Both the position numbers and the translations under genes were made by a program. 64,000 nucleotides of DNA from Glaciihabitans sp. INWT7 (GTDB lineage: Bacteria; Actinomycetota; Actinomycetes; Actinomycetales; Microbacteriaceae), in contig NZ_CP043653.1 in the NCBI RefSeq assembly GCF_014217685.1, forward strand, positions 624,419 through 688,418. The letters are read 5' to 3'. Positions 1 to 64,000 of this stretch are shown here, piece after piece. A model generated the notes under the pieces. That model was not told where the DNA came from, did not search any database, and saw only the letters and a list, made by a program, of their open reading frames with translations. The stretch's first letter is position 1, and every line of letters begins with the position of its first letter.

Positions 1-1178
1 ACGACGATTGCGAGGAGCCCAATCAGCGTCCACGGCAACACTACGCGGGATCGCCGCGCTCGCCGCGCTCGCCAGACCGCCCACACCGCGATGGGTACGA
101 GGAATATCCCTACGAAGAAGAAGGTTGATGCTTCGGATGAGTTCGCCCCGAGGAAGCCTCCCGCATTCTGCAGCGACTCGGTGAACGACGAGGCAAGCAC
201 CCTCGCCAAGGAACGCAGGGGAACTGAACCAGTCTCCGATAGACGAGCTCCGGGATACACGGTCGAGAGAAACCCATCGACGGTGCTCGATCGTATGGCG
301 AGGAAGATTCCGGTGATTGCGGCTCCCACCGCGCCCCCGGCGAAGATCGGGGCGATCGACGAGAGGACTCGACGCCAGGTCGCTCCACGCCGCAAGTTCT
401 CGACCACGAGTCCGACTCCGAAGAACGCGACCACGTAAGCAACAGCGAGGATGTATGGGACGTAGATCCCCATCGCCATCACCGCGGTGAGATATGCGAT
501 CACCGCGCCCCATATCCATCGCGGCAGGGCGCGCGACGTCTTCGTCGCCCATACAAGCCCTGCCATCGTCGCGAGCCCCCAGACCGCGGGCCAAAAAGTG
601 GATGACTGGTACCACCACTGGAAGAAGGGACTGTAGAAGAATGCGACAGCGATGGTGGCGCCGACCAGTGGTCGGCGGGGGAGCACAGTGACCGAGAACG
701 CATAGAGGGCTGCGATCAGGGCGAGCCCGCTTGCCCACCACCGCCAGGACTGGCCGTGGTCTGCGTCAAGGAACAAGAAGCCGATGAGGTGTGGACGGAA
801 GGCAACTGACCAGTCGAGCCGAGGAAGATCGTAGGGAAGAGCCGCGTCCATTCCGCCGGGGAAGGTCTCGTTGCGCTCCGGCAAACCCTGCTGGAGTTGG
901 GAAATGGTCCAGGAGGTTCCCGTATTCCATTCGTCCGAGCGGATTGTCTGCGGAGTTCCACTGATCAGGTCGGGATCTGCACCGTTGTAAACGCTCGAGT
1001 AATAGGCACCAGAAGACGTGCCGTTCAGGCCGAGTCCCACGAGGACTGCGCCAAGCAGGAGGAGGATCAGGGGAAAAGCGAAAAGCACCCGCAGGCGAGG
1101 CAGATCATCCGTTGTCGGAGTGATGAAGGATCTGTAGCGAGCCAGGATCTTCTTCGCCCGAATGGCGGGGTTGCTCAC
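1..1178 (-). CDS. large polytopic membrane protein (DUF7657-like), 3' end beyond left edge
   Basis: The gene is open from a GTG at 1178 to the window edge, about 392 codons with no stop, so the C-terminus is missing. A GAGG lies 6-9 nt before the GTG, and an in-frame stop sits just upstream at 1209-1211. Residues about 31-51 form a first membrane segment, followed by an extracytoplasmic stretch with the motif IRSDEW (residues 79-84), then many hydrophobic segments (for example AVIAYLTAVMAMGIYVPYI). IRSDEW after a first helix is what I recall of the actinobacterial DUF7657/DUF7654 membrane proteins found in polysaccharide loci; the assignment is from memory. It is divergent from the methyltransferase at 1306. 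A role in glycan assembly or export is inferred from the neighbours. Confidence 0.8.
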   Translation of the reverse strand, partial: MSNPAIRAKKILARYRSFITPTTDDLPRLRVLFAFPLILLLLGAVLVGLGLNGTSSGAYYSSVYNGADPDLISGTPQTIRSDEWNTGTSWTISQLQQGLPERNETFPGGMDAALPYDLPRLDWSVAFRPHLIGFLFLDADHGQSWRWWASGLALIAALYAFSVTVLPRRPLVGATIAVAFFYSPFFQWWYQSSTFWPAVWGLATMAGLVWATKTSRALPRWIWGAVIAYLTAVMAMGIYVPYILAVAYVVAFFGVGLVVENLRRGATWRRVLSSIAPIFAGGAVGAAITGIFLAIRSSTVDGFLSTVYPGARLSETGSVPLRSLARVLASSFTESLQNAGGFLGANSSEASTFFFVGIFLVPIAVWAVWRARRARRSRVVLPWTLIGLLAIV

Positions 1179-1305
1179 TGTTGGCCTCGTCCGGTAGGTA
1201 CTGAATTTTTATGCGCGTCCACCCTATCCTCGATTTCCAATGCCATCGGTAGACTGCAAATCGGATCAGCAACTGGGGCACTGGCCCCGAACCGACGGGA
1301 CAAAT

Positions 1306-2199
1306 ATGGCCGCGCTTTCTCCATACGCAACGCATTCTTTCGTTGCCGAGTCGACGAACAACAGCTGGTCGAATATGTTCAGATTCATCCCTGACGGCTC
1401 GAGAGTCCTCGATGTGGGATGCTCGACCGGCAATTTCGGAAGCGCGCTGCAGGAGCTGAAGGGATGCACCGTGGTTGGCGTCGACATCAACGATGCCGAC
1501 ATCGAGGAAGCTCGTTCGCGCCTGACCGAGGCCCATGTTCTCGACATTCGAGATGAGGGCGTCGGAGACGTCCTCGGCCGCTTCGACGTCGTAGTGTTCG
1601 GAGATGTCATCGAACATCTTCCTGATCCACGGTCGGTGTTGCAGGCAGTTCATGGGCTACTGACTCCCGGCGGCGCAATCGTGTACTCGATTCCGCACAT
1701 GGGCCACATCTCGGTGCGGATGGACCTCATGGATGGGAGGTTCGGCTACACGGAGATCGGGTTGCTCGACAAGACTCACCTGCACTTCTACGACCGCCAG
1801 GAGGTCTATTCCGTCTTCGAGGACTCAGGATTTGTGATTGCGGATGAGCTGCCGACCGTTGCAAGCTATCCGGAGAAGTGGCTCACGACACGGCTCGCTT
1901 CTATGGGGCTGTCCCCGTTACCGCAGTACTTCGCCATGCTTGCGAGCACGGACGCGCACGTGTTCCAATATGTCGGCATCGCACTGCCTGCCGGTGAATA
2001 CGTCACCGAGCCGCACGTCATCGCGAACGAGATGATGCCGCAAGACGAGATTCTGCTCAAGTCCAACGAACTCATCGTCGAGAATGAGCGATTGGAAGCG
2101 CAGCTTCGGGACTTGTACGCGCGGATCGCTCGAATTCGTCGCAATCCCCTCGCCGCGGTCGCGTTTGAGGCGCGCCGTCGATTGCGCCGAAATCGATAG
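1306..2199 (+). CDS. class I SAM-dependent methyltransferase with C-terminal coiled coil
   Basis: This 297-residue protein has a Rossmann methyltransferase core: motif I VLDVGCSTGNFG near residue 34, an acidic end of strand 2 (VVGVDIN), and FGDVIEHL near residue 88 followed by LLTPGGAIVYSIP. It probably methylates a sugar or lipid-linked glycan, judged by its place among glycosyltransferases. The last about 60 residues are heptad-rich and charged (ENERLEAQLRDLYARI) and end in a basic tail, so an oligomeric or membrane-apposed coiled coil is likely. I chose the ATG at 1306, preceded by GGGACA, over the in-frame ATG at 1240, whose first 22 residues match nothing I know and which lacks a Shine-Dalgarno. 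Confidence 0.8.
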   Translation: MAALSPYATHSFVAESTNNSWSNMFRFIPDGSRVLDVGCSTGNFGSALQELKGCTVVGVDINDADIEEARSRLTEAHVLDIRDEGVGDVLGRFDVVVFGDVIEHLPDPRSVLQAVHGLLTPGGAIVYSIPHMGHISVRMDLMDGRFGYTEIGLLDKTHLHFYDRQEVYSVFEDSGFVIADELPTVASYPEKWLTTRLASMGLSPLPQYFAMLASTDAHVFQYVGIALPAGEYVTEPHVIANEMMPQDEILLKSNELIVENERLEAQLRDLYARIARIRRNPLAAVAFEARRRLRRNR

Positions 2200-2202
2200 G
2201 AT

Positions 2203-3108
2203 TCAGCGCAGGCGCTGCCTGTCGTCGCCTCGCAGTATGTGATTGGTGAGGGCTCGCCGACCGATCGAGTTGCGGGACAAGATCGCACCGGGCAATTCGC
2301 TGGCGGCATTCAGTCGCGAGGTGAAGTGCCGTCGCGCGGCGCGCGCGGCACCTTTCCACCCCAGCGCTTCGGCCGCCTCCGCTGCTTCGGAGAAGAAGGT
2401 GCGCTCCTGCGTGAACTTGGAACCGTCGGTGCCGGTGACAGCGGACACGCTGGCAGAGTGTCGGCGGTAGTTGAAGACGATCTCGTCGTCGAGAACAAGG
2501 CTCCCACCCGCCTTCGTGATCTCGAAGAGCATGGCCAGATCCTGGACCACGTCGAGGTCCGTCCGGAAATCTGATGTGGCGAGCCGATCCCGACGCCAGA
2601 CCAGAGAGGGGAAGTAGGTCCAGTTCGCCCGAAGCAGGCTCACGGCGAGCTGCTCGCCCTGATAGCGACGAGCCCCGGTCCCGCGGAAGCGATACAGCGC
2701 CTTGACGCGATCAGCGAGGGGATTGCTCGCCTCTCCGTTCTCATCGACCACCGAGACTCCGGGCTGGATGATGTCGGCATCCGGGAACTCGACGATGAGC
2801 TCGTGGACGCGCTCGACGAAGCGCGGGAGCATCACGTCGTCGCACCCCATGATCTGCAAGAATTCGCTCGTCGCGATCCGAACGCTCTTGTTGTAGTTGC
2901 GGCTCGGGCGAAGATTCGTGTCATTGCGGATATAGGCGACACGGGGGTCCTCGATCTGCTTCACCCATTCGCCGGGCGCGAGGTCGGGATAGACATCGTC
3001 GACAACGGTGAGGCGCCAGTCGGGGTCGGTTTGTGCGAGGACGCTCTGCACGGCGAGTTTCAGGTGGTCGAAGCTCCCGTAGAAGGGCATCATGATGTCG
3101 AGGGTCAC
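2203..3108 (-). CDS. glycosyltransferase family 2
   Basis: A 301-residue GT-A fold glycosyltransferase. The N-terminus VTLDIMMPFYGSF is the usual first strand of GT2 enzymes. VVDDVYPD (35-42) is the nucleotide-binding acidic pair and GCDDVMLP (88-95) supplies the DxD-like metal site. It probably transfers a nucleotide-activated sugar onto an undecaprenyl-linked repeat unit in the cytoplasm. The GTG at 3108 fits the family start; an upstream TTG at 3168 would add 20 residues unlike the family. It converges on the methyltransferase gene with 3 bp between stops and is divergent from gmd. Confidence 0.85.
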   Translation of the reverse strand: MTLDIMMPFYGSFDHLKLAVQSVLAQTDPDWRLTVVDDVYPDLAPGEWVKQIEDPRVAYIRNDTNLRPSRNYNKSVRIATSEFLQIMGCDDVMLPRFVERVHELIVEFPDADIIQPGVSVVDENGEASNPLADRVKALYRFRGTGARRYQGEQLAVSLLRANWTYFPSLVWRRDRLATSDFRTDLDVVQDLAMLFEITKAGGSLVLDDEIVFNYRRHSASVSAVTGTDGSKFTQERTFFSEAAEAAEALGWKGAARAARRHFTSRLNAASELPGAILSRNSIGRRALTNHILRGDDRQRLR

Positions 3109-3208
3109 GGTCGCCCAGCCTAACGGGCGAGGAGGCCCGGCCAATAGTTGCCTCGGGTAAGCTTGCAACGGCTATTCCCGCCCCCTCTCCCACGAAGGAC
3201 ATTTCGAC

Positions 3209-4234
3209 ATGACCGAGACCCGGGCGAAGCGCGCCATCATCACCGGAATCACCGGGCAGGACGGCAGCTACCTTGCAGAGTTGCTGCTGGCGAAGGGCTA
3301 CGAGGTGCACGGATTCATCCGGCGCTCGTCGAGCTTCAACACCCAACGCATCGACCACATCTACGAAGTCCCCCAGGAAGAAGTGCAGAAGCTCTTCCTC
3401 CACTTCGCCGACCTCACGGACGGATCCCGCCTCGTGACGCTCCTCAATGAGATCCAGCCCGACGAGGTCTACAACCTGGCGGCGCAGTCCCATGTCCGGG
3501 TGAGTTTCGACGAACCCGAGTACACCGCCGAAACGACGGGGCTCGGCACGGTGCGCCTGCTCGAGGCCATCCGTTCTGCCGGAGTTTCGCCGCGCTTCTA
3601 TCAGGCGTCGAGCTCGGAGATGTTCGGGGCGACTCCGCCGCCGCAGAACGAGGAGACGCCGTTCTACCCCCGGTCGCCCTACGGCGTCGCGAAGGTGTAT
3701 TCGTACTGGATCACGCGCAACTACCGTGAGGCCTACGACCTCTTCGCCTGCAACGGCATCCTGTTCAATCATGAATCGCCCCGTCGCGGTGGCACCTTCG
3801 TGACTCGTAAAATCACCCGTGCCGTGGCGCGGATCGCTGCGGGCCAGCAGACCGAGCTCTACATGGGCAACCTCGACTCCGTCCGAGACTGGGGCTATGC
3901 GCCCGAGTATGTCGAGGGCATGTGGCGAATGTTGCAGGCTGACGAGCCGAGCGACTACGTGCTCGCGACGAACACGGCGTACACCGTTCGCGACTTCCTC
4001 GAACTCTCGTTCTCGCACGCCGGCCTCGAATGGGAGAAACACGTGCGTTTCGACGAGCGATACCTTCGCCCGACGGAGGTCGACTCCCTTATCGGAGACC
4101 CATCAAAGGCGAAAGAAGTCCTGGGCTGGGTGCCGAACGTGCTCCCGCCACGGCTCGCGCAGATTATGGTGGATGCCGACATCGCGGCTCTCGCCACCGA
4201 GGGCACGCACTACGTCGACGCCGTGCAGAGCTAG
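3209..4234 (+). CDS. gmd: GDP-mannose 4,6-dehydratase
   Basis: A 341-residue extended short-chain dehydrogenase converting GDP-D-mannose to GDP-4-keto-6-deoxy-D-mannose. The dinucleotide loop [10 protein letters not shown] (13-22) is diagnostic of GMD. The catalytic set is visible as SSSEMFG (about 134-140) and SPYGVAK with Tyr158 and Lys162. [11 protein letters not shown] and the downstream region match the GMD substrate lid and tetramer segments. Length is normal for bacterial GMD. It is the first gene of a three-gene unit: the next gene starts 7 bp after its stop and the third 4 bp after that, so all three probably share one transcript and act in sequence on the same sugar. Confidence 0.95.
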
Positions 4235-4241
4235 TGCCGAA

Positions 4242-5168
4242 TTGCGCGTAATTCTCACCGGCGGCCGGGGGATGCTCGGCTCCAGCATTGCCGAGCGATG
4301 GGCGATTCGTCGCCCGTACGACGAGTTGGTGTTGCTGACGCGCGATCTGGTCGACCTGCGGGACAAGGATGCGACGCGGGAAGCCGTGGAGCGGATCCAG
4401 CCGGATTCGATCGTCCACGCGGCGGCGGTTGTGGGCGGCCTCGCGGCGAAGCTCGCAAACCCGACGAAATACCTGCTCGACAACCTCCTGCTCGATTCGA
4501 GCGTTATCTCGGCTGCGATCGACGCCCGCGTGCCGGAGTTGCTCTATATCGGGAGTGCCGCGGTCTATCCGGAGCACTATAGGCAGCCATTTCTCGAGAG
4601 CGATCTGCTTGCGGCTCCACTCGAGCCGGCAAACGAGGGTTACGCGATCGCGAAAATCGCCGGCATCAAGCTCTGTGAGTACGCGAGCTCGGAGTTCGGC
4701 CTCGACTATCGCGTGGCGCTCCCGTCCAACCTGTATGGGCCCAACGACGACTACTCGCTCTCCCACGGGCACCTGATCGCTGCCGCGATTGCGAAGGTGC
4801 ATGCCGCTCACATCGCGGGCGACGCGAGCGTTCTCATTTGGGGTGACGGCACGGCGCGACGCGAATTCACCTATTCCCTCGATCTCGCCGATTGGTTGGT
4901 ATCTCAGGTAGGGGCACTCAGCAAGTGGCCCACCCGCCTGAACCTGGGGGTGGGGCATGATCACACGATCACTGAGTATTACGACTCCGCCCGAAGAGCG
5001 GTCGGATACGCCGGCGGATTCCAGTACGACACGGGGAAGCCCGCTGGGATGAGACAACGCATCCTCGACTCAGGCGTCGCACATACTCTGGGGTGGTTGC
5101 CGCAGACCGCCCTTGACGATGGTATTGCGAGGGTCTATCAGTCCTATCTTGCGGCACAACAGGAGTAA
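4242..5168 (+). CDS. GDP-fucose-synthase-like epimerase/reductase (ColC-type candidate)
   Basis: A 308-residue SDR starting with TTG: LRVILTGGRGMLGSS is the N-terminal Rossmann glycine motif, and TTG is the only start codon between the gmd stop and that motif. Ser105, Tyr134 and Lys138 match the E. coli GDP-fucose synthase triad (107/136/140) with a constant offset of two, and YAIAKIAGIKLCE is strongly conserved. His177 matches the acid His179, but the catalytic Cys109 position is Ala107 (SAAVYP instead of SSCIYP). In this operon it lies beside a ColD-like dehydratase, so it may act like ColC, which epimerises C5 and reduces C4 of GDP-4-keto-3,6-dideoxymannose. Plain GDP-L-fucose synthesis is the alternative. 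Confidence 0.85.
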   Translation: MRVILTGGRGMLGSSIAERWAIRRPYDELVLLTRDLVDLRDKDATREAVERIQPDSIVHAAAVVGGLAAKLANPTKYLLDNLLLDSSVISAAIDARVPELLYIGSAAVYPEHYRQPFLESDLLAAPLEPANEGYAIAKIAGIKLCEYASSEFGLDYRVALPSNLYGPNDDYSLSHGHLIAAAIAKVHAAHIAGDASVLIWGDGTARREFTYSLDLADWLVSQVGALSKWPTRLNLGVGHDHTITEYYDSARRAVGYAGGFQYDTGKPAGMRQRILDSGVAHTLGWLPQTALDDGIARVYQSYLAAQQE

Positions 5169-5172
5169 CGCT

Positions 5173-6363
5173 ATGAACACACCACCCGAAACAAGCCCTG
5201 GGTTCCCCTTGGCGACATCGTCTTGGGACGAAAAGGAGTATGCCGCGCTCCAAGCGGTGATCTCAAGCGGCCGGTTCACGATGGGGCCGCTCGTCGCGCA
5301 GTTCGAACGCGAGTTCGCCGATCATTTCGGCTCTGGCTATGGCGTGATGGTGAACTCGGGCAGTTCGGCCAATTTGTTGGCCATTGCCGCCGCGGTGCTC
5401 GATCCGCGAAGCGACCTCAATGCTGGAGACGAAGTGCTCGTGCCCGCGGTCTCCTGGGCCACGACTTACTATCCGCTGCAGCAGTACGGGCTCATCCTCA
5501 AGTTCGTCGACATCGACATCGACACCCTTAACATGGATCTCGACCTGGCCGAAGCGGCGATCGGCCCGAAGACCAAAGCGATCTTCGCCGTCAACTTGCT
5601 CGGCAATCCGAACGACTTCTCGCGTCTCACGGCGCTTGCCGATCGCCATGGCCTGGTGGTCATCGAGGACAACTGCGAGTCGCTCGGAGCGATGTTCGAC
5701 GGCAAAGCGGCAGGTACCTTTGGTCAGATGGGCACCTTCAGCGCCTTCTTCTCGCACCACATCTCCACGATGGAGGGCGGAATGATTCTCACCGATGACG
5801 AGCAGCTGTACCAGATGCTGACCTCACTGCGGGCCCATGGATGGACCCGCGAACTGCCCACGGAGAACTTCGTCCACCACAAGTCGGGAGACATGTTCGA
5901 CGACCTCTTCCGCTTCGTGCTTCCGGGCTACAACGTTCGCCCCCTCGAAATGTCGGGAGCCCTCGGGATCGAGCAATTGAAGAAAGTGCCCTCGCTCATC
6001 GCGGGTCGACGCGAGAACGCGAGGTATTTCGCGGCTGCATTTTCGGGCCTCGACACGGTGCGCCTGCAGCGCGAGGTCGGGGAAAGCAGCTGGTTCGGAT
6101 TCTCACTCGTGCTCGAGGGCTCCCTTGCCGGGCGGCGATCAGAAGTCGTCGAGGCTCTCGCGGCGGCATCCGTCGAGTCCCGCCCGATCGTTGCCGGCAA
6201 CTTCACCAAGAACCCGGTGATGAAGTATCTGCCCTCGATCGTTCCGGATGTGCTTCCCGCCGCCGACAAGATCCACGACGACGGACTCTTCGTCGGCAAT
6301 CACCACTTTTCTGTGCACGAGGGAATCGATCTGCTTCGGCAGACCATGGAGCGGCTCAGCTAG
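5173..6363 (+). CDS. DegT-family PLP 3-dehydratase with His in place of catalytic Lys (ColD-like)
   Basis: A 396-residue fold-type I PLP protein of the DegT/DnrJ/EryC1 group. Asp166 (VIEDNCES) is the residue that binds the pyridine nitrogen. At the Schiff-base position the usual SFxxxK is SAFFSHHIS, so the lysine is His195. In known enzymes this swap marks ColD (GDP-4-keto-6-deoxymannose 3-dehydratase) and RfbH, which bind PMP/PLP non-covalently and remove the C3 hydroxyl. The length fits ColD (about 390) better than RfbH, and no iron-sulfur cysteine cluster is seen. Substrate supply by gmd just upstream supports GDP-4-keto-3,6-dideoxymannose as product. An upstream in-frame start is excluded because it would overlap the preceding gene. 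Confidence 0.88.
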   Translation: MNTPPETSPGFPLATSSWDEKEYAALQAVISSGRFTMGPLVAQFEREFADHFGSGYGVMVNSGSSANLLAIAAAVLDPRSDLNAGDEVLVPAVSWATTYYPLQQYGLILKFVDIDIDTLNMDLDLAEAAIGPKTKAIFAVNLLGNPNDFSRLTALADRHGLVVIEDNCESLGAMFDGKAAGTFGQMGTFSAFFSHHISTMEGGMILTDDEQLYQMLTSLRAHGWTRELPTENFVHHKSGDMFDDLFRFVLPGYNVRPLEMSGALGIEQLKKVPSLIAGRRENARYFAAAFSGLDTVRLQREVGESSWFGFSLVLEGSLAGRRSEVVEALAAASVESRPIVAGNFTKNPVMKYLPSIVPDVLPAADKIHDDGLFVGNHHFSVHEGIDLLRQTMERLS

Positions 6364-7468
6364 CCAGTTCGCCTGCGTGCTCGAGCGCCTTTTCAAAGGT
6401 GGTGAGAGTGTCGGTCGCGACGGTGTGCCAAGAGTACTTGGCCGCGCGCTCCAGGCCGAGCCGCGTGAGGTCCACACGGCGCGAACGGTCACCCGAAAGG
6501 GTGCGCACAGCCGCCGCTAAGGACGCCGGGTCACCGGGGGCGAAGTAATCGGCGGCATCCGCTCCGACCTCCCGGAAGACCTCCGTGTCTGCAAGCAACA
6601 CGGGCAACCCCACGTTCATCGCTTCGAGGGTCGGCAAGGAGAATCCGGTCGCGAGGGTCGAGTCGATCAGTGCCGTGGCCGTCGCGAGCAGTTCCCTGAG
6701 TTCCTCTGTCGATACCCACGTCTTGAGGTCCACCGAGTCCTCGAGTCCCAACTCGCGCACAAGTGGCGCGAGCGGATCGTCGCCCTGTCCTCCTGTGATC
6801 ACCAGCGTCGGGCGCTCATCCGGCCTCAATTCCGCCCAGGCGCGGACGATGGTCTCGAAATTCTTGTACGGGCTTCGCTGCCCCATCGCCAGGAAGAGGT
6901 CGCCCCGACGGGTGCGCAATTCTGACCGGGCGACCGCCCGCGTGCGCGGTGCGAGCGGAATCACATCGATCAGCTCGTTCGGGAATCTCAAGTACCGGCG
7001 AATGGCCGAGGCCGAGTACTGGCTGATGGTTATGAGCCGGCTCGCGTTCGCAGCGCCGCGTTTCTCCATCCACTTGACCGGACCGGTGAAGATCTTGGTC
7101 TGCATCAACTCGGGATGTGAAAAATAGAGGAGGTCGTGAACAGAGATCACGACGGGAACCGATGAGTGGAGCGGGCCGAACATTGCGGGTCCGTGGATCA
7201 GGTCCGCACCGAGTCGACGGGCGGCACGCGACACGGCGAAGAGCTCGCCGATCGCCCAGGTAAGACGATTTTCACCGCTGATGCCGGAGTCGACCACCTC
7301 GCCCGGAAACCACGAATGGTCGGTTCTCATGAGCTCGGCGCTCGCGAAACCGACGAATTCGAAGTCGGAATCCAGCTGCCCTACAGCGCGGTAGAGCTCG
7401 CGAGCGTAGACCTCGATGCCGCCTTTGGTCCCCGTCGATTGCAGGAGGTCGACGAGAACACGGGGCAT
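6356..7468 (-). CDS. glycosyltransferase family 4 (GT-B)
   Basis: A 370-residue retaining GT-B glycosyltransferase. The N-terminal domain carries GTKGGIEVYARELYRAV, the glycine-rich acceptor loop typical of GT4. The C-terminal domain has GQRSPYKNFETIVRAWAEL, GDDPLAPLVRELGL, and the EX7E-like nucleotide-binding stretch ATGFSLPTLEAMNVGLPVL (about 280-298). It probably adds one sugar of the surface polysaccharide repeat at the inner membrane face. Its 3' end overlaps that of the ColD-like gene by 8 bp in convergent orientation. Confidence 0.88.
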   Translation of the reverse strand: MPRVLVDLLQSTGTKGGIEVYARELYRAVGQLDSDFEFVGFASAELMRTDHSWFPGEVVDSGISGENRLTWAIGELFAVSRAARRLGADLIHGPAMFGPLHSSVPVVISVHDLLYFSHPELMQTKIFTGPVKWMEKRGAANASRLITISQYSASAIRRYLRFPNELIDVIPLAPRTRAVARSELRTRRGDLFLAMGQRSPYKNFETIVRAWAELRPDERPTLVITGGQGDDPLAPLVRELGLEDSVDLKTWVSTEELRELLATATALIDSTLATGFSLPTLEAMNVGLPVLLADTEVFREVGADAADYFAPGDPASLAAAVRTLSGDRSRRVDLTRLGLERAAKYSWHTVATDTLTTFEKALEHAGELAS

Positions 7469-7496
7469 GCCGCCATCGTATCTTTCCTGTCACCGG

Positions 7497-7502
7497 TAGG
7501 CT
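7497..7502 (+). promoter_or_regulatory. -10 box TAGGCT for the DUF2142 gene
   Basis: TAGGCT ends 7 nt before the ATG at 7510. There is no Shine-Dalgarno between them, so the transcript is probably leaderless. Confidence 0.45.
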
Positions 7503-7509
7503 TCCACGC

Positions 7510-9009
7510 ATGCCGACCAGTTCCCTGTGGACAGGGCGTTGGGGACTTCTCGTATGTGCATTCCTCCTACTGCTCGCCCCGATGCTCATCTGGGCGCTGG
7601 CGTCTCCGCTCGGTTCGGTGCCCGATGAGCCATCTCACGCCATTCGCGCCGCCGCCGTAGTCCGCGGCGAGCCTGTTTCGCAACAGTGGGCTGAGCACCC
7701 TTCATTGGCGACCGCACGGGTGCCCCGCTATGTCGCCGAACTCCGGGACCGCACCTGTTTCGCCTTCCACCCGCGGGTTTCAGCGGCCTGCGCGGTGTTC
7801 GCTGTGGACAATCCGAATGAGATGGTCTTGACGGGCACCAGCGCGGCAAACAACGGGCCGCTCTACTACGCGATTGTGGGAACGCCGACACTCTTCCTCA
7901 GCGGGGACGTCGCCCTCTACGGGATGCGGTTCGTCAACGCGATCCTGTGCGCAGCGCTCCTGGCGGCTACTTTCATGCAGACTTCGCAGTTCACGCGATC
8001 GCGATGGACTATGGCCGCTGTGACCCTCGCAGTCACCCCCATGATGCTCTTCCTCGGTGGCTCGATCAATCCGAACGGCGTGGAGGCGGCCTCGGCTGGG
8101 CTGCTCTTCGTGACACTCTTGGGTATATTGCGATCTCCGAACACGGGAAGGATCCTGTGGGAGCGGGCCATCACGGTTGTACTAGCAGTGGTGTTGCTCG
8201 TCAGCACACGCAGCATCTCCCTGCTGTGGCTGATTGCCGTGATCGCTGCAGCCCTCATTTTCGCCGACCGCTCGGTTTTTCGCGTGCTGGTGAGAAGGCC
8301 AGCCGCGTGGATCGCGCTCGGGGGATCGGCAGTGGCCGCCTTCAGCGCGCTTGTTTGGTTCGCACACCCACCGAGCCTCGTCGAAGTGCCCCTTGCGGGT
8401 GCAGGAACGAAACCGGGCACGGCATTTGTGAGCATGCTCGCGCGTTCCTTCGATTTCTCCAGCAGCTACATCGGAATCTTCGGTTGGCAAGACACGCCGT
8501 CGCCGTCTTTCACCATTCTCGTGATTGGATCGGCAGTACTGCTTCTCGTGCTCGCCGCCCTCATCTGGGGTACCGGGCGGGCCCGTTGGGTTGCCTTGGG
8601 CTTTGGAGGACTCCTGCTGTTGGTACCCCCCGTCACCCAAGCCATCGTGGCTCCGCACCTGGGGTACATCTGGCAAGGGCGCTACATGCTCGCCATATTC
8701 TTGTGCCTCCTGATCTGTTGCGGCGTGGCAATCGATGAATCCTTCGACGGTCGCGCTCTTCTCGGTCGATCTCGGGTCGCGCTCAACGTGGGCGTGACGT
8801 TGGTCGGCCTCGGCCAGATCGCGAGTCTGGAGACGGCTCTGCGCAGGTACATGGTGGGAGATCACGGGGCGATCCAAAGGATGATCCTGAATCCGGAATG
8901 GCAGCCACCGTTTGGACTCGCTGCGCTCACTTTCGCGATGCTGGTGTGGGCCGCTGTAGCGGGTAACGCTGTCGTTCGTCGGCTGGCGCGCGTCCAATCG
9001 ATTCCATGA
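7510..9009 (+). CDS. DUF2142 polytopic membrane protein
   Basis: A 499-residue membrane protein with about 11-12 hydrophobic segments. The first helix (10-31) is followed by SVPDEPSHAIRAAAVVRGE, the acidic-aromatic loop that characterises DUF2142 and resembles the first extracytoplasmic loop of GT-C glycosyltransferases. A GT-C-like role, using a polyprenyl-phosphate sugar donor on the outer face, is plausible but not demonstrated. The region around residues 245-310 (VRRPAAWIALGGSAV, YIGIFGWQDTPSP) matches the family. It is transcribed away from the GT4 gene and converges on the ligase genes. Confidence 0.85.
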   Translation: MPTSSLWTGRWGLLVCAFLLLLAPMLIWALASPLGSVPDEPSHAIRAAAVVRGEPVSQQWAEHPSLATARVPRYVAELRDRTCFAFHPRVSAACAVFAVDNPNEMVLTGTSAANNGPLYYAIVGTPTLFLSGDVALYGMRFVNAILCAALLAATFMQTSQFTRSRWTMAAVTLAVTPMMLFLGGSINPNGVEAASAGLLFVTLLGILRSPNTGRILWERAITVVLAVVLLVSTRSISLLWLIAVIAAALIFADRSVFRVLVRRPAAWIALGGSAVAAFSALVWFAHPPSLVEVPLAGAGTKPGTAFVSMLARSFDFSSSYIGIFGWQDTPSPSFTILVIGSAVLLLVLAALIWGTGRARWVALGFGGLLLLVPPVTQAIVAPHLGYIWQGRYMLAIFLCLLICCGVAIDESFDGRALLGRSRVALNVGVTLVGLGQIASLETALRRYMVGDHGAIQRMILNPEWQPPFGLAALTFAMLVWAAVAGNAVVRRLARVQSIP

Positions 9010-9027
9010 CGACAGGCAAGTAGCCAG

Positions 9028-10323
9028 CTAATCCATCCCCGAGGGCACACGGATGGCCGCAAAGGCCTTCCGCCAGCTCAACTCCCGCGAGGCCTTCACC
9101 GAACACACCACGAAGGTGAGCCAGCCGAACTCCACCAGGAGTGAACTCTCGGCCAGCCCCGTGACGAGCAGCACCACGAGCACGAGGGCGGGCCAGGCGT
9201 AGACGAAGCTTCGCTGGCGGGAGGCGAGCAGCCAGGAGCGGATGAAGGCCAGGCCGAGCATGAAGACGAAGGCGAAAAGGCCGATGAGCCCGACCTGGAA
9301 CCAGACATCGAGGTAGGCATTGAGGCCCGATGGCTGCAGCCCGTCCCGAATATACGTGAAGGGGGGGATGCCTTCCCACCAGTGGCCTGCCCAGCCCCAG
9401 CCCTCGAGTTCGTGGGTGGGGATCAACAAACGGATCGGGCGCCAGATCGCCAGTCGCTGGTTCAGCTCGTTGCTCGCGCTGAGCGCATTGATGATCGGCG
9501 TGCGGACGGCCCACGCGATCGTACCCACCGTGATCGTCGATCCCAGGAGCACGAACTGCCAGATGCGCTTGCGCTCCGATGAGACGCGCCGAAGGCCGTA
9601 GAGGGCGAGGGTGGCGAGCATCACCACCATGAGGGTGCCGAAGGCGATCGGAGACCGGGCGAGCAGCAGGGTGAGCCCACCGAGCACCAGGGACCCGATC
9701 GCGAGGTTGCGGGGGACCGATCTGGTGCGCAGTTCCGTGCCGAAGGTCACGATCGCCACGAGCGTGACGATGCCGAGCTGGTTGCGGGTTCCGAAGATGC
9801 CCTGGATCGGCCCGAGCACATCGAGGTTGCCCGCGATCGCGAGGAAGTGGATGGGGCTGTCGATGAGCACGCCGGAGAAGATCTCCAGCACCAGGGAGAG
9901 CAGCAGGGCTCCGCGCAGCACGTTGCCGAAGGCCCGGGCGATCTGGATCGTGTCCCGGATGAGCGCGACGTAGATTCCGAGCATCGTCACCGCCAGCAGG
10001 TAGATCGCGCTGCCTGCGGTCGCCCAGTTGTATTGACTCCAGAAGACCGAAATCGTCGCCCAGCCGACGAAGACGAGGAGCGAGATCGGCAGAAGGCCGT
10101 GCCACTCGATCTCCTCGCGCTGGGCGAGCAGCGAAAACGACGCGAGCACGACGAGGCCGCCGAGAATGGCGAGGGCGCCTGCCCATCCCATCAGTTCGTG
10201 CAGCAGGAGCGTAGCGAGCTGCGACCCGATAATCACCTGAGTGAGCGCCGCCGAGAAGCGGGGGGCCCCGAGAAAGCCCTTGGCCAGTTCGAAGGCCGGA
10301 TGTCTCGGCTCGGCCATGCTCAC
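9028..10323 (-). CDS. O-antigen ligase/polymerase family membrane protein (second of tandem pair)
   Basis: A 431-residue protein with about 11 membrane segments and a large periplasm-side loop containing GWGWAGHWWEGIPPF and NAYLDVWFQVGLIGL, the Wzy/WaaL-type signature region. It probably polymerises or ligates polysaccharide units outside the membrane. The start is GTG 10323, with GGAG 6 nt upstream; it overlaps the stop of the preceding gene as GTGA. ATG 10317 is the alternative. It shares the loop motif and topology with its upstream neighbour, so the two look like a tandem duplication that has diverged. Confidence 0.82.
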   Translation of the reverse strand: MSMAEPRHPAFELAKGFLGAPRFSAALTQVIIGSQLATLLLHELMGWAGALAILGGLVVLASFSLLAQREEIEWHGLLPISLLVFVGWATISVFWSQYNWATAGSAIYLLAVTMLGIYVALIRDTIQIARAFGNVLRGALLLSLVLEIFSGVLIDSPIHFLAIAGNLDVLGPIQGIFGTRNQLGIVTLVAIVTFGTELRTRSVPRNLAIGSLVLGGLTLLLARSPIAFGTLMVVMLATLALYGLRRVSSERKRIWQFVLLGSTITVGTIAWAVRTPIINALSASNELNQRLAIWRPIRLLIPTHELEGWGWAGHWWEGIPPFTYIRDGLQPSGLNAYLDVWFQVGLIGLFAFVFMLGLAFIRSWLLASRQRSFVYAWPALVLVVLLVTGLAESSLLVEFGWLTFVVCSVKASRELSWRKAFAAIRVPSGMD

Positions 10324-11660
10324 GGTCTGCTCCGCAGGGTGGCGGGGGAGAGCTCCGGGGGTACCGGCTCGAGGCCGAGCGGACTGGTCTTCGTCTTGAC
10401 CGCCCAGATCACCAGCAGCATCAGTCCCCCCTCGAGCAGGATGCGGCTCTCGGCAAGGCTCTGCACCAACTGCGCGGTGAGGATGAGGAGAGGGAGTAAC
10501 GAGAGCCAGAGGTGGGAGCCCGGGTCGCGAGGCGAGGTGACAACCGGGTCGATGGCGATCAGCCAGGAGCGCACGAGGGTCGCAAGCACGAGCGCACCGA
10601 AGACGACGAGTCCGATGACACCGAGCTGCAGCCAGACATCGAGCCAGGCGTCGTGGGCGTGGGGTGGCTGAACGCCCCCGGCCTTCTTGAGGGTGTCGAA
10701 TGGCGCGATCCAGACGATCCAGTAGCCGAGCCATCCCCAGCCCGCACCCGGACGCTGCTGGGCAAGCGCGATGACCTCGTGCCAGATGGTGAAGCGGCCG
10801 GTGAAGTCGGAACTCTTGCCGAGCAGCTCGAGAATGCGGCTCTGCGCGACATCCGCCAGCACCGCGAGGCCCGCGGCGACGATGACTATTCCGCCGTAGG
10901 CATAGGCCCGTCGACGGGGAGTACCGGCCCGCCGCACGATCAGCGCGGCAAGCGCCACGACTACCACGGCAGCCAGTGCGACGAAGATGGTGGCGGATCG
11001 GGTGAGCGCGATCGTGAGGATGGCGACGGCCAGCCAGAACCAGCCCCATCCGCGTTTCACTGACTTCGAGGCGAGCTGGATCGCGAACACGATGAGCCCG
11101 AGCAGAGCGGCCATGGCCAGGAGGCTCGAGTTGCCGACGATACCCTGGATCTTTCCGAGATCGAAGAGCAGGTCTCGCGACCAGTAGAGCAACTTGGCGG
11201 GGTTGCTTTCGGGCGTCACCCAGACCGGGTAGATCGGATGCCGGATGATCGCCGAGACGATGAATTCGAAGAGGAACGAGAGCCCGAGCACCAGCCGGAA
11301 GACCCAGCCGAGCACGATCAGGAGCTCCGGCCACGTCACCGTCACCGCGATCGAGACCACCGAAGCGGTGGTCAGCAACAGCACGACGGCGCCGAGCGCG
11401 GTGAATCCGGGATAGAACGACCAGGCGATCGAGAGAAAAGCCAGGGCGATGAAGGCGAGCAGCGGATAGGGCAGCGATCCGAGACGGAAGCGTGCTCGAT
11501 TGTGCACCAACACCACGACCGAGATCGCTGCGATGACCACGACGAAGACGCCGTAGCCGTACCAGCTGAAGGAGTTTCTCCAGAAGTCGCCGGCGATTCC
11601 GGTGAACAACACGAAGGTCGCGAATCCCAAGCGGAACCCGTGGCTGTCGAGTGTGTTCAT
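10320..11660 (-). CDS. O-antigen ligase/polymerase family membrane protein (first of tandem pair)
   Basis: A 446-residue protein with about 11-12 membrane segments. Its large loop carries TIWHEVIALAQQRPGAGWGW and HDAWLDVWLQLGVIGL, parallel to the loop of the downstream paralogue. Such proteins join or polymerise lipid-linked glycans on the outer face of the membrane. The ATG at 11660 begins MNTLDSHGFRLGFATF; no good Shine-Dalgarno is seen, so the start is less certain than the body of the gene. Translation of the next gene is coupled through a GTGA overlap. Confidence 0.82.
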   Translation of the reverse strand: MNTLDSHGFRLGFATFVLFTGIAGDFWRNSFSWYGYGVFVVVIAAISVVVLVHNRARFRLGSLPYPLLAFIALAFLSIAWSFYPGFTALGAVVLLLTTASVVSIAVTVTWPELLIVLGWVFRLVLGLSFLFEFIVSAIIRHPIYPVWVTPESNPAKLLYWSRDLLFDLGKIQGIVGNSSLLAMAALLGLIVFAIQLASKSVKRGWGWFWLAVAILTIALTRSATIFVALAAVVVVALAALIVRRAGTPRRRAYAYGGIVIVAAGLAVLADVAQSRILELLGKSSDFTGRFTIWHEVIALAQQRPGAGWGWLGYWIVWIAPFDTLKKAGGVQPPHAHDAWLDVWLQLGVIGLVVFGALVLATLVRSWLIAIDPVVTSPRDPGSHLWLSLLPLLILTAQLVQSLAESRILLEGGLMLLVIWAVKTKTSPLGLEPVPPELSPATLRSRP

Positions 11661-11691
11661 AGAGAACAGGGTATGCGGTGCGGGGAACCGC

Positions 11692-11772
11692 TGGTCGAGA
11701 AGCGCGCTCTGGCGCGCGTATCGAGACCGACTCGGGGTCTCGATACGGTCGCTGGGCGACCTACTCGACCAC
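11692..11772. repeat. palindromic intergenic repeat, GTCTCGATA/CTCGACCA family (copy 1)
   Basis: TGGTCGAGaagcgcgctct... is followed by TATCGAGAC, then GTCTCGATA...CTACTCGACCA. The arms pair with each other, giving a double palindrome of about 80 bp between two leftward genes. The same GGTCTCGAT/CTCGACCA arms recur at 18383, 30804 and 52622. Confidence 0.7.
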
Positions 11773-11815
11773 CGGGGGCTGCCCGCTGGGCGACCTACTC
11801 GAGCTCTGGTGCGGA

Positions 11816-13039
11816 TCAGACGAACGCGGCCTTGCCGGTGATCGCGCGCCCGACGATGAGGGTGTTCATCTCGCGCGTCCCCTCGTAGGAGTAGATGGCT
11901 TCGGCGTCCGCGAAGTACTTGATGACGCCGTAGTCCATGACGATGCCATTGCCGCCGAAGAGCTCGCGGCACCAGGCGACCGTCTCGCGCATGTGTCGGG
12001 TCGTGAACTCCTTCGCCAGAGACGAGTGCTCGTCGCGCTGAGTCCCCTCGTCCAGCATGTCGGAGACGCGAGTGACGACTCCGATCGATGCGGTGATGTT
12101 GGCGAGGCTCTTGGCGAGCAACTCCTGCACCAGCTGGTGGCTGCCGATGGGCTTTCCGAACTGGATGCGGGAGCCGGCGTACTCGACGGCCGCCTCGTAG
12201 GCGCCCACCGAGTTGCCGACCGCGGCCCAGGCCACTTCGGCCCGTGTCAGTCGAAGCACGGCGGCGGTCTCGCGGAACGACTTGGAACCCTGAAGGCGGT
12301 TCGCTTCCGGCACGATCACGTTGGTGAGCACGATGTCGGCGTTCTGCACGATGCGCAGGGCCTGCTTGTTCTCGATCCGCTTCGCGGAGTATCCCTCGGT
12401 GGTCGTCGGCACGATGAAGCCCTTGACCTGGTTGTCGTCGGCATCCCGCGCCCAGATGATCGTGACATCGCTGATCGAACCGTTGCCGATCCATCGCTTC
12501 GCACCATTGATCACCCAGTTGTCGCCGTCGCGCTTCGCGACGGTCTGCAAGCCCTGGGCGGTGTCGGATCCGGAGAGGGGTTCGGTGAGTCCGAATGCCC
12601 CGAGCAGCTCGCCGCTGGCGAAGCGGGGCAGCCACTCGGCGCGCTGCTCCGGCGATCCGGCAACGGCGATGGACCCCATCACGAGGCCGTTCTGCATGCC
12701 GACGAGGGTGGCGACCGAGGCATCCACTCGAGCGAGTTCCAGGGCGACCCAGCCGCGGAACGTCGCGCTATTGGGAAACTGCTGGGTCTCCGGGTAGGAC
12801 TGCCCGAAGAGACCGAGTTCGGCGAGACCGTCGACGATGTGACGGGGGAAGAATTCCGCCTTGGTCCAGAGGTCGTTCATGATCGGGCGCACCTCGGACT
12901 CGAGGAATGCACGGAGCTTCACGATGTACTGCTTCTCGTGTTCGCTGAGCAGGCTCTCGTATCCGTAGAAGTCGCTGATCAGCGGGGTGAAGGGGGCCAG
13001 TTCGTCGGCGGACTGCGCGTTTTCTGCGGTGAGGGTCAT
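11816..13039 (-). CDS. acyl-CoA dehydrogenase, glutaryl-CoA dehydrogenase-like
   Basis: A 407-residue flavoenzyme that would oxidise an acyl-CoA at C2-C3 and pass electrons to ETF. LTEPLSGSDTAQGLQT is the FAD-loop signature. RAEVAWAAVGNSVGAYEAAVEYAGSRIQFGKPIG is the helical-domain signature (written here in pieces: RAEVAWAAVG, YAGSRIQFGKPIG). The catalytic base is Glu386 in YSYEGTREMNTLIVGRA, the position used by glutaryl-CoA dehydrogenases rather than that of long-chain enzymes. The ATG at 13039 has GGAG 5 nt upstream; longer in-frame starts run into the divergent manA promoter region. It stands alone, with no ETF or thiolase gene nearby, so its substrate is unknown. Confidence 0.88.
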   Translation of the reverse strand: MTLTAENAQSADELAPFTPLISDFYGYESLLSEHEKQYIVKLRAFLESEVRPIMNDLWTKAEFFPRHIVDGLAELGLFGQSYPETQQFPNSATFRGWVALELARVDASVATLVGMQNGLVMGSIAVAGSPEQRAEWLPRFASGELLGAFGLTEPLSGSDTAQGLQTVAKRDGDNWVINGAKRWIGNGSISDVTIIWARDADDNQVKGFIVPTTTEGYSAKRIENKQALRIVQNADIVLTNVIVPEANRLQGSKSFRETAAVLRLTRAEVAWAAVGNSVGAYEAAVEYAGSRIQFGKPIGSHQLVQELLAKSLANITASIGVVTRVSDMLDEGTQRDEHSSLAKEFTTRHMRETVAWCRELFGGNGIVMDYGVIKYFADAEAIYSYEGTREMNTLIVGRAITGKAAFV

Positions 13040-13148
13040 CGGGGCTCCATTGCGTGAGAGAGACATCTTTCCCACTTTAAGCGCCGATTCTGGGCGTTGG
13101 CCAAGCGATTGGTAGTTTTGTCTAACCCCCGATCGAAGGAACCCGCGG

Positions 13149-14360
13149 ATGTTTGTAGGCATCACCAACACCCCCCGGCCGTACGCGTGGGGATCGACGA
13201 CCGCGATCGCGAAACTGCTCGGCCGCGAGATATCCGGTGATCCTGAGGCCGAGCTCTGGCTCGGGGCGCATGCCGGCTCGCCGAGCACGATCCTCGATCC
13301 CACCCAGACGGGCGGCGCGACGGATCTCGCTGAGTGGATTGCGGCCGACCCTCAGACGACGCTCGGGCGGTTCGCGGCATCCGGGCGGCTCCCGTTCCTG
13401 CTGAAGGTGCTCGCCGCCGCGTCCCCGCTCTCGCTGCAGGCACACCCGACTCTCGATCAGGCACAGGCCGGATTCGACCGCGAGAACGAGCTCGGCATCG
13501 CCCTCGATGCTCCGCAGCGCAACTACAAAGACGCTTTTCCCAAGCCGGAGTTGATCTACGCGCTATCGCCGACTTTCGACGCGCTCTGCGGATTCCGCCC
13601 TCTCGATGAGGTTCGCGCGCTACTTCACGCATTGATCGAGGCGTCCAATGCGCTGGAGGACCCCCAGCCGCAGCCGCTCGAGGACCTGCTCGACTCCCTC
13701 TCGGGGTCGGATGTCGCGCTGCCGGAGACCTTCGAATGGCTCATCGGCAGGCGCACCGGGGTCGCGACCCTCGTGTCGCTCGTCACCACGCTGGCGTCCC
13801 GCGGAGTGGCGGGATACGACGCCGAGATGGCGACGGTCTCGCAGCTCGCGGAGGAGTATCCGGGGGATCCTGGCATCGTGATCGCCCTGTTGCTCAATCG
13901 TGTGACGCTCAGGGCGGGGGAGGCGCTCTACCTGCCAGCCGGCAACATCCACGCCTACCTCAGCGGCCTCGGCGTAGAGCTGATGGCCGCTTCGGACAAC
14001 GTGCTGCGCGGAGGCCTCACGCCGAAGCACATCGATGTGCCGGAGCTGCTCGACGTGCTGGACTTCACACCGGTGCCCGTTCCCTACCTTCAGTCGACCT
14101 CTCCCTCCGAAGGCGTCGCGGCCTTCACCCCGGATGTGCCGGACTTCGAACTCGTTCGCGTGGACGGCATGTTCCTCGACGCCTCGGTCGCGCTCACTGG
14201 GCCGGCGATCGCACTGTGCACGGCGGGCGAGGTATCGATCTCGGGCTCGGTGTCATCCGTCTCGCTGGAGCTCGGGGACGCGGTCTTCATCACGCCGGAT
14301 GAGGCGGGGTTGCGGTTCACGGGGTCCGGCACCGTTTTCGTGGCGACGACGGGGGCGTAA
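13149..14360 (+). CDS. manA: mannose-6-phosphate isomerase, class I
   Basis: A 403-residue type I phosphomannose isomerase interconverting fructose-6-P and mannose-6-P. Zinc ligands can be read as SLQAHP (Gln/His), KPEL (Glu) and AGNIHAYL (His), and GVELMAASDNVLRGGLTPKH is the C-terminal cupin signature. With manB at 23647 it makes mannose-1-P, the precursor of GDP-mannose used by gmd. It is divergent from the acyl-CoA dehydrogenase (110 bp between starts) and followed by a hairpin repeat. Confidence 0.93.
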   Translation: MFVGITNTPRPYAWGSTTAIAKLLGREISGDPEAELWLGAHAGSPSTILDPTQTGGATDLAEWIAADPQTTLGRFAASGRLPFLLKVLAAASPLSLQAHPTLDQAQAGFDRENELGIALDAPQRNYKDAFPKPELIYALSPTFDALCGFRPLDEVRALLHALIEASNALEDPQPQPLEDLLDSLSGSDVALPETFEWLIGRRTGVATLVSLVTTLASRGVAGYDAEMATVSQLAEEYPGDPGIVIALLLNRVTLRAGEALYLPAGNIHAYLSGLGVELMAASDNVLRGGLTPKHIDVPELLDVLDFTPVPVPYLQSTSPSEGVAAFTPDVPDFELVRVDGMFLDASVALTGPAIALCTAGEVSISGSVSSVSLELGDAVFITPDEAGLRFTGSGTVFVATTGA

Positions 14361-14417
14361 GCGGGTAGTGCGCGCGGCGTGAGTGTGCCGTGGTGCCCAT
14401 TCCGTGTCGAGCCCTCC

Positions 14418-14498
14418 CCAAAACGCAGGAGATTCGCCACGAAACGCTACGGTTTGCCGCCGAAGGGGCGTTGTGGCGGCGAATCTCCTGCGTTTTGG
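14418..14498. repeat. long hairpin repeat, family 1, copy A
   Basis: Arms AAAACGCAGGAGATTCGCC (from 14420) and its exact complement GGCGAATCTCCTGCGTTTT (14478-14496) pair perfectly, and the pairing extends inward through GCCAC/GTGGC. The whole element is about 81 bp. It sits between manA and the DUF559 gene; the same arms occur at 15584-15660 and, with changes, at 30714-30790. Confidence 0.85.
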
Positions 14499-14606
14499 TG
14501 ACGACTCGCGCGGTGACCTGTCCTCCCCCGGCAGATGCGCGCGACGATCTCCCCAGATCGGTAGGCGGTGGCACGCAGGATCTCCGGGTGCCGGGATGCT
14601 TCGGCG

Positions 14607-15614
14607 ATGACGCCCATCGACACGCTCGTTCGACGATCTGGCTGGTTCCTGCGACGGAGGGACCTTCTGGCGCTCGGCCATTCCGACAGTTCGATCCGCG
14701 CAGCCCTGGGTGACCGCCGGATATTCCGGGTGAGGCAGGGCTGGTACTCGGTGCCGGATGCCCCGGAGTGCGCGATCCGCGCGGTGAGGGTGGGTGGGCG
14801 TTTGACCTCGATCTCCGCGCTCGAGTCCTACGGAATCCCCGTTCCCCGACGACCGGAGACCCACATCGCGGTCAAGGCGACCGCCGGTCGGCTTCGATCG
14901 ACACACGATCGCCGGACGCGTCTCGCGAGCGAGCGCGATGTGCGCATCCACTGGGTGGACCGTCTGGCTTCCGCGGAGTCCCGCTGGAGGGTGTCCATGG
15001 ACGATGCCCTTCTGCAGGGGTTGATCGATGAACCTCGTGACATTGCTGTCGCGTGCGCGAGCCTCGTGATGCATTTCGAGAAGTGGACCGATCGCCGGAT
15101 GGATGCCGTATTCGCCCGCGCGCCGGGTGACGTGCGCAAGTGGCGAGAGTTGGTGAGTGCGCTCGACGAATCGCATGGCGAGACGTTCTTCCGACTCTGG
15201 GCCACGGACTCGGGTCTCTCCGTGGTTCAACAGGTGTTGCGCCGGGGTGTCGGACGACTCGACTTTCAGGTCGGGCCCCACACCTTCGTCGAGATCGACG
15301 GCGGGCAACACGATCCGGCGTGGACGGCCACGACGTCGAACTCGTGGGAGAACGACCACGACAGGGATACGACGATGTCGATCACGGGGGATCGGGTCCT
15401 GCGATTCACCTATAGGCAGCTCTACGGTGACTTCGCGCGCATCCTTCTCGCCGTACGGCGATGCCGAGCGGATGACCTCGCGCTCACCGCGATCCGCGCT
15501 CGCCGGCCGTATCGCCTCGAACCGCGTACCGATCGCGTGCGAGGCATCCTCTCGCGATCGAAAGCGCGATCCCACGTCCAACGAAAACGCGGGAGATTCG
15601 CCACGAAACCGTGA
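14607..15614 (+). CDS. AbiEi-like HTH plus DUF559 (Vsr/PD-(D/E)XK-like) endonuclease-domain protein
   Basis: A 335-residue protein. Residues 1-50 (VRRSGWFLRRRDLLALGHSD) look like the winged-helix domain annotated as AbiEi-type antitoxin. Residues about 190-290 match DUF559: Glu192 in a helix, GRLDF with Asp219, FVEIDGGQH with Glu229, Asp231 and His235, then a basic strand, so a PD-(D/E)XK nuclease site appears intact. A role in DNA cleavage or repair is inferred; the cellular function of this actinobacterial family is not known to me. Hairpin repeats lie on both sides, and the last codons, encoding RGRFATKP, are themselves the left arm of copy B. No toxin partner is adjacent. The start at 14607 is chosen by family N-terminus; 14568 is possible. 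Confidence 0.72.
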   Translation: MTPIDTLVRRSGWFLRRRDLLALGHSDSSIRAALGDRRIFRVRQGWYSVPDAPECAIRAVRVGGRLTSISALESYGIPVPRRPETHIAVKATAGRLRSTHDRRTRLASERDVRIHWVDRLASAESRWRVSMDDALLQGLIDEPRDIAVACASLVMHFEKWTDRRMDAVFARAPGDVRKWRELVSALDESHGETFFRLWATDSGLSVVQQVLRRGVGRLDFQVGPHTFVEIDGGQHDPAWTATTSNSWENDHDRDTTMSITGDRVLRFTYRQLYGDFARILLAVRRCRADDLALTAIRARRPYRLEPRTDRVRGILSRSKARSHVQRKRGRFATKP

Positions 15615-15660
15615 CGAACGCCGCCGAGTGGGCGTTTTCGCGGCGAATCTCCTGCGTTTT
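15584..15660. repeat. long hairpin repeat, family 1, copy B
   Basis: Left arm AAAACGCGGGAGATTCGCC (15584-15602) pairs with GGCGAATCTCCTGCGTTTT (15642-15660) with one mismatch in 19. The left arm overlaps the end of the DUF559 gene and the right arm lies in the convergent gap before the GlxA-type regulator, so it may also end transcription. Confidence 0.85.
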
Positions 15661-15703
15661 GAGGGAGGTGGCGGCGGAAGGCGGTCGGAGAAAGCGCAGG
15701 CTG

Positions 15704-16672
15704 CTACGCCGGCACCCTTTCAGAGAACGCCCGCCGGTAGGCCGTGGGGGTCACCTGCAGCACCTTCACGAAGTGATGACGCATCACCGCCGCGGCACCG
15801 AAACCGGTGTCGGCCGCGACAGTCTCGAGGCTCAGCTCGGTCTGCTCGAGCAACTGCTGGGCGCGGATGATGCGCTGCCGGTTCAGCCACGCCGCGGGAG
15901 TCGTCCCCATGTCTGCACGGAACCGCCGGGCGAAGGTGCGCGGCGACATGAGTGCTCTCCGCGCGAGCTGCTCGACAGGAAGGTCTTCACCGAGGTGCTG
16001 CAGCATCCACTCCGCGACCTCGGCGAAGGAGTCGGCGCAGTCCTCACTGAGCGGCGACTGGATGTACTGGGCCTGGCCGCCGTCGCGCTGGGGTGGCACC
16101 ACCATGCGCCGGGCGACGACGTTGGCAACCGATGCTCCCAGCTCCTTGCGCACGATGTGCAACGCGGCGTCGATGCCCGCCGCCGTGCCCGCGCTCGTGA
16201 CGACCTTGCGATCCTCCACGTAGAGCGCGTCGGCGTCGACGGTCGAGCCCGGATAGCGCGCGGCGAGCTGTTCGGCGTGCATCCAATGGGTCGTGGCGCG
16301 GCGCCCCTCGAGGATGCCGGCCTGGGCCAGAGCGAAGGCTCCGCTGCAGACGCTCAACACCCAGGCGCCGCGAGCCTCCGCGGCGCGGATCACCTCGAGG
16401 TAGCGCTCGTCGATCGGACTGAAGTCCGCGGGATCCACCGAGTGCGCCGGCACCGCGATGAGGTCGGCATCGGCCGCAACATCCAGTCCGGATTCGATGA
16501 CCATGTCGTAGCCGAGGCTCGTGCGCACACGCCCCGGGGTGGCCGTCGCGATTGTGAAGTCGAACGAGGGGCCGCCCATGTCGGAACGGTCGATGCCGAA
16601 GACCTCGCAGATCACTCCGAATTCGAAGGGGGCGACTCCGGGGAGGGCGAGGAGCACGATCTTCTTCAACAC
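15704..16672 (-). CDS. GlxA-family regulator: DJ-1/PfpI domain plus AraC HTH
   Basis: A 322-residue transcription factor. Residues 1-180 are a class I amidotransferase-like DJ-1/PfpI domain (VLKKIVLLALPGVAPFEFG, elbow VCSGAFALAQAGIL with a Cys). The C-terminal about 100 residues are two AraC HTH units (VEQLARRALMSPRTFARRF and LETVAADTGFGAAAVMRHHF). GTG 16672 has GGAG 5 nt upstream, better than the longer in-frame start. The domain pair is typical of GlxA/FtrA-type regulators, often of amine or amino-acid catabolism; the target genes here are unknown. Confidence 0.88.
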   Translation of the reverse strand: MLKKIVLLALPGVAPFEFGVICEVFGIDRSDMGGPSFDFTIATATPGRVRTSLGYDMVIESGLDVAADADLIAVPAHSVDPADFSPIDERYLEVIRAAEARGAWVLSVCSGAFALAQAGILEGRRATTHWMHAEQLAARYPGSTVDADALYVEDRKVVTSAGTAAGIDAALHIVRKELGASVANVVARRMVVPPQRDGGQAQYIQSPLSEDCADSFAEVAEWMLQHLGEDLPVEQLARRALMSPRTFARRFRADMGTTPAAWLNRQRIIRAQQLLEQTELSLETVAADTGFGAAAVMRHHFVKVLQVTPTAYRRAFSERVPA

Positions 16673-16755
16673 GGCGACTCCTGTGGCGGGAATGAGCGGA
16701 ACGATGGCAATCCTGCCACTCGTGGCAGTAACTCTCAAGTCATAGATTTTCTGCC

Positions 16756-16866
16756 ATGATCACTTTCGCACTCGTCATGGGAACACTCACCGCATGGGCC
16801 GTCGTCGGCTCGATAGTCGTCGGTCGGCGAGACGGGTACCGCCGGCAGCCCGGGCGACCCCACTAG
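16756..16866 (+). CDS. possible 36-residue single-span membrane peptide
   Basis: ATG 16756 to TAG 16866 encodes MITFALVMGTLTAWAVVGSI followed by a basic tail (VVGRRDGYRRQPGRPH). One hydrophobic helix then positive charges is a plausible small membrane protein, inside-positive. There is no clear Shine-Dalgarno. Its stop codon TAG is also the first half of the -10 box proposed for galE. Chance cannot be excluded. Confidence 0.35.
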   Translation: MITFALVMGTLTAWAVVGSIVVGRRDGYRRQPGRPH

Positions 16867-16869
16867 CCT
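16864..16869 (+). promoter_or_regulatory. -10 box TAGCCT for galE
   Basis: TAGCCT ends 6 nt before the galE ATG with no ribosome site between, consistent with a leaderless message. Confidence 0.45.
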
Positions 16870-16875
16870 GTAGCC

Positions 16876-17841
16876 ATGACCTGGTTAGTGACCGGCGGCG
16901 CCGGCTACATCGGAGCCCACGTGGTTCGAGCGCTGCAGGATGCCGGGCTCACGCCGGTGGTGCTGGATGACCTCTCGAGCGGCCACGCGGAGTTCGTGCC
17001 GAGAGGCGTCCCCTTAGTCCGCGGCACGATCCTCGACGGCGACCTGGTCCTCGACACTCTCAAGCGACACCACGTGACCGGGGTCATCCACGTCGCGGGC
17101 TTCAAGTACGCCGGGGTGAGCGTGCAGCGCCCGCTTCATACCTATGAGCAGAATGTGACCGGCACCGCGGTTCTCTTGGCCGCGATGCAGGACCGTGGAG
17201 TCGACCGCATCGTCTTCTCCTCGAGCGCCGCGGTGTTCGGAACGCCGGATGTCGATCTGGTCACCGAGGACACCCCGAAGAACCCGCAGTCGCCCTACGG
17301 GGAGTCGAAGCTCATCGGCGAGTGGCTGTTGCGCGACCAGGGGGTCGCCACCGGGCTCCGCCACACCTCCCTTCGCTACTTCAACGTCGTGGGCTCGGGA
17401 GACCCGTCGCTGCGGGACACGAGTCCGCACAATCTCTTCCCGCTGGTGTTCGACGCGCTCGCCGAAGGGCGGACTCCGCACATCAACGGCGACGACTACC
17501 CCACGCCCGACGGCACGAACGTGCGCGACTACATCCATGTCTCCGACCTGGCGGTCTCTCACGTCGCTGCCGCTCGGCGTCTCGATGCGGGAGAGCCGCT
17601 CGAAGCCGCCTACAACCTCGGCAGCGGAGACGGCGTCTCTGTTGGCCAGATCATGGCGACGGTGGCGGATGTCACGGGCATCCCGTTCACCCCGGAGATC
17701 GCCCCACGGCGCCCCGGAGACCCGGCGCGCATCGTCTCCGCTGGCGACCTCGCCGCCCGTGACCTCGATTGGACGATGCGCCACAGCCTCGCCGAGATGG
17801 TCTCCAGCGCGTGGGCGGCCCGGCAGAGCTCAGTCGCCTGA
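16876..17841 (+). CDS. galE: UDP-glucose 4-epimerase
   Basis: A 321-residue extended SDR interconverting UDP-glucose and UDP-galactose. NAD-binding GGAGYIG is at residues 7-13. VFSSSAAVFG followed by SPYGESKLIGE gives the Ser-Tyr-Lys triad, and LRYFNVVGS and GTNVRDYIHVSDLA are GalE signatures. It probably feeds galactose into cell-envelope glycans, in line with the glycosyltransferases nearby. It stands alone just upstream of whiB2. Confidence 0.92.
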   Translation: MTWLVTGGAGYIGAHVVRALQDAGLTPVVLDDLSSGHAEFVPRGVPLVRGTILDGDLVLDTLKRHHVTGVIHVAGFKYAGVSVQRPLHTYEQNVTGTAVLLAAMQDRGVDRIVFSSSAAVFGTPDVDLVTEDTPKNPQSPYGESKLIGEWLLRDQGVATGLRHTSLRYFNVVGSGDPSLRDTSPHNLFPLVFDALAEGRTPHINGDDYPTPDGTNVRDYIHVSDLAVSHVAAARRLDAGEPLEAAYNLGSGDGVSVGQIMATVADVTGIPFTPEIAPRRPGDPARIVSAGDLAARDLDWTMRHSLAEMVSSAWAARQSSVA

Positions 17842-17871
17842 CAGGCTTTCGCCGCAAGCGCACGATATGCT

Positions 17872-17889
17872 GCCCCCCATTTGAGGGGC
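17872..17889 (+). terminator. weak hairpin after galE
   Basis: GCCCC (17872-17876) and GGGGC (17885-17889) form a 5-bp stem 30 bp past the galE stop. There is no T-tract, so this is only a possible terminator. Confidence 0.3.
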
Positions 17890-17940
17890 CCGGCGCGTCG
17901 CGAACCCTCGAGGCGGGATTGAGCCTTTACGATTTGCGAC

Positions 17941-17970
17941 TTGACGGATGCCTAACTACACCGGTGTAAT
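17941..17970 (+). promoter_or_regulatory. whiB2 promoter with overlapping 12-bp palindrome
   Basis: TTGACG (17941-17946), an 18-bp spacer and TGTAAT (17965-17970) make a good sigma-70-type promoter 55 bp upstream of the whiB2 ATG. The perfect palindrome TACACCGGTGTA (17957-17968) overlaps the -10 box, an ideal place for a repressor or autoregulator. Confidence 0.6.
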
Positions 17971-18024
17971 TATCCCTAACGCGTTTGCGCAAGTCGTACG
18001 TGATCGCGGAGGGGAGACTGTGTT

Positions 18025-18366
18025 ATGGCGCCAGAAGATTATCGCCGCGCTGTACCAGGGGGCGTCGTCCCGGACAACTGGTTCGTGGATCCGGTGCGCC
18101 TCGGTGTTCCCGGCGTGCGCCAGGTCGATGCGATCGCTGCCGATGAAAACCAACTCGCGTGGCAGACGGATTCGCTGTGTGCACAGACGGACCCCGAGGC
18201 ATTCTTCCCCGAGAAGGGTGGATCAACGCGGGACGCGAAGAAGATCTGCACCTCCTGCGAGGTGCGCAACCAGTGCCTCGAGTACGCGCTGGCCAACGAC
18301 GAGCGATTCGGCATCTGGGGCGGACTGTCGGAGCGCGAGCGACGCAAGCTGCGGAAGCGCGCCTAG
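18025..18366 (+). CDS. whiB2: WhiB-family iron-sulfur regulator, WhiB2/WhmD type
   Basis: A 113-residue WhiB protein. Cys52, Cys75, Cys78 and Cys84 are the four [4Fe-4S] ligands (C-x22-C-x2-C-x5-C). The turn GIWGG (96-100) and the basic tail ERRKLRKR bind sigma factor and DNA. In mycobacteria and streptomycetes the WhiB2/WhmD/WhiB orthologue controls cell division and septation, and it has the same position upstream of the manB block; that synteny is why I assign the type. AGGGGA lies 9-10 nt before ATG 18025. Confidence 0.9.
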   Translation: MAPEDYRRAVPGGVVPDNWFVDPVRLGVPGVRQVDAIAADENQLAWQTDSLCAQTDPEAFFPEKGGSTRDAKKICTSCEVRNQCLEYALANDERFGIWGGLSERERRKLRKRA

Positions 18367-18382
18367 GGGCGATGCACCTGGC

Positions 18383-18419
18383 GGTCTCGATGTGCGCCCT
18401 GGAGGGCGCTACTCGACCA
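18383..18419. repeat. palindromic intergenic repeat, GTCTCGAT/CTCGACCA family (copy 2)
   Basis: GGTCTCGATgtgcgccctggagggcgcTACTCGACCA is shown here as two arms around the self-complementary core gcgccct/agggcgc. It lies 17 bp after the whiB2 stop, where it could form a hairpin that ends transcription. Confidence 0.65.
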
Positions 18420-18490
18420 GCGGGCGCTCTCGCCGGGCGGCGATCTGGGGCTCCCGTGCGTGTCACGTCGCGCTGACCGCTGAGCGCGCT

Positions 18491-18496
18491 TAGTCT
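18491..18496 (+). promoter_or_regulatory. -10 box TAGTCT for the large GT2 gene
   Basis: TAGTCT ends 7 nt before ATG 18504. The intervening CGACAGG could serve as a weak ribosome site, but spacing to the box favours a leaderless start. Confidence 0.4.
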
Positions 18497-18503
18497 CGAC
18501 AGG

Positions 18504-21329
18504 ATGCAAACGAGAGTCACCGCGATACTCGTTGCCCGGTCGGGGGCGGCGCACCTCGAACGAACCCTCGCGGGGCTCGCTCGCCAGACCCGTCGACCCG
18601 ATGCGATAGTCGCGGTGGATGCCGGATCCAGCGACCGCACCGCGGAAATGCTCGCCGCATCCGCTCCCACTCAGCTCGTGACGACCACCGGCAAGGTGGA
18701 TTTCGGCTCCGCCGTGGAGCGCGCCCTCACCGTCGCGGCACCGGCGGAATCCGTGAACGACTGGCTCTGGCTGCTCGCCCACGACAACGCGCCCCAGCCC
18801 GCCGCGCTGGAGGCCATGCTCGGCGCGGTGGAGATCGCGCCATCCGTCGCCGTCGCCGGTCCCAAGCTGATGCGCTGGGATGAGCCCGACGTCATCGCCG
18901 AATACGGCGAGACGATGACCTACTACGGCGCGTCGATCGCCCTCGTCGAGGGAGAGCTCGACCAGGCCCAGCACGATGTGCGCTCCGACGTGCTCGGGGT
19001 GGCCGCCGGCGGCATGCTCGTGAGGCGCACCCTCTGGACCGCCCTCGGCGGGTTCGATCCGGCTCTGCCGAGCGTGGATGCCGCACTCGACTTCTCGGTG
19101 CGGGCGCGACTCGCCGGTTTCCGGGTCGTGGTCGTGCCGGGCGCCAAGGTCGCCAGCGACGGCGGACCCGAGATGTTCGGGCGCGCCAGCGTGTCCGACC
19201 GGCGCAGGGCCAGCTCCCGCCGTGCCGCGCAGTTGCACCGCCGACTCGTGTACGCGCCCGCTGCTGCCCTGCCGTTCCACTGGCTGTCGCTCCTTCCTCT
19301 CGCCATCATCCGTGCCATCGGCCAGTTGCTTGCCAAGCGGCCCGGAGCGGTCGGTGGCGAACTCGGTTCGGCGCTCGCTGCGGCGTTCGGCGGCAGCCGG
19401 ATCGGGCCTGCCCGTCGCAGTCTCAAACGCACCAAGCGGGTCGGGTGGGCGTCGATCGCCCCGCTCCGGATGCCACCTGCGGCCGTGCGCGAGCGGCGAG
19501 CCCAGGCGAGGGATGCGCAGCGCACCCAGTCCACCGTCACGGTCACGGAGGCTCGCGCCGGTTTCGTCGCCCACGGCGGTCTGTGGATCGTGGTGCTTGC
19601 CGGCCTCATCGGCCTGATCTCCTGGGGTTCCCTCATCGGGGCGCCGTCGCTCACCGGCGGAGCTCTGTTGCCGCTCAGCGACAGCGTGCAACAACTCTGG
19701 TCACACGTCGGGTACGGATGGCGCGACATCGGGGTCGGCTTCGTCGGGGCGGCGGACCCCTTCACCTACGTTCTTGCCGTGCTCGGATCGATCACCTTCT
19801 GGTCGCCATCATTCAGCCTCGTGCTGCTCTACCTGCTCGCGCTACCGCTGGCCGCGCTGGGTGCCTGGTTCGCCGCCCGGCAGCTGAGCACCCGGTCGTC
19901 TCTGCCCGCTCTCGCCGCGTTCCTCTGGGCCATCGCCCCTCCGCTCTCCAGTGCGCTGAGCGGAGGGCACCTCGGAGCGGTGATCGCCCACCTGCTGCTT
20001 CCGTGGCTCGTGCTCGCAGCGCTCAACGCTCCGCGATCGTGGGCCGCGTCGGCCGGGGCCGCTCTGCTCTTCGCCGCCACTGCGGCATCCGCTCCGAGCC
20101 TCGTGCCCGCGCTCGTGATCGCGCTCCTGGCCTGGATCGTCGCCCGGCCGAAGAGCGTGCACCGGCTCCTCGGCATCCCCATTCCGGCTGTGGCCCTCTT
20201 CGCGCCCCTCATCGTGCAACAGGTGGCGCGGGGAAATCCGCTCGCCCTTTTCGCCGACCCCGGCGTGCCCGCTCCCACCACGCCGAGCAGCTCACTTCAT
20301 CTCAGTCTGTTGTCACCCTCCCAGGGACTCGACGGATGGTCGGCGGTGGCGCAGTCCTTCGGACTCCCCGGAGTCTCCGCGACCGTGATCGTCGCGGCGC
20401 TTCTTCTGCCGATCGGCGTTCTCGCGCTGCTCGCCCTCTTCGTTCCGGGATCCCGCCGGGCTATCCCGTCCATGATCCTCGCGCTTCTCGGTTTCGGCAC
20501 CGCCGTCGCCGCGTCGCACCTGCAGGTCGCGCATCTCGGCTCGAGTGCAGTGCCCATCTGGACCGGGGCGGGGCTCAGCCTGTTCTGGCTCGGCCTTGTT
20601 GCCAGCGCTCTCGTGGCGCTCGACGCCCTCGGGCGATTCGCCGTGCCCGTGGGCATCCTCACTGCGGTCACCGCGACGATTCTCGTGCTGCCCCTGCTCG
20701 GAAGCGTGCTGCTGAAGACCGCAGTGGTCGAAGCCGGGTCGCGCATCCTTCCGGCGGTGGTCACGGCCGAGGCCGATGAGCATCCGCGCGTCGGCACCCT
20801 GGTGCTCACTCCCCAGCCCGGCGGCTCCCTCGCGGCCACAGTGCAACGAGGCTCGGGAGCGACCCTCGACGACCAGTCGACCCTCGCCGCCACCTCCACC
20901 TCTGCCGACGCGACGTCGCGACGCATCGCAACGGTCGCGGGCAACTTGGCCTCGCGCAGCGGATTCGACGCGGGGGCGGAACTGACCAGACTCTCGATCG
21001 GTTTCGTCTTGCTGTCGCCGGATGACGCTGCGGTGCACAAACGCACTTCTGAGGCACTGGACAGCAATGCCCTGTTCGCGCCGGTCGGAGCCACAGACAA
21101 CGGCCTGCTCTGGCGCTTCAACTCTCTCGCGAACGAGAAGACGGTCACCCCGGTCGGCAACACCGAGACGGCCCTCGGCAGCCTGATCTTGATCGCCCAG
21201 GGCATCGTCTTCGGCATGACTCTGTTGCTCGGAATTCCCACCGCGCGCCGCCGCCGTCGTCTCGCCGTGAGTGGATCGAACCCCGGACAACCGGCCGACA
21301 CCTTCGACGGGGATGGTGAGAATGACTGA
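18504..21329 (+). CDS. large GT2 glycosyltransferase fused to a polytopic membrane domain
   Basis: A 941-residue protein. Residues 1-230 are a GT2 catalytic domain (AILVARSGAAHLERTLAGLA, IVAVDAGSSDRT, LLAHDNAP as the DxD-like site, GGMLVRRTLWTALGGFDPAL). Residues about 350-720 hold some 12 hydrophobic segments, and residues 730-905 form a soluble, probably extracytoplasmic, Thr/Ser-rich domain before a last helix and a tail. The arrangement resembles actinobacterial cell-wall glycosyltransferases that use polyprenyl donors. It lies in the conserved order whiB2, GT2, DUF5719, with a coupled stop/start overlap of 8 bp to the next gene, so envelope glycan assembly is the likely job. Confidence 0.87.
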   Translation: MQTRVTAILVARSGAAHLERTLAGLARQTRRPDAIVAVDAGSSDRTAEMLAASAPTQLVTTTGKVDFGSAVERALTVAAPAESVNDWLWLLAHDNAPQPAALEAMLGAVEIAPSVAVAGPKLMRWDEPDVIAEYGETMTYYGASIALVEGELDQAQHDVRSDVLGVAAGGMLVRRTLWTALGGFDPALPSVDAALDFSVRARLAGFRVVVVPGAKVASDGGPEMFGRASVSDRRRASSRRAAQLHRRLVYAPAAALPFHWLSLLPLAIIRAIGQLLAKRPGAVGGELGSALAAAFGGSRIGPARRSLKRTKRVGWASIAPLRMPPAAVRERRAQARDAQRTQSTVTVTEARAGFVAHGGLWIVVLAGLIGLISWGSLIGAPSLTGGALLPLSDSVQQLWSHVGYGWRDIGVGFVGAADPFTYVLAVLGSITFWSPSFSLVLLYLLALPLAALGAWFAARQLSTRSSLPALAAFLWAIAPPLSSALSGGHLGAVIAHLLLPWLVLAALNAPRSWAASAGAALLFAATAASAPSLVPALVIALLAWIVARPKSVHRLLGIPIPAVALFAPLIVQQVARGNPLALFADPGVPAPTTPSSSLHLSLLSPSQGLDGWSAVAQSFGLPGVSATVIVAALLLPIGVLALLALFVPGSRRAIPSMILALLGFGTAVAASHLQVAHLGSSAVPIWTGAGLSLFWLGLVASALVALDALGRFAVPVGILTAVTATILVLPLLGSVLLKTAVVEAGSRILPAVVTAEADEHPRVGTLVLTPQPGGSLAATVQRGSGATLDDQSTLAATSTSADATSRRIATVAGNLASRSGFDAGAELTRLSIGFVLLSPDDAAVHKRTSEALDSNALFAPVGATDNGLLWRFNSLANEKTVTPVGNTETALGSLILIAQGIVFGMTLLLGIPTARRRRRLAVSGSNPGQPADTFDGDGEND

Positions 21330-22887
21330 GCCCACCGACGAGACTCCGCCCACTGGCGAGACAGGGCCCATGATCGACGCTCGGCCGAACGAGCCCCTCG
21401 AGACCCGCGCCTACGTCACCGAGGTCGAGGATGTCGCAGAGCCGGTGACGAAGGCTCCCAGAACGGCGCGCGGCGCGCTTCTCGTCGGTGCGCGGGTGCT
21501 CACCGGGGTGATCGGCATCGGTGTCGCTGCTGTCGCCATCGGCGCAGCTGTGCTCGTGCCGTTTCCCAGTCACACGGCGCCCCCCGCCTCCCGGCTGGTC
21601 ACCCCCGTGGCATCCGCCCAGCAGCGCATCTGCGCCGGCCCCCTGTTGCGGCTCGGGGATGACACCGGGCAGGCGGCGACCTCGGTCTCCTCGGTCGGCA
21701 GACCAGCAGTGCGCTTCGGCCAGACCGTCGGCAAGGCGACCCTCGAGCCCCTTGCGTCGACGGACAGCACCACGGGTGTCGGCCCCGACCTGCTGACCCT
21801 CCCTCCGCGGTCGAACTCATCGTCGGTACCGCTGCTCTCGGGCAGCCAGGTGCAGGCCGTCTCATCGGGTGACCTGGTCGGACTCGCTGCCGCCGAGTGC
21901 GCAGAGGGAAGCAGTGACAGTTGGCTGGTCGGCGGTGCCACGGACACCGGTCGAACCACACTCATCACCCTCAGCAACCCGAGCAATGTCGTCGCGACGG
22001 TCAATCTCAGTATCTTCTCCGAGACCGGCCCGATCGTCGCCGCGGGCACCGATGGCATCGTCGTGCCTCCCGGTGGGCAGAGAGTGCTGTCGCTCGCCGG
22101 CTTCGCGCCGAACATCACTTCCCCGGTCGTGCGGGTGCAGAGCCGTGGCGGCCAGGTCGTCGCCAACCTGCAGCAGTCCATAGTGCGCACCCTCGAGCCC
22201 GGCGGCGTGGACATCGTCGGCACGTCGGCCGCGCCCTCTACCCTCACTGTGATCCCCGGACTCGTCCTGTCGAACGGCACGGCGGTGGCCGCCCGCCAGG
22301 CGGAGAGCGGATTCGGCGACCTGAGTGCGATCATCCGTCTGTATGTGCCGGGCACGGACTCTGCCAAAGCCGAGATCACGATAGTGCCGGAGAACGGTTC
22401 GGAGGCCGCGACCCCGGTGCGGGTCGTGGTGCAACCGGGAATCGTCACCGAGGTGCCACTCGACTCCTATCCCGACGGCAGCTACACGGTGACCATCGCC
22501 ACCGACAAGCCGCTCGTCGCTGGCGCACGCATCTCCACTGTCGGCACGACGGGCCAGTCCGACTTCGCCTGGTCGACCTCGACCAGGAGTGTGGTCGGCC
22601 GCGCGCTGGTGACTATCGCCCCCGGCCCGACGCCCCTGCTCCACCTCGCGAATCCGACCCAGAAGGATGCCACGGTCACGCTCTCCCGCTCGGGTGAAGC
22701 CGACCTGTCCGTCGCCGTGCCTGCGGGGCACACCATCACCCAGGCGGTGGTCGGGGGAGCGAACTACCGCGTCACCGGTTTCGACGAGCTCGCTCTTTCG
22801 GTGAGCTACCTCGGTGACGGACAGCTCGCCACGTTCAGCGTGAGCCCGTCGGCACCCGCCTCCCGCCCGATCGTCATCTACCCCTGA
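21322..22887 (+). CDS. DUF5719 family secreted/membrane-anchored protein
   Basis: A 521-residue protein. The first about 55 residues are acidic and Pro/Thr-rich. Residues about 60-82 form one membrane anchor (GVIGIGVAAVAIGAAVLV), and the remainder is a beta-rich extracytoplasmic domain with repeated Ig-like segments (TLITLSNPSNVVATVNLSIF, LLHLANPTQKDATVTLS). The family always follows the large GT2 in actinobacteria in my knowledge, so it probably works with it at the cell surface. ATG 21322 overlaps the upstream stop, implying coupled translation. No catalytic residues are recognisable. Confidence 0.82.
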   Translation: MTEPTDETPPTGETGPMIDARPNEPLETRAYVTEVEDVAEPVTKAPRTARGALLVGARVLTGVIGIGVAAVAIGAAVLVPFPSHTAPPASRLVTPVASAQQRICAGPLLRLGDDTGQAATSVSSVGRPAVRFGQTVGKATLEPLASTDSTTGVGPDLLTLPPRSNSSSVPLLSGSQVQAVSSGDLVGLAAAECAEGSSDSWLVGGATDTGRTTLITLSNPSNVVATVNLSIFSETGPIVAAGTDGIVVPPGGQRVLSLAGFAPNITSPVVRVQSRGGQVVANLQQSIVRTLEPGGVDIVGTSAAPSTLTVIPGLVLSNGTAVAARQAESGFGDLSAIIRLYVPGTDSAKAEITIVPENGSEAATPVRVVVQPGIVTEVPLDSYPDGSYTVTIATDKPLVAGARISTVGTTGQSDFAWSTSTRSVVGRALVTIAPGPTPLLHLANPTQKDATVTLSRSGEADLSVAVPAGHTITQAVVGGANYRVTGFDELALSVSYLGDGQLATFSVSPSAPASRPIVIYP

Positions 22888-22911
22888 CGAACGGCGGCCG
22901 CGCCGACGGCC

Positions 22912-23349
22912 CTAGAGGTGGCGGAAACGCTCCGGTGCCAAGTCCCAGGGGTCTTTGCCGAGAAGCTCGGCCACGGCCCTGAAGACACAACTCTCGATGA
23001 GCATCCGCCGGTGAATGTCGTCGGTGCGATGCAGCCGGGCTAGGCGTTCGATCGGCAGCCGGAACAGGATCACGCGGTTCTCGGGCACGATCACGCACCA
23101 GCGATCGATTCCCCCGGCGGGCGCGATCTTGCTCGGGAGGCCGGCGACTTCGAAGGAGACGCCGGCGAGGTCATCCGGCCACAGGTCTTTGAGATATTCC
23201 GCCGTCGCCGACACGGTGAGGTCGAATTGATCGGCGCGGGTGTGCAGCAACGGCAGGTGCGGCCCGGTGACCGCGGAGCGGAGGCCGCGGCCGTGTCGGT
23301 CGCGGGATCCGGATCGTCCCGACGGAGTGGCGATGCGGGAGCGGACCAT
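22912..23349 (-). CDS. zincin-like metallopeptidase-family protein without HExxH
   Basis: A 145-residue protein of the small metallopeptidase family next to DUF3499 in actinobacteria (Rv3259-like). The family core is visible (LWPDDLAGVSFEVAGLP, RVILFRLPIERLARL). At the place of the zinc motif it reads RRMLIESCVFRAVAELLG, so neither histidine nor the HExxH glutamate pair is present. Proteolysis is therefore unlikely; a structural or regulatory role is possible. It is transcribed against its neighbours and divergent from the DUF3499 gene. Confidence 0.75.
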   Translation of the reverse strand: MVRSRIATPSGRSGSRDRHGRGLRSAVTGPHLPLLHTRADQFDLTVSATAEYLKDLWPDDLAGVSFEVAGLPSKIAPAGGIDRWCVIVPENRVILFRLPIERLARLHRTDDIHRRMLIESCVFRAVAELLGKDPWDLAPERFRHL

Positions 23350-23403
23350 ACGTCGATTCTACGCGGCGGGATCCGGGCGGATGCGGCGCTAGGGTGGAGT
23401 CAA

Positions 23404-23637
23404 ATGGACGGTCGACCGTGTAGCAAAGTCGCGTGCGCGAATGACGCCGTATCGACTCTCACCTATGTCTACGCCGATTCGATGGCGGTGCTTGGGCCGC
23501 TCAGTCGCACCGCGGAGCCGCACAGCTACGATCTCTGCGCGAAGCACTCCGATCGACTCTCGGTGCCGCAGGGCTGGCAGGTCATCCGTCACGTCTCGCT
23601 GGGAACGGCAGGCGAGGCGCAACACCGACCCCTGTAA
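23404..23637 (+). CDS. DUF3499 small zinc-ribbon-like protein
   Basis: A 77-residue protein beginning MDGRPCSKVACANDA. Cys6, Cys11 and a later Cys in HSYDLCAKH, with His, suggest a metal-binding knuckle. LTYVYADSMAVLGPL and EPHSYDLC are the DUF3499 signature. GGAG 7 nt before ATG 23404 fixes the start; longer in-frame starts would overlap the divergent gene. It is the constant upstream neighbour of manB in actinobacteria. Function unknown. Confidence 0.85.
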   Translation: MDGRPCSKVACANDAVSTLTYVYADSMAVLGPLSRTAEPHSYDLCAKHSDRLSVPQGWQVIRHVSLGTAGEAQHRPL

Positions 23638-23640
23638 ATT
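23635..23640 (+). promoter_or_regulatory. -10 box TAAATT for manB
   Basis: TAAATT ends 6 nt before ATG 23647 and overlaps the stop codon of the DUF3499 gene. It could give manB its own leaderless transcript inside the operon. Confidence 0.4.
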
Positions 23641-23646
23641 GGCAGT

Positions 23647-25065
23647 ATGACTGCCCCCATCGACCTCGCACCGTTCATCAAGGCCTACGACGTGCGAGGC
23701 CTCGTCGGGTCGCAGCTCACGCCGGAGGTCGTGACGGCTCTCGGAGCCGCATTCGTGGATGAGATCGACGCTGCGGGCAAGGACGTCGTTGTCGGGCATG
23801 ACATGCGAGACTCGTCCCCCGGCTTCGCCGCGGCGTTCGCGCTGGGCGTGCAGGCCCGGGGTGGCAACGTGCTCTCGATCGGCTTGTGTTCCACCGACGA
23901 GTCGTACTTCGCATCGGGCCACTTCGACGCTCCGGCAGCCATGTTCACCGCAAGCCACAATCCGGCCACCTACAACGGCATCAAACTCAGTCGCGCGGGC
24001 GCGCAGGGCATCAGTTTCGACACCGGCCTCAAGGGGATCCGCGACCGCGCGCAGGCCTACCTCGAAGCTTCGGTCGAGCCGGTCGCCGAGCCGGGTACCT
24101 TCCGCACGGTTGACGTGATCGCCGACTACGCGGTCTATCTGCGCTCGCTGGTAGACCTCGCCGGCATCCGTCCCATCCGGGTCGTGGTGGACGCCGGCAA
24201 CGGCATGGGGGGGATGACCGCGCCCGCGGTACTCGGGACCGCTGCCGGGTTGCCGGCATTGCCGATCGAGATCATCCCACTCTATTTCGAACTGGACGGA
24301 ACCTTCCCCAACCACGAAGCCAATCCCCTGGACCCGAAGAACATCGTGGACCTGCAGAAGGCCGTGGTCGAGCACGGGGCCGACCTGGGGCTCGCTTTCG
24401 ACGGCGATGCCGACCGCTGTTTCGTCGTGGACGAGAAGGGCGAGGCGGTCACCCCCTCCGCCGTCGCGGCGGTAGTCGCGCTGCGGGAGATCACCCGGGT
24501 GCGCACGCTGCAGCCGGAGGGCGACATCTTCGTGCTCCACAACCTCATCACCTCGAACATCGTGGCGGAGACCATCGAGGCGGCCGGTGCGATTCCGGTG
24601 CGCACCAAGGTCGGTCATTCGCTCATCAAAGACCAGATGCGTCTCACCGGCGCGATTTTCGGCGGTGAGCATTCCGCGCATTACTACTTCCGCGATTTCT
24701 GGGGTGCGGACAACGGCATGCTTGCCGCGATGCATTTCCTGGCCGAGTTCGGCTCGGGGTCGGAACCGGTCTCGGCGATCTCGAAGAGATACACCCCGTA
24801 CGCGATGAGCGGAGAGGTCAACTCGACAGTCACCGACATTCCGGCCGCCTACGACCGCATCGTGGAGGCCTACACCGGAACGGGCGACTTCGATGAGCTC
24901 GACGGGCTGACGGTGACCGGGATGGTCGGTCAAGACGAGCCGTTCTGGTGGTTCAATGTGCGGCCCTCGAACACGGAGCCGTTGCTTCGGCTGAATGTGG
25001 AGGCCGGCACGGTGGCGGTGATGGAACGGATCCGCGACGCCGTACTCGCCCTGATCCGCGAATAG
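23647..25065 (+). CDS. manB: phosphomannomutase/phosphoglucomutase
   Basis: A 472-residue alpha-D-phosphohexomutase. The phosphoserine loop TASHNPATYNG, the Mg-binding loop DGDADR and the C-terminal phosphate-binding RPSNTEPLLRLNVE are all present, so the enzyme should be active. It converts mannose-6-P to mannose-1-P (and probably glucose phosphates), linking manA to GDP-mannose and thus to gmd at the left of the window. Position after DUF3499 matches the mycobacterial Rv3257c locus. Confidence 0.93.
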   Translation: MTAPIDLAPFIKAYDVRGLVGSQLTPEVVTALGAAFVDEIDAAGKDVVVGHDMRDSSPGFAAAFALGVQARGGNVLSIGLCSTDESYFASGHFDAPAAMFTASHNPATYNGIKLSRAGAQGISFDTGLKGIRDRAQAYLEASVEPVAEPGTFRTVDVIADYAVYLRSLVDLAGIRPIRVVVDAGNGMGGMTAPAVLGTAAGLPALPIEIIPLYFELDGTFPNHEANPLDPKNIVDLQKAVVEHGADLGLAFDGDADRCFVVDEKGEAVTPSAVAAVVALREITRVRTLQPEGDIFVLHNLITSNIVAETIEAAGAIPVRTKVGHSLIKDQMRLTGAIFGGEHSAHYYFRDFWGADNGMLAAMHFLAEFGSGSEPVSAISKRYTPYAMSGEVNSTVTDIPAAYDRIVEAYTGTGDFDELDGLTVTGMVGQDEPFWWFNVRPSNTEPLLRLNVEAGTVAVMERIRDAVLALIRE

Positions 25066-25081
25066 TCCCGCCCTTCTTCTC

Positions 25082-25174
25082 GCATAACTCCTGCAGTCTG
25101 CCGATGGAGTGCTCGGCGCACCAACGGGCTGGGGGTTCCATCCGCCGTGGTTGGGAGAATTGCAGGAGTTATGC
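25082..25174. repeat. long hairpin repeat, family 2
   Basis: GCATAACTCCTGCA (25082-25095) and TGCAGGAGTTATGC (25161-25174) are perfect 14-nt complements enclosing 65 bp with further partial pairing (CGATGGA/TCCATCCG). It lies between manB and ahcY. The GCAGGAG core is shared with family 1, but the flanks differ. Confidence 0.8.
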
Positions 25175-25210
25175 AGCGGGGATAACAGGAACAGTGCAGG
25201 CGCTGTCGCG

Positions 25211-25216
25211 TAATCT
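25211..25216 (+). promoter_or_regulatory. -10 box TAATCT for ahcY
   Basis: TAATCT ends 6 nt before the ahcY ATG; no Shine-Dalgarno follows, so a leaderless transcript is likely. The gap upstream holds no SAH-riboswitch fold that I can see. Confidence 0.5.
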
Positions 25217-25222
25217 AGGCCC

Positions 25223-26716
25223 ATGACGATCACCGCGCCCAGCAGCACTCCCAGCACAGCTCTCCAGTTCAAGGTCGCCGACCTCTCCCTCGCCGAGTCG
25301 GGGCGTCACCAGTTCCGCCTTGCCGAGAACGAGATGCCCGGCCTCATGGCACTGCGGGAGGAATTCGGTGAGTCGAAGCCTCTCGCCGGTGCGCGGATCG
25401 CGGGATCGCTTCACATGACCGTGCAGACTGGTGTGCTCATCGAGACCCTCGTCGCGCTCGGGGCGCAGGTGCGCTGGGCGAGCTGCAACATCTTCTCTAC
25501 CCAGGATGAAGCGGCGGCCGCGATCGCGGTCGGACCGAACGGCACCGTCGAGAACCCTGCCGGGTCGCCGGTATTCGCCTGGAAGGGCGAGACCCTCGAG
25601 GACTACTGGTGGTGCACCTCCCAGATCTTCGACTGGAGCGCCGAAGCCGCCGCTGCGGGCGAGAACTGGGCCGGTCCGAACATGATCCTCGACGATGGCG
25701 GAGACGCCACGATCCTCGTGCACAAGGGCCGTGAATACGAGCTAGCCGGAGCGGTTCCGGATGCCACCGAGAGCGACACGCACGAATGGCGTGTGATCCT
25801 CGACACCCTTCGCGCCTCCCTCGCGTCGTCACGCGACCGGTGGACGAACATCGCCTCCGAGATCATGGGCGTGACCGAGGAGACCACCACCGGTGTCCAC
25901 CGCCTGTACGAGTTGGCGCGAGCCGGCGAGTTGCAGTTCACGGCCATCAACGTCAACGATTCGGTGACCAAGAGCAAATTCGACAACAAGTACGGCATCC
26001 GTCACTCGCTGCCCGATGGCATCAACCGGGCGACCGATGTGCTCATCGGCGGCAAGGTCGTCTTCGTCGCGGGCTATGGGGATGTCGGAAAGGGCGCCGC
26101 CGAAGCGCTCAAGGGTCAGGGTGCTCGCGTGATCGTGAGCGAGATCGACCCGATCAACGCGCTTCAGGCCGCGATGGACGGCTTCCAGGTGACGACCATC
26201 GAAGATGTCGTCGGCGACGTCGACATCTTCGTCACGGGCACCGGCAACGAGAACGTGCTCACCGTCGAACACATGCTCGGGATGAAGCACCTCGCCATCG
26301 TCGCGAACGTGGGCCACTTCGACAACGAGATCGACATCGCCGGGCTGGAGAAGCTCGCCGGTACCGAGAAGATCGAGATCAAGCCGCAGGTTCACGAATG
26401 GCGGCTGCCCACCGGTCGCAGCATCCTCGTGCTGTCCGAAGGTCGGCTGATGAACCTCGGTAACGCCACCGGGCACCCCTCGTTCGTGATGAGCAACTCC
26501 TTCACCAACCAGGTGCTCGCGCAGATCGAGCTGTACGTGCGGGGCGAGAACTATCCGCTCGGCGTTTACGTGCTTCCGAAGCACCTGGACGAGAAGGTGG
26601 CCCGTCTTCACCTCGATGCGCTCGGTGTGAAACTCACTGTGCTGTCGGACCAGCAGGCGGCGTACATCGGCGTTCCCGTCGACGGACCGTACAAGGTCGA
26701 CCACTACCGGTACTAG
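25223..26716 (+). CDS. ahcY: adenosylhomocysteinase
   Basis: A 497-residue S-adenosylhomocysteine hydrolase splitting SAH to adenosine and homocysteine to keep the methyl cycle running. [32 protein letters not shown] and the NAD loop [20 protein letters not shown] are textbook signatures. The C-terminus ends [11 protein letters not shown], the conserved KxxxYRY that closes the partner's cofactor site. Length includes the bacterial insertion. Its place between manB and mtrA matches mycobacterial sahH. Confidence 0.97.
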
Positions 26717-26736
26717 GGGCCGAGGCTGAACCTTCC

Positions 26737-27594
26737 CTAGCGCTCCGGGAAGCCGTGCGGCAGACCCTCGAGGGCGGGGCGCACGTGCTCGAGGCGCTGA
26801 GCCTCGAGCGTCAGGCCGGTGAACTCGCGGTCGCGGCGCAGAGCGGATACCGCGGCGAGGAAGAGTTCCGCGTCCGCCTGCGGGAGTGGCGAGACGAAGA
26901 CGGATGCCTCGGTGGCGAGCGAGCGGGAGAGGCGGGCGCGCGCGTCCGGGGTCAGTCTCGGTGCCTGGCGCAGGAATTGGGCGATGCGGCGGGAGAGGCC
27001 GTCGGGCAGGCGCGCGACGTCGGCTGTCGTGGCCCAGCCGAGCAGTTCGACCGGCACCCCGAAGACCGGGGGAGTGACCTTGGAGACCCTCTCGTTCTGG
27101 CTGTAGGTGCCGGCAAGAAGGTCGCCGATGCGCTTGGTGCGACCGTTCAGCAGTGCGGTGATCGACGCGATGCCCCCGAAGGTGGAGAACACCTCCAGCA
27201 CGCCGGTGAGCGCGCGGATGAAGGCGTGGCGCAGGCCGATCGATCCGCCGTCATCCCGCACGATCCGTGCACCGACCGCGAGCTTGCCGAGGGATTTGCC
27301 CTGGGTGAGGGTCTCCACGGCGGTCGGGGCGATGACGAGGCAGAACACGAGGGCCGTGACGGTGACCGCCGCGGCGCTCGCCTCGTCGAGGAATCCGCGG
27401 AAAAAAGGCGAAGACACGGCGAGCAGGATGAGCAACCAGAGGCCGAAGTAGACGGCGAAATCGATGATCGCGCCGGCGGCGCGCAACACGAAGCTCGTGG
27501 GCCTGAGGTCGAGGCTGACGGCCTCGCCGGTCATGAGCTCCAGCTCGTCCGAGCCGTCCGGAAGCCCCGCGCTGTCCTGCGTCGCCGTCGCCAT
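26737..27594 (-). CDS. RDD family membrane protein
   Basis: A 285-residue protein. RPTSFVLRAAGAIIDFAVYF is the RDD-type entry (Arg..Asp), followed by three hydrophobic segments; GKSLGKLAVGARIVRDDGG is the family signature. The last about 100 residues are soluble and predicted helical. RDD proteins beside SpoIIM and MoxR-DUF58 operons are common in actinobacteria; the molecular role is unknown. It is divergent from spoIIM with 17 bp between start codons. Confidence 0.85.
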   Translation of the reverse strand: MATATQDSAGLPDGSDELELMTGEAVSLDLRPTSFVLRAAGAIIDFAVYFGLWLLILLAVSSPFFRGFLDEASAAAVTVTALVFCLVIAPTAVETLTQGKSLGKLAVGARIVRDDGGSIGLRHAFIRALTGVLEVFSTFGGIASITALLNGRTKRIGDLLAGTYSQNERVSKVTPPVFGVPVELLGWATTADVARLPDGLSRRIAQFLRQAPRLTPDARARLSRSLATEASVFVSPLPQADAELFLAAVSALRRDREFTGLTLEAQRLEHVRPALEGLPHGFPER

Positions 27595-27597
27595 GTC

Positions 27598-27603
27598 TAG
27601 TAT
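27598..27603 (+). promoter_or_regulatory. -10 box TAGTAT for spoIIM-like gene
   Basis: TAGTAT ends 8 nt before ATG 27612, with no ribosome site between. Confidence 0.4.
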
Positions 27604-27611
27604 CTAAACAG

Positions 27612-28607
27612 ATGGATCTCGATGCCTACTCCGCCGCGCACCGCGATGAGTGGGACGAGCTTGCCCGGCTCGGCGCCAAGAGACGGTTCACCGGCAGCGA
27701 AGCCGACGAGCTGATCGAGCGGTACCAGTCCGGCGCCAGTCAGCTCTCCGCGATAAAGACCACCGCGGGGCAGTCGGTGCAGGGTGACCGCCTGTCGCTG
27801 TCGCTGTCGCGGGCGAGGCTGCGATTCACCGGCGCGGGCAGCAACGTGTTGAGCCAGCTGCCCACGTTCTTCGGGGCGCAGCTTCCCGCGGCGCTGTACC
27901 GCATCCGCTGGACCAGCCTGATCGTCGCCCTGGCAACGGCGGCGATCGCCCTGCTCTACGGGTACTGGGCGCTCACCACCCCCGGCGTGCTCTCCCACTT
28001 CGGCACCGAGGAGTTCCGCAAGCAGTTCGTGGAGCAGGACTTCGTGAACTACTACTCGAACCACTCCCCGTCGTCGTTCACCGGGCAGGTCTGGACGAAC
28101 AACGCGTGGCTCGCCGCCCAGTGCATCGCCTACGGCATCGTCGGGGTCTACTCGCCCTATCTCCTGTTCTCGAATGCGCAGAACATCGGGCTGTCCGGTG
28201 CCCTCATGGCGTCCCACGACCGGCTCGACATCTTCTTCCTCTACATCGCGCCGCACGGACAGCTCGAGCTGTACTCGATCTTCGTCGCGGGGGCGGCCGG
28301 GATGACGATCTTCTGGGCCTGGATCGCGCCCGGTGCCCGCACCCGGGGGCAGGCGCTCGCCGAGGAGGGACGCGCCCTTTTCGCCGTGGCCATCGGCCTG
28401 GTCCTCTCCCTGCTCGTCTCCGGCATCATCGAGGGCTTCGTCACCCGCCAGGACTGGCCCTGGGCGATCAAGATCGGTATCGGCACCGTGGCGCTCGGGT
28501 CGTTCCTGTTCTACCAGTGGGTCATCGGCCGCCGTGCCGTGCGCGCGGGCGAGACCGGCGATCTCGACGAGTTCGAGGCGGGATCCCGCAGAATCGTCGC
28601 GGCCTGA
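27612..28607 (+). CDS. stage II sporulation protein M (SpoIIM/DUF95) family membrane protein
   Basis: A 331-residue protein with about 5-6 membrane segments. The N-terminal DLDAYSAAHRDEWDELARL, the strongly charged SAIKTTAGQSVQGDR region and SHDRLDIFFLYIAPHGQLEL are signatures of the SpoIIM-like family. The last motif is the conserved PHG element. Actinobacterial members have no sporulation link here; they sit with RDD and MoxR/DUF58 genes, suggesting envelope maintenance. In this window it is separated from that operon by the fur-catalase pair. Confidence 0.85.
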   Translation: MDLDAYSAAHRDEWDELARLGAKRRFTGSEADELIERYQSGASQLSAIKTTAGQSVQGDRLSLSLSRARLRFTGAGSNVLSQLPTFFGAQLPAALYRIRWTSLIVALATAAIALLYGYWALTTPGVLSHFGTEEFRKQFVEQDFVNYYSNHSPSSFTGQVWTNNAWLAAQCIAYGIVGVYSPYLLFSNAQNIGLSGALMASHDRLDIFFLYIAPHGQLELYSIFVAGAAGMTIFWAWIAPGARTRGQALAEEGRALFAVAIGLVLSLLVSGIIEGFVTRQDWPWAIKIGIGTVALGSFLFYQWVIGRRAVRAGETGDLDEFEAGSRRIVAA

Positions 28608-28655
28608 GCGCATCGTAATTTTGAGTGGTTCACGATTAGTGGCACACTGGAAGTG

Positions 28656-29120
28656 ATGGATGTCGAGCTGGGGACCGCGCTTCGAGCCGCAGGGCTGCGC
28701 GTGACGCCGGGTCGTCTCGCCGTGCTCGAAGCGCTCGCGGAGCATCCGCACTCCACGGCGGAGAGGCTGAGGGTGGCCTCTGGCGCCGGTCTCTCCATCC
28801 AGTCCGTGCACAACGTGCTCGCCGACCTGACCGCCGCCCGGATGATCCGTCGCATCGAGTCGGCCGGATCCGCCGCCCTCTACGAGCGCCGGATCGGAGA
28901 CAACCATCATCATGTCGTCTGCACGACCTGCGGCGCGGTTGCCGATGTCGACTGTGCTCACGGTTCGGCTCCCTGCCTCACTCCGATCGACACCAACGGC
29001 TTCGCGATCGCCACAGCCGAAGTGACCTTCTGGGGGCAGTGCGCCTCCTGCCAGGAATTGACGCTCCCCGCGCTCCCCATGACTTCTCTACTGCCAACGA
29101 TTAAGGAGATAGACCAGTGA
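28656..29120 (+). CDS. Fur-family (FurA/PerR-like) regulator
   Basis: A 154-residue winged-helix regulator: [44 protein letters not shown], then the metal-site NHHHVVC and two CxxC pairs (CTTC, CASC). Placement directly upstream of and overlapping catalase (GTGA) matches FurA-KatG/KatA pairs that sense peroxide or iron and repress both genes. A weak promoter TTGAGT (28621-28626)/CACACT (28643-28648) would give a leaderless start at ATG 28656. Confidence 0.9.
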
Positions 29121-30604
29121 CAGAACCGACTACCACCCAGTCCGGAACGCCGGTCGAGAGCGACGAGTATTCGCTCACCACCGGGCCCGACGGGGTCACC
29201 GCTCTGCACGACCGTTACCTGGTCGAGAAGCTGGCCTCGTTCAACCGGGAGCGCGTGCCGGAGCGCAACCCCCACGCGAAGGGCGGCGGCGCTTTCGGTG
29301 AGTTCGTGGTCACCGAGGACGTGTCGATGTACACCCGTGCCGCAGTCTTCCAGCCGGGCGCCAAGAGCGAGGTGCTGCAGCGCAACTCCTCCGTCGCCGG
29401 CGAGCAGGGATCCCCCGACACTTGGCGCGATGTGCGCGGCTATGCTCTCCGTTTCTACACGACCGAGGGCAACTACGACATCGTCGGCAACAACACGCCA
29501 GTGTTCTTCATTCGCGACGCGATGAAGTTCCCCGACTTCATCCACTCCCAGAAGCGCCTCGGTGGTTCCGGACTGCGCGATGCAGACATGCAGTGGGATT
29601 TCTGGACGCTGTCGCCGGAGTCGGCCCACCAGGTCACCTATTTGATGGGCGACCGCGGACTCTCCCGTTCATGGCGCGAGCTCAACGGCTATGGATCGCA
29701 CACCTACCAGTGGATCAATGCCGAGGGCGAGCGATTCTGGGTGCAGTACCACTTCAAGTCCCGCCAGGGTGTGCACAACATCACCGCGGAGGAAGCCGAG
29801 AAGATCGCCGGCGCCGATGCTGACTACTACCGCCGCGACCTCCACGAGGCGATCGAGCGCGGCGACTTCCCGACCTGGGACGTCTTTGTGCAGATCATGC
29901 CCTACGAGGAGGCGAAGACCTATCGGTTCAACCCCTTCGACATCACGAAGGTCTGGCCGCACTCCGACTACCCGCTCATCCCGGTGGGCCACTACACGCT
30001 GAACCGCAACCCGGAGAATTTCTTCGCCCAGATCGAGCAGGCCGCATTCTCGCCCTCGAACCTCGTGCCCGGCATCGACATCAGCCCGGACAAGATGCTC
30101 ATGGCACGCGTCTTCTCGTACCCGGATGCCCAGCGCGCCCGCGTCGGCACCAACTACAACCAGCTCCCCGTGAACCAGCCGCACGCCGCCGAAGTGCACA
30201 ACTACGAGCACGAGGGACACATGCGTTACGAGTTCAGCGATGCGACGGCGCGCACCTACGTGCCGAACTCCTACGGTGGGCCGGTCGCCGATCCGGCCAA
30301 GGCCGGAGTCGGCGGCTGGGACACCGACGGAGAGCTGATCCGTGCGGCGCAGACCCTGCACTCGGAGGACGACGACTTCGGCCAGGCGGGCACGCTGTAC
30401 CGCCAGGTGTTCGATGACGCCTCGAAGGAGCGTCTCGTCGGCACCCTGGTCGGTCAGTACAACTCGTTGACCGTCGACCGTATCAAGGAGCGATTCCTCT
30501 GGTACTGGACGAGCGTCGATGCGGGCCTCGGAGACACGCTCCGCTCCGAACTCGGAATCGTTGCGCCGGACTCCTCCCACCAGCCGGTGAACGTCGGGAG
30601 CTAG
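29117..30604 (+). CDS. katA: monofunctional haem catalase
   Basis: A 495-residue catalase, 2 H2O2 to 2 H2O + O2. Distal His53 lies in [34 protein letters not shown] and [11 protein letters not shown] are family signatures, and proximal Tyr335 lies in [14 protein letters not shown]. It is a clade-3-length enzyme. GTG 29117 overlaps the fur stop, with AAGGAG upstream, so the two are co-translated. A strong hairpin follows. Confidence 0.95.
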
Positions 30605-30618
30605 CGCAGCAGCCCCTC

Positions 30619-30660
30619 ACGACGAGACGCCCGGCCCTCGCGGACCGGGCGTCTCGTCGT
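30619..30660 (+). terminator. catalase terminator
   Basis: A perfect 16-bp stem, ACGACGAGACGCCCGG (30619-30634) with CCGGGCGTCTCGTCGT (30645-30660), and a 10-nt loop begins 15 bp after the stop. No T-tract follows, as is common for actinobacterial intrinsic terminators. Confidence 0.8.
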
Positions 30661-30713
30661 GTGCTGTGCGCCCCGAACATCCGCGCCCTCCTCAACCGCT
30701 CCCTGCTCAACGC

Positions 30714-30790
30714 AAAACGCAGGACATCCGCCACTAAATCGTCACTTATGCCAGGACAGCGGGTTTTTCGTGGCGAATGTCCTGCGTTTT
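30714..30790. repeat. long hairpin repeat, family 1, copy C
   Basis: AAAACGCAGGACATCCGCCAC (given here as AAAACGCAGGACAT + CCGCCAC, 30714-30734) pairs with GTGGCGAATGTCCTGCGTTTT (GTGGCGAATG + TCCTGCGTTTT, 30770-30790) with one mismatch. Compared with copies A and B, one G:C pair has become C:G in both arms, so the stem is kept while the sequence changed. Confidence 0.85.
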
Positions 30791-30803
30791 CGGAGATGGG
30801 GAG

Positions 30804-30852
30804 GGTCTCGGGATGCTTGCTGGAGCTCGCTGCTCGACGGGGGGGGGGGGGG
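30804..30852. repeat. palindromic repeat fragment (copy 3) ending in a 14-G tract
   Basis: GGTCTCG (30804-30810) and GCTCGAC (30832-30838) are the arms of the GTCTCGAT/CTCGACCA family. Where other copies continue CAGCGGG or CACCGGG, this one runs into 14 consecutive G (30839-30852), which abut the stop codon of the DUF58 gene. Confidence 0.6.
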
Positions 30853-32145
30853 TTACAGCCGCCCGGCGGCTTTCAAGGCGATGTAGCGGTCAGCGAGGGT
30901 AGGCGGCAGGTCCGCGGGGGCGCCGGTGACGACATCCGCTCCGAGCTGCCGGATGGCTGCCGATACGCGGGTGGTGTCGAGCATGGAACGTTCGGCTGCT
31001 GCCGCGCGATAGACCTCGTCCCGGTCGCCGCGCTCCACCGAGGCCGAGAGCACGGAGGGGTCGGTCACGGAAGACACGACGACGGTGTGTTTGCGCGTGA
31101 GCTGGGGCAGCATCCCGAGCAGTCCGCGCGATCCGCCGCCCGCGTCGATCGACGTCATCAGCACGACGAGTGCATGCTGACTCGTCACCGATCGCACGAG
31201 CGAGGGCACCGCCGACCAGTCCATCTCGATGAGTTCCGGGTCGATCGGGGCCATCACGTCGACCATGCGTGAGAGCAACTCTGGCCCACTCGCCCCCTGG
31301 ATCCTGCCGCGCACTCGACGGTCGAAGACCACGACATCGACCCGGTCACCCGCCCGGGTGGCGAGCGCCGCGAGCAGCAGTGACGACTCGAATGCCGTGT
31401 CGATGCGGGGCTCGTTAGCGATGCGGGCGGCGGAGGTGCGTCCGCTGTCGATCACGATCACGACGCGACGATCCCGTTCCGGGCGCCAGGTGCGCACGAC
31501 CAGGTCGCTGCGCCGTGCGGTCGCGCGCCAGTCGATCGAGCGCACGTCGTCGCCGCGCACGTATTCCCGCAGGCTGTCGAACTCGGTGCCCTGCCCCCGG
31601 ATCATCACACTGGTTCGACCGTCCAGCTCGCGCAGGCGGGCGAGGCGGGAAGGCAGGTGCTTGCGGGAGTTGAAGGGCGGGAGCACCCTGATCGCGCCGG
31701 GCAGCTCGATCGTCGCCTGGCGGGCAAGCAGTCCAAGGGGCCCGAACGACCGCACGGTCACCTGCGCGGCACGGCGTTCGCCCCGACGGAACGGGGTGAG
31801 GGATGTCTCGATCCGTCGTCGCTCGCCGGCCGGGAGCGCCAGACGGGCCCGCGTCGGTGCCGCGCCGGCGGAGGGTTGCCAGCCGTCGCGCACGATGCCG
31901 CGCACGGTTCGTCGACCCGCGTTCGTGAGCAGCAGGGCGGATGCCACGGTCTCGCCGAGTCGCACCCGCTCGGGCAGTTCCCGCTCGAGCCGGAGCTGGC
32001 GGGGAGAGCCGGCGAGCAGCAGGTCGAGCGCCCCGACGAGCGCAGCGAAGAGCAGCCAGAGGCCGAGCCAGTCGGGCTGGTCGAAGACGACGATCGGCAC
32101 GATCCCGAGCGCGACGAGCAGAACGAATCGTCCGGACCACGCCAT
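30853..32145 (-). CDS. DUF58 domain protein (vWA-like partner of MoxR)
   Basis: A 430-residue protein with two N-terminal membrane segments (about 5-22 and 28-45). The DUF58 core follows: REYVRGDDVRSIDWRATARR is the family signature, and a von Willebrand A-like fold (VVIVIDSGRTS, VVLMTSIDAGG) comes after. MoxR-DUF58 pairs act as chaperone-like ATPase and effector in envelope stress or metal insertion. ATG 32145 lies 14 bp after the moxR stop; it is the last gene of the leftward operon. Confidence 0.88.
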   Translation of the reverse strand: MAWSGRFVLLVALGIVPIVVFDQPDWLGLWLLFAALVGALDLLLAGSPRQLRLERELPERVRLGETVASALLLTNAGRRTVRGIVRDGWQPSAGAAPTRARLALPAGERRRIETSLTPFRRGERRAAQVTVRSFGPLGLLARQATIELPGAIRVLPPFNSRKHLPSRLARLRELDGRTSVMIRGQGTEFDSLREYVRGDDVRSIDWRATARRSDLVVRTWRPERDRRVVIVIDSGRTSAARIANEPRIDTAFESSLLLAALATRAGDRVDVVVFDRRVRGRIQGASGPELLSRMVDVMAPIDPELIEMDWSAVPSLVRSVTSQHALVVLMTSIDAGGGSRGLLGMLPQLTRKHTVVVSSVTDPSVLSASVERGDRDEVYRAAAAERSMLDTTRVSAAIRQLGADVVTGAPADLPPTLADRYIALKAAGRL

Positions 32146-32159
32146 CAGAGGGCTCGCAT

Positions 32160-33173
32160 CTAGATCGGCACCTGCACCTGGCTGAGGATCGCGCGCAGGA
32201 TGGAATCCGACGCGACCCCTTCGAGCTCGGCCTCCGGTCGAAGCTGGATGCGGTGCCTCCACACCGGAAGCACCATCGCCTGCACGTGGTCGGGAGTGAT
32301 CGAGTCGAATCCGTTGAGCCACGCCCACGCCTTGGCGGCAGCGAGCAGCGCGGTGGTGCCGCGCGGGCTCACCCCGAGCTTCACGCTCGGGCTCTGGCGG
32401 GTGCCCCGCGCCAGGTCGACGATGTAGGCGAGCAGATCGGGGGATGCCCGCACCCGACCGACCTCCACTTGCGCGGCGGCCAGCTGCGCGGCATCCAGCA
32501 CCGCGGTGACGCCGGCGGCTTGGAGGTTGCGGGGATTGAAGCCCGCGGCACTGCGGGTGAGCACCTCGACCTCGTCGGCGCGCTCGGGGATCTCGAGCAC
32601 GAGCTTGAGCAGAAAGCGATCCAGCTGAGCTTCCGGCAGCGTGTAGGTGCCCTCGTACTCGATCGGGTTCTGGGTGGCGGCCACGATGAACGGCACCGGC
32701 AGCGGACGGGTCTCGCCATCCACGCTCACCTGGCGTTCCTCCATCGCCTCGAGGAGTGCGGATTGTGTCTTCGGCGGAGTGCGGTTGATCTCGTCCGCCA
32801 GCAGGATGTTGGTGAACACGGGTCCGGCACGGAAGTCGAACTCTCCACTGCGCGCGTCGTAGACCAGCGAACCCGTGACGTCTCCCGGCATGAGGTCCGG
32901 CGTGAACTGCACACGCTTCGTCTCGAGCTGCAGTGCCCGACTCAGGGTGCGAACGAGGAGCGTCTTCGCGACGCCCGGAACACCTTCGAGCAACACGTGA
33001 CCGCCGGCCAGCAGCGCGATGATGAGCCCGGTGACCGCTCCATCCTGCCCGACGACCGCCTTGCCGACCTCTACCCGCACCCGGGCGAATTGCTCCCGGA
33101 GCGCGGGGGATCCGGCCGCGGTGTCGGTCGCGGACAAATCGGGGGACGATGCGGCCAGGTCGGTCTCGGTCAT
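32160..33173 (-). CDS. moxR: MoxR-family AAA+ ATPase
   Basis: A 337-residue AAA+ ATPase. Walker A GVPGVAKT, Walker B LLADEINRTPPK, sensor 1 FIVAATQNPIEYEGTY and arginine-finger/sensor 2 SPRGTTALLAAAKAWA are all intact. MoxR proteins remodel partner proteins, here probably the DUF58/vWA protein encoded next. I prefer ATG 33173 (GGAG 9 nt upstream) to the in-frame ATG 33188, which has no ribosome site. It is the fourth gene of the operon. Confidence 0.92.
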   Translation of the reverse strand: MTETDLAASSPDLSATDTAAGSPALREQFARVRVEVGKAVVGQDGAVTGLIIALLAGGHVLLEGVPGVAKTLLVRTLSRALQLETKRVQFTPDLMPGDVTGSLVYDARSGEFDFRAGPVFTNILLADEINRTPPKTQSALLEAMEERQVSVDGETRPLPVPFIVAATQNPIEYEGTYTLPEAQLDRFLLKLVLEIPERADEVEVLTRSAAGFNPRNLQAAGVTAVLDAAQLAAAQVEVGRVRASPDLLAYIVDLARGTRQSPSVKLGVSPRGTTALLAAAKAWAWLNGFDSITPDHVQAMVLPVWRHRIQLRPEAELEGVASDSILRAILSQVQVPI

Positions 33174-33202
33174 TCGTTCATTCTCCATGGTGTCGGTCGG
33201 GG

Positions 33203-34411
33203 TCAGGACGGGCGGATGTCGCGGGCGACGGTGCGTTCGAGATCGAGCAGCTCATCGGAGAGCCGCACCAGCTCGCGGTCGTTTCGAGGCTCCGCGGTGA
33301 GGAGGAGGCCGCTGATTTCTGCGGGGTCCCTGGCGGTGACGCGCGCGACCGCCGCAATCACGTCGTCCACCGTCGCGAGACGCGGCAACCCGCACAGGAT
33401 GGCCAGTCGAGAGACCGAACCGATGCGCAGTGAGTCGAGCGCCCGCAGGCGAGCCGCGCCCTTCTGGTAGAGCCGCGCGCGGCCCTCCATCGTCTCGCTC
33501 GCCCGCACGACGACCGGAAGGTTCTCGACCACGAGCGGGCCGAGGCGTCGTCCGCGCCAGAATGCCGCGGCGATCGCGACGACGACCAGCAGGGCGGACA
33601 CCCCGCCGACCCAGGCCGGAGTGAGCTGGGCGATGCTCGGGCCGCTGATCGAGGAGTCGTCGATCGTGGGCAGATACCAGACCAGTCGGTCACTCTGCCC
33701 GAGCAGGCTGAGCGCGAGCGCCGCGTTGCCGCGTTCGGAGACATGCTCGTTGTCGAAAGCGTCCGTCGTGCCGACCACGGTGATGTGCCGGCCGTCCCGC
33801 ACGATGTCCACGACGGAGAAGGTGCGCTTTCCGCTCGCGAAGCACGCGGTCGTCTCTGCGGCGGGATCCAGCACGCGGAACCCGGATCCGGCACCGCTCA
33901 CCCGACCGGCCGCGCGGGCCGCGGGAAGGTCGCAGCCCGCGGCGAGGGAGCTGCGGCTGACGATGCCGGCGAGACCGACTTCCGGGGCCAGTGCCGAGAC
34001 CTGCGCGTAGGTGGGCGACAGCACCACGAAACGCTGCGCAAGCGCCGCGAGGGTCCGCAGCTGGGCTTTGTCGAGATTGCCGTCCGGGTCGAAGAGAAAC
34101 AGCGTCGAGCCGGCGGAGCGACGGAGGGCGGACTTTGCGCCGGAGAGAGTGGCGGGCACCGACACATCCACCCCCTGCTGGCGCAGCACCTCCGCGATGG
34201 CTTTGCTGCCCGCGGGTGCTGCATTGGTCGCCGAGAAGGGCACTCCTCCGCTCGAGGCGCCGGTGGCGGCGAGAGCGATCACCGCGATCAGGATGAGGAA
34301 GACCGCCGCGACGATCCAGAACAAAGACCTGCGCGTCGCCACGCGGATGGTCGGCGTGACGGTGGTTGCCGTCGCAGTTGCCGTCGCAGTTGCCGTCACT
34401 GTCGCCGTCAC
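33203..34411 (-). CDS. DUF4350 membrane protein
   Basis: A 402-residue protein. A short Thr/Ala-rich N-terminus from a 12-bp DNA repeat precedes helix 1 (LFWIVAAVFLILIAVIALAA). Then comes the DUF4350 domain (APAGSKAIAEVLRQQGVDVSVP, STLFLFDPDGN), a second helix near residues 260-280, and a cytoplasmic helical tail. The GTG at 34411 overlaps the DUF4129 stop as GTGA. The domain resembles GATase-like folds without catalytic residues. In the MoxR-DUF58 operon it probably helps form a membrane complex. Confidence 0.82.
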   Translation of the reverse strand: MTATVTATATATATATTVTPTIRVATRRSLFWIVAAVFLILIAVIALAATGASSGGVPFSATNAAPAGSKAIAEVLRQQGVDVSVPATLSGAKSALRRSAGSTLFLFDPDGNLDKAQLRTLAALAQRFVVLSPTYAQVSALAPEVGLAGIVSRSSLAAGCDLPAARAAGRVSGAGSGFRVLDPAAETTACFASGKRTFSVVDIVRDGRHITVVGTTDAFDNEHVSERGNAALALSLLGQSDRLVWYLPTIDDSSISGPSIAQLTPAWVGGVSALLVVVAIAAAFWRGRRLGPLVVENLPVVVRASETMEGRARLYQKGAARLRALDSLRIGSVSRLAILCGLPRLATVDDVIAAVARVTARDPAEISGLLLTAEPRNDRELVRLSDELLDLERTVARDIRPS

Positions 34412-34412
34412 C
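34365..34412. repeat. four 12-bp tandem units at the start of the DUF4350 gene
   Basis: GTTGCCGTCGCA, GTTGCCGTCGCA, GTTGCCGTCACT, GTCGCCGTCACC are four in-phase 12-mers. Read on the minus strand they encode the N-terminal Val-Thr-Ala-Thr-type repeats of DUF4350 and overlap its start codon and the stop of DUF4129. Confidence 0.8.
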
Positions 34413-35073
34413 GTGCGCCCACTGTCGATTGCTCCGCCGGGCGCACCGATCGCAGGTCCTTCTCCAGCCTCGCCGCCTCGCCGTAGGCCGACTCCGTGCC
34501 CTCCCGGCCGAGGTAGCGCACGTCGTCGAAGGCGGATGCTGCGGTCGTGAGCCGCTCGGAGTATCCGGGAAGCACGACCCCGGCTCGCACGGCGAAATCC
34601 CGCGCGGTGGTGCCGGGGGAGACCGTGACGAGGGTGCGTTCGGCCAGCCCCCGGGCTATCGAGCGGAAGATCTCCTCGATGGCGAGAACCCAGTCCGAGC
34701 GGCCTGCGGCGTCTTCGGCGGCGCGGCGCATCGCGGCGGCGTCCCTGGCGTCGTCGTCGCCGAACAGGATGCCGCTCGCCGCGCTGCGTCGGTTGAGCCT
34801 CGGGGCCCCGAAGATGAAGAAGGCGGCGACGAGAGCGGCGACGATCACGATCAGCGCGAGGATCAGGATCGGCCCCTGCACGCCGGCTCCGCTGTCGATC
34901 CTGAGCGACTGCAGCCAGTCGAGGAACGCCTTCGAGGCACGGTCGAACCAGGTGGGCTGCGCGGCCCGGTATTCGGGTTTCGACAGTTCCTGGATCACCC
35001 AGCGCTGTGCTTCCGCGGAATCCGGATCCACCGGCACGTCCGCGGGGACCCCCGCGAGAGACGTGAAGATCAC
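34408..35073 (-). CDS. DUF4129 domain protein
   Basis: A 221-residue protein with one membrane segment (about 65-85, ILILALIVIVAALVAAFFIF) and a C-terminal DUF4129 domain (DWVLAIEEIFRSIARGLAER, TVSPGTTARDFAVRAG, YSERLTTAASAFDDVRYLG). It is related to the C-terminal part of transglutaminase-like fusion proteins that accompany MoxR-DUF58. The start GTG 35073 overlaps the preceding stop as GTGA; GTG 35079 is an alternative. Confidence 0.83.
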   Translation of the reverse strand: MIFTSLAGVPADVPVDPDSAEAQRWVIQELSKPEYRAAQPTWFDRASKAFLDWLQSLRIDSGAGVQGPILILALIVIVAALVAAFFIFGAPRLNRRSAASGILFGDDDARDAAAMRRAAEDAAGRSDWVLAIEEIFRSIARGLAERTLVTVSPGTTARDFAVRAGVVLPGYSERLTTAASAFDDVRYLGREGTESAYGEAARLEKDLRSVRPAEQSTVGAR

Positions 35074-36311
35074 GCCCACGGAGACTCGTCGGGCACCGGC
35101 TGGCTCGCGACCGGCGCGCCGTGAAGAAGGGGGTCCGGCACAGCGGCATCCGTCTGCTTCGCCTCGACGTAGCGCACCAGCTCCAGGTCGAGACCCTCCT
35201 TGCGGATGCGCAGGTCGAGGTAGAGCAGCCCCGTGGTGGCCGATTGCACCACCGAGGTGATCGATTGGAACACGACCGCGACCACGATGACGAGCAACGA
35301 GAGGACCGCGACGAGCACGACAGTCCCGGTGCCGTTCTGACCCTGCGGGTCGATGAGGCCGGTGGCGATCGGGGCGATGAAGTTGATCGGGAAGGTCACC
35401 ACCTGGCTCACGATCCCCACGATCACGGCGACAAGCGCGGAGATCCCGAAGGTGCGCCAGAAATACCCCTCGGTGAGGGACCAGGAGCGCGCGACGGCAT
35501 TGCGGACGGTCATCCGCTCGATCATCAACGCGCTCGGGACGAGAGCGAGTTTCGTGCTCAACCACACGTAGACCACGGCGAGGCCGAAGAAGGCCAAGAT
35601 GCCGATGATCACCGCCGCGACGATGCCTCCGTTCCCGAGGCTCACGACGAGAAAGACGATGATCACGACGATGATGCCGATCACGACCGTCGAGGCCAGA
35701 ACGAGCAGGGCGGCCCAGCCGATGAGCGCCCCGATGCGACCGCGGGCCCTCTTCCACAGTGATCCGAGAGAGAGCTTCTCGCCGACGGCGCCGCGCGAGA
35801 CTTCGAGCACGATGATGCCCTGGAGCACGGCTGCGGCGACGACCGCAAGCAGGCCGGGGATGATGGACGCCACGACGATGAGACCGGTCGCTCCGGCCGT
35901 GATCTGGTCCGCATTCTGGCTGCTGCTCGAGTCGATCCGGGAGAGCGCCCCGAAGGTGACCCCCGCCACCACGAGGATCAATAGGAGGTAGACGCTGCCC
36001 TGAATGAGGAGGGCCGCGCCGAAGGTCGCCTTGGGGTTGCGGCGCAGCACCCGGAATGAGGCGCCGAGGATGGTGCCGAGGTCGAGGGGCCGCAAGGGGA
36101 TCAGCCCGGGTTTCGGCGGAGGTGTCCAGCCGGGCTGGGCCCCGCTGCCATACCCGGTGCTGTAGCCGTATCCTGGGCCGTTCGGGGCGCCGGCGTTCTG
36201 CCCGCGGAACCGGGGGTCCGGCGGGGCGATCGGCGGCACGGGTGGAGCGGGCGTTGGCGATGCCCCCGGGCTCGCCCACTGTTGTTCGTTGGTGCCGTGT
36301 CCGTCGGTCAC
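35070..36311 (-). CDS. polytopic membrane protein (glycerophosphodiester phosphodiesterase membrane-domain-like)
   Basis: A 413-residue protein. A Pro/Gly-rich cytoplasmic N-terminus (about 80 residues, ending PPPKPGLIPLRPLDLGTIL) leads into about six to eight hydrophobic segments. FRVLRRNPKATFGAALLI and the VRNAVARSWSLTEGYFWRTFG motif are seen in actinobacterial DUF7847/GDPD-membrane-domain proteins without a catalytic domain. GTG 36311 has AGGGGA 6 nt upstream. It is the first gene of the leftward operon, divergent from mtrA. Confidence 0.8.
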   Translation of the reverse strand: MTDGHGTNEQQWASPGASPTPAPPVPPIAPPDPRFRGQNAGAPNGPGYGYSTGYGSGAQPGWTPPPKPGLIPLRPLDLGTILGASFRVLRRNPKATFGAALLIQGSVYLLLILVVAGVTFGALSRIDSSSSQNADQITAGATGLIVVASIIPGLLAVVAAAVLQGIIVLEVSRGAVGEKLSLGSLWKRARGRIGALIGWAALLVLASTVVIGIIVVIIVFLVVSLGNGGIVAAVIIGILAFFGLAVVYVWLSTKLALVPSALMIERMTVRNAVARSWSLTEGYFWRTFGISALVAVIVGIVSQVVTFPINFIAPIATGLIDPQGQNGTGTVVLVAVLSLLVIVVAVVFQSITSVVQSATTGLLYLDLRIRKEGLDLELVRYVEAKQTDAAVPDPLLHGAPVASQPVPDESPWA

Positions 36312-36381
36312 AGGTGATCCCCTCGTCTCGCCAATGCTCTCAGTTTGCGGGCATCCGGCGGCCTCTGCAGCCCATGCGATT

Positions 36382-36432
36382 ATGCTTTCACACTCCACTA
36401 CTCTTATGCGAAAGCATCTGAGTCTGTCTCAG
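36382..36432. promoter_or_regulatory. inverted repeats in the mtrA / MoxR-operon divergent region
   Basis: ATGCTTTC (36382-36389) and GAAAGCAT (36410-36417) form an 8-bp inverted repeat, immediately followed by CTGAG-N5-CTCAG (36418-36432). CATAAT on the minus strand (36384-36379) and TATGCT on the plus strand (36381-36386) are possible -10 boxes for the two directions. The 150-bp gap thus looks like a shared control region. Confidence 0.45.
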
Positions 36433-36460
36433 ACCCGAACCGCACCATGAAGACCGGAAT

Positions 36461-37141
36461 ATGACCGCACGAATTCTCGTAGTCGATGACGACACCGCCC
36501 TGGCGGAAATGATCGGAATCGTGCTGCGCTCCGAAGGCTTCGAGCCTTCCTTCTGCGGCGACGGCAGCCTCGCGCTCGCCGCGTTCCGCGAGAGCAAGCC
36601 CGACCTCGTGCTTCTCGACCTCATGCTTCCCGGCAAGGACGGCATCGAGGTCTGCGCGGAGATCCGCACCGAGTCCGGAGTGCCGATCATCATGCTGACC
36701 GCGAAGTCGGATTCGACGGATGTCGTGCGCGGGCTGGAGAGCGGAGCCGACGATTACGTCGTCAAGCCCTTCAACCCCAAGGAGCTGGTGGCTCGCATCC
36801 GCACCCGCCTCCGTCCCACGCCGACGGCATCGACCAGCGTGTTGCAGGTGGGTGACCTGCAGCTGGATGTCGCGGGGCACGAAGTGAAACGCGGCGCCTC
36901 GAAGATCAACCTCACGCCTCTCGAATTCGAGCTGCTGCTCGCCCTCGCCCTCAAGCCGCAGCAGGTCTTCACCCGGGAGATGCTGCTCGAGCAGGTGTGG
37001 GGCTACCACTACAAAGCCGACACCCGCCTCGTCAACGTGCACGTGCAGCGACTGCGCGCAAAGGTGGAGGAAGACCCGGACAACCCCCGCATCGTCATGA
37101 CCGTTCGGGGCGTCGGCTATCGCGCGGGCTCCAGCAACTGA
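36461..37141 (+). CDS. mtrA: response regulator MtrA (OmpR/PhoB family)
   Basis: A 226-residue regulator. The receiver domain has acidic Asp9/Asp10, the phosphoacceptor Asp53 (LVLLDLMLPG) and Lys102 (VVKPF). The C-terminal winged helix has INLTPLEFELLLALA and the recognition helix ADTRLVNVHVQRLRAKVEEDP. In actinobacteria MtrA controls cell wall, division and osmotic genes. Position before mtrB-lpqB is diagnostic. Confidence 0.97.
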   Translation: MTARILVVDDDTALAEMIGIVLRSEGFEPSFCGDGSLALAAFRESKPDLVLLDLMLPGKDGIEVCAEIRTESGVPIIMLTAKSDSTDVVRGLESGADDYVVKPFNPKELVARIRTRLRPTPTASTSVLQVGDLQLDVAGHEVKRGASKINLTPLEFELLLALALKPQQVFTREMLLEQVWGYHYKADTRLVNVHVQRLRAKVEEDPDNPRIVMTVRGVGYRAGSSN

Positions 37142-37173
37142 CATCAGCGGTGTGTCATGACGATCTGTGATTC

Positions 37174-38781
37174 GTGAATAGCCTCGACTGGCGCTCCTAC
37201 CTCAATCGCCTCGTGCGGTTCTGGCGGGTCTCTCTGCAGTTCCGCACCGTGGCGATCACGGTGCTGCTGTCGGGACTGGCCGTCATCGTGATCGGCGGAT
37301 TCATCTCCGTGAGCATCTCCAACAACCTGTTCGCGTCCCGCAGCGTGCAGGTGCAGGAGGAGGCGCGCACCATCCACAATCAGGCCCAGAGCACCTTCGA
37401 CGCCGCACAGCCGACCGACGACCAGGCGCCGACGGTCGAGCTGGACAACGTGGCGAACTCCGTGACGGACAAGATCCTGCCCTCGACGACGTCGCCGGGC
37501 AGCACCAAGTTCGCCATCAAACGAACCCCGGGGCAGGCGGAGACCCCGCAGAACATGCAGCCCCTGTCCTCCACCAACTTCCCGGACGGCGTCGTCACCG
37601 ACTCGCTCCGTGCGCGGGTGATCAAGGATGTCACGCACGTGCAATACCAGTCGGCGACGCTTCCGAATGGGGCACCCGGGCTCGTCGTCGGGTCACAGAT
37701 CAGGGTGCCGGCGGCCGGCAGCTACGAGCTCTACCTGGTCTACGACCTCTCGTCGGTGCAGACCACTCTCGGGTACGTGCAGCGAACCCTCGCCCTCGGC
37801 GGTCTCGCGCTCGTCCTGCTCATCGGCGCGGTGACCTACACGGTGGTGCGACTGGTCGTCGGCCCGATCAGGCTCGCCGCAGAAACCAGTGAGAAGCTGG
37901 CCGCCGGTCAATTGGAGCAGCGCATTCCGGAGAAGGGGGACGACGTGATCGCCACCCTCGCGCGTTCGTTCAACGGCATGGCCGACAGCCTCCAGAAGCA
38001 GATCACCCAACTGGCCGAGCTGTCACGACTGCAGCAGCGCTTCGTCTCCGATGTCTCCCACGAACTGCGAACGCCCCTCACGACCATCCGTCTCGCCGGG
38101 GATGTTCTCTACGACCACCGCGAAGACTTCGCCCCCGCGACAGCTCGCACGGCCGAGCTTCTGCACACTCAGGTGCAACGCTTCGAGGTGCTTCTCGCCG
38201 ACCTGCTCGAGGTGAGCCGGTATGACGCCGGCGCTGTGGAGCTCGAGCTGGAGCCGACCAACCTCGTGCTCCTGGTGGAGGATGCCGTCGACGGCATGCA
38301 ACCGCTCGCCGAACAGCGCGGATCATCGCTGCGTCTGGTCGCGCCGGGTGGGTATTTCGAGGCGGAGATCGACGCTCGCCGCATCCGTCGCGTGCTGCGC
38401 AATCTGCTCGGCAATGCGGTGGAGCACGGCGAGGGCAACCCCATCGTGGTGATGGTGGACAGCAATGCCACGGCGATCGCGCTCACGGTGCGTGACTACG
38501 GCATCGGAATGAAGCCGGCGGATGTCTCGCGGGTCTTCGACCGGTTCTGGCGGGCGGATCCGTCTCGCCAGCGCACGATCGGTGGCACGGGCCTCGGCCT
38601 GGCCATCTCGCTCGAAGATGCGACTCTGCACGACGGCACGCTCGAAGTCTGGTCAGAGCTCGGTGTCGGCACCTGCTTCCGCCTCACCCTTCCACGGGAG
38701 CGCGGGCTGGCGATCGTCTCCTCTCCGCTCGAATTGCCACCGGACGACGCCATCCATCTCGAGGAGGTGCAGGGTGCCTGA
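37174..38781 (+). CDS. mtrB: sensor histidine kinase MtrB
   Basis: A 535-residue kinase. TM1 is at about 24-46, an extracytoplasmic domain spans about 47-205, TM2 about 206-228, then HAMP (VVGPIRLAAETSEKLAAG). HisKA carries His296 in VSDVSHELRTPL, and the HATPase has N-box LLGNAVEHGEGN and G-boxes VRDYGIGMK and GGTGLGLAI. It phosphorylates MtrA, and LpqB modulates it. GTG 37174 is the start; the 3' end overlaps lpqB by 8 bp. Confidence 0.95.
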   Translation: MNSLDWRSYLNRLVRFWRVSLQFRTVAITVLLSGLAVIVIGGFISVSISNNLFASRSVQVQEEARTIHNQAQSTFDAAQPTDDQAPTVELDNVANSVTDKILPSTTSPGSTKFAIKRTPGQAETPQNMQPLSSTNFPDGVVTDSLRARVIKDVTHVQYQSATLPNGAPGLVVGSQIRVPAAGSYELYLVYDLSSVQTTLGYVQRTLALGGLALVLLIGAVTYTVVRLVVGPIRLAAETSEKLAAGQLEQRIPEKGDDVIATLARSFNGMADSLQKQITQLAELSRLQQRFVSDVSHELRTPLTTIRLAGDVLYDHREDFAPATARTAELLHTQVQRFEVLLADLLEVSRYDAGAVELELEPTNLVLLVEDAVDGMQPLAEQRGSSLRLVAPGGYFEAEIDARRIRRVLRNLLGNAVEHGEGNPIVVMVDSNATAIALTVRDYGIGMKPADVSRVFDRFWRADPSRQRTIGGTGLGLAISLEDATLHDGTLEVWSELGVGTCFRLTLPRERGLAIVSSPLELPPDDAIHLEEVQGA

Positions 38782-40474
38782 GCGTCGCGGTCGATGGCCC
38801 CGTCCCGCGCTGCTCGCCACTCTGCTTGCGGCATCCATGCTTGCGCTGAGCGCCTGCGTGAGCATCCCCGATTCTGGCCCGGTGAATGCCGGGTTGTCGC
38901 TGAGCGAGGACAACAGCGGGTCGAATGTCGCCTTCAACCCGGAGGGGCCCGAGCGCGGCGCGACCCAGCAGGGCATCCTCAAGGGCTTCATCGCCTCGTT
39001 CACCTCGGCTACCGGCGGATATGCCATCTCCAAGCAGTTTTTATCGCAGGCGTTCTCGACGAAGTGGGATCCGCGGCAGAGCGTGCTGGTGCGCTCTGGC
39101 GCGCCGCAGATCAGCCCGGTCGACGACACGAAACTGAGCTATTCCTTCGATACCACGGGCACCGTCGACGGCTCGGGCGCCTACTCGCAGAGCAGCCAGT
39201 CCTTCACGCTGCCCTTCAGTTTCGTCAAGGAAGGCGGCCAGTGGCGCATCAGCGCGGCACCGGATGGCATCGTGCTCGCGGACCAGACTTTCGAGCGCAT
39301 CTTCCGCCAGTACCCGGTGTACTTCTTCGCGCCCGACAACCAGTATCTCGTTCCCGACATCCGCTGGTACCCGAGCGGCACGGCATCCACGCGCATCGTG
39401 ACCGCATTGCTCGCGGGTCCGCCGGACTGGCTCAAGGGGGCGGCATTCTCGCGGTTCCCCGACGGCACCAAGCTCTCCGACGCCAGCAGCGTGGTGACCC
39501 AGGTGGAGGGGGTTGCCGAAGTGGACCTCTCGAAAGAGGCCCTCGAGGCCAGCGCGCGCGATCGCCAGTACATGTACCTGCAGCTCACCGAGAGCCTGCG
39601 GTCGGTGCCGAGCATCTCGCAGGTGAGTCTGTCGATCCAGGGGACGCCGGTGCAGATCGACGATCTCGGTGCGGCGGCGCCGCAGGTCGACATGTCCGTC
39701 GACAGCCAGGCTCTGGTGTTGCGCAAGAACGAGTTCGGGTTCTACGCCAACAACCGCGTGGCCGACTTGGCCGGCATCAGCTCGAAGGTCATCGCTCTCA
39801 CACCGAAGGATGCCACCCTGTCGTCGGACCAGCAGGAGGTCGCTGTGCTCGGCAGCGCGGGGGTCTCGCTCGTGCGCAAGAGCGGCGCCCCCGTCTTGAT
39901 CGATCCGCGACCCGACCTCATCGCCCCTTCGCTCGACGAGGACGGGTACCTCTGGTCGGTTCCCGCGAGCGCACCCAACTCGATCATCGTCTTCGACTCG
40001 AACGGCACTCAGCACAGCATCTCGGCCAAATTGCAGGACGGATCGCAGATGGTCTCCCTCGAGGTCTCCCGCGAGGGCGCGCGAGTGGTGATGCTCCTGT
40101 CGACGCCGACCGGCCCGCGGCTCATGGTGGCAGCGATCCTGCGCAACGAGAAGCTGGAGCCCACCGGACTGGGTCCCGCCATCGTGGACGTCTCCCTCGG
40201 TAACGGGGTGGCCGTGGACGCGACGTGGGTCGACCAGTGGACAGTCGCGACGCTCATCACCGCCGATGGCGAGTCTCGAGTAGAGCTGTTCGCTATCGGC
40301 GGGCAGAAGACCGCCCTCAGTTCGCTGATCCCCTCTCGACAGATCGTGGGCGGAAACAAGGGCAAAGACGGCCTCCGGGTGGTCGGTCGGGACGACTCGG
40401 CCATCTACACCTGGGGTGGCAGCAGTTGGCAGTCCTCCAAAGTGCCCGTGGACTTCGTCGCCACGCAGCGTTAG
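38774..40474 (+). CDS. lpqB: lipoprotein LpqB
   Basis: A 566-residue lipoprotein. Basic n-region, hydrophobic core and lipobox LSAC place the lipidated Cys at residue 28. The GerMN-like domain (YLVPDIRWYPSGTASTRIV, LLAGPPDWLKGA) and a C-terminal beta-propeller-like domain follow. LpqB binds MtrB at the membrane. GTG 38774 is preceded by GGAGG; its start overlaps the mtrB stop. A 15-bp tandem repeat lies just after the stop. Confidence 0.93.
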   Translation: MPERRGRWPRPALLATLLAASMLALSACVSIPDSGPVNAGLSLSEDNSGSNVAFNPEGPERGATQQGILKGFIASFTSATGGYAISKQFLSQAFSTKWDPRQSVLVRSGAPQISPVDDTKLSYSFDTTGTVDGSGAYSQSSQSFTLPFSFVKEGGQWRISAAPDGIVLADQTFERIFRQYPVYFFAPDNQYLVPDIRWYPSGTASTRIVTALLAGPPDWLKGAAFSRFPDGTKLSDASSVVTQVEGVAEVDLSKEALEASARDRQYMYLQLTESLRSVPSISQVSLSIQGTPVQIDDLGAAAPQVDMSVDSQALVLRKNEFGFYANNRVADLAGISSKVIALTPKDATLSSDQQEVAVLGSAGVSLVRKSGAPVLIDPRPDLIAPSLDEDGYLWSVPASAPNSIIVFDSNGTQHSISAKLQDGSQMVSLEVSREGARVVMLLSTPTGPRLMVAAILRNEKLEPTGLGPAIVDVSLGNGVAVDATWVDQWTVATLITADGESRVELFAIGGQKTALSSLIPSRQIVGGNKGKDGLRVVGRDDSAIYTWGGSSWQSSKVPVDFVATQR

Positions 40475-40482
40475 TTCCCTGA

Positions 40483-40557
40483 CTCTCGTCCTCCGGTCTC
40501 TCGTCCTCCTGTCTCTCGTCCTCCGGCCTCTCGTCCTTCTGGCTCTCGTCCTCCCCA
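40483..40557. repeat. five 15-bp tandem units after lpqB
   Basis: The unit CTCTCGTCCTCCGGT is repeated five times with small changes (starts 40483, 40498, 40513, 40528, 40543). It begins 8 bp after the lpqB stop. On the opposite strand it is purine-rich (GGACGAGAG). Confidence 0.85.
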
Positions 40558-40634
40558 GGGCTTGCGCTCCTCACCGAGCCCGCGGATAGATCGACGGAGC
40601 CCACCACGGGCGGTGAGCACGCAAGACTCGTTCC

Positions 40635-41336
40635 ATGTCATTCGCCCCGGAGCCCTCGTCTGAGCAGGAGCCGGCCACGATGGCGAGTAGGTTGCGGGAG
40701 GCGGCCCTCGATGCGCTCGCGGTGCTGCTGCCCGTGTCGTGTGCCGGTTGCGGCGGCGAGGACCGTGCGCTCTGCGCGGCCTGCCGCAGTCAGCTCGCCC
40801 CACGGCCATTCCTCCGGTCGCTCGACGACGGCACTCCAGTGTGGTCGGCTCTCGCCTACGACGGAGTGGTTCGCCGGGTCATCCTCGGTTTCAAGGAGCA
40901 GGGCAGAACGGATGTCGCGAGGGCGCTGGGAGTGGCACTCGGCGGTGCGGTCGATCGCGCCGTCGCGTGGGACCCCGGCGAGCTGGAGCTCGCGGTGCCT
41001 CCCACGAGGCGAGCCTCGTTTCGCCGTCGGGGCTACGACCCGGTGCCCGTGCTCGCCCGCGCGACGGGGCTGCCCCGCCCGGTGCGGGCGCTCGGAAACC
41101 TGCACCACCGTGCGAGCCAGAAGACCCTCGACCGGGATCAGCGAGCAGTGAACCTCGCGGGATCGATGATCGCATCCCGAGGTCTCGAAGGCCGACGATT
41201 TCTCGTGCTCGACGACGTGCTGACCACCGGCGCAACCCTCGCCGAGGCCACTCGCGCGCTGCGCGCCGGCGGTGCCGAGGTGGTGGCGGCGGCGGTCCTC
41301 GCGGCAACTCCCCGACATTCGCTGGGTTTGTCATAA
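40635..41336 (+). CDS. ComF-family phosphoribosyltransferase-like protein
   Basis: A 233-residue protein. The N-terminal zinc-ribbon-like part has CAGCGGED and CAAC pairs. The PRTase domain has LAVPPTRRASFRRRGYDPV and the PRPP loop FLVLDDVLTTGATLAEA. ComF supports DNA uptake in competent bacteria, but many actinobacterial copies have no competence genes nearby, as here. ATG 40680 is a possible shorter start. Position between lpqB and hpf-secA is conserved. Confidence 0.9.
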   Translation: MSFAPEPSSEQEPATMASRLREAALDALAVLLPVSCAGCGGEDRALCAACRSQLAPRPFLRSLDDGTPVWSALAYDGVVRRVILGFKEQGRTDVARALGVALGGAVDRAVAWDPGELELAVPPTRRASFRRRGYDPVPVLARATGLPRPVRALGNLHHRASQKTLDRDQRAVNLAGSMIASRGLEGRRFLVLDDVLTTGATLAEATRALRAGGAEVVAAAVLAATPRHSLGLS

Positions 41337-41459
41337 GAGCTTCAGATAAGCAGTGACAGCGATGCATGGCGAGGGCTACGGTGGGGAAAAGAGGCGCGGA
41401 ATTATCGCCTGGTTCCACTGGGCGTCGTGCCGTCAAGTCAATAGGAACTGGGGAGCGCC

Positions 41460-42155
41460 ATGGAAATTTCCATCAACGGTCGCAACGTAGGGATCACGGA
41501 TCGATTTCGGTCATACGCAACCGAAAAGGCCGAGAAGATCTCCCACCTCGCAGATAAGGCCCTCGCTTTCGAAGTCAAGGTGAGTCGACACAACGAGAAG
41601 AACGGCTCGAGTGGCGACGATCGGGTCGAACTCACCCTCATCGGACCGGGACCGCTCGTGCGGGCGGAGTCCAATGGGTCCGACAAGTACGTGGCTCTCG
41701 ATCTCGCGCTGGACAAGCTCGTCGAGCGACTGCGACGGGCCAAGGACCGGCACAAGGTGCACCGCGGACAGCACCGGCCGACCTCGCTTCGAGAGGCGAC
41801 CGCCGGAGGATTCAGTGGCACCGATGTGCGACCGGCCGATGCCGCCGTGATGGAGAAGGTGCGCACCGGTTCCGTCTCCGTGATCGAAGACCCGGATGCG
41901 GAAGCCGAGGAGGAGGCCTGGAGCCCGGTGGTCATCCGCAAGAAGGTGTTCGCCCAGGTGCCGATGACCGTGGACGATGCGCTCTACTTCATGGAGCTCG
42001 TTGGTCACGACTTCTATCTGTTCATGGATGCCGAGACCGACCGGCCGAGTGTCGTCTACCGACGGAAGGGCTGGGACTACGGGGTCATCGGTCTGGACGA
42101 TTCCTCCGCCGAGTTGCAGGAGGCATCGGCCGCTTCGCGCAAGAAGCGCGGCTGA
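41460..42155 (+). CDS. hpf: ribosome hibernation-promoting factor, long form
   Basis: A 231-residue long HPF. The N-terminal domain (MEISINGRNVGITDRFRSYA, RVELTLIGPGPLVRAE) binds the 30S decoding region. The C-terminal domain (VVIRKKVFAQVPMTVDDALY, YRRKGWDYGVIGL) dimerises 70S into 100S in stationary phase. GGGGAG is 5 nt before ATG 41460. It is monocistronic: a strong hairpin follows. Confidence 0.95.
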   Translation: MEISINGRNVGITDRFRSYATEKAEKISHLADKALAFEVKVSRHNEKNGSSGDDRVELTLIGPGPLVRAESNGSDKYVALDLALDKLVERLRRAKDRHKVHRGQHRPTSLREATAGGFSGTDVRPADAAVMEKVRTGSVSVIEDPDAEAEEEAWSPVVIRKKVFAQVPMTVDDALYFMELVGHDFYLFMDAETDRPSVVYRRKGWDYGVIGLDDSSAELQEASAASRKKRG

Positions 42156-42175
42156 CCGCGGAGTCCGTTCAGACC

Positions 42176-42205
42176 GTGGGGTCACCGCTGTCGCGGTGGC
42201 CCCAC
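42176..42205 (+). terminator. hpf terminator
   Basis: GTGGGG-T-CACCGC (42176-42188) pairs with GCGGTG-G-CCCCAC (42193-42205), a 12-bp stem with one mismatch and a tgtc tetraloop, 20 bp after the hpf stop. A short ttctg follows. Confidence 0.75.
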
Positions 42206-42353
42206 TTCTGGGTCGCCGCACAGCGGGCTCACAGTACGCGCGGATCCGACCGACAGCTATGCCACCGGCTAGTCTTGTTACTATTACGAACTGGTCACAG
42301 GCGCCGCTCCGCGGTGCTGTCGTGGCGTATCCCACATTCATCTGGAGTTAGCA

Positions 42354-45164
42354 GTGGCCAACGTTCTCGAAAAGGTCCTCCGTGTCGGCGAGGGTCGAGT
42401 GCTTCGACGGTTGGAGCGATACGCGCAAGCGGTCAACCACCTGGAAGACGACTTCAGTGCCCTCAGTGACGAGGATCTGAAGAACGAGACCGTGGAGTTC
42501 CGCGAGCGCTATTCCAACGGCGAGTCGCTCGAGGATCTGCTGCCGGAAGCGTTCGCCGCCGTGCGCGAAGCCGCCAAGCGCACCCTCGGCATGCGCCACT
42601 TCGACGTGCAGCTCATGGGTGGCGCGGCACTTCATCTCGGCAACATCGCGGAGATGAAGACCGGCGAGGGCAAGACCCTCGTGGCGACTCTCGCCGCCTA
42701 CCTCAACGCCATCCCGTCCCGCGGCGTCCACGTGATCACGGTCAACGACTACCTCGCCAGCTACCAGTCCGAGCTCATGGGTCGCATCTTCCGCGCGCTC
42801 GGGATGACCACCGGCGTCATCCTGTCCGGCCAGACGCCGCAGGAGCGGGCAGAGCAGTACTCCGCAGACATCACCTACGGCACGAACAACGAGTTCGGAT
42901 TCGACTACCTGCGAGACAACATGGCCTGGCAGGCCAGCGACATGGTGCAGCGCGGTCACAACTACGCGATCGTCGACGAGGTGGACTCCATCCTCATCGA
43001 CGAGGCCCGCACGCCGCTCATCATCTCGGGCCCGGCGTCCGGCGAGGCCAACCGCTGGTTCGCGGAGTTCGCAAACCTCGCCACCAAGCTGGTTCCGGAG
43101 GTGGACTACGAGGTCGACGAGAAGAAGCGCACCGTCGGCGTGCTCGAGCCCGGCATCGAGAAGGTCGAGGACTACCTCGGCATCGACAACCTGTACGAGT
43201 CGGCGAACACCCCGCTCATCTCCTTCCTCAACAACTCGATCAAGGCCTCGGCCCTGTTCAAGAAGGACAAGGACTACGTCGTGATGAACGGCGAGGTGCT
43301 GATCGTGGATGAGCACACCGGCCGCATCCTGATGGGACGTCGCTACAACGAGGGCATCCACCAGGCGATCGAGGCCAAGGAGGGCGTCGAGGTCAAGGCC
43401 GAGAACCAGACCCTCGCGACCGTCACGCTGCAGAACTACTTCCGCCTCTACAAGAAGCTCTCCGGCATGACCGGAACGGCCGAGACCGAAGCCGCAGAGT
43501 TCATGGCCACCTACAAGCTCGGTGTGGTTTCCATCCCCACCAACAAACCGATGCAGCGTATGGACAAGTCGGACCTCGTCTACAAGAACGAGGAGGCCAA
43601 GTTCGGTCAGGTCGTCGAAGACATCGTTCTTCGCCACGACAAGGGCCAGCCCGTGCTCGTGGGCACGACGAGCGTCGAGAAGAGCGAATACCTCTCGAAG
43701 CTGCTCGCCAAGCGCGGTGTCAAGCACGAGGTGCTCAACGCCAAGAACCACGCTCGCGAAGCCGCCATCGTCGCCCAGGCCGGACGCCTGGGCTCCGTCA
43801 CGGTGGCCACGAACATGGCAGGCCGAGGCACCGACGTCATGCTCGGAGGCAACGCGGAGTTCCTCGCCGTCGCCGAGATGAACCAGCGCGGTCTCAGCCC
43901 GGTCGACACTCCGGAGGAGTACGAGAAGGAGTGGGACACGGTCTTCGACCGGGTCAAGAGCGTCGTGCAGGAGGAAGCCGAAAAGGTCGTCGCCGCCGGA
44001 GGGCTCTATGTTCTCGGCACCGAGCGCCATGAGTCGCGTCGCATCGACAACCAGCTTCGGGGACGCTCGGGTCGCCAGGGCGACCCGGGTGAGAGCCGTT
44101 TCTACCTCTCGCTCACCGACGACCTGATGCGACTGTTCAATTCCGCCGCCGCCGAGTCCCTCATGGGTCGCGGCAGCGTTCCGGATGACCTCGCCATCGA
44201 GTCGAAGGTGGTCAGCCGTGCCATCCGCAGCGCTCAGAGCCAGGTCGAGTCGCGCAACGCGGAGATCCGCAAGAACGTGCTCAAGTACGACGACGTGCTC
44301 AACCGTCAGCGCGAAGCGATCTACGGGGACCGCCGGCACATTCTCGAAGGCGACGATCTGCAGGACCGCACCTCCAAGTTCCTCGAAGATGTGATCACCG
44401 AGGTCGTCGATGTGCACACCTCCGACGGGCACGCCGACGATTGGGACTTCGAAGCGCTCTGGACCGAGCTCGGCACGCTCTACCCGGTGTCGATCACCAT
44501 CGATGAGCTGCTCAGTGAGGCCGGATCGCGAAACCGCGTAACCACCGCCTTCCTCACCGAGGAGATCCTCTCGGATGCCCGGGTGCAGTACGCCGCCCGC
44601 ACGACCGCACTCGGCGAACCAGCGATGCGCGAGCTGGAGCGTCGGGTCGTGCTCTCCGTGATCGACCGTCGCTGGCGCGATCACCTCTACGAGATGGACT
44701 ACCTCAAGGACGGCATCGGCCTGCGGGCGATGGCCCAGCGCGATCCCCTCGTGGAGTACCAGCGTGAGGGTTTCGCCCTGTATCAGAGCATGATGGGCCA
44801 GATCCGCGAGGAATCCGTCGGATTCCTGTTCAACCTCGAGGTCGAAGTGACCGGTGGCGAGGCCACCGCTGCTGTTCCGACCGTCGCGGCTAAGGGTCTT
44901 ACCGGAAACGCCGCCCCGGCCGAACGCCTGAGCTATTCCGCGCCGGATGCCGACAACCAGGGAGAGGTGGAGGTGCGCAATGCGCGCGGCCAGCTCGATC
45001 GGGCGTCGACGGCCAAGGCGCAGGAAGCACAGGATGCGGCGGGCGCCGGTTCGGCCTTCGGTAAGGCTGCTACCGCCGAGGGCCAGCGCGGCGCATTCGG
45101 TCAGGGTGGCGCCGCTCCGGCGAACCGAGCCGAGCGACGTGCGCAGGACAAGCGAAAGGGCTGA
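42354..45164 (+). CDS. secA: preprotein translocase ATPase SecA
   Basis: A 936-residue motor. Walker [16 protein letters not shown] (Lys near 107), DEAD-like [16 protein letters not shown] near 208, [11 protein letters not shown], the arginine finger region [17 protein letters not shown] and the helical scaffold [20 protein letters not shown] are all intact. It drives export through SecYEG. The C-terminus is a variable Ala/Gly linker ending [13 protein letters not shown] without the zinc-binding CxC motif. GTG 42354 has GGAG 7-8 nt upstream. This is the housekeeping SecA1 by length and synteny. Confidence 0.97.
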
Positions 45165-45233
45165 TCCTCCCGCTCCTCGTCAGACCACCGATCCGGTGAG
45201 CGTCAACCCCCTCGCGCTTCCCGCTGCACTCAA

Positions 45234-45239
45234 TAGGCT
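45234..45239 (+). promoter_or_regulatory. -10 box TAGGCT for the YtxH-like gene
   Basis: TAGGCT ends 6 nt before ATG 45246; no ribosome site, so probably leaderless. Confidence 0.45.
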
Positions 45240-45245
45240 GGTCTC

Positions 45246-45824
45246 ATGAGATCCAAGTTCCTGCTCGTCATCGGGCTCGCTGTCGGTTATGTCCTCGGAG
45301 CCCGTGCGGGCCGTGAACGCTACGAGCAGATCAAACGGGCGAGCCAGCGACTGTGGCAGAGCCCCGGTGTTCGCAAGACCCGCACCGAGGTCGAGGAGTA
45401 TGCACGCCAGCAGGCCCCGGTAGTGCGCGCGAAGGCCGAGTCGATCGCCAAAGCTACCCCCGCTGCCGTCGCCGACGGCGCGCGTGCCACGGCGGATGCC
45501 GCCCGGGTAGTCGCGGACCGCACCGCAACGGTCGCCACCGACATCGCCGAGCGTGTCTCCAGTGTGGCGAAAGACGTCGCCGGCAAGACGACCACGATGT
45601 CGCGCGATGTTGCCGACCGCACCACCGGGATGGCGAAGGATGTCGCGGATCGCACCACCGAGACCGCCGAGGAGTTTCGGGAGCGCGTCTCGAACACGGC
45701 AGCCGAGCTGCGCGAACGCGGCGAGGAAGCGCGCGATCGTGTCGTGGTCAAGGCAAGCGAATCCCGCGACGATGCCCTCGCCGAACTCGACGACGACGAC
45801 GATGACGAGAATTCCGACCGCTAG
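45246..45824 (+). CDS. YtxH-like membrane-anchored coiled-coil protein
   Basis: A 192-residue protein. One N-terminal helix ends in VLGARAGRERYEQI, the glycine-rich anchor and basic exit seen in YtxH-type proteins. The rest is Ala/Thr/Val-rich amphipathic helix with an 11-residue-like rhythm (DVADRTTGMAKDVADRTTE), as in LEA/apolipoprotein-type helices, ending in an acidic DDDDDD run. It may coat or organise the inner membrane face. A shorter paralogue lies at 58821. Confidence 0.75.
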   Translation: MRSKFLLVIGLAVGYVLGARAGRERYEQIKRASQRLWQSPGVRKTRTEVEEYARQQAPVVRAKAESIAKATPAAVADGARATADAARVVADRTATVATDIAERVSSVAKDVAGKTTTMSRDVADRTTGMAKDVADRTTETAEEFRERVSNTAAELRERGEEARDRVVVKASESRDDALAELDDDDDDENSDR

Positions 45825-45838
45825 GCCGGCAGACTTTT

Positions 45839-46306
45839 CTACAGCACGTTGATGGCGGTCGCGCGCCAGCGGCTGTCGAGGCCTTCGAGCCGGAACGCCA
45901 CGGCTCGCGTGCGGGCGCGCCCGTGCACGATGACCACGGCTTCGACCACCCCGTCGCGGGGTTCGCACACCGAGGTCGAGCCGACGGAGAAGGTGGGGCG
46001 ACGCACGACCTGCCCGGTGGCCTGACGGGCACGTGCCGACAACACGACCCGCTTGAGCAGATGACGATAGACGTCGTCGGTGACCCACCGGGAGATCTGC
46101 TCCAGCTCGCGCGCTCCGGCCAGGATCTCGATGACGCACCGGGTGAGGTTCTCCAGCAGCGGCTGGGGGTCGGGCAGGGTGGCTCGCGTCGCGGGTTGCG
46201 AGCCGAAGAATTCATCCGGTTGGAACGGCGACCGGATGACTTTGCTCGGCAGCGCTTCGAACGGCGCGGGATGTGCCCGGTGCTGTGCTGGAAGTGCATC
46301 GCTCAT
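45839..46306 (-). CDS. Rv3235-family protein
   Basis: A 155-residue soluble protein. The disordered N-terminus (50-60 residues) precedes a domain with LLENLTRCVIEILAGARELEQISRWVTDDVYRHL (shown in two parts: LLENLTRCVIEILAGARE, QISRWVTDDVYRHLLKR) and VCEPRDGVVEAVVIVHGRAR. This matches the Rv3235-like family found downstream of secA in actinobacteria. Function unknown. ATG 46306 begins MSDALPAQHR. Confidence 0.75.
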   Translation of the reverse strand: MSDALPAQHRAHPAPFEALPSKVIRSPFQPDEFFGSQPATRATLPDPQPLLENLTRCVIEILAGARELEQISRWVTDDVYRHLLKRVVLSARARQATGQVVRRPTFSVGSTSVCEPRDGVVEAVVIVHGRARTRAVAFRLEGLDSRWRATAINVL

Positions 46307-46445
46307 GTGCGGTTCCCACGGGTGAGGGTGAAGAACGGGTCTACCCCCGTATTGGGGTGAGCACACTAAAGCAGTTGCGGGGGCATGCTGTCCATGCCCC
46401 AACGCGGGGGTGTGGATAACCTGCTCGATCGGGATGCCCAGCCGC

Positions 46446-46451
46446 TAGCGT
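46446..46451 (+). promoter_or_regulatory. -10 box TAGCGT for gene 46458
   Basis: TAGCGT ends 6 nt before ATG 46458, with no ribosome site. Confidence 0.35.
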
Positions 46452-46457
46452 CGCGTC

Positions 46458-47051
46458 ATGCGCTGGGACAACCTGTTCGACGATCTCGAGGGCCAGCTCG
46501 AGCAGGAGCTCGGTGCGGAGGAGATCGACCTGCGTGCCGAAGAGGAGCGGTTGCGTCTCGGCCGTCTCAGCCTGCGTGAGCGCCTTCAGGCGCTGAGTCT
46601 GGGCGAGGACCGCGAGCCGGTGCGGGTGTGCCTCACCAACGGGGTCACACTCGGGCTGTCCCCGCGTACCTTCGGCCGCGACTGGGTCTCGGGTGACGTG
46701 ATCGACGCGTCGTCCCGCCACGCCCAGTTCATCCTGCCGCTCGACGCGATCGCCGGCCTCAGGCTCAGCCGTGCTCAGGTGGCCGCCAGCCTCGAGGATT
46801 GCGCCAGCCCGGAGAGCGGACGCGGGTTGTCCGGCCGGCTCGGCCTCGCTTTCGTGCTGCGCGACCTGTGCCGGCGCCGGCAGGCCGTCGAACTCGTCGT
46901 TCAGGAGGGGATCGTCACCGGCACGATCGATCGGGTCGGAAGAGACCATCTGGACCTCGCGGTGCACGAGCTGGGCACGGCGCGGCGGGAGCGCCTCGTG
47001 AGTCACTATCAGGTCGTGCCGTTTTCGCGGATGTTGCTCCTGAGGCTGTAA
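46458..47051 (+). CDS. conserved hypothetical protein, possible Sm-like barrel
   Basis: A 197-residue protein I do not recognise by name. The N-terminal about 50 residues are a charged amphipathic helix (EEERLRLGRLSLRERLQALS). Two beta-rich parts follow (VRVCLTNGVTLGLSPR and VELVVQEGIVTGTIDRVGRDHLDLAV) that resemble the strand pattern of Sm/LSm barrels. It is probably cytoplasmic. It converges on the HTH gene with 3 bp between stops. Confidence 0.65.
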   Translation: MRWDNLFDDLEGQLEQELGAEEIDLRAEEERLRLGRLSLRERLQALSLGEDREPVRVCLTNGVTLGLSPRTFGRDWVSGDVIDASSRHAQFILPLDAIAGLRLSRAQVAASLEDCASPESGRGLSGRLGLAFVLRDLCRRRQAVELVVQEGIVTGTIDRVGRDHLDLAVHELGTARRERLVSHYQVVPFSRMLLLRL

Positions 47052-47054
47052 TCG

Positions 47055-47366
47055 CTATTCGGGCGATGCGGCACCGGCGGCGCCTCGCAGTCCGAAGGAG
47101 TACTCCGACAGACTCGCGTAGTCCGATTGCTGCCAGAGACTCCTGCGCCGGGATTCCTCGTATTTGGCATCGATGTAGCACTCCAGTACCGACCGCTCGA
47201 CGCGCCAGTGACCATGGCCGCCCACCTTGATCGCCGGCAGCTCGCCGGATCGCACGAGGGCATACGCCTGGCTCGCAGAGATGTTGAGCACCTCGGCAGT
47301 GTCGGCGAGAGTGAGGAAGCGGCCGAGAGCGGCATCCTGGCCGGGGCGGTCCGAGTGCGGCGTCAT
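47055..47366 (-). CDS. BldC/excisionase-like helix-turn-helix protein
   Basis: A 103-residue protein with a MerR-type DNA-binding domain: FLTLADTAEVLNISASQAYALVRSGELPAIKVGG followed by HWRVERSVLECYID (quoted here in parts). Such proteins bind direct repeats; BldC controls development in Streptomyces. The C-terminal tail (SLWQQSDYASLSEYSFGL) is specific to this branch. ATG 47366 begins MTPHSDRPGQDA. It is divergent from the SAF gene. Confidence 0.78.
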   Translation of the reverse strand: MTPHSDRPGQDAALGRFLTLADTAEVLNISASQAYALVRSGELPAIKVGGHGHWRVERSVLECYIDAKYEESRRRSLWQQSDYASLSEYSFGLRGAAGAASPE

Positions 47367-47483
47367 CCCTCGATTATGGATCTCGCACAATCCGCGGGAC
47401 GGGGCTGTGGATAACTTTCGCGAGGGAACGCGATGGTCGGGACCATGGAAGCCTGCGGCGCGGCCGCCCGGGCGAGGAGACAG

Positions 47484-48173
47484 ATGGTGAGTACCGTACA
47501 CGCGCCGAGGCGCATGCCCAGCGCCATCGGATTCGGTCGCAGCCGACCGGACTCGGAGCGTGCTCCGCGGTCGTTCTGGTTCGATCCCCGCTTCGCGATC
47601 GGCGTCGGCCTCGTGATCGTCTCGGTGCTCGGAGTCGTCGGCGTGGTCACCGCAGCCGACAGCAGCGTGTTGGTCTATGCTGCCCGCTCGGCCCTTGTTC
47701 CCGGCGATCGGGTGACGCCCGGCGACCTGGATGCCCGCAGCGTGCGCCTCGGGTCCCTCGGAGTCCGATACCTCCGCGAAGGCGATGTGCCGCGAGAGGG
47801 ATTCGTCGTCACGCGACCCGTTTCGGCGGGGGAGCTGGTGCCGTCATCGGCCCTCGGGGAGGTCGCCGGCGCGGTGGGGGCCCCGGTCGTGGTCGGAGTG
47901 AATGGCGAACTCGCCCGATCCATCGCCGAGGGCAGCATCGTCGATCTCTGGAGCGCGAAAGAGGCGGACGACCACGTCTTCGGCCCGCCCTCCGTGCTCG
48001 TCGATTCAGCCACCGTCGTGCGGGTGATAGCGAAAGACGGCGTGATCGTGGACAGAACCGTACAGTCGGTGGAGCTCCTGGTACCGCGCACGAAGATCGC
48101 CGCGGTCCTCGAGTCGATCGCCAACTCCGACGCCCTGTCGCTGGTGCCCACGAGCATCCCCGCGAAGGGGTGA
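47484..48173 (+). CDS. SAF-domain membrane protein (CpaB/RcpC-like)
   Basis: A 229-residue protein. An N-terminal cytoplasmic tail and one membrane segment (about 35-57, FAIGVGLVIVSVLGVVGVV) precede an SAF domain (ARSALVPGDRVTPGDLDARSVRLG, FVVTRPVSAGELVPSSALGE; quoted in parts). In Flp/Tad pilus systems CpaB has this domain; here only a CpaE-like ATPase follows, with a 3-bp gap, and no pilin or secretin. GAGGAG precedes ATG 47484 by 4 nt and GTG 47487 by 7 nt; either may be used. Confidence 0.78.
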   Translation: MVSTVHAPRRMPSAIGFGRSRPDSERAPRSFWFDPRFAIGVGLVIVSVLGVVGVVTAADSSVLVYAARSALVPGDRVTPGDLDARSVRLGSLGVRYLREGDVPREGFVVTRPVSAGELVPSSALGEVAGAVGAPVVVGVNGELARSIAEGSIVDLWSAKEADDHVFGPPSVLVDSATVVRVIAKDGVIVDRTVQSVELLVPRTKIAAVLESIANSDALSLVPTSIPAKG

Positions 48174-48176
48174 ACG

Positions 48177-49403
48177 GTGTCGACAGTCGCTCTCGCCCTC
48201 CCTCTCGAGCTCGAAGACAGCACCGCGATCCAGCTGGCGCGTCACGGCTACGAGATCGCGAGCCGCTGTTCCAGCGCCGACGAGCTCGCCTCCCAGCTGC
48301 GGCAGACGGCCCCGGACTGTGCGATCGTCGCGGCGTCCACCCGCTACCTGAATGACCGCCTGATGGTGGAGGCGGATGCCGTGGGGGTGCGGATCATCGC
48401 CCTCGTCGAATCGGATGCCGATCGCCGCTATGCCGCGGGTCTCGGTCTTCTCGAGGTAGTCGCGGCGGGCGCCGAATGGTCCGAGATCGGGGTGCTTCTC
48501 GCCGACAAGTCCAGTGCCGGTGAGGCCGCTCCGGGCCCCCGCGACGGAACGGTGATCGCGGTCTGGGGCCCCGCCGGCGCACCGGGCCGCACCTCGATGG
48601 CGATCTGCCTCGCCGCCGAACTGGCCGCGTCGGGCGCCACCGTCGTGGTCGCCGACGTCGATACGCACAGTGGTTCGATCGCACCGGCCCTCGGCCTGCT
48701 CGACGAGGCGCCCGGTTTCGCCGCGGCCTGTCGGCTCGCCGGCGCGGATGCCCTCACCCAATCGGAACTCGAGCGGATCGGCCAGCGCTACCTCACCGCT
48801 CGCGGCAGCTTCTGGGTGCTCACCGGCATCGGCCGCCCGAGCCGATGGCCTGAGCTGTCGGGGGAGCGGGTGACCGCCGCCATCCGGGCCTGCCGGGACT
48901 GGGTCGACTACACGATTCTCGACACCGGCGCGAGCCTGGAAAACGACGAGGAGATCAGCAGCGACCTGTTCGCGCCGAGACGCAATGGAGCGACCATCGC
49001 GGCCTTGCGGGCCGCAGATGAGGTGGTCGCGGTCGGATCCGCCGATCCGGTCGGGCTCTCACGCTTCCTGCGGGCACACGTCGACCTGCTCGAGACCATC
49101 GACACCGATCGGGTGACCGTGGTGATGAACAGGGTGAGGGAGAGTGCGATCGGGCCGGGGGCATCCGGGCAGGTGCGCCAGACGCTGCAGCGCTTCGGGG
49201 GCATCTCTAACCCCGTTCTCGTGCCCTTCGACCTCCCGGCATTCGACGCGGCCATCCTCACCGGACGCACCATCGTGGATGTCGCGCCCAGGTCCTCGGC
49301 GCGGGCTGCGGTCGCGGCACTCGTGCGCAGCCGCATCCTGCCGCAGCCGCCTCCCACGGTGCGACGCGGGTGGCGCCGGCGCGCAGCCGCGTTACCGGCG
49401 TGA
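48177..49403 (+). CDS. CpaE/MinD-like P-loop protein with altered Walker A
   Basis: A 408-residue protein. An N-terminal receiver-like region (1-105) is followed by a MinD/ParA fold. The P-loop reads VWGPAGAPGRTSMA, with Arg where the conserved lysine of G-K-T is expected and no signature lysine at its start. VVVADVDTHSGS matches switch I and YTILDTGASLENDEEI the Walker B region. It may bind nucleotide weakly or act as a scaffold. It is paired with the SAF gene, so both probably belong to one membrane-linked process. Confidence 0.75.
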   Translation: MSTVALALPLELEDSTAIQLARHGYEIASRCSSADELASQLRQTAPDCAIVAASTRYLNDRLMVEADAVGVRIIALVESDADRRYAAGLGLLEVVAAGAEWSEIGVLLADKSSAGEAAPGPRDGTVIAVWGPAGAPGRTSMAICLAAELAASGATVVVADVDTHSGSIAPALGLLDEAPGFAAACRLAGADALTQSELERIGQRYLTARGSFWVLTGIGRPSRWPELSGERVTAAIRACRDWVDYTILDTGASLENDEEISSDLFAPRRNGATIAALRAADEVVAVGSADPVGLSRFLRAHVDLLETIDTDRVTVVMNRVRESAIGPGASGQVRQTLQRFGGISNPVLVPFDLPAFDAAILTGRTIVDVAPRSSARAAVAALVRSRILPQPPPTVRRGWRRRAAALPA

Positions 49404-49416
49404 CCTCGCCCGGCAA

Positions 49417-49956
49417 CTATTTCGAGTTGAGGCTCGCCAGCAGGTCGTCTTTTCTCATCCGCGAGTAGCCGACCACCCCGGCTGCCCTGGCGCGCGCGCG
49501 AAGAGCGATGACGGTCAGAGCGGACGATGGTGTCGTCGGGTTCGCGGCCCGGGGGCGCGGCGAGCGCACCGGTGTCGCCTTCTTCGCGTCGGCGACGACC
49601 GCCGCAGCATCCTTCTTCACCGTCTTGACCATGGCGGTGGCATCCTTCTTGACCGCCTTCACGACCGCCGCCGCATCCTTCTTCGCGGCTGAGGTCTTAT
49701 TGGACGCAGCCTTCTTCAGCGCCTTGGTGTCGGCGGACGCCTTCTCCCCTGCCTTCGCTGCCCGCTTCTCCGCCTTGACCAGCAACTTCTTGAGCTCGGT
49801 CTGGGCGGTCTTCGAGTCCGATGCCTTCTTCGCGATCGTCTTCTTCGCCACTGATGTCTTCGCGACGGCCTTCTTGGCGACGGCTTTCTTCGCCACGGCC
49901 TTCTTCGCCGACTTCAGCTTCTTGGCGATCGACTTCTTTGCCGCTTTCCCTGCCAT
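49417..49956 (-). CDS. Lys/Ala-rich histone H1-like protein with C-terminal Rho_N/SAP-like motif
   Basis: A 179-residue strongly basic protein. Residues 1-125 are repeats of AKKAVAKK and VKAVKKDA type, as in H1-like tails and the HupB tail. Residues 145-178 (ALTVIALRARARAAGVVGYSRMRKDDLLASL, here in parts ALTVIALRARARAAG and YSRMRKDDLLASL) look like a Rho N-terminal/SAP helix-extended-helix nucleic-acid motif. Probably nucleoid- or RNA-associated. It has low-complexity codon use. ATG 49956, with GAGGAG-type GTGAGGAGC upstream. Confidence 0.78.
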   Translation of the reverse strand: MAGKAAKKSIAKKLKSAKKAVAKKAVAKKAVAKTSVAKKTIAKKASDSKTAQTELKKLLVKAEKRAAKAGEKASADTKALKKAASNKTSAAKKDAAAVVKAVKKDATAMVKTVKKDAAAVVADAKKATPVRSPRPRAANPTTPSSALTVIALRARARAAGVVGYSRMRKDDLLASLNSK

Positions 49957-50060
49957 GTGTGCTCCTCACACCGGGCGCGGGGGGATCCGCGCATCGGCCC
50001 CATTGTGCCGCATCCAGTCCCGGGAATGTAGGACCCCTTTCCGTGCGAGCCCGAAATGAC

Positions 50061-50066
50061 TAGCCT
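50061..50066 (+). promoter_or_regulatory. -10 box TAGCCT for gene 50073
   Basis: TAGCCT ends 6 nt before ATG 50073, with no ribosome site. It is the same hexamer and spacing as at galE. Confidence 0.45.
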
Positions 50067-50072
50067 GTGGGC

Positions 50073-51050
50073 ATGGGCGGCGATCATCCGATCCGCGCGG
50101 TGGCTGTGTCGAGCACCGAACTCTCCCGGCTCCTGGCCGAGCCGGGGTTCGAGGCCGCGCTCCGGGCAACGTGGACGGGCCCGGGATCCCTCGACGATGC
50201 TCTGCACTGGCGGCTGCGCCCGTCGATGCCGTCGCCCTCCGGTGCCGCGGATCCCGCCGCGGAGCTGAGCGAGCTGCGGGCGCGGGTCTACGGGCGCCCC
50301 ATCGCGGACGAACCGCTGGTCGAGATCGCGGATGCGACGGGGTCCGTCTGGGTCGGGGAAAGCGAGGCGCGGCTCTTGCTGCTGGAGCGCCGCCTCGAGC
50401 GCGATGCTCACACGCTCGACCATGCCATCGCGAGGGCAGATCGCTCAGCGGCGCTGGTCACAGAGCCGGAGCCCGAGCGGGAATCAGAGGGGGAACCAGA
50501 GCAGGAACCAGAGCGGGAAACGGGGCCGGCCGTGCTGTCCGTGCCGTCCGGGCCGTTCGCCCGCCTGCTGCGCCGGCATCCCGTGCCGGTATTCTCGGCA
50601 GCTGCCTTAATTCTCACCGTCGCGGTCGTGCCGGTGACCGCGACTGCGCTCGCGCCCGAATTCACGCCATCCGCCGGCCTGCTCAAGGTGTTCAATCGGC
50701 CGCAGGGCACACTCGACATCGCCCCGTCGGTCTTCACCGGTGGGCAGCCCGGGGCGCGACAGAAGGTGCGCGACACCACGCGCTTCCTCGGCGCTTTCTA
50801 TGGTGTGCAGGTGTTCGCCTATCGCGATTCCGATGATCAGGTCTGTCTGCTCAGCACTGCACCGAGCGGTCACGACGTCATCGCCTGCGCGACCGTCCGG
50901 GCTTTCGCCCTCAGCGGGCTCTCGATCGCGCCGGTCAACTACCAGGTGGACTCTGCGGCCGCTGATGCGACGGCCGGCGTGACCGCATCCTCCCGCCTGG
51001 CGTTCCGCTGGGGGCCGGACGCCGACCTCAGCGTGAGCGTCGTCGGCTGA
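50073..51050 (+). CDS. hypothetical single-span membrane protein
   Basis: A 325-residue protein that I do not recognise. Residues 1-130 are soluble, with RLLLLERRLERDAHTLDHAI as a helix. Residues about 134-148 are an EPE/EPEQEP acidic repeat. One membrane segment follows at about 175-195 (VFSAAALILTVAVVPVTATAL), then an extracytoplasmic C-terminal domain (FLGAFYGVQVFAYRDSDDQV). An anti-sigma-like or sensor topology is possible, but there is no supporting motif. It lies just upstream of pdtaS. Confidence 0.65.
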   Translation: MGGDHPIRAVAVSSTELSRLLAEPGFEAALRATWTGPGSLDDALHWRLRPSMPSPSGAADPAAELSELRARVYGRPIADEPLVEIADATGSVWVGESEARLLLLERRLERDAHTLDHAIARADRSAALVTEPEPERESEGEPEQEPERETGPAVLSVPSGPFARLLRRHPVPVFSAAALILTVAVVPVTATALAPEFTPSAGLLKVFNRPQGTLDIAPSVFTGGQPGARQKVRDTTRFLGAFYGVQVFAYRDSDDQVCLLSTAPSGHDVIACATVRAFALSGLSIAPVNYQVDSAAADATAGVTASSRLAFRWGPDADLSVSVVG

Positions 51051-51074
51051 AACCGGGGCTCTCACCAGCGCGCC

Positions 51075-51080
51075 TAAACT
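51075..51080 (+). promoter_or_regulatory. -10 box TAAACT for pdtaS
   Basis: TAAACT ends 7 nt before GTG 51088, with no ribosome site. Confidence 0.45.
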
Positions 51081-51087
51081 GGGGCTC

Positions 51088-52578
51088 GTGTCGACGCTCT
51101 CAGACCTCGTTCTCGCCCAGGGCCGCTCCGACGAGGCGGATGTCGAATGGCTCCACCTCCTGGTCGGTGACTGGCAGCTCCTCGCCGACCTCGCTTTCGC
51201 CGACATAGTGCTGTGGGTTCCCACCCATGATGACGATTTCGTGGCCGTCGCCCACGCGCGCCCGTCGAGCTCGGCGACCCTCTTCTACCGCGACTTCGTC
51301 GGCCAGGCGATCAAGCCGGAATGGAAGGGCCAGGTCACACAGGCGTTCCGGTCGGCGCAGATCGTGGACTCTGCGGCACCCGACTGGTACGAGGAGACCC
51401 CCACTCGCGTGCGCGCCGTTCCGGTGCTTCGACGACTGTCGGTGACGGGATCGCAGACCACGGAACATCCGATCGCCGTCATCACCAAACACACCAATCT
51501 CAGCGAAGCACGCACGCCGAGCCGGCAGGAGCTCACCTTCAACGAGTGCGCCAATGACCTGTTCGCCATGATCTGCGCGGGAGACTTTCCCGACCTGGGC
51601 GCCCCGACCGGGCCGCGCCGCGGCGCCCCGCGCGCAAACGACGGCCTCCTGCGCCTGGATGTCGACGGCATCGTCACCTTCGCGAGCCCCAACGGTCTCT
51701 CCGCGTTCAACCGCATGGGGTTCGCCGGCGAACTCGAGGCCGAATCGCTCGCCGAGGTGACGACGACCCTGCTCAGCGGAAAGCTCGTGGTCGACGAATC
51801 CCTGCCGCTCGTCGTCACCGGGCGTGCTCCGTGGCGCACGGACATCGAGGCCAAGGGGGTGACGGTATCGCTGCGTGCCATCCCGATCCGGGATCGCGGA
51901 GAGCGAGTCGGCGCCATCGTGCTCTGTCGGGACGTCACGGAGCTTCGGCACCAGGAGCGCGAGCTGATCACGAAGGATGCGACCATCCGCGAGATCCACC
52001 ACCGCGTGAAGAACAACCTGCAGACCGTTGCTTCGCTGTTGCGCATTCAGGCCAGGCGGTCACACTCCGACGAGGCGCGCGATTCGCTCAACCAGGCGAT
52101 GCGCCGGGTCGCCGCAATTGCCGTCGTGCACGACACTCTGAGCGAGGGGCTGAACCAGAACGTCGACTTCGACGTGGTCTTCGACCGGGTGCTCAAGTTG
52201 ATCGCGGAGGTGGCGTCCACTCACAACACGAAAGCGCATCCCACTTTCACCGGCAGTTTCGGTGCGCTGCCGAGCGAGTACGCCACCCCGCTCTCGCTCG
52301 CTCTCACCGAACTCGTGACGAATGCGGTCGAGCATGGCCTCGCCGGTCGAGAGGGCAACGTGGAGATTCTCGCCGAGCGCAGCGAGGAGACGCTCACCGT
52401 GCAAGTGCGGGACAACGGCGGTGGGTTGCCGGAGGGAAAGGTCGGCTCAGGCCTCGGTACCCAGATCGTGCGCACCCTGATTCAGGGGGAGCTCGGTGGA
52501 ACCATCGACTGGCACACCATGGTGGGCAGCGGCACAGAAGTTACCATCGAGATTCCGCTCGCCTGGCTGACGAAGTAG
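51088..52578 (+). CDS. pdtaS: soluble sensor histidine kinase PdtaS
   Basis: A 496-residue cytosolic kinase. A GAF-like H_kinase_N domain (about 15-150) and a PAS domain (about 185-290) precede HisKA_2 with the phosphoacceptor in REIHHRVKNNLQ (His304, the position of His303 in M. tuberculosis PdtaS). The HATPase_c has LTELVTNAVEHGLAG and VRDNGGGLPEG. PdtaS phosphorylates the antitermination regulator PdtaR, which is not in this window. Pairing with whiB1 matches the mycobacterial Rv3220c-Rv3219 arrangement. Confidence 0.92.
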   Translation: MSTLSDLVLAQGRSDEADVEWLHLLVGDWQLLADLAFADIVLWVPTHDDDFVAVAHARPSSSATLFYRDFVGQAIKPEWKGQVTQAFRSAQIVDSAAPDWYEETPTRVRAVPVLRRLSVTGSQTTEHPIAVITKHTNLSEARTPSRQELTFNECANDLFAMICAGDFPDLGAPTGPRRGAPRANDGLLRLDVDGIVTFASPNGLSAFNRMGFAGELEAESLAEVTTTLLSGKLVVDESLPLVVTGRAPWRTDIEAKGVTVSLRAIPIRDRGERVGAIVLCRDVTELRHQERELITKDATIREIHHRVKNNLQTVASLLRIQARRSHSDEARDSLNQAMRRVAAIAVVHDTLSEGLNQNVDFDVVFDRVLKLIAEVASTHNTKAHPTFTGSFGALPSEYATPLSLALTELVTNAVEHGLAGREGNVEILAERSEETLTVQVRDNGGGLPEGKVGSGLGTQIVRTLIQGELGGTIDWHTMVGSGTEVTIEIPLAWLTK

Positions 52579-52621
52579 TCGCCTGTTTGATCGAGCCGGT
52601 CTCTGGTGGTCGATCGGGGCG

Positions 52622-52659
52622 GGTGGTCGAGCAGGGCGCTCTAGCGCTCCTATCGAGAT
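52622..52659. repeat. palindromic intergenic repeat, CTCGACCA family (copy 4)
   Basis: GGTGGTCGAGCAGGGCGCTC (52622-52641) and TATCGAGATC (52650-52659) are the arms on the opposite orientation to copy 2, around a gcgct/agcgc core. It lies in the convergent gap between pdtaS and whiB1. Confidence 0.65.
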
Positions 52660-52671
52660 CCGTCGGCAGTC

Positions 52672-52920
52672 CTAGGAGGCGCGGCGCGCGCGAGCGGCGC
52701 GGCGCTTGAGCGCGCGACGCTCGTCTTCGCTGAGTCCGCCCCAGACGCCAGAATCCTGGCTGGTCTCGAGCGCGTACTGGAGGCACATCTCGGTGACGCT
52801 GCAGCGTGCGCAGACAGCCTTCGCCTTGTCGATCTGGTCGACTGCAGGACCGGTGTTCCCGACGGGGAAGAAGAGTTCGGGGTCGGCCGTGAGGCATGCG
52901 GCTTTGTCGCGCCAGTCCAT
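52672..52920 (-). CDS. whiB1: WhiB-family iron-sulfur regulator, WhiB1 type
   Basis: An 82-residue WhiB protein. Cys9, Cys37, Cys40 and Cys46 are the cluster ligands. GVWGG and the basic tail RRALKRRAARARR follow. In mycobacteria WhiB1 is an essential NO-responsive repressor that binds SigA. The start at ATG 52920 (MDWRDKAAC) is the family start, with AAGGAG 9-10 nt upstream; a longer in-frame reading would run into the leader. Confidence 0.92.
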   Translation of the reverse strand: MDWRDKAACLTADPELFFPVGNTGPAVDQIDKAKAVCARCSVTEMCLQYALETSQDSGVWGGLSEDERRALKRRAARARRAS

Positions 52921-53105
52921 CTGGGGGTGCTCCTTTTGTTGCGAACGCAGGGCCATTGAGCCCTGAGCAGGGTCGTAGACCCAAGCTTGGGGAAATTTTT
53001 CCGGGGGTTTTGGTGGATGCTCACGGCCCTGTGAGTGCAAATCAACCTCACATAGAATCTCATACTGGTTGTAGCAAATCAATAGTCGGACGGGGTTCCA
53101 CAGCT
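52921..53105. promoter_or_regulatory. divergent control region whiB1 / gene 53106, with adjacent palindromes
   Basis: The 185-bp gap holds CCCAAGCTTGGG (52980-52991), overlapping by one base GGAAA-TT-TTTCC (52991-53002), then CTCAC-N6-GTGAG (53020-53035) and TCACA (53048-53052). TAGAAT (53053-53058) is AT-rich and could be part of a promoter. The whiB1 leader would be long, which is typical for whiB1 and leaves room for RNA or protein control. Confidence 0.45.
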
Positions 53106-53522
53106 ATGAGTGAACCGAGAGTCTCGCGCCGGCCGGCGCTTCTCGTGCTGTTGGCGTTGCTGCTGGCGCTCGAATGTGCGGCCCTGGTCGCGGTCGCCTG
53201 CTACCTCGTCATCGAGCTGCTCGTGGCCCGGCCGGACTCGATCGCGACGGCGATCGCCCTGCTCCTGTTAGACGTGTTGGCGGCGATCTGGGGGGGCACG
53301 ATGGCTGTGCACACTCTGCGCGGCCGGTCCTGGATACGCAGTGGGGCGATGACCTGGCAGATCCTCCAGATCGCCGTGGGGATCGGCAGCTTCCAGGCGC
53401 CGTTCTCCCGCCCGGACATCGGATGGTTGCTCATCCTTCCGGCAGTCGGCGTGATCATTCTGCTCTTCACCCCGTCCGTTATCGCCGCGACCCGGCGCCA
53501 GGACGAGGCGCCGGTCGAGTAG
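53106..53522 (+). CDS. small four-helix membrane protein
   Basis: A 138-residue protein with four hydrophobic segments (about 11-33, 42-64, 78-97, 103-122). A short basic N-terminus and a charged C-terminal tail put both ends inside. There is no recognised motif, although similar small membrane proteins sit beside whiB1 in Microbacteriaceae as I recall. Function unknown. Confidence 0.65.
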   Translation: MSEPRVSRRPALLVLLALLLALECAALVAVACYLVIELLVARPDSIATAIALLLLDVLAAIWGGTMAVHTLRGRSWIRSGAMTWQILQIAVGIGSFQAPFSRPDIGWLLILPAVGVIILLFTPSVIAATRRQDEAPVE

Positions 53523-53549
53523 CCCCGGTCGAATAGGGGAGGCCGGTTC

Positions 53550-54029
53550 TCAGGCGTCGATGCCCAGCTTCTTGCGTAGCGACGCGACGTGCCCGGTGGC
53601 CTTCACGTTGTACAGCGGAAGGGTGATGGCGCCGGCCTCGTCCACAGCGAAGGTGGACCGGATGGTGCCGGTGACGGTCTTGCCGTAGAGGGACTTCTCG
53701 CCGTATGCGCCATACGCGTTGTGCACGGTGAGGTCGGGGTCACTCAGCAGCGGGAAATTGAGCCCCTGCTCGGTCTGGAATTTCTTGAGGGCCGGTGCGG
53801 CATCCTTCGAGATACCGAGCACCGTGTAGCCGGCGGACTTGAGCGAGTTGATGTTGTCTCGGAAGTCGCAGGCCTCGGTGGTGCAGCCGGGGGTGGATGC
53901 GGCGGGGTAGAAGTAGACGATGACCTTGTCGCCCGCGTAGTCGCCCAGCGAGACGGGTGATCCATCCTGGTCGGTGAGGGTGAACTCGGGGGCGGGCTGG
54001 CCGGCCTCGAGCCTGGTTGATGTGGTCAC
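53550..54029 (-). CDS. bcp: thioredoxin-dependent peroxiredoxin Bcp
   Basis: A 159-residue peroxiredoxin reducing H2O2 and organic peroxides. STPGCTTEACDFRD gives the peroxidatic Cys49 and resolving Cys54 (C-x4-C, Bcp/PrxQ type), and IRSTFAVDEAG is conserved. GTG 54029 has GGAG 6 nt upstream; a longer in-frame start is less likely. It complements the catalase at 29117. Confidence 0.92.
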   Translation of the reverse strand: MTTSTRLEAGQPAPEFTLTDQDGSPVSLGDYAGDKVIVYFYPAASTPGCTTEACDFRDNINSLKSAGYTVLGISKDAAPALKKFQTEQGLNFPLLSDPDLTVHNAYGAYGEKSLYGKTVTGTIRSTFAVDEAGAITLPLYNVKATGHVASLRKKLGIDA

Positions 54030-54163
54030 GCTGTGCTCCTTCGACTGCACCGATTTCTGTGCTCAATCCTACGGAACCGCCGTGCGCCGAGCACGGTTCG
54101 CGAGACCTCCCTGGCGATGCTAATGTTGTCCCTTGGTTCTCCCGTTTGTCGCGAGTACCGAAC

Positions 54164-54239
<76 letters not shown>

Positions 54240-54274
54240 CAACACTCGACTCGCCCATCCCGGATGATGTACTC

Positions 54275-54757
54275 ATGGCCTCCTCGATACGTCGCGCCGA
54301 AGCCCTTCGCGTTGCGGCCGACCGGCTGTCGGCGAGCCCGATCCTCATCGATGGCGACGCCCAGGAGTTGCTCGCGAGCATCCGTTCGGGCAGTGAACGG
54401 TTGGACATCACCATCACCGATCGAGCCACGCTCACCGCGAGCGGTCAGAGAGCGGCGATCGTGATCCTCGCCGTCGATGGCGATGGCCGCAGATCTTCGT
54501 TTGCGCGTGCGGCCACGATGCTGCGGGGGATGGATGCGATGCTCATGCCCGACGCCGTGCAGATCGGCGTGATTCAGAGCGGCCGCTCGCGCATGACTCC
54601 ACCCCGCCTGCTCCGGCTTCTCGCATCCGAGATCCTCTTTCAGGTGACTCTGGCCGTGCCGGAGCTCGTGCCGCTGCAGTTGCGGCGATCGATTCGACAA
54701 CGCTTCGGCCTGGCCGCCCTGGATGCGGCCGGTCTGCGGGTGATCCGCTTCGGTTGA
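54275..54757 (+). CDS. hypothetical protein
   Basis: A 160-residue protein I do not recognise. It is alternately helical and strand-like (ITITDRATLTASGQRAAIVILAVDGDG), with a C-terminal helical half (RMTPPRLLRLLASEILFQV) and no membrane segment or cysteine pattern. ATG 54275 follows the tRNA by 35 bp; codon use matches its neighbours. Confidence 0.6.
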   Translation: MASSIRRAEALRVAADRLSASPILIDGDAQELLASIRSGSERLDITITDRATLTASGQRAAIVILAVDGDGRRSSFARAATMLRGMDAMLMPDAVQIGVIQSGRSRMTPPRLLRLLASEILFQVTLAVPELVPLQLRRSIRQRFGLAALDAAGLRVIRFG

Positions 54758-54808
54758 TCCCCCTCGACGATCGTGTCGGTGGCAAATCCAGGCTCGATGA
54801 GCCTCGCA

Positions 54809-54814
54809 TAGACT
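54809..54814 (+). promoter_or_regulatory. -10 box TAGACT for the arsR-arsC fusion
   Basis: TAGACT ends 7 nt before ATG 54822. AGAC-TGAC-GTCT (54810-54821) overlaps it, a small inverted repeat that could be an autoregulatory site. Confidence 0.4.
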
Positions 54815-54821
54815 GACGTCT

Positions 54822-55724
54822 ATGGAAGGCGAGTCGCGGGTCTCCGGAGAGCTGAAGCTGCTCGCGGATCCGACCCGAGCGCGCATTCTCGGGCTCATCA
54901 TGGAGAGTCCGGAGGGCAGGCGCTCGGTGGGCGAGCTCGCGCTCACGCTGGGGCTGCGCCAGCCGACGGTGAGCCATCACCTGAAGGCGCTGGTGGATGA
55001 AGACCTGGTGATCCGCACCCCAGAGGGCCGCGTCGCCTGGTATTCGATGCATCCGGATCGGGTCGATCGTGTCGCGGAGGTGCTCGACCCGCCTCGCTCC
55101 ACGGAACGGGCCGAGGCCGTGCTCGAGAGGATCTCGACCGATCTCGCCGCACGATTCGCGGGGGTGTTCGGGCCAGAGACCGTCGAACGGTACGTGCGAG
55201 AGAGCCACGCTCTCCTCTACGAAGGCGAACGGAACACGAAGTACCTCCCCTCGCTCACCTCTCGCTTCGCCGCGGACCGGCTGTCGGCGTTGGCGCGCAC
55301 CGAATCACCCTCCGTCGACCGGGTTCCCGAGGTGCTGTTCGTCTGCGTGCAGAACGCGGGCCGATCTCAGATCGCGGCGGCGATCCTGCGCCATCTGGCC
55401 GGCGACGCCGTGCGGGTGCGCACGGCCGGATCTGCGCCAGCCGATGCCGTGAGGTCGGTCGTCATCGCGTCCCTCGACGAGATCGGAGTGCCGATCGGCG
55501 GTGAGTTCCCCAAGCCGTTGACGGACGAGGTCGTGCGAGCCGCGGACGTCGTCGTCACGATGGGCTGCGGCGACGCCTGCCCCATCTACCCGGGCAGGCG
55601 TTACCTCGATTGGGACCTCGACGACCCGGTGGGCCTGCCGATCGGTCGGGTGCGGGGCATCCGGGACGATATCGAATCGCGGGTGCGGGAACTCCTCGTG
55701 TCGCTCGCGGTGAATTCCGACTGA
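54822..55724 (+). CDS. ArsR-type HTH fused to LMW-phosphatase-like arsenate reductase
   Basis: A 300-residue fusion. Residues 1-90 are an ArsR winged helix (LKLLADPTRARILGLI, RQPTVSHHLKALVDEDLV). Residues about 95-165 are a three-helix dimerisation segment. Residues 168-298 are an ArsC/LMW-PTPase fold with CVQNAGRS (Cys175-x5-Arg181) and a later GCGDACP and WDLDDPVG. The HTH part has no cysteine at all, so the usual As(III) site is absent. The enzyme would reduce arsenate with mycothiol/mycoredoxin by family analogy. A free ArsC follows at 55799. Confidence 0.87.
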   Translation: MEGESRVSGELKLLADPTRARILGLIMESPEGRRSVGELALTLGLRQPTVSHHLKALVDEDLVIRTPEGRVAWYSMHPDRVDRVAEVLDPPRSTERAEAVLERISTDLAARFAGVFGPETVERYVRESHALLYEGERNTKYLPSLTSRFAADRLSALARTESPSVDRVPEVLFVCVQNAGRSQIAAAILRHLAGDAVRVRTAGSAPADAVRSVVIASLDEIGVPIGGEFPKPLTDEVVRAADVVVTMGCGDACPIYPGRRYLDWDLDDPVGLPIGRVRGIRDDIESRVRELLVSLAVNSD

Positions 55725-55740
55725 ATTGTCTAACAACTGC

Positions 55741-55760
55741 GTCATCAACTGATAGATGAC
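55741..55760 (+). promoter_or_regulatory. inverted repeat GTCATC-N8-GATGAC upstream of arsC
   Basis: A perfect 6-bp inverted repeat 39 bp before the arsC start, with size and place suitable for an ArsR-type dimer operator. Confidence 0.45.
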
Positions 55761-55798
55761 GGTCTATGCTTTCGGTGTCGCCGAAAGTAGGGAATTCC

Positions 55799-56209
55799 AT
55801 GGCCGAGAAGCCGACAGTCCTGTTCGTCTGCATCCATAACGCAGGTCGATCGCAAATGGCCGCCGGGTACATGCGCGAGCTCTCCGGGGGTGCCGTCGAG
55901 GTGCGCTCCGGCGGGTCGGAACCGGGAGACCAGATCAACCCGATGGCGATCAAGGCGATGGCAGAGGAGGGCATCGACATCTCCCAGGCTGTGCCCCAGC
56001 TCATGACCACCGAACAGGTCAAGGAGTCCGACGTGGTCATAACGATGGGTTGCGGCGACGTCTGTCCGATCTTCCCCGGCAAGCGCTACGCGGACTGGGA
56101 GCTGACTGACCCGAAGGGCAAGCCCATCGACGAGGTGCGCCCGATCCGCGACGACATCAAAGCCCGCGTTCAGGCGCTGCTCGCCGAGCTGCTGCCCGCC
56201 TCGGGCTGA
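55799..56209 (+). CDS. arsC: arsenate reductase ArsC, LMW-phosphatase type
   Basis: A 136-residue enzyme. CIHNAGRS gives the Cys11-x5-Arg17 oxyanion loop; Cys85 and Cys89 lie in TMGCGDVCP, and DWELTDP carries the acid Asp. Arsenate would be reduced to arsenite through a mycothiol or thioredoxin cycle. It is highly similar to the C-terminal domain of the preceding gene, suggesting duplication. GGGA precedes ATG 55799. No arsenite efflux gene is in the window. Confidence 0.92.
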   Translation: MAEKPTVLFVCIHNAGRSQMAAGYMRELSGGAVEVRSGGSEPGDQINPMAIKAMAEEGIDISQAVPQLMTTEQVKESDVVITMGCGDVCPIFPGKRYADWELTDPKGKPIDEVRPIRDDIKARVQALLAELLPASG

Positions 56210-56313
56210 CCGAGAAGCTCGCTCTTCGTGCCGGATCGGCCCGGGGCGCTTGGCGGCCGCGGGAGTGCGGGCATAGGATGCCGCCACGTACGCACCTCGC
56301 CAGGGAGCTCGCT

Positions 56314-56802
56314 GTGGACACCATCGTGATCGTCGGCACGGTCGTCGTCGCCGTGGCCTCTGCCAGCGTCGGCGGGGTATTCCTGACTTTCTCGGCCTTC
56401 GTGATGGCGGGGCTCGGTCGACTGGCCGTGCCGAACGGCATCCGAGCGATGCAGTCGATCAACATCACCGCAGTGACACCCGTCTTCATGGCCGTGCTGT
56501 TCGGCACCGCCGGGCTCGGCATCATCCTCGCCGCCGTCGGCCTGGTGGATCCCTCTTCCGCCACTCCGTGGAGGCTGGGAGCAGCTACCCTCTACCTCGG
56601 CGGCGTCGTCGCGCTCACCACAGCGTTCCACGTGCCGCGCAACAACGCCCTTGCGCGCGTGTCAGCGGAGGCGGCCGAGGCTGCCGCCCAGTGGCGCACC
56701 TATCGGGTGGCGTGGCTGCGAGGCAACCATGTGCGGATGCTGACTGCCCTGGCCAGCTCAGCACGCTGGGTCGTGAGTCTGCTGCCGGAAGTCACCGGAT
56801 GA
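56314..56802 (+). CDS. DUF1772 membrane protein
   Basis: A 162-residue protein with four hydrophobic segments. FSAFVMAGLGRLAVPNGIRAMQSIN and FHVPRNNALARV (here quoted in short form) are DUF1772 (anthrone-oxygenase-like) signatures. Catalysis is unproven in bacterial members. GTG 56314 has GGAG 6 nt upstream, whereas the in-frame ATG 56278 falls inside a likely -10 box TAGGAT (56274-56279). Confidence 0.8.
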   Translation: MDTIVIVGTVVVAVASASVGGVFLTFSAFVMAGLGRLAVPNGIRAMQSINITAVTPVFMAVLFGTAGLGIILAAVGLVDPSSATPWRLGAATLYLGGVVALTTAFHVPRNNALARVSAEAAEAAAQWRTYRVAWLRGNHVRMLTALASSARWVVSLLPEVTG

Positions 56803-56808
56803 GCGGGG

Positions 56809-58269
56809 TCAGTCCTCATCGGCGGTCGGGTCGTCGGTGACCGGATCTGCGGCGCGTTCGACCGCGACTACCGACTGAGCGGGTTCGGCCGTTCGTGACG
56901 CGGTCGCCGAAGCGCCGGCTGCTGCTCCGGCGGCAGCGCCGCCGGCGAAGCTGCCGAGCAGGCCGCGGAGATCGATTCCGGTGGTGGACTTGAGCACGGC
57001 GTCGATCTCGGTGAAGCCGCCGGCGACGTTCTTAGTCAGCTGGCTCGCGCCATCCGTCGACACGACCGTCAGTTGGTCGATGTTGCCCATCGGGGCCGCG
57101 AGCTCATGGGCGATCTGCGGCAGCATCTCGACGAGTCGCAGCTGGATGAGCGCCTCGGACTTCTGGGCGACCGCCTCGGCCGCGAGCTTGGTCGCCTCGG
57201 CCTCGGCCTGCCCCTTGGCGAGGATCGCATCGGCCGTAGCCTGACCCTCCGCGCGGATCGCCTCGGCATTCGCGACCCGGCTGTCGCGCTCGGCGGTGGC
57301 AGCGATGACGCGGGCCTCGGCGGCGGCGTTCGCCGCGACCTTCACGCGGTAGGCATCCGCATCCGCGACCGCGTTCACCTCAGAGGCCAGCTGCGCGGTG
57401 CGGAGCTTCGCGGCGGCCTGCGCGGTCACCTCCTGCTCGTGCACGATGTTCTGCTGGGTCTTCGCCTCGGCGAGAGGTTTGGCGCCTGCTGCTTCAGCGG
57501 TGGCCTTGTCGGTATCGAGTTGCAGGGCAGCGCGCTTGAGCGCCAGGGTGTTCTGGGCGATGGCCACGGCCTGTTCCGCCGCGATGGAGGCCTCCTGCGA
57601 GGCCTGGCCGGCCTGGGCTTCGGCGACCTCTGCCGCTTTTAACACGGATGCCTGCTCGGCGCGCCCCATGTTGCGGATGTAGTCGTTGTCGTCGGAGATG
57701 CCCTTGATCTCGAACGAGTCGACGTCGAGTCCCTGGCTGAGCAGCGATTCGCGCGCTGTGGAGAGCACCGCGGCTCCCAGCTCGTCTCGCTTCTGGATGA
57801 TGGTCTGAACATCAGTGCCGCCGATGGAGGAACGCAGGGAGCCCGACAGCACCTCGAGGGCGAATCCGTCGATGTTCTTGTCGTTGCCGATGAAGCGTTG
57901 GCCGGCGGCGAGGATGGCGGAGTGGGTGTCGCCCACCTTTACGATGGCGACAGCCTCGACCGTGAGGGTGATGCCGCGCGCATCCTGCGCCACCGCGGCG
58001 AGTTCGATCGCGCGCGAGCGCAGGCTGATCTTGAAGGCCTTCTGGAAGAACGGGGTGATGAAGACTCCGGACCCGACGACGATACGGATCCCCGACTCCT
58101 CGGTTGCGACGCCGTCGACGGTCTTCACCCTGGCTCGTTTGCCCGTGATGAGGATCGCCTCGTCGGGGCCGGCATTCTTGTAAATCGACTTGGCGTAGAT
58201 CAACACGATGAGGAAGACCACGATCACGGCGGCGATGATCGCCGCGAGGGGAGTGAGGTTGAAGGGCAC
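56809..58269 (-). CDS. flotillin/SPFH-domain protein
   Basis: A 486-residue protein. One N-terminal membrane segment (about 8-28) precedes an SPFH/band-7 domain (about 45-220; ALEVLSGSLRSSIGGTDVQTI in part). A long Ala/Glu coiled coil follows (EAEATKLAAEAVAQKSEAL), then a glycine-rich patch and an acidic tail. Flotillins scaffold membrane microdomains. GTG 58269 (VPFNLTPLAAIIAAV) has AAAGGA 7 nt upstream. It converges on the DUF1772 gene. Confidence 0.9.
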   Translation of the reverse strand: MPFNLTPLAAIIAAVIVVFLIVLIYAKSIYKNAGPDEAILITGKRARVKTVDGVATEESGIRIVVGSGVFITPFFQKAFKISLRSRAIELAAVAQDARGITLTVEAVAIVKVGDTHSAILAAGQRFIGNDKNIDGFALEVLSGSLRSSIGGTDVQTIIQKRDELGAAVLSTARESLLSQGLDVDSFEIKGISDDNDYIRNMGRAEQASVLKAAEVAEAQAGQASQEASIAAEQAVAIAQNTLALKRAALQLDTDKATAEAAGAKPLAEAKTQQNIVHEQEVTAQAAAKLRTAQLASEVNAVADADAYRVKVAANAAAEARVIAATAERDSRVANAEAIRAEGQATADAILAKGQAEAEATKLAAEAVAQKSEALIQLRLVEMLPQIAHELAAPMGNIDQLTVVSTDGASQLTKNVAGGFTEIDAVLKSTTGIDLRGLLGSFAGGAAAGAAAGASATASRTAEPAQSVVAVERAADPVTDDPTADED

Positions 58270-58345
58270 GACGACGTCCTTTGTTCGGTGCCCGAACGCT
58301 AACATCCCTCGACAACTTGCACGAGCCGCCCCGGCCCGCGGAACG

Positions 58346-58627
58346 CTATTTGCGGGGGGAGGGTCCCCGGAGTCCAACCGCAGCGTCGACGACCGCGAAC
58401 GACGTGCTGGGTCCGACCAGCAGCAGCTCGACACCGTCGCGATGCAGAAGCGGCACGAGTTCGGTATCCAGGCGGGCGATCACATCCTCCGCCCGCGCCA
58501 CGAAGATCGCGGCCATGGTGGTGGTGGCCAGGAAGCTCCGGCCCCCGTGGCGCACGATCTTGTCGAAGGATCGCCCGTCTGCATCGGAACTGCCGATGCC
58601 GCGTGGGGCTGTCGAATGGATGGTCAT
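58346..58627 (-). CDS. hypothetical protein
   Basis: A 93-residue protein. AGGA is 6 nt upstream of ATG 58627 (MTIHSTAPRG). A strand-helix pattern (SFLATTTMAAIFVARAEDVI, VELLLVGPSTSFAVVDAAV) suggests a small alpha/beta domain. It lies just upstream of the flotillin gene and may be cotranscribed with it. Confidence 0.5.
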   Translation of the reverse strand: MTIHSTAPRGIGSSDADGRSFDKIVRHGGRSFLATTTMAAIFVARAEDVIARLDTELVPLLHRDGVELLLVGPSTSFAVVDAAVGLRGPSPRK

Positions 58628-58820
58628 GGTTTGTCCTGCTCCGATGTTCCCGTGCTCCGTTGCTCCGGGCATGTTTCGAGCCTAAGTTGGAGGCGATTTT
58701 CAGGGCAGCCATTGACAGGAGGCGATTTCGAGGAATGCCCAGCCGAGGATCTGCTGCGAGGGGATTGACCATCCGCCCGGATGAGGGCACCGTATGGGCG
58801 GTAACCAAGGGAGAGAAACT

Positions 58821-59021
58821 ATGAGAATCAAGTACGTGCTGATCGTGCTCGTCGCCTTCGCCGCCTACGTTCTGGGGGCAAAAGCGGGCGAAGACCGGTA
58901 CAAAGAGATCACCCATGCCGCAACCAAGTACTGGAATGACCCGAAGGTCAAGAAGGCCCGCGCCAAGGCGAAGAAGGCACGGAACAAGGCCGCGAAGGCC
59001 GCTCGCAAGAAATTCAGCTAG
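58821..59021 (+). CDS. small YtxH-like membrane-anchored basic protein
   Basis: A 66-residue protein. One helix (MRIKYVLIVLVAFAAYVLGA) is followed by KAGEDRYKEI and a Lys/Ala-rich tail (KKARAKAKKARNKAAKAAR). The first 30 residues parallel those of the gene at 45246 (VLGARAGRERYEQI), so the two are paralogues. The basic tail could touch nucleic acid or acidic lipids. GGAGA is 6 nt before ATG 58821. Confidence 0.72.
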   Translation: MRIKYVLIVLVAFAAYVLGAKAGEDRYKEITHAATKYWNDPKVKKARAKAKKARNKAAKAARKKFS

Positions 59022-59087
59022 CGAGCGTTAACCACCCGTTCTGGGGTATTCCGCACTAGAGACAAGCTCGGCACTGCGGAGGTACAG

Positions 59088-59117
59088 TTGAGCCAGATGC
59101 AGGGGGCAACACAAACT
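59088..59117 (+). promoter_or_regulatory. promoter for the 59123 small-RNA candidate
   Basis: TTGAGC (59088-59093), 18-bp spacer, CAAACT (59112-59117). The predicted start near 59123-59125 falls exactly where the first predicted helix begins. Confidence 0.5.
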
Positions 59118-59122
59118 CTGGG

Positions 59123-59248
59123 TCTCCTGAATATCGTGTGTCGAGCGCGGGGGCGCTTTTGGCACGATGACTCAGGTTTGCCTCGGTTCGGGAATCGAGT
59201 CTAAACCCCGATCGCCGCCGCTCTTCGGAGCGGCGGCGATCAGTGTTT
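59123..59248 (+). ncRNA. structured small RNA candidate
   Basis: No protein frame is credible in this 415-bp gap (59022-59435). The 125-nt segment folds into three successive elements. The first is CCTGA/TCAGG and ATCGTG/CACGAT capped by AGCGC-gggg-GCGCT (59126-59176). The second is GGTTT/AAACC enclosing CTCG/CGAG (59175-59207). The third is a 14-bp GC stem with a TTCG loop (59210-59241). A promoter precedes it and the last stem acts as terminator. It does not match tmRNA, SRP RNA, RNase P or 6S RNA that I know. 59250-59435 holds a short direct repeat and nothing else that I can see. Confidence 0.6.
59210..59241 (+). terminator. intrinsic terminator with UUCG loop
   Basis: GATCGCCGCCGCTC (59210-59223), ttcg, GAGCGGCGGCGATC (59228-59241): a perfect 14-bp stem followed by agtgtttaa. 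Confidence 0.8.
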
Positions 59249-59250
59249 AA

Positions 59251-59278
59251 CGGGCCACTGTTTAGCGGGCCACTGTTT
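59251..59278. repeat. 13-bp direct repeat, 15-bp period
   Basis: CGGGCCACTGTTT occurs at 59251-59263 and 59266-59278, immediately after the terminator. Confidence 0.7.
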
Positions 59279-59435
59279 GACTGGCAACGAACCGGCAACG
59301 CCGGTGATTAGTGACCCGCGGATGCCTCGGCTCAACGACGTCAAGATACTGCCACGGGCATGCAGGAGTCATCGACTTTAGAGCGGGTGACGCTTCCGGC
59401 GTCGAACGCGCGTCAACGCTCGCCGAGCGGACCGC

Positions 59436-59861
59436 TCAGGCGGCCTTGCGCGGCTTGAACATGCGGTGTTCGTCGTGCTGGTCGTCGACGACGACGACGT
59501 CAGCCTCGGCCGGCGCGGGAGCGGTGGACCAGTCGACGGATTCGACGGTGATCTCTTCCTCGACTGCCATCTCTTTGAGCACAGGGGTCTGGGCGTCTTC
59601 GACGCTCTCGGGGCCGACCTCGGCGAGCTCGACGGCGGCGCGAGGCGCGGCGATCTGGTCGGCGATGTCACGGGCGATGTATTCGGAGATCGTCTCGCCG
59701 AAGAGCGAGTCGGTGTCGGTGCTGGCGCGGAACTGCAGTGTCCACATGCCACCCGCCCCGACGGCCTTGAGCAATCGCTCGCGCACCAGGTCGAAGACGA
59801 GTTCTTCGAGCTCTGCCGACTCCTCGGGCGAGATCGTACGACTGTGCGTGCGTGATTCCAT
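59436..59861 (-). CDS. hypothetical acidic protein
   Basis: A 141-residue acidic soluble protein that I do not recognise. The N-terminal half is helical (EESAELEELVFDLVRERLLKA), with a strand-like MWTLQFRASTDTDS. The C-terminal half is Glu/Val/Pro-rich and ends with a basic MFKPRKAA. ATG 59861 directly follows GTG 59864; either could start the protein. There is a terminator hairpin upstream (59949-59977), so it has its own promoter. Confidence 0.6.
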   Translation of the reverse strand: MESRTHSRTISPEESAELEELVFDLVRERLLKAVGAGGMWTLQFRASTDTDSLFGETISEYIARDIADQIAAPRAAVELAEVGPESVEDAQTPVLKEMAVEEEITVESVDWSTAPAPAEADVVVVDDQHDEHRMFKPRKAA

Positions 59862-59948
59862 CACGACTCACCCTTCAAGTTCAGGTTGATAGTTTGCCCA
59901 GTATGCGCCCGACCCCTCGAACAGGGCCGATGACACGCCGACACGGAA

Positions 59949-59977
59949 AAGGCTCCGGATGCAGCATCCGGAGCCTT
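59949..59977 (-). terminator. terminator of the permease gene
   Basis: AAGGCTCCGGATG and CATCCGGAGCCTT form a perfect 13-bp stem with a 3-nt loop, 18 bp after the permease stop. Read leftward it is followed by TTTTCC. Confidence 0.8.
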
Positions 59978-59994
59978 CTTCGTGTGGTTGCGGG

Positions 59995-61536
59995 CTACTT
60001 GGTGAAGACCTCGTCCTCCATCGCGTCATACCCCTCGGCCTGGGGGTCGCCGTGGAGGCCGCCGCTGAGGGCGTATTCCTCCTCCGGCGAGAGCACGAGC
60101 CGATTGCGCCCGACGAGGGCGAAGATGGCGAGCCCGACGACGAAGATGATGACGAAGGTGATCACCGCGAGGTTGAACGTGGGGTTCGCCACGATGCCGA
60201 CGAACGCCGCGATGGCGATGATGCCGGCGACGACGGCGCCGACGATGCCAGTCGGGCTCTTGTAGGGGCGCTTGGCGGCGGGATACCTGCGGCGCAGCAC
60301 GATGAAAGAGATCATCTGCATCACGTAGGAGATGACCGCGCCGAAGACCGCGATGAACAGGATGATGCCGGTGGCGGCACCCGCGGCATCCGGGTTGACC
60401 GCCGGGATGACCAGCGCGACGACGACGAGGATCACGAAGCCGATCGCTCCTCCGACGAGGAGTGCCACCCAGGGTGTCTGGTGCTTCTTGCCGGTGAGGG
60501 AGAGGAACTTCGGGTAGTAGCCGGCGCGGGAGAGCGAGTACATGTTGCGTCCGTAGGCGAACATGATGCCCTGCAGCGACGCGAGCAGCCCGATGAGGGC
60601 GAAGAGCGCGAGCAGCGCGGCCACGCTGTCGGGCAGGAATGCGCGGAAGCCGGCGAGCAGAGGTTCGTCACCGTCACCCGGCGAAACCGTGAGGGCCTTC
60701 GAGCCCGTCACAGCGGGGTTCAGGAAGAGGATGAGAAGCCCGAAGAAGGCAAGGGTGATGATGCCCCACACTCCCGCGCGCGGGATGTCCTTCGCCGGGT
60801 TCTTGGCCTCCTCCGCCGCCAGTGGCAACTCCTCGATGCCGAGGAAGAACCAGATGGCGAACGGCAGCGAGAACAGGATGCCGATGCCTCCGAAGGGCAG
60901 GAAGCTGGAGTTGCCGGTCGTCGGGGCGATGTCGAACAGCCGGGAGAAGTCGACTGCGCCATTGGCGATGGACAGCACCGCGAAGAGCAGGATCACTGCC
61001 ATCGAGATGATCGCGACGATCAGGGCGAATCGGAATCCGACCGATGCCCCCAGCGAGTTGAGGCCGATGAAGACCGCATAGAGGATGATCCACAGCAGCC
61101 AGGCCGGCACCTCGGCGCCGGTGAGGTCTGTGATGATCTGCCCGGCGTAGGCGGCCGAGAACAGCACGACCACTGCTGTGGTGACCACGTATTCGATGGA
61201 CTCGGAGATGCCGGTGACGAATCCTCCCCACGGTCCCATCGCCGCTCTGGCGAAGGAATACGCTCCGCCGGTGTGCGGCATCGCGGCGGACATCTCTCCG
61301 ATGGAGAAGATCATGGTGAAGTACATGATCACGATGACGATGGTGGCGATGAGCAGGCCGCCCCACCCCGTGGTCGCGAGGCCGACGTTCCATCCGGAGA
61401 AGTCGCCGGAGATGACGGCGGCGATCCCGATGCCCCAGAGGCCCCAGAATCCGGCTGTGCGTTTGAGGCTTCGTTTCTCGAAATAGCCGTCTTCGGCTTT
61501 CGTATAGGTGACGCCGGAGACCGTGTTCTTTGACAT
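59995..61536 (-). CDS. APC-superfamily permease, ethanolamine permease-like
   Basis: A 513-residue transporter with about 12 membrane segments. GIGIAAVISGDFSGWNVGL is the entry motif of ethanolamine permeases of the APC group. MYFTMIFSIGEMSAAMPHTGG and EELPLAAEEAKNPAKDIPR are further family signatures. It would import ethanolamine or a related amine by proton symport. It is divergent from the glutamine-synthetase-like gene, with which it probably forms one pathway. Confidence 0.88.
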   Translation of the reverse strand: MSKNTVSGVTYTKAEDGYFEKRSLKRTAGFWGLWGIGIAAVISGDFSGWNVGLATTGWGGLLIATIVIVIMYFTMIFSIGEMSAAMPHTGGAYSFARAAMGPWGGFVTGISESIEYVVTTAVVVLFSAAYAGQIITDLTGAEVPAWLLWIILYAVFIGLNSLGASVGFRFALIVAIISMAVILLFAVLSIANGAVDFSRLFDIAPTTGNSSFLPFGGIGILFSLPFAIWFFLGIEELPLAAEEAKNPAKDIPRAGVWGIITLAFFGLLILFLNPAVTGSKALTVSPGDGDEPLLAGFRAFLPDSVAALLALFALIGLLASLQGIMFAYGRNMYSLSRAGYYPKFLSLTGKKHQTPWVALLVGGAIGFVILVVVALVIPAVNPDAAGAATGIILFIAVFGAVISYVMQMISFIVLRRRYPAAKRPYKSPTGIVGAVVAGIIAIAAFVGIVANPTFNLAVITFVIIFVVGLAIFALVGRNRLVLSPEEEYALSGGLHGDPQAEGYDAMEDEVFTK

Positions 61537-61640
61537 GCATTCCTCCAGGAGGGGATCGTCGGGAGCCGGGCGCGATGAGCCACCGCGTCACGCTTACCGG
61601 AGAGCATGGCGTTTATTGGTACTTCGTGTCTACCTTTGGA

Positions 61641-61658
61641 TGTAAACAGTGCATTACA
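61641..61658. promoter_or_regulatory. operator candidate TGTAA-N8-TTACA
   Basis: A perfect inverted repeat in the 190-bp gap between the divergent permease and ligase genes. TAGGAT nearby (61664-61669) is a possible -10 for the rightward operon. Confidence 0.5.
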
Positions 61659-61728
61659 CGCCCTAGGATCGGGATCGTGCCGCCGTGATGCAATGGTCGG
61701 CAAAAGCTCGAGAAGACGAGGAACCCCC

Positions 61729-63096
61729 ATGGCCGCTCGCACGGGAATGCTCACTACCGACCAGCTCAACGCCCTCATCGACGAGGGCGCGATCGACACC
61801 GTGATCGTGGCGTTCACCGATATGCAGGGGCGACTCGTGGGTAAACGGGCATCCGCCCGCCTGTTCAAGGAGGAGATCAGCAGCCACGGCGCGGAGTGCT
61901 GCAACTACCTGCTCGCGGTCGACGTCGAGATGAACACCGTCGACGGGTACCGCATCTCCTCGTGGGAGAAGGGCTACGGCGACATGGCGATGATCCCCGA
62001 CCTGTCGACGCTCCGACTCGTGCCGTGGATCCCGGGCACCGCCCTCGTGATGGCCGACCTCACCTGGCTCGACGAGCGACCGGTCGACCCGGCTCCCCGT
62101 GAAATCCTGAAGAAGCAGATCGCGCGCCTCACCGAGAAGGGCCTCGTGCCCTACGTCGGCACGGAACTCGAGTTCATCGTCTTCGACAACAGCTACCGGG
62201 ATGCCTGGAGCAGGGGCTACGTCGGACTCACCCCGGCGAGCGATTACAACATCGACTACGCGTTGCTCGCCTCGACGCGTATGGAGCCGTTGTTGCGGGA
62301 CATCCGCGTCTCGATGGAGGGTGCCGGGCTCTACTGCGAGGGCGTGAAGGGAGAGTGCAACCTGGGGCAGCAGGAGATCGCCTTCCGCTATGAGGACGCG
62401 CTCACCACCTGCGACAACCATTCGATCTACAAGAACGGCGCGAAAGAGATCGCCGACAAGCACGGCAAGGCGCTCACCTTCATGGCCAAGTTCAACGAGA
62501 AGGAGGGCAACTCCTGCCACATCCACATCTCGTTCCGTGGCGCGGACGGATCCGCCGTTTTCGCCGATGACACCGACACTCTCGGCATGTCGAAGATGTT
62601 CCGCCACTTTCTCGCGGGGCAGTTGAAGACCATGCGCGAGCTGACTCTGTTCTTCGCGCCGAACATCAACTCCTACAAGCGCTATGTCGATGGCAGCTTC
62701 GCCCCGACCGCCGTCGCCTGGGGGCTCGACAACCGCACCTGCTCACTTCGCGTGGTCGGGCACGGCCTCGGGATGCGGGTGGAGAACCGGGTGCCCGGCG
62801 GAGACGTCAACCAGTACCTCGCCACAGCGGCGCTGATCGCCGGCGGGTTGTACGGCATCGAGCACGAGCTGGAGCTCGAGCCGATGTTCGAGGGCAATGC
62901 CTACGGCAGCGATGCCCCGCGAGTGCCGACGACACTTCGGGAGGCGGCTGAGCTGTTCGGCCAGTCCGAGATCGCCCGTGAGGCCTTCGGGGCGGATGTC
63001 GTGGAGCACTACCTCAACAACGCGCGCATCGAGGTTCAGGCCTTCGATGCCGCCATCACGGACTGGGAGCGGGTGCGCGGCTTTGAGCGTTTCTGA
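61729..63096 (+). CDS. glutamine-synthetase-like gamma-glutamyl-amine ligase
   Basis: A 455-residue member of the glutamine synthetase superfamily. VGTELEFIVFD carries the metal-binding Glu pair, NLGQQEIAFRYEDALTTCDN and GNSCHIHISFRG are the ATP/Glu site, and NRVPGGDVNQYLATAALIAGG is the C-terminal signature. It lacks the adenylylation Tyr region of GlnA1. Beside an ethanolamine-type permease and a PuuD-type hydrolase it probably joins glutamate to ethanolamine or a polyamine, as shown for Streptomyces GlnA4/GlnA3. GAGGAA precedes ATG 61729. Confidence 0.88.
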   Translation: MAARTGMLTTDQLNALIDEGAIDTVIVAFTDMQGRLVGKRASARLFKEEISSHGAECCNYLLAVDVEMNTVDGYRISSWEKGYGDMAMIPDLSTLRLVPWIPGTALVMADLTWLDERPVDPAPREILKKQIARLTEKGLVPYVGTELEFIVFDNSYRDAWSRGYVGLTPASDYNIDYALLASTRMEPLLRDIRVSMEGAGLYCEGVKGECNLGQQEIAFRYEDALTTCDNHSIYKNGAKEIADKHGKALTFMAKFNEKEGNSCHIHISFRGADGSAVFADDTDTLGMSKMFRHFLAGQLKTMRELTLFFAPNINSYKRYVDGSFAPTAVAWGLDNRTCSLRVVGHGLGMRVENRVPGGDVNQYLATAALIAGGLYGIEHELELEPMFEGNAYGSDAPRVPTTLREAAELFGQSEIAREAFGADVVEHYLNNARIEVQAFDAAITDWERVRGFERF

Positions 63097-63910
63097 AAAC
63101 ACGGCTGATGCAAACCCGACGTCGCAGGCTCCGTCGGCGCTGGCGTCGCGTGATCGCTGGCGCGATCACCAGAGCTCCAGCGCGCCCGTGATCGGGCTCA
63201 CCACCTACCTCGAGCAGGCACAGACCGGCGTGTGGGACGTGCAGGCCGCCTTCCTGCCGAAGGTCTACTTCGAGGCGATCACCCGTGCGGGCGGCATCGC
63301 CGTGCTCCTCCCGCCGCAGCCCGTCTCCGCGGAGATCGCTGAGCGGGTGCTCGACGGGCTCGACGGCCTGCTGATCACCGGCGGTAAAGACGTCGACCCC
63401 GCCCGGTACGGCCAGGAACCGCATCCCACCACGGACACGCCGCGCACCGACCGGGACGCGTGGGAGGATGCGCTGCTCACCGCCGCGATCTCGCGCGAAC
63501 TGCCATTCCTCGGCATCTGCCGCGGCGCCCAGGTGCTCAACATTGCGCGCGGCGGCACCCTGCACCAGCACCTGCCCGAGATCATCGGCACCGACAAGTA
63601 CCAGCTCGGCGGCGGCACCTTCGGTCAGGTGGACGTGGAGGCGGAGGCCGACAGCGCGGTCGGACGACTCGTGGGCACCGATCCCCTCGAGGTAGCGGTC
63701 TACCACCACCAGGCGATCGACCGCGTGGGGGACGGGCTCCGCGTGACCGCGCGCACGGAAGACGGCGTGATCCAGGCGGTGGAACTCGAGGGAGTGCCGT
63801 TCGGGGTGGCCGTGCAGTGGCATCCGGAACAGACCGGCGATGATCTCCGGCTCTTCGCCGGCCTCGTGCAGGCTGCCCGGGACTACCATCGCGCGGAGGC
63901 CACCCGATGA
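63083..63910 (+). CDS. gamma-glutamyl-gamma-aminobutyrate hydrolase-like class I amidotransferase
   Basis: A 275-residue PuuD-type peptidase C26. Nucleophile Cys146 lies in GICRGAQVLN; His247 and Glu249 in VQWHPEQTGDD complete the triad. It would cleave the gamma-glutamyl bond of the oxidised product. TTG 63083 is the likely start, overlapping the ligase gene by 14 bp; the core domain begins at PVIGLTTYLEQA. Its stop overlaps the next start as ATGA. Confidence 0.85.
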   Translation: MSVSENTADANPTSQAPSALASRDRWRDHQSSSAPVIGLTTYLEQAQTGVWDVQAAFLPKVYFEAITRAGGIAVLLPPQPVSAEIAERVLDGLDGLLITGGKDVDPARYGQEPHPTTDTPRTDRDAWEDALLTAAISRELPFLGICRGAQVLNIARGGTLHQHLPEIIGTDKYQLGGGTFGQVDVEAEADSAVGRLVGTDPLEVAVYHHQAIDRVGDGLRVTARTEDGVIQAVELEGVPFGVAVQWHPEQTGDDLRLFAGLVQAARDYHRAEATR

Positions 63911-64000
63911 CCGGGATCACCCTGATCAACCCGGCGACCGAGGTAGCGCTGCAGACGGTGGAGCACAGCAGCCTCGAGCAGGTGGATGACGCGGTCGCGG
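63907..64000 (+). CDS. aldehyde dehydrogenase family protein, 3' end beyond right edge
   Basis: Only 31 codons are in the window: MTGITLINPATEVALQTVEH, then SSLEQVDDAVA. INPATE...V and the following helix are the N-terminal pattern of NAD(P)-dependent aldehyde dehydrogenases. It would oxidise the gamma-glutamyl aldehyde intermediate. ATGA overlap with the hydrolase gene indicates translational coupling. Confidence 0.75.
   Translation, partial: MTGITLINPATEVALQTVEHSSLEQVDDAVA

Follow-up and report, generated by a model that had tools for sequence, protein, structure and literature searches.

Comparison of related genomes indicates that a separate, single-copy, non-coding sRNA gene of about 154 nt lies at 59095–59248 on the + strand of the window (the whole 64,000-nucleotide stretch of Glaciihabitans sp. 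INWT7 DNA analysed here), and that it is neither an mRNA leader, a 3′ UTR nor a small-protein gene. As read from the same comparison, its parts are a −10 promoter with a helically phased upstream palindrome, three selected hairpins (P1–P3) and a long hairpin, P4. The 5′ end is placed by its distance from the −10 element and the 3′ end, at about 59248, by the terminator hairpin; covariance models match the RNA once per genome in 10 of the 13 genus genomes. An independent sRNA gene was the original prediction, and both the compensatory stem changes in relatives and the lack of an Rfam match support it. As in sRNA genes generally, a conserved promoter and terminator of its own bound a conserved structure, and the sequence is non-coding, its ORF being unconserved.

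Genomic setting of the RNA gene

The RNA lies in a gap without protein genes, as originally described, which measures 414 bp (59022–59435). A G+C content of 66% and the gene content suggest a Microbacteriaceae-like actinobacterium. Upstream of the gap, a small-protein gene on the + strand ends at 59021; downstream, a 142-aa gene on the − strand ends at 59436 and is thus convergent. The immediate neighbours in the window are a flotillin/SPFH gene, the small protein (no Pfam match), the orphan 142-aa protein and an amino-acid permease, and no same-strand gene directly follows the sRNA there. Among genomes, the upstream genes vary: flotillin/small protein, an ABC-transporter-type protein, aldolase-like or enoyl-CoA-hydratase-like (names assigned by eye, flotillin excepted). 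The permease is found downstream of the RNA in 8 genomes, with the convergent gene in at least 7 of these (tblastn). In G001 and G002 the permease/convergent gene order is lost and no longer adjoins the RNA, which is itself retained. Wherever they are readable, the downstream genes are convergent.

What kind of gene is this? Because the ORF is unconserved, the upstream neighbours vary and the downstream genes are convergent where readable, we read the locus as an independent non-coding RNA. A cis-regulatory leader, riboswitch or attenuator would likewise be a structured RNA with a terminator hairpin at its end, but the next downstream gene in the window is encoded on the opposite strand; in the 7 other genomes where they were located, this convergent gene or the permease again follows the RNA, and Rfam has no riboswitch match. 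We give this reading next to no credence. The locus might also be no separate transcript at all but just the 3′ UTR or bidirectional terminator that divides the upstream + strand gene from the convergent one, as its site between two converging ends and the symmetry of P4 would suggest. This seems very unlikely, given that the palindrome, −10, spacing and stems stay while the upstream genes vary and that conservation covers promoter elements. Finally, a leaderless or near-leaderless ORF of 35 aa runs from 59097 (MQGATQTLGLLNIVCRARGRFWHDDSGLPRFGNRV), its ATG 2 nt past the predicted RNA start in the window's genome, and leaderless translation is common in actinobacteria. An ATG at this position is nevertheless present in 6 of the 10 genomes and missing in 4, the peptides (35, 24, 10, 10, 18 and 4 aa) share neither sequence nor length among diverged genomes, and selection acts on base pairs; a small-protein gene is extremely improbable.

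The convergent 142-aa protein (59436–59864, − strand) has no Pfam or NCBIfam match; tblastn detects relatives in 11 of the 13 genus genomes, plus weak ones in three other genera, and their genes usually adjoin the permease and converge on the sRNA. The genes at 59995–63910 encode an ethanolamine-type amino-acid permease (its match falls below the NCBIfam cut-off), an enzyme resembling glutamine synthetase and a Peptidase_C26 hydrolase; together they look like a pathway that gamma-glutamylates polyamines or ethanolamine. The proteins encoded at 58821–59021 and 45246–45824 (both + strand) have a similar N-terminus, MRxKxxLxxxxAxxYVLGAxAGxxRYxxI, and the longer one has a sub-threshold YtxH-like match. 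At 54822–56209 (+ strand), a fusion of an ArsR-type helix-turn-helix with a low-molecular-weight phosphatase (arsenate-reductase-like) precedes a stand-alone LMWP protein; arsenic resistance is the likely role.

Promoter, palindrome and terminator

All 10 genomes carry a −10 element of the form TANNNT (TACAGT at 59083–59088, + strand, in the window) that ends exactly 6 nt ahead of an [A/G]GAU start; TGN precedes it in 9 of them, the window's own copy being the exception. Because the conserved −10 lies at this position with a fixed 6-nt gap, the RNA probably starts near 59095, at the first pair of P1. A possible weak −35, GAGACA (59059–59064, + strand), was read by eye, and GAGACA or AAGACA occupies this place in G000, G003, G002 and G001 only. 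A sigma-70 scan found no promoter in the region. The promoter first proposed, TTGAGC (59088) with CAAACT, is not conserved: its implied −10 (about 59111–59116) is not kept in the homologues, and TTGAGC overlaps the conserved −10 box. The start, formerly put on the first pair of the nested hairpin, moves to 59095 since the conserved promoter sits 30 nt upstream.

Conservation peaks at the −10 and at a palindrome, ACCCGTTCTGGGG (59034–59046, + strand), where identity reaches 0.69 in surroundings otherwise near 0.3. Centred at about −55 and reading CCCC-N5-GGGG in most relatives, the palindrome is a probable transcription-factor site. Eight genomes have CCCC-N5-GGGG at −60/−61 from the RNA start and the other 2 have it at −50, closer by one helical turn. 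Such spacing suggests that a protein binds the DNA on a constant face of the helix. RamA-type operators of Corynebacterium contain A/T/C-GGGG-N and A/T/C-CCCC-N motifs (PMC4847777), and the palindrome fits this loose motif, which is too short for specificity. Genome-wide, a palindrome-related pattern gave 58 matches vs 60 in the reversed control, and a genome-wide regulon was rejected for want of enrichment. Two more CCCC-N5-GGGG palindromes, CCCCGTATTGGGG (46345–46357) and CCCCAACGCGGGG (46397–46409), lie in a divergent intergenic region of the window downstream of secA. The first continues into CACACTAAAGCA, a sequence that closely resembles the sRNA promoter context GCACTARAGACA; both are possibly under the same regulator as the sRNA.

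P4, at the other end of the gene (59210–59241, + strand), is a perfect 14-bp hairpin, GATCGCCGCCGCTC-TTCG-GAGCGGCGGCGATC. All homologues have a long GC hairpin 3′ of P3, with a variable loop, and conservation across the 10 homologues extends to 59244, then drops to 0.18 just after and to less than 0.12 further on. The UUCG-loop terminator of the original prediction stands as a perfect, conserved hairpin, but one that lacks a strong U-run (its tail is AGUGUUU) and was not listed by a terminator scan of the region. The symmetric P4 may also end the convergent gene. In each of the 6 genomes that match exactly, the pattern of the conserved P4 arms is confined to a single place, the sRNA locus; P4 is thus not a dispersed repeat.

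Hairpins, selection and distribution

In the fold, the RNA begins with P1 (59095–59125, + strand), which is closed by AGAU/GUCU around a G-rich interior, AGGGGGC, whose G-run is partly paired. This extra 5′ hairpin had been overlooked, and the length once given as about 125 nt is corrected to about 154 nt. With 86% of cells paired and 2 pairs changed on both sides, P1 is the weakest-supported hairpin. The nested hairpin that had been described is present at 59126–59176 (P2, + strand) and is built from CCUG...CAGG, AUCGUG...CACGAU and GCGC-GGGG-GCGC; its GGGG loop (59149–59152) lies inside an invariant 10-mer, CGCGGGGGCG, 96–100% of cells are paired and 6 pairs are changed on both sides. The second hairpin is likewise there, at about 59182–59199 (P3, + strand), with a CGGG loop (59189–59192; CGGG or CGGGNN across homologues) in a conserved UCGGG[A/U], 90% of cells paired and 6 of 8 pairs changed on both sides. 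On this comparative evidence, P2 and P3 are the best supported hairpins. The RNA 59120–59248 folds at −69.3 kcal/mol vs −48.4 ± 3.8 for shuffled sequences (z = −5.5), none of 200 being as good. For most of 7 sequences tried, single-sequence folding gave P1, P2 and P3 in that order, with P1/P2 detail varying; the minimum-energy fold of the G009 copy differs.

Is this structure under selection? Across the 10 homologues, 93% of the cells in the 30 modelled pairs form standard pairs, a percentage that leans upward since the alignment was fitted to the structure. Changes on both sides affect 14 of the 30 pairs (27 such cells). The covariation score was 0.399 vs 0.215 ± 0.019 in shuffles, a value reached by none of 500, and structures slid by 1–3 columns gave 35–46% paired and covariation scores of 0.05–0.10. 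The −10, the [A/G]GAU start and the terminator, although outside the model, are present in 10 of 10 genomes. We infer that the folded shape, the promoter and the terminator are kept by selection in most genus genomes; the stems persist in relatives with compensatory changes, the check that the original prediction had proposed.

How widespread is the RNA? BLASTN with the gap, run on 40 genomes, gave matches in 9 from the genus (that of the window among them) and in none from the 27 other genera represented. A first covariance model, built from 5 homologues and limited to P1–P3 so that promoter and terminator could serve as independent checks, found three copies outside its training set, in G007, G009 and G011 (E = 1.3e-9, 1.7e-8 and 8.8e-5). 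The tenth copy, in G008, was recognised from a palindrome, loop and terminator next to the conserved convergent gene; a second model, which like the first was built without it, scored it at E = 7.7e-4, the next best match in that genome being 1.5. All homologues score E = 7.7e-4 or better, with one good match per genome. The RNA is absent from G012, G006 and G005. In the 99%-complete G012 the convergent gene is present with no copy of the RNA next to it, so the RNA is not essential.

Covariance searches returned nothing convincing outside the genus, either in 40 family genera (one genome each, permissive filters) or in 300 family and 396 order genomes, where stricter filters lose weak matches; very diverged relatives may have escaped. 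Weak model matches in the family and order (E 0.09–1) were discarded: by eye, they did not show the −10, palindrome and loops in this arrangement. Scanning named genomes with a pattern proved too loose, and those 31 of its loci that were rescanned with the model had only chance scores. A promoter-plus-loop pattern run on 400 family genomes recovered 6 genus homologues and 4 other matches, the reversed control giving 2; the 4 others (1 in the own genome, 3 in other genera) show no P1 G-run by eye and were put down to chance. Neither the phage nor the plasmid collection held a match that would suggest such an origin. The RNA family appears restricted to the genus.

Known RNA families and proposed mode of action

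At the locus, no Rfam 15 family reached its gathering threshold; up to E = 5 there were only chance matches far below the gathering score. This search agrees with the initial failure to assign a known family, and the RNA forms a new family within an established kind of sRNA. 6C RNA (RF01066) is an actinobacterial sRNA whose C-rich loops are thought to be contact sites. Like it, the present RNA is an actinobacterial sRNA encoded between genes, with several hairpins and homopolymeric loops; its loops, however, are G-rich where those of 6C are C-rich. The 6C model had no match at the locus or in the 13 genus genomes, in a genus search that also missed the cut-off in control genomes; 6C RNA as a partner was rejected, there being no 6C match in the genus. 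ANTAR-target RNAs are also tandem stem-loops and common in actinobacteria. They are marked by a pair of hexaloops with A1 and G4, and many of them are parts of mRNA leaders (PMC8164766); in contrast, the present loops are GGGG and CGGG (CGGGNN in some homologues) and the downstream gene is convergent.

What is the mechanism of such an RNA? The best explanation, which we hold with somewhat better than even confidence, is a single-copy sRNA gene with a palindrome-controlled promoter that acts in trans through G-rich hairpins. A factor binding CCCC-N5-GGGG would set promoter activity, and the housekeeping sigma factor would transcribe from an activator-assisted promoter of the extended −10 type. 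Action in trans is the least certain part: the near-invariant G-rich segments of P1 (GGG), P2 (GGGG) and P3 (CGGG) would be displayed in hairpins as contact sites, and would base-pair with C-rich parts of their target mRNAs to alter translation or stability. Contact with C-rich RNA is the most economical reading because only the three G-runs are constant apart from pairing. The adjacent permease and convergent gene were rejected as pairing targets, since a crude duplex test against their 5′ regions, which ignores accessibility, gave z-scores around zero.

The three G-rich hairpins could instead titrate or modulate a protein, like CsrB/RsmY, or like 6S/Ms1 for RNA polymerase. Each hairpin has an invariant or near-invariant G-run while the stems covary, the loop sequence seems more constant than diverse mRNA targets would predict, and the invariant G-rich segments could equally bind protein. 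CsrB/RsmY-type titrating RNAs also repeat a short G-containing motif in several hairpins; here, however, the motif is GGG(G), not ANGGA, there are three hairpins only, and they do not all carry a CsrA-type GGA loop (P2 has GGGG, P3 CGGG). Like Ms1/6S RNA, the present sRNA is a single-copy, intergenic, independently transcribed structured actinobacterial RNA (its transcription being predicted). Ms1 has a 6S-like fold, is longer and neighbours a HAD hydrolase (PMC9130861), whereas the present RNA, shorter than the described Ms1 RNAs, comprises three separate hairpins and a terminator, not the single long hairpin of a 6S-like rod, and lies beside the permease and the orphan protein. We regard a protein-binding RNA, the chief alternative, as unlikely, if worth keeping in mind.

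Pairing in trans remains our preferred reading. In its full form, a genus-specific sRNA family that works via three G-rich hairpins under a CCCC-N5-GGGG regulator not yet described, the proposal is tentative and rather more doubtful than not. We found little literature on small RNAs in Microbacteriaceae-type actinobacteria. If true, the RNA would be a mirror image of the C-rich-loop sRNAs in a lineage without a 6C RNA match, and the family comes with predicted promoter, regulator site, 5′ end, structure and terminator together.
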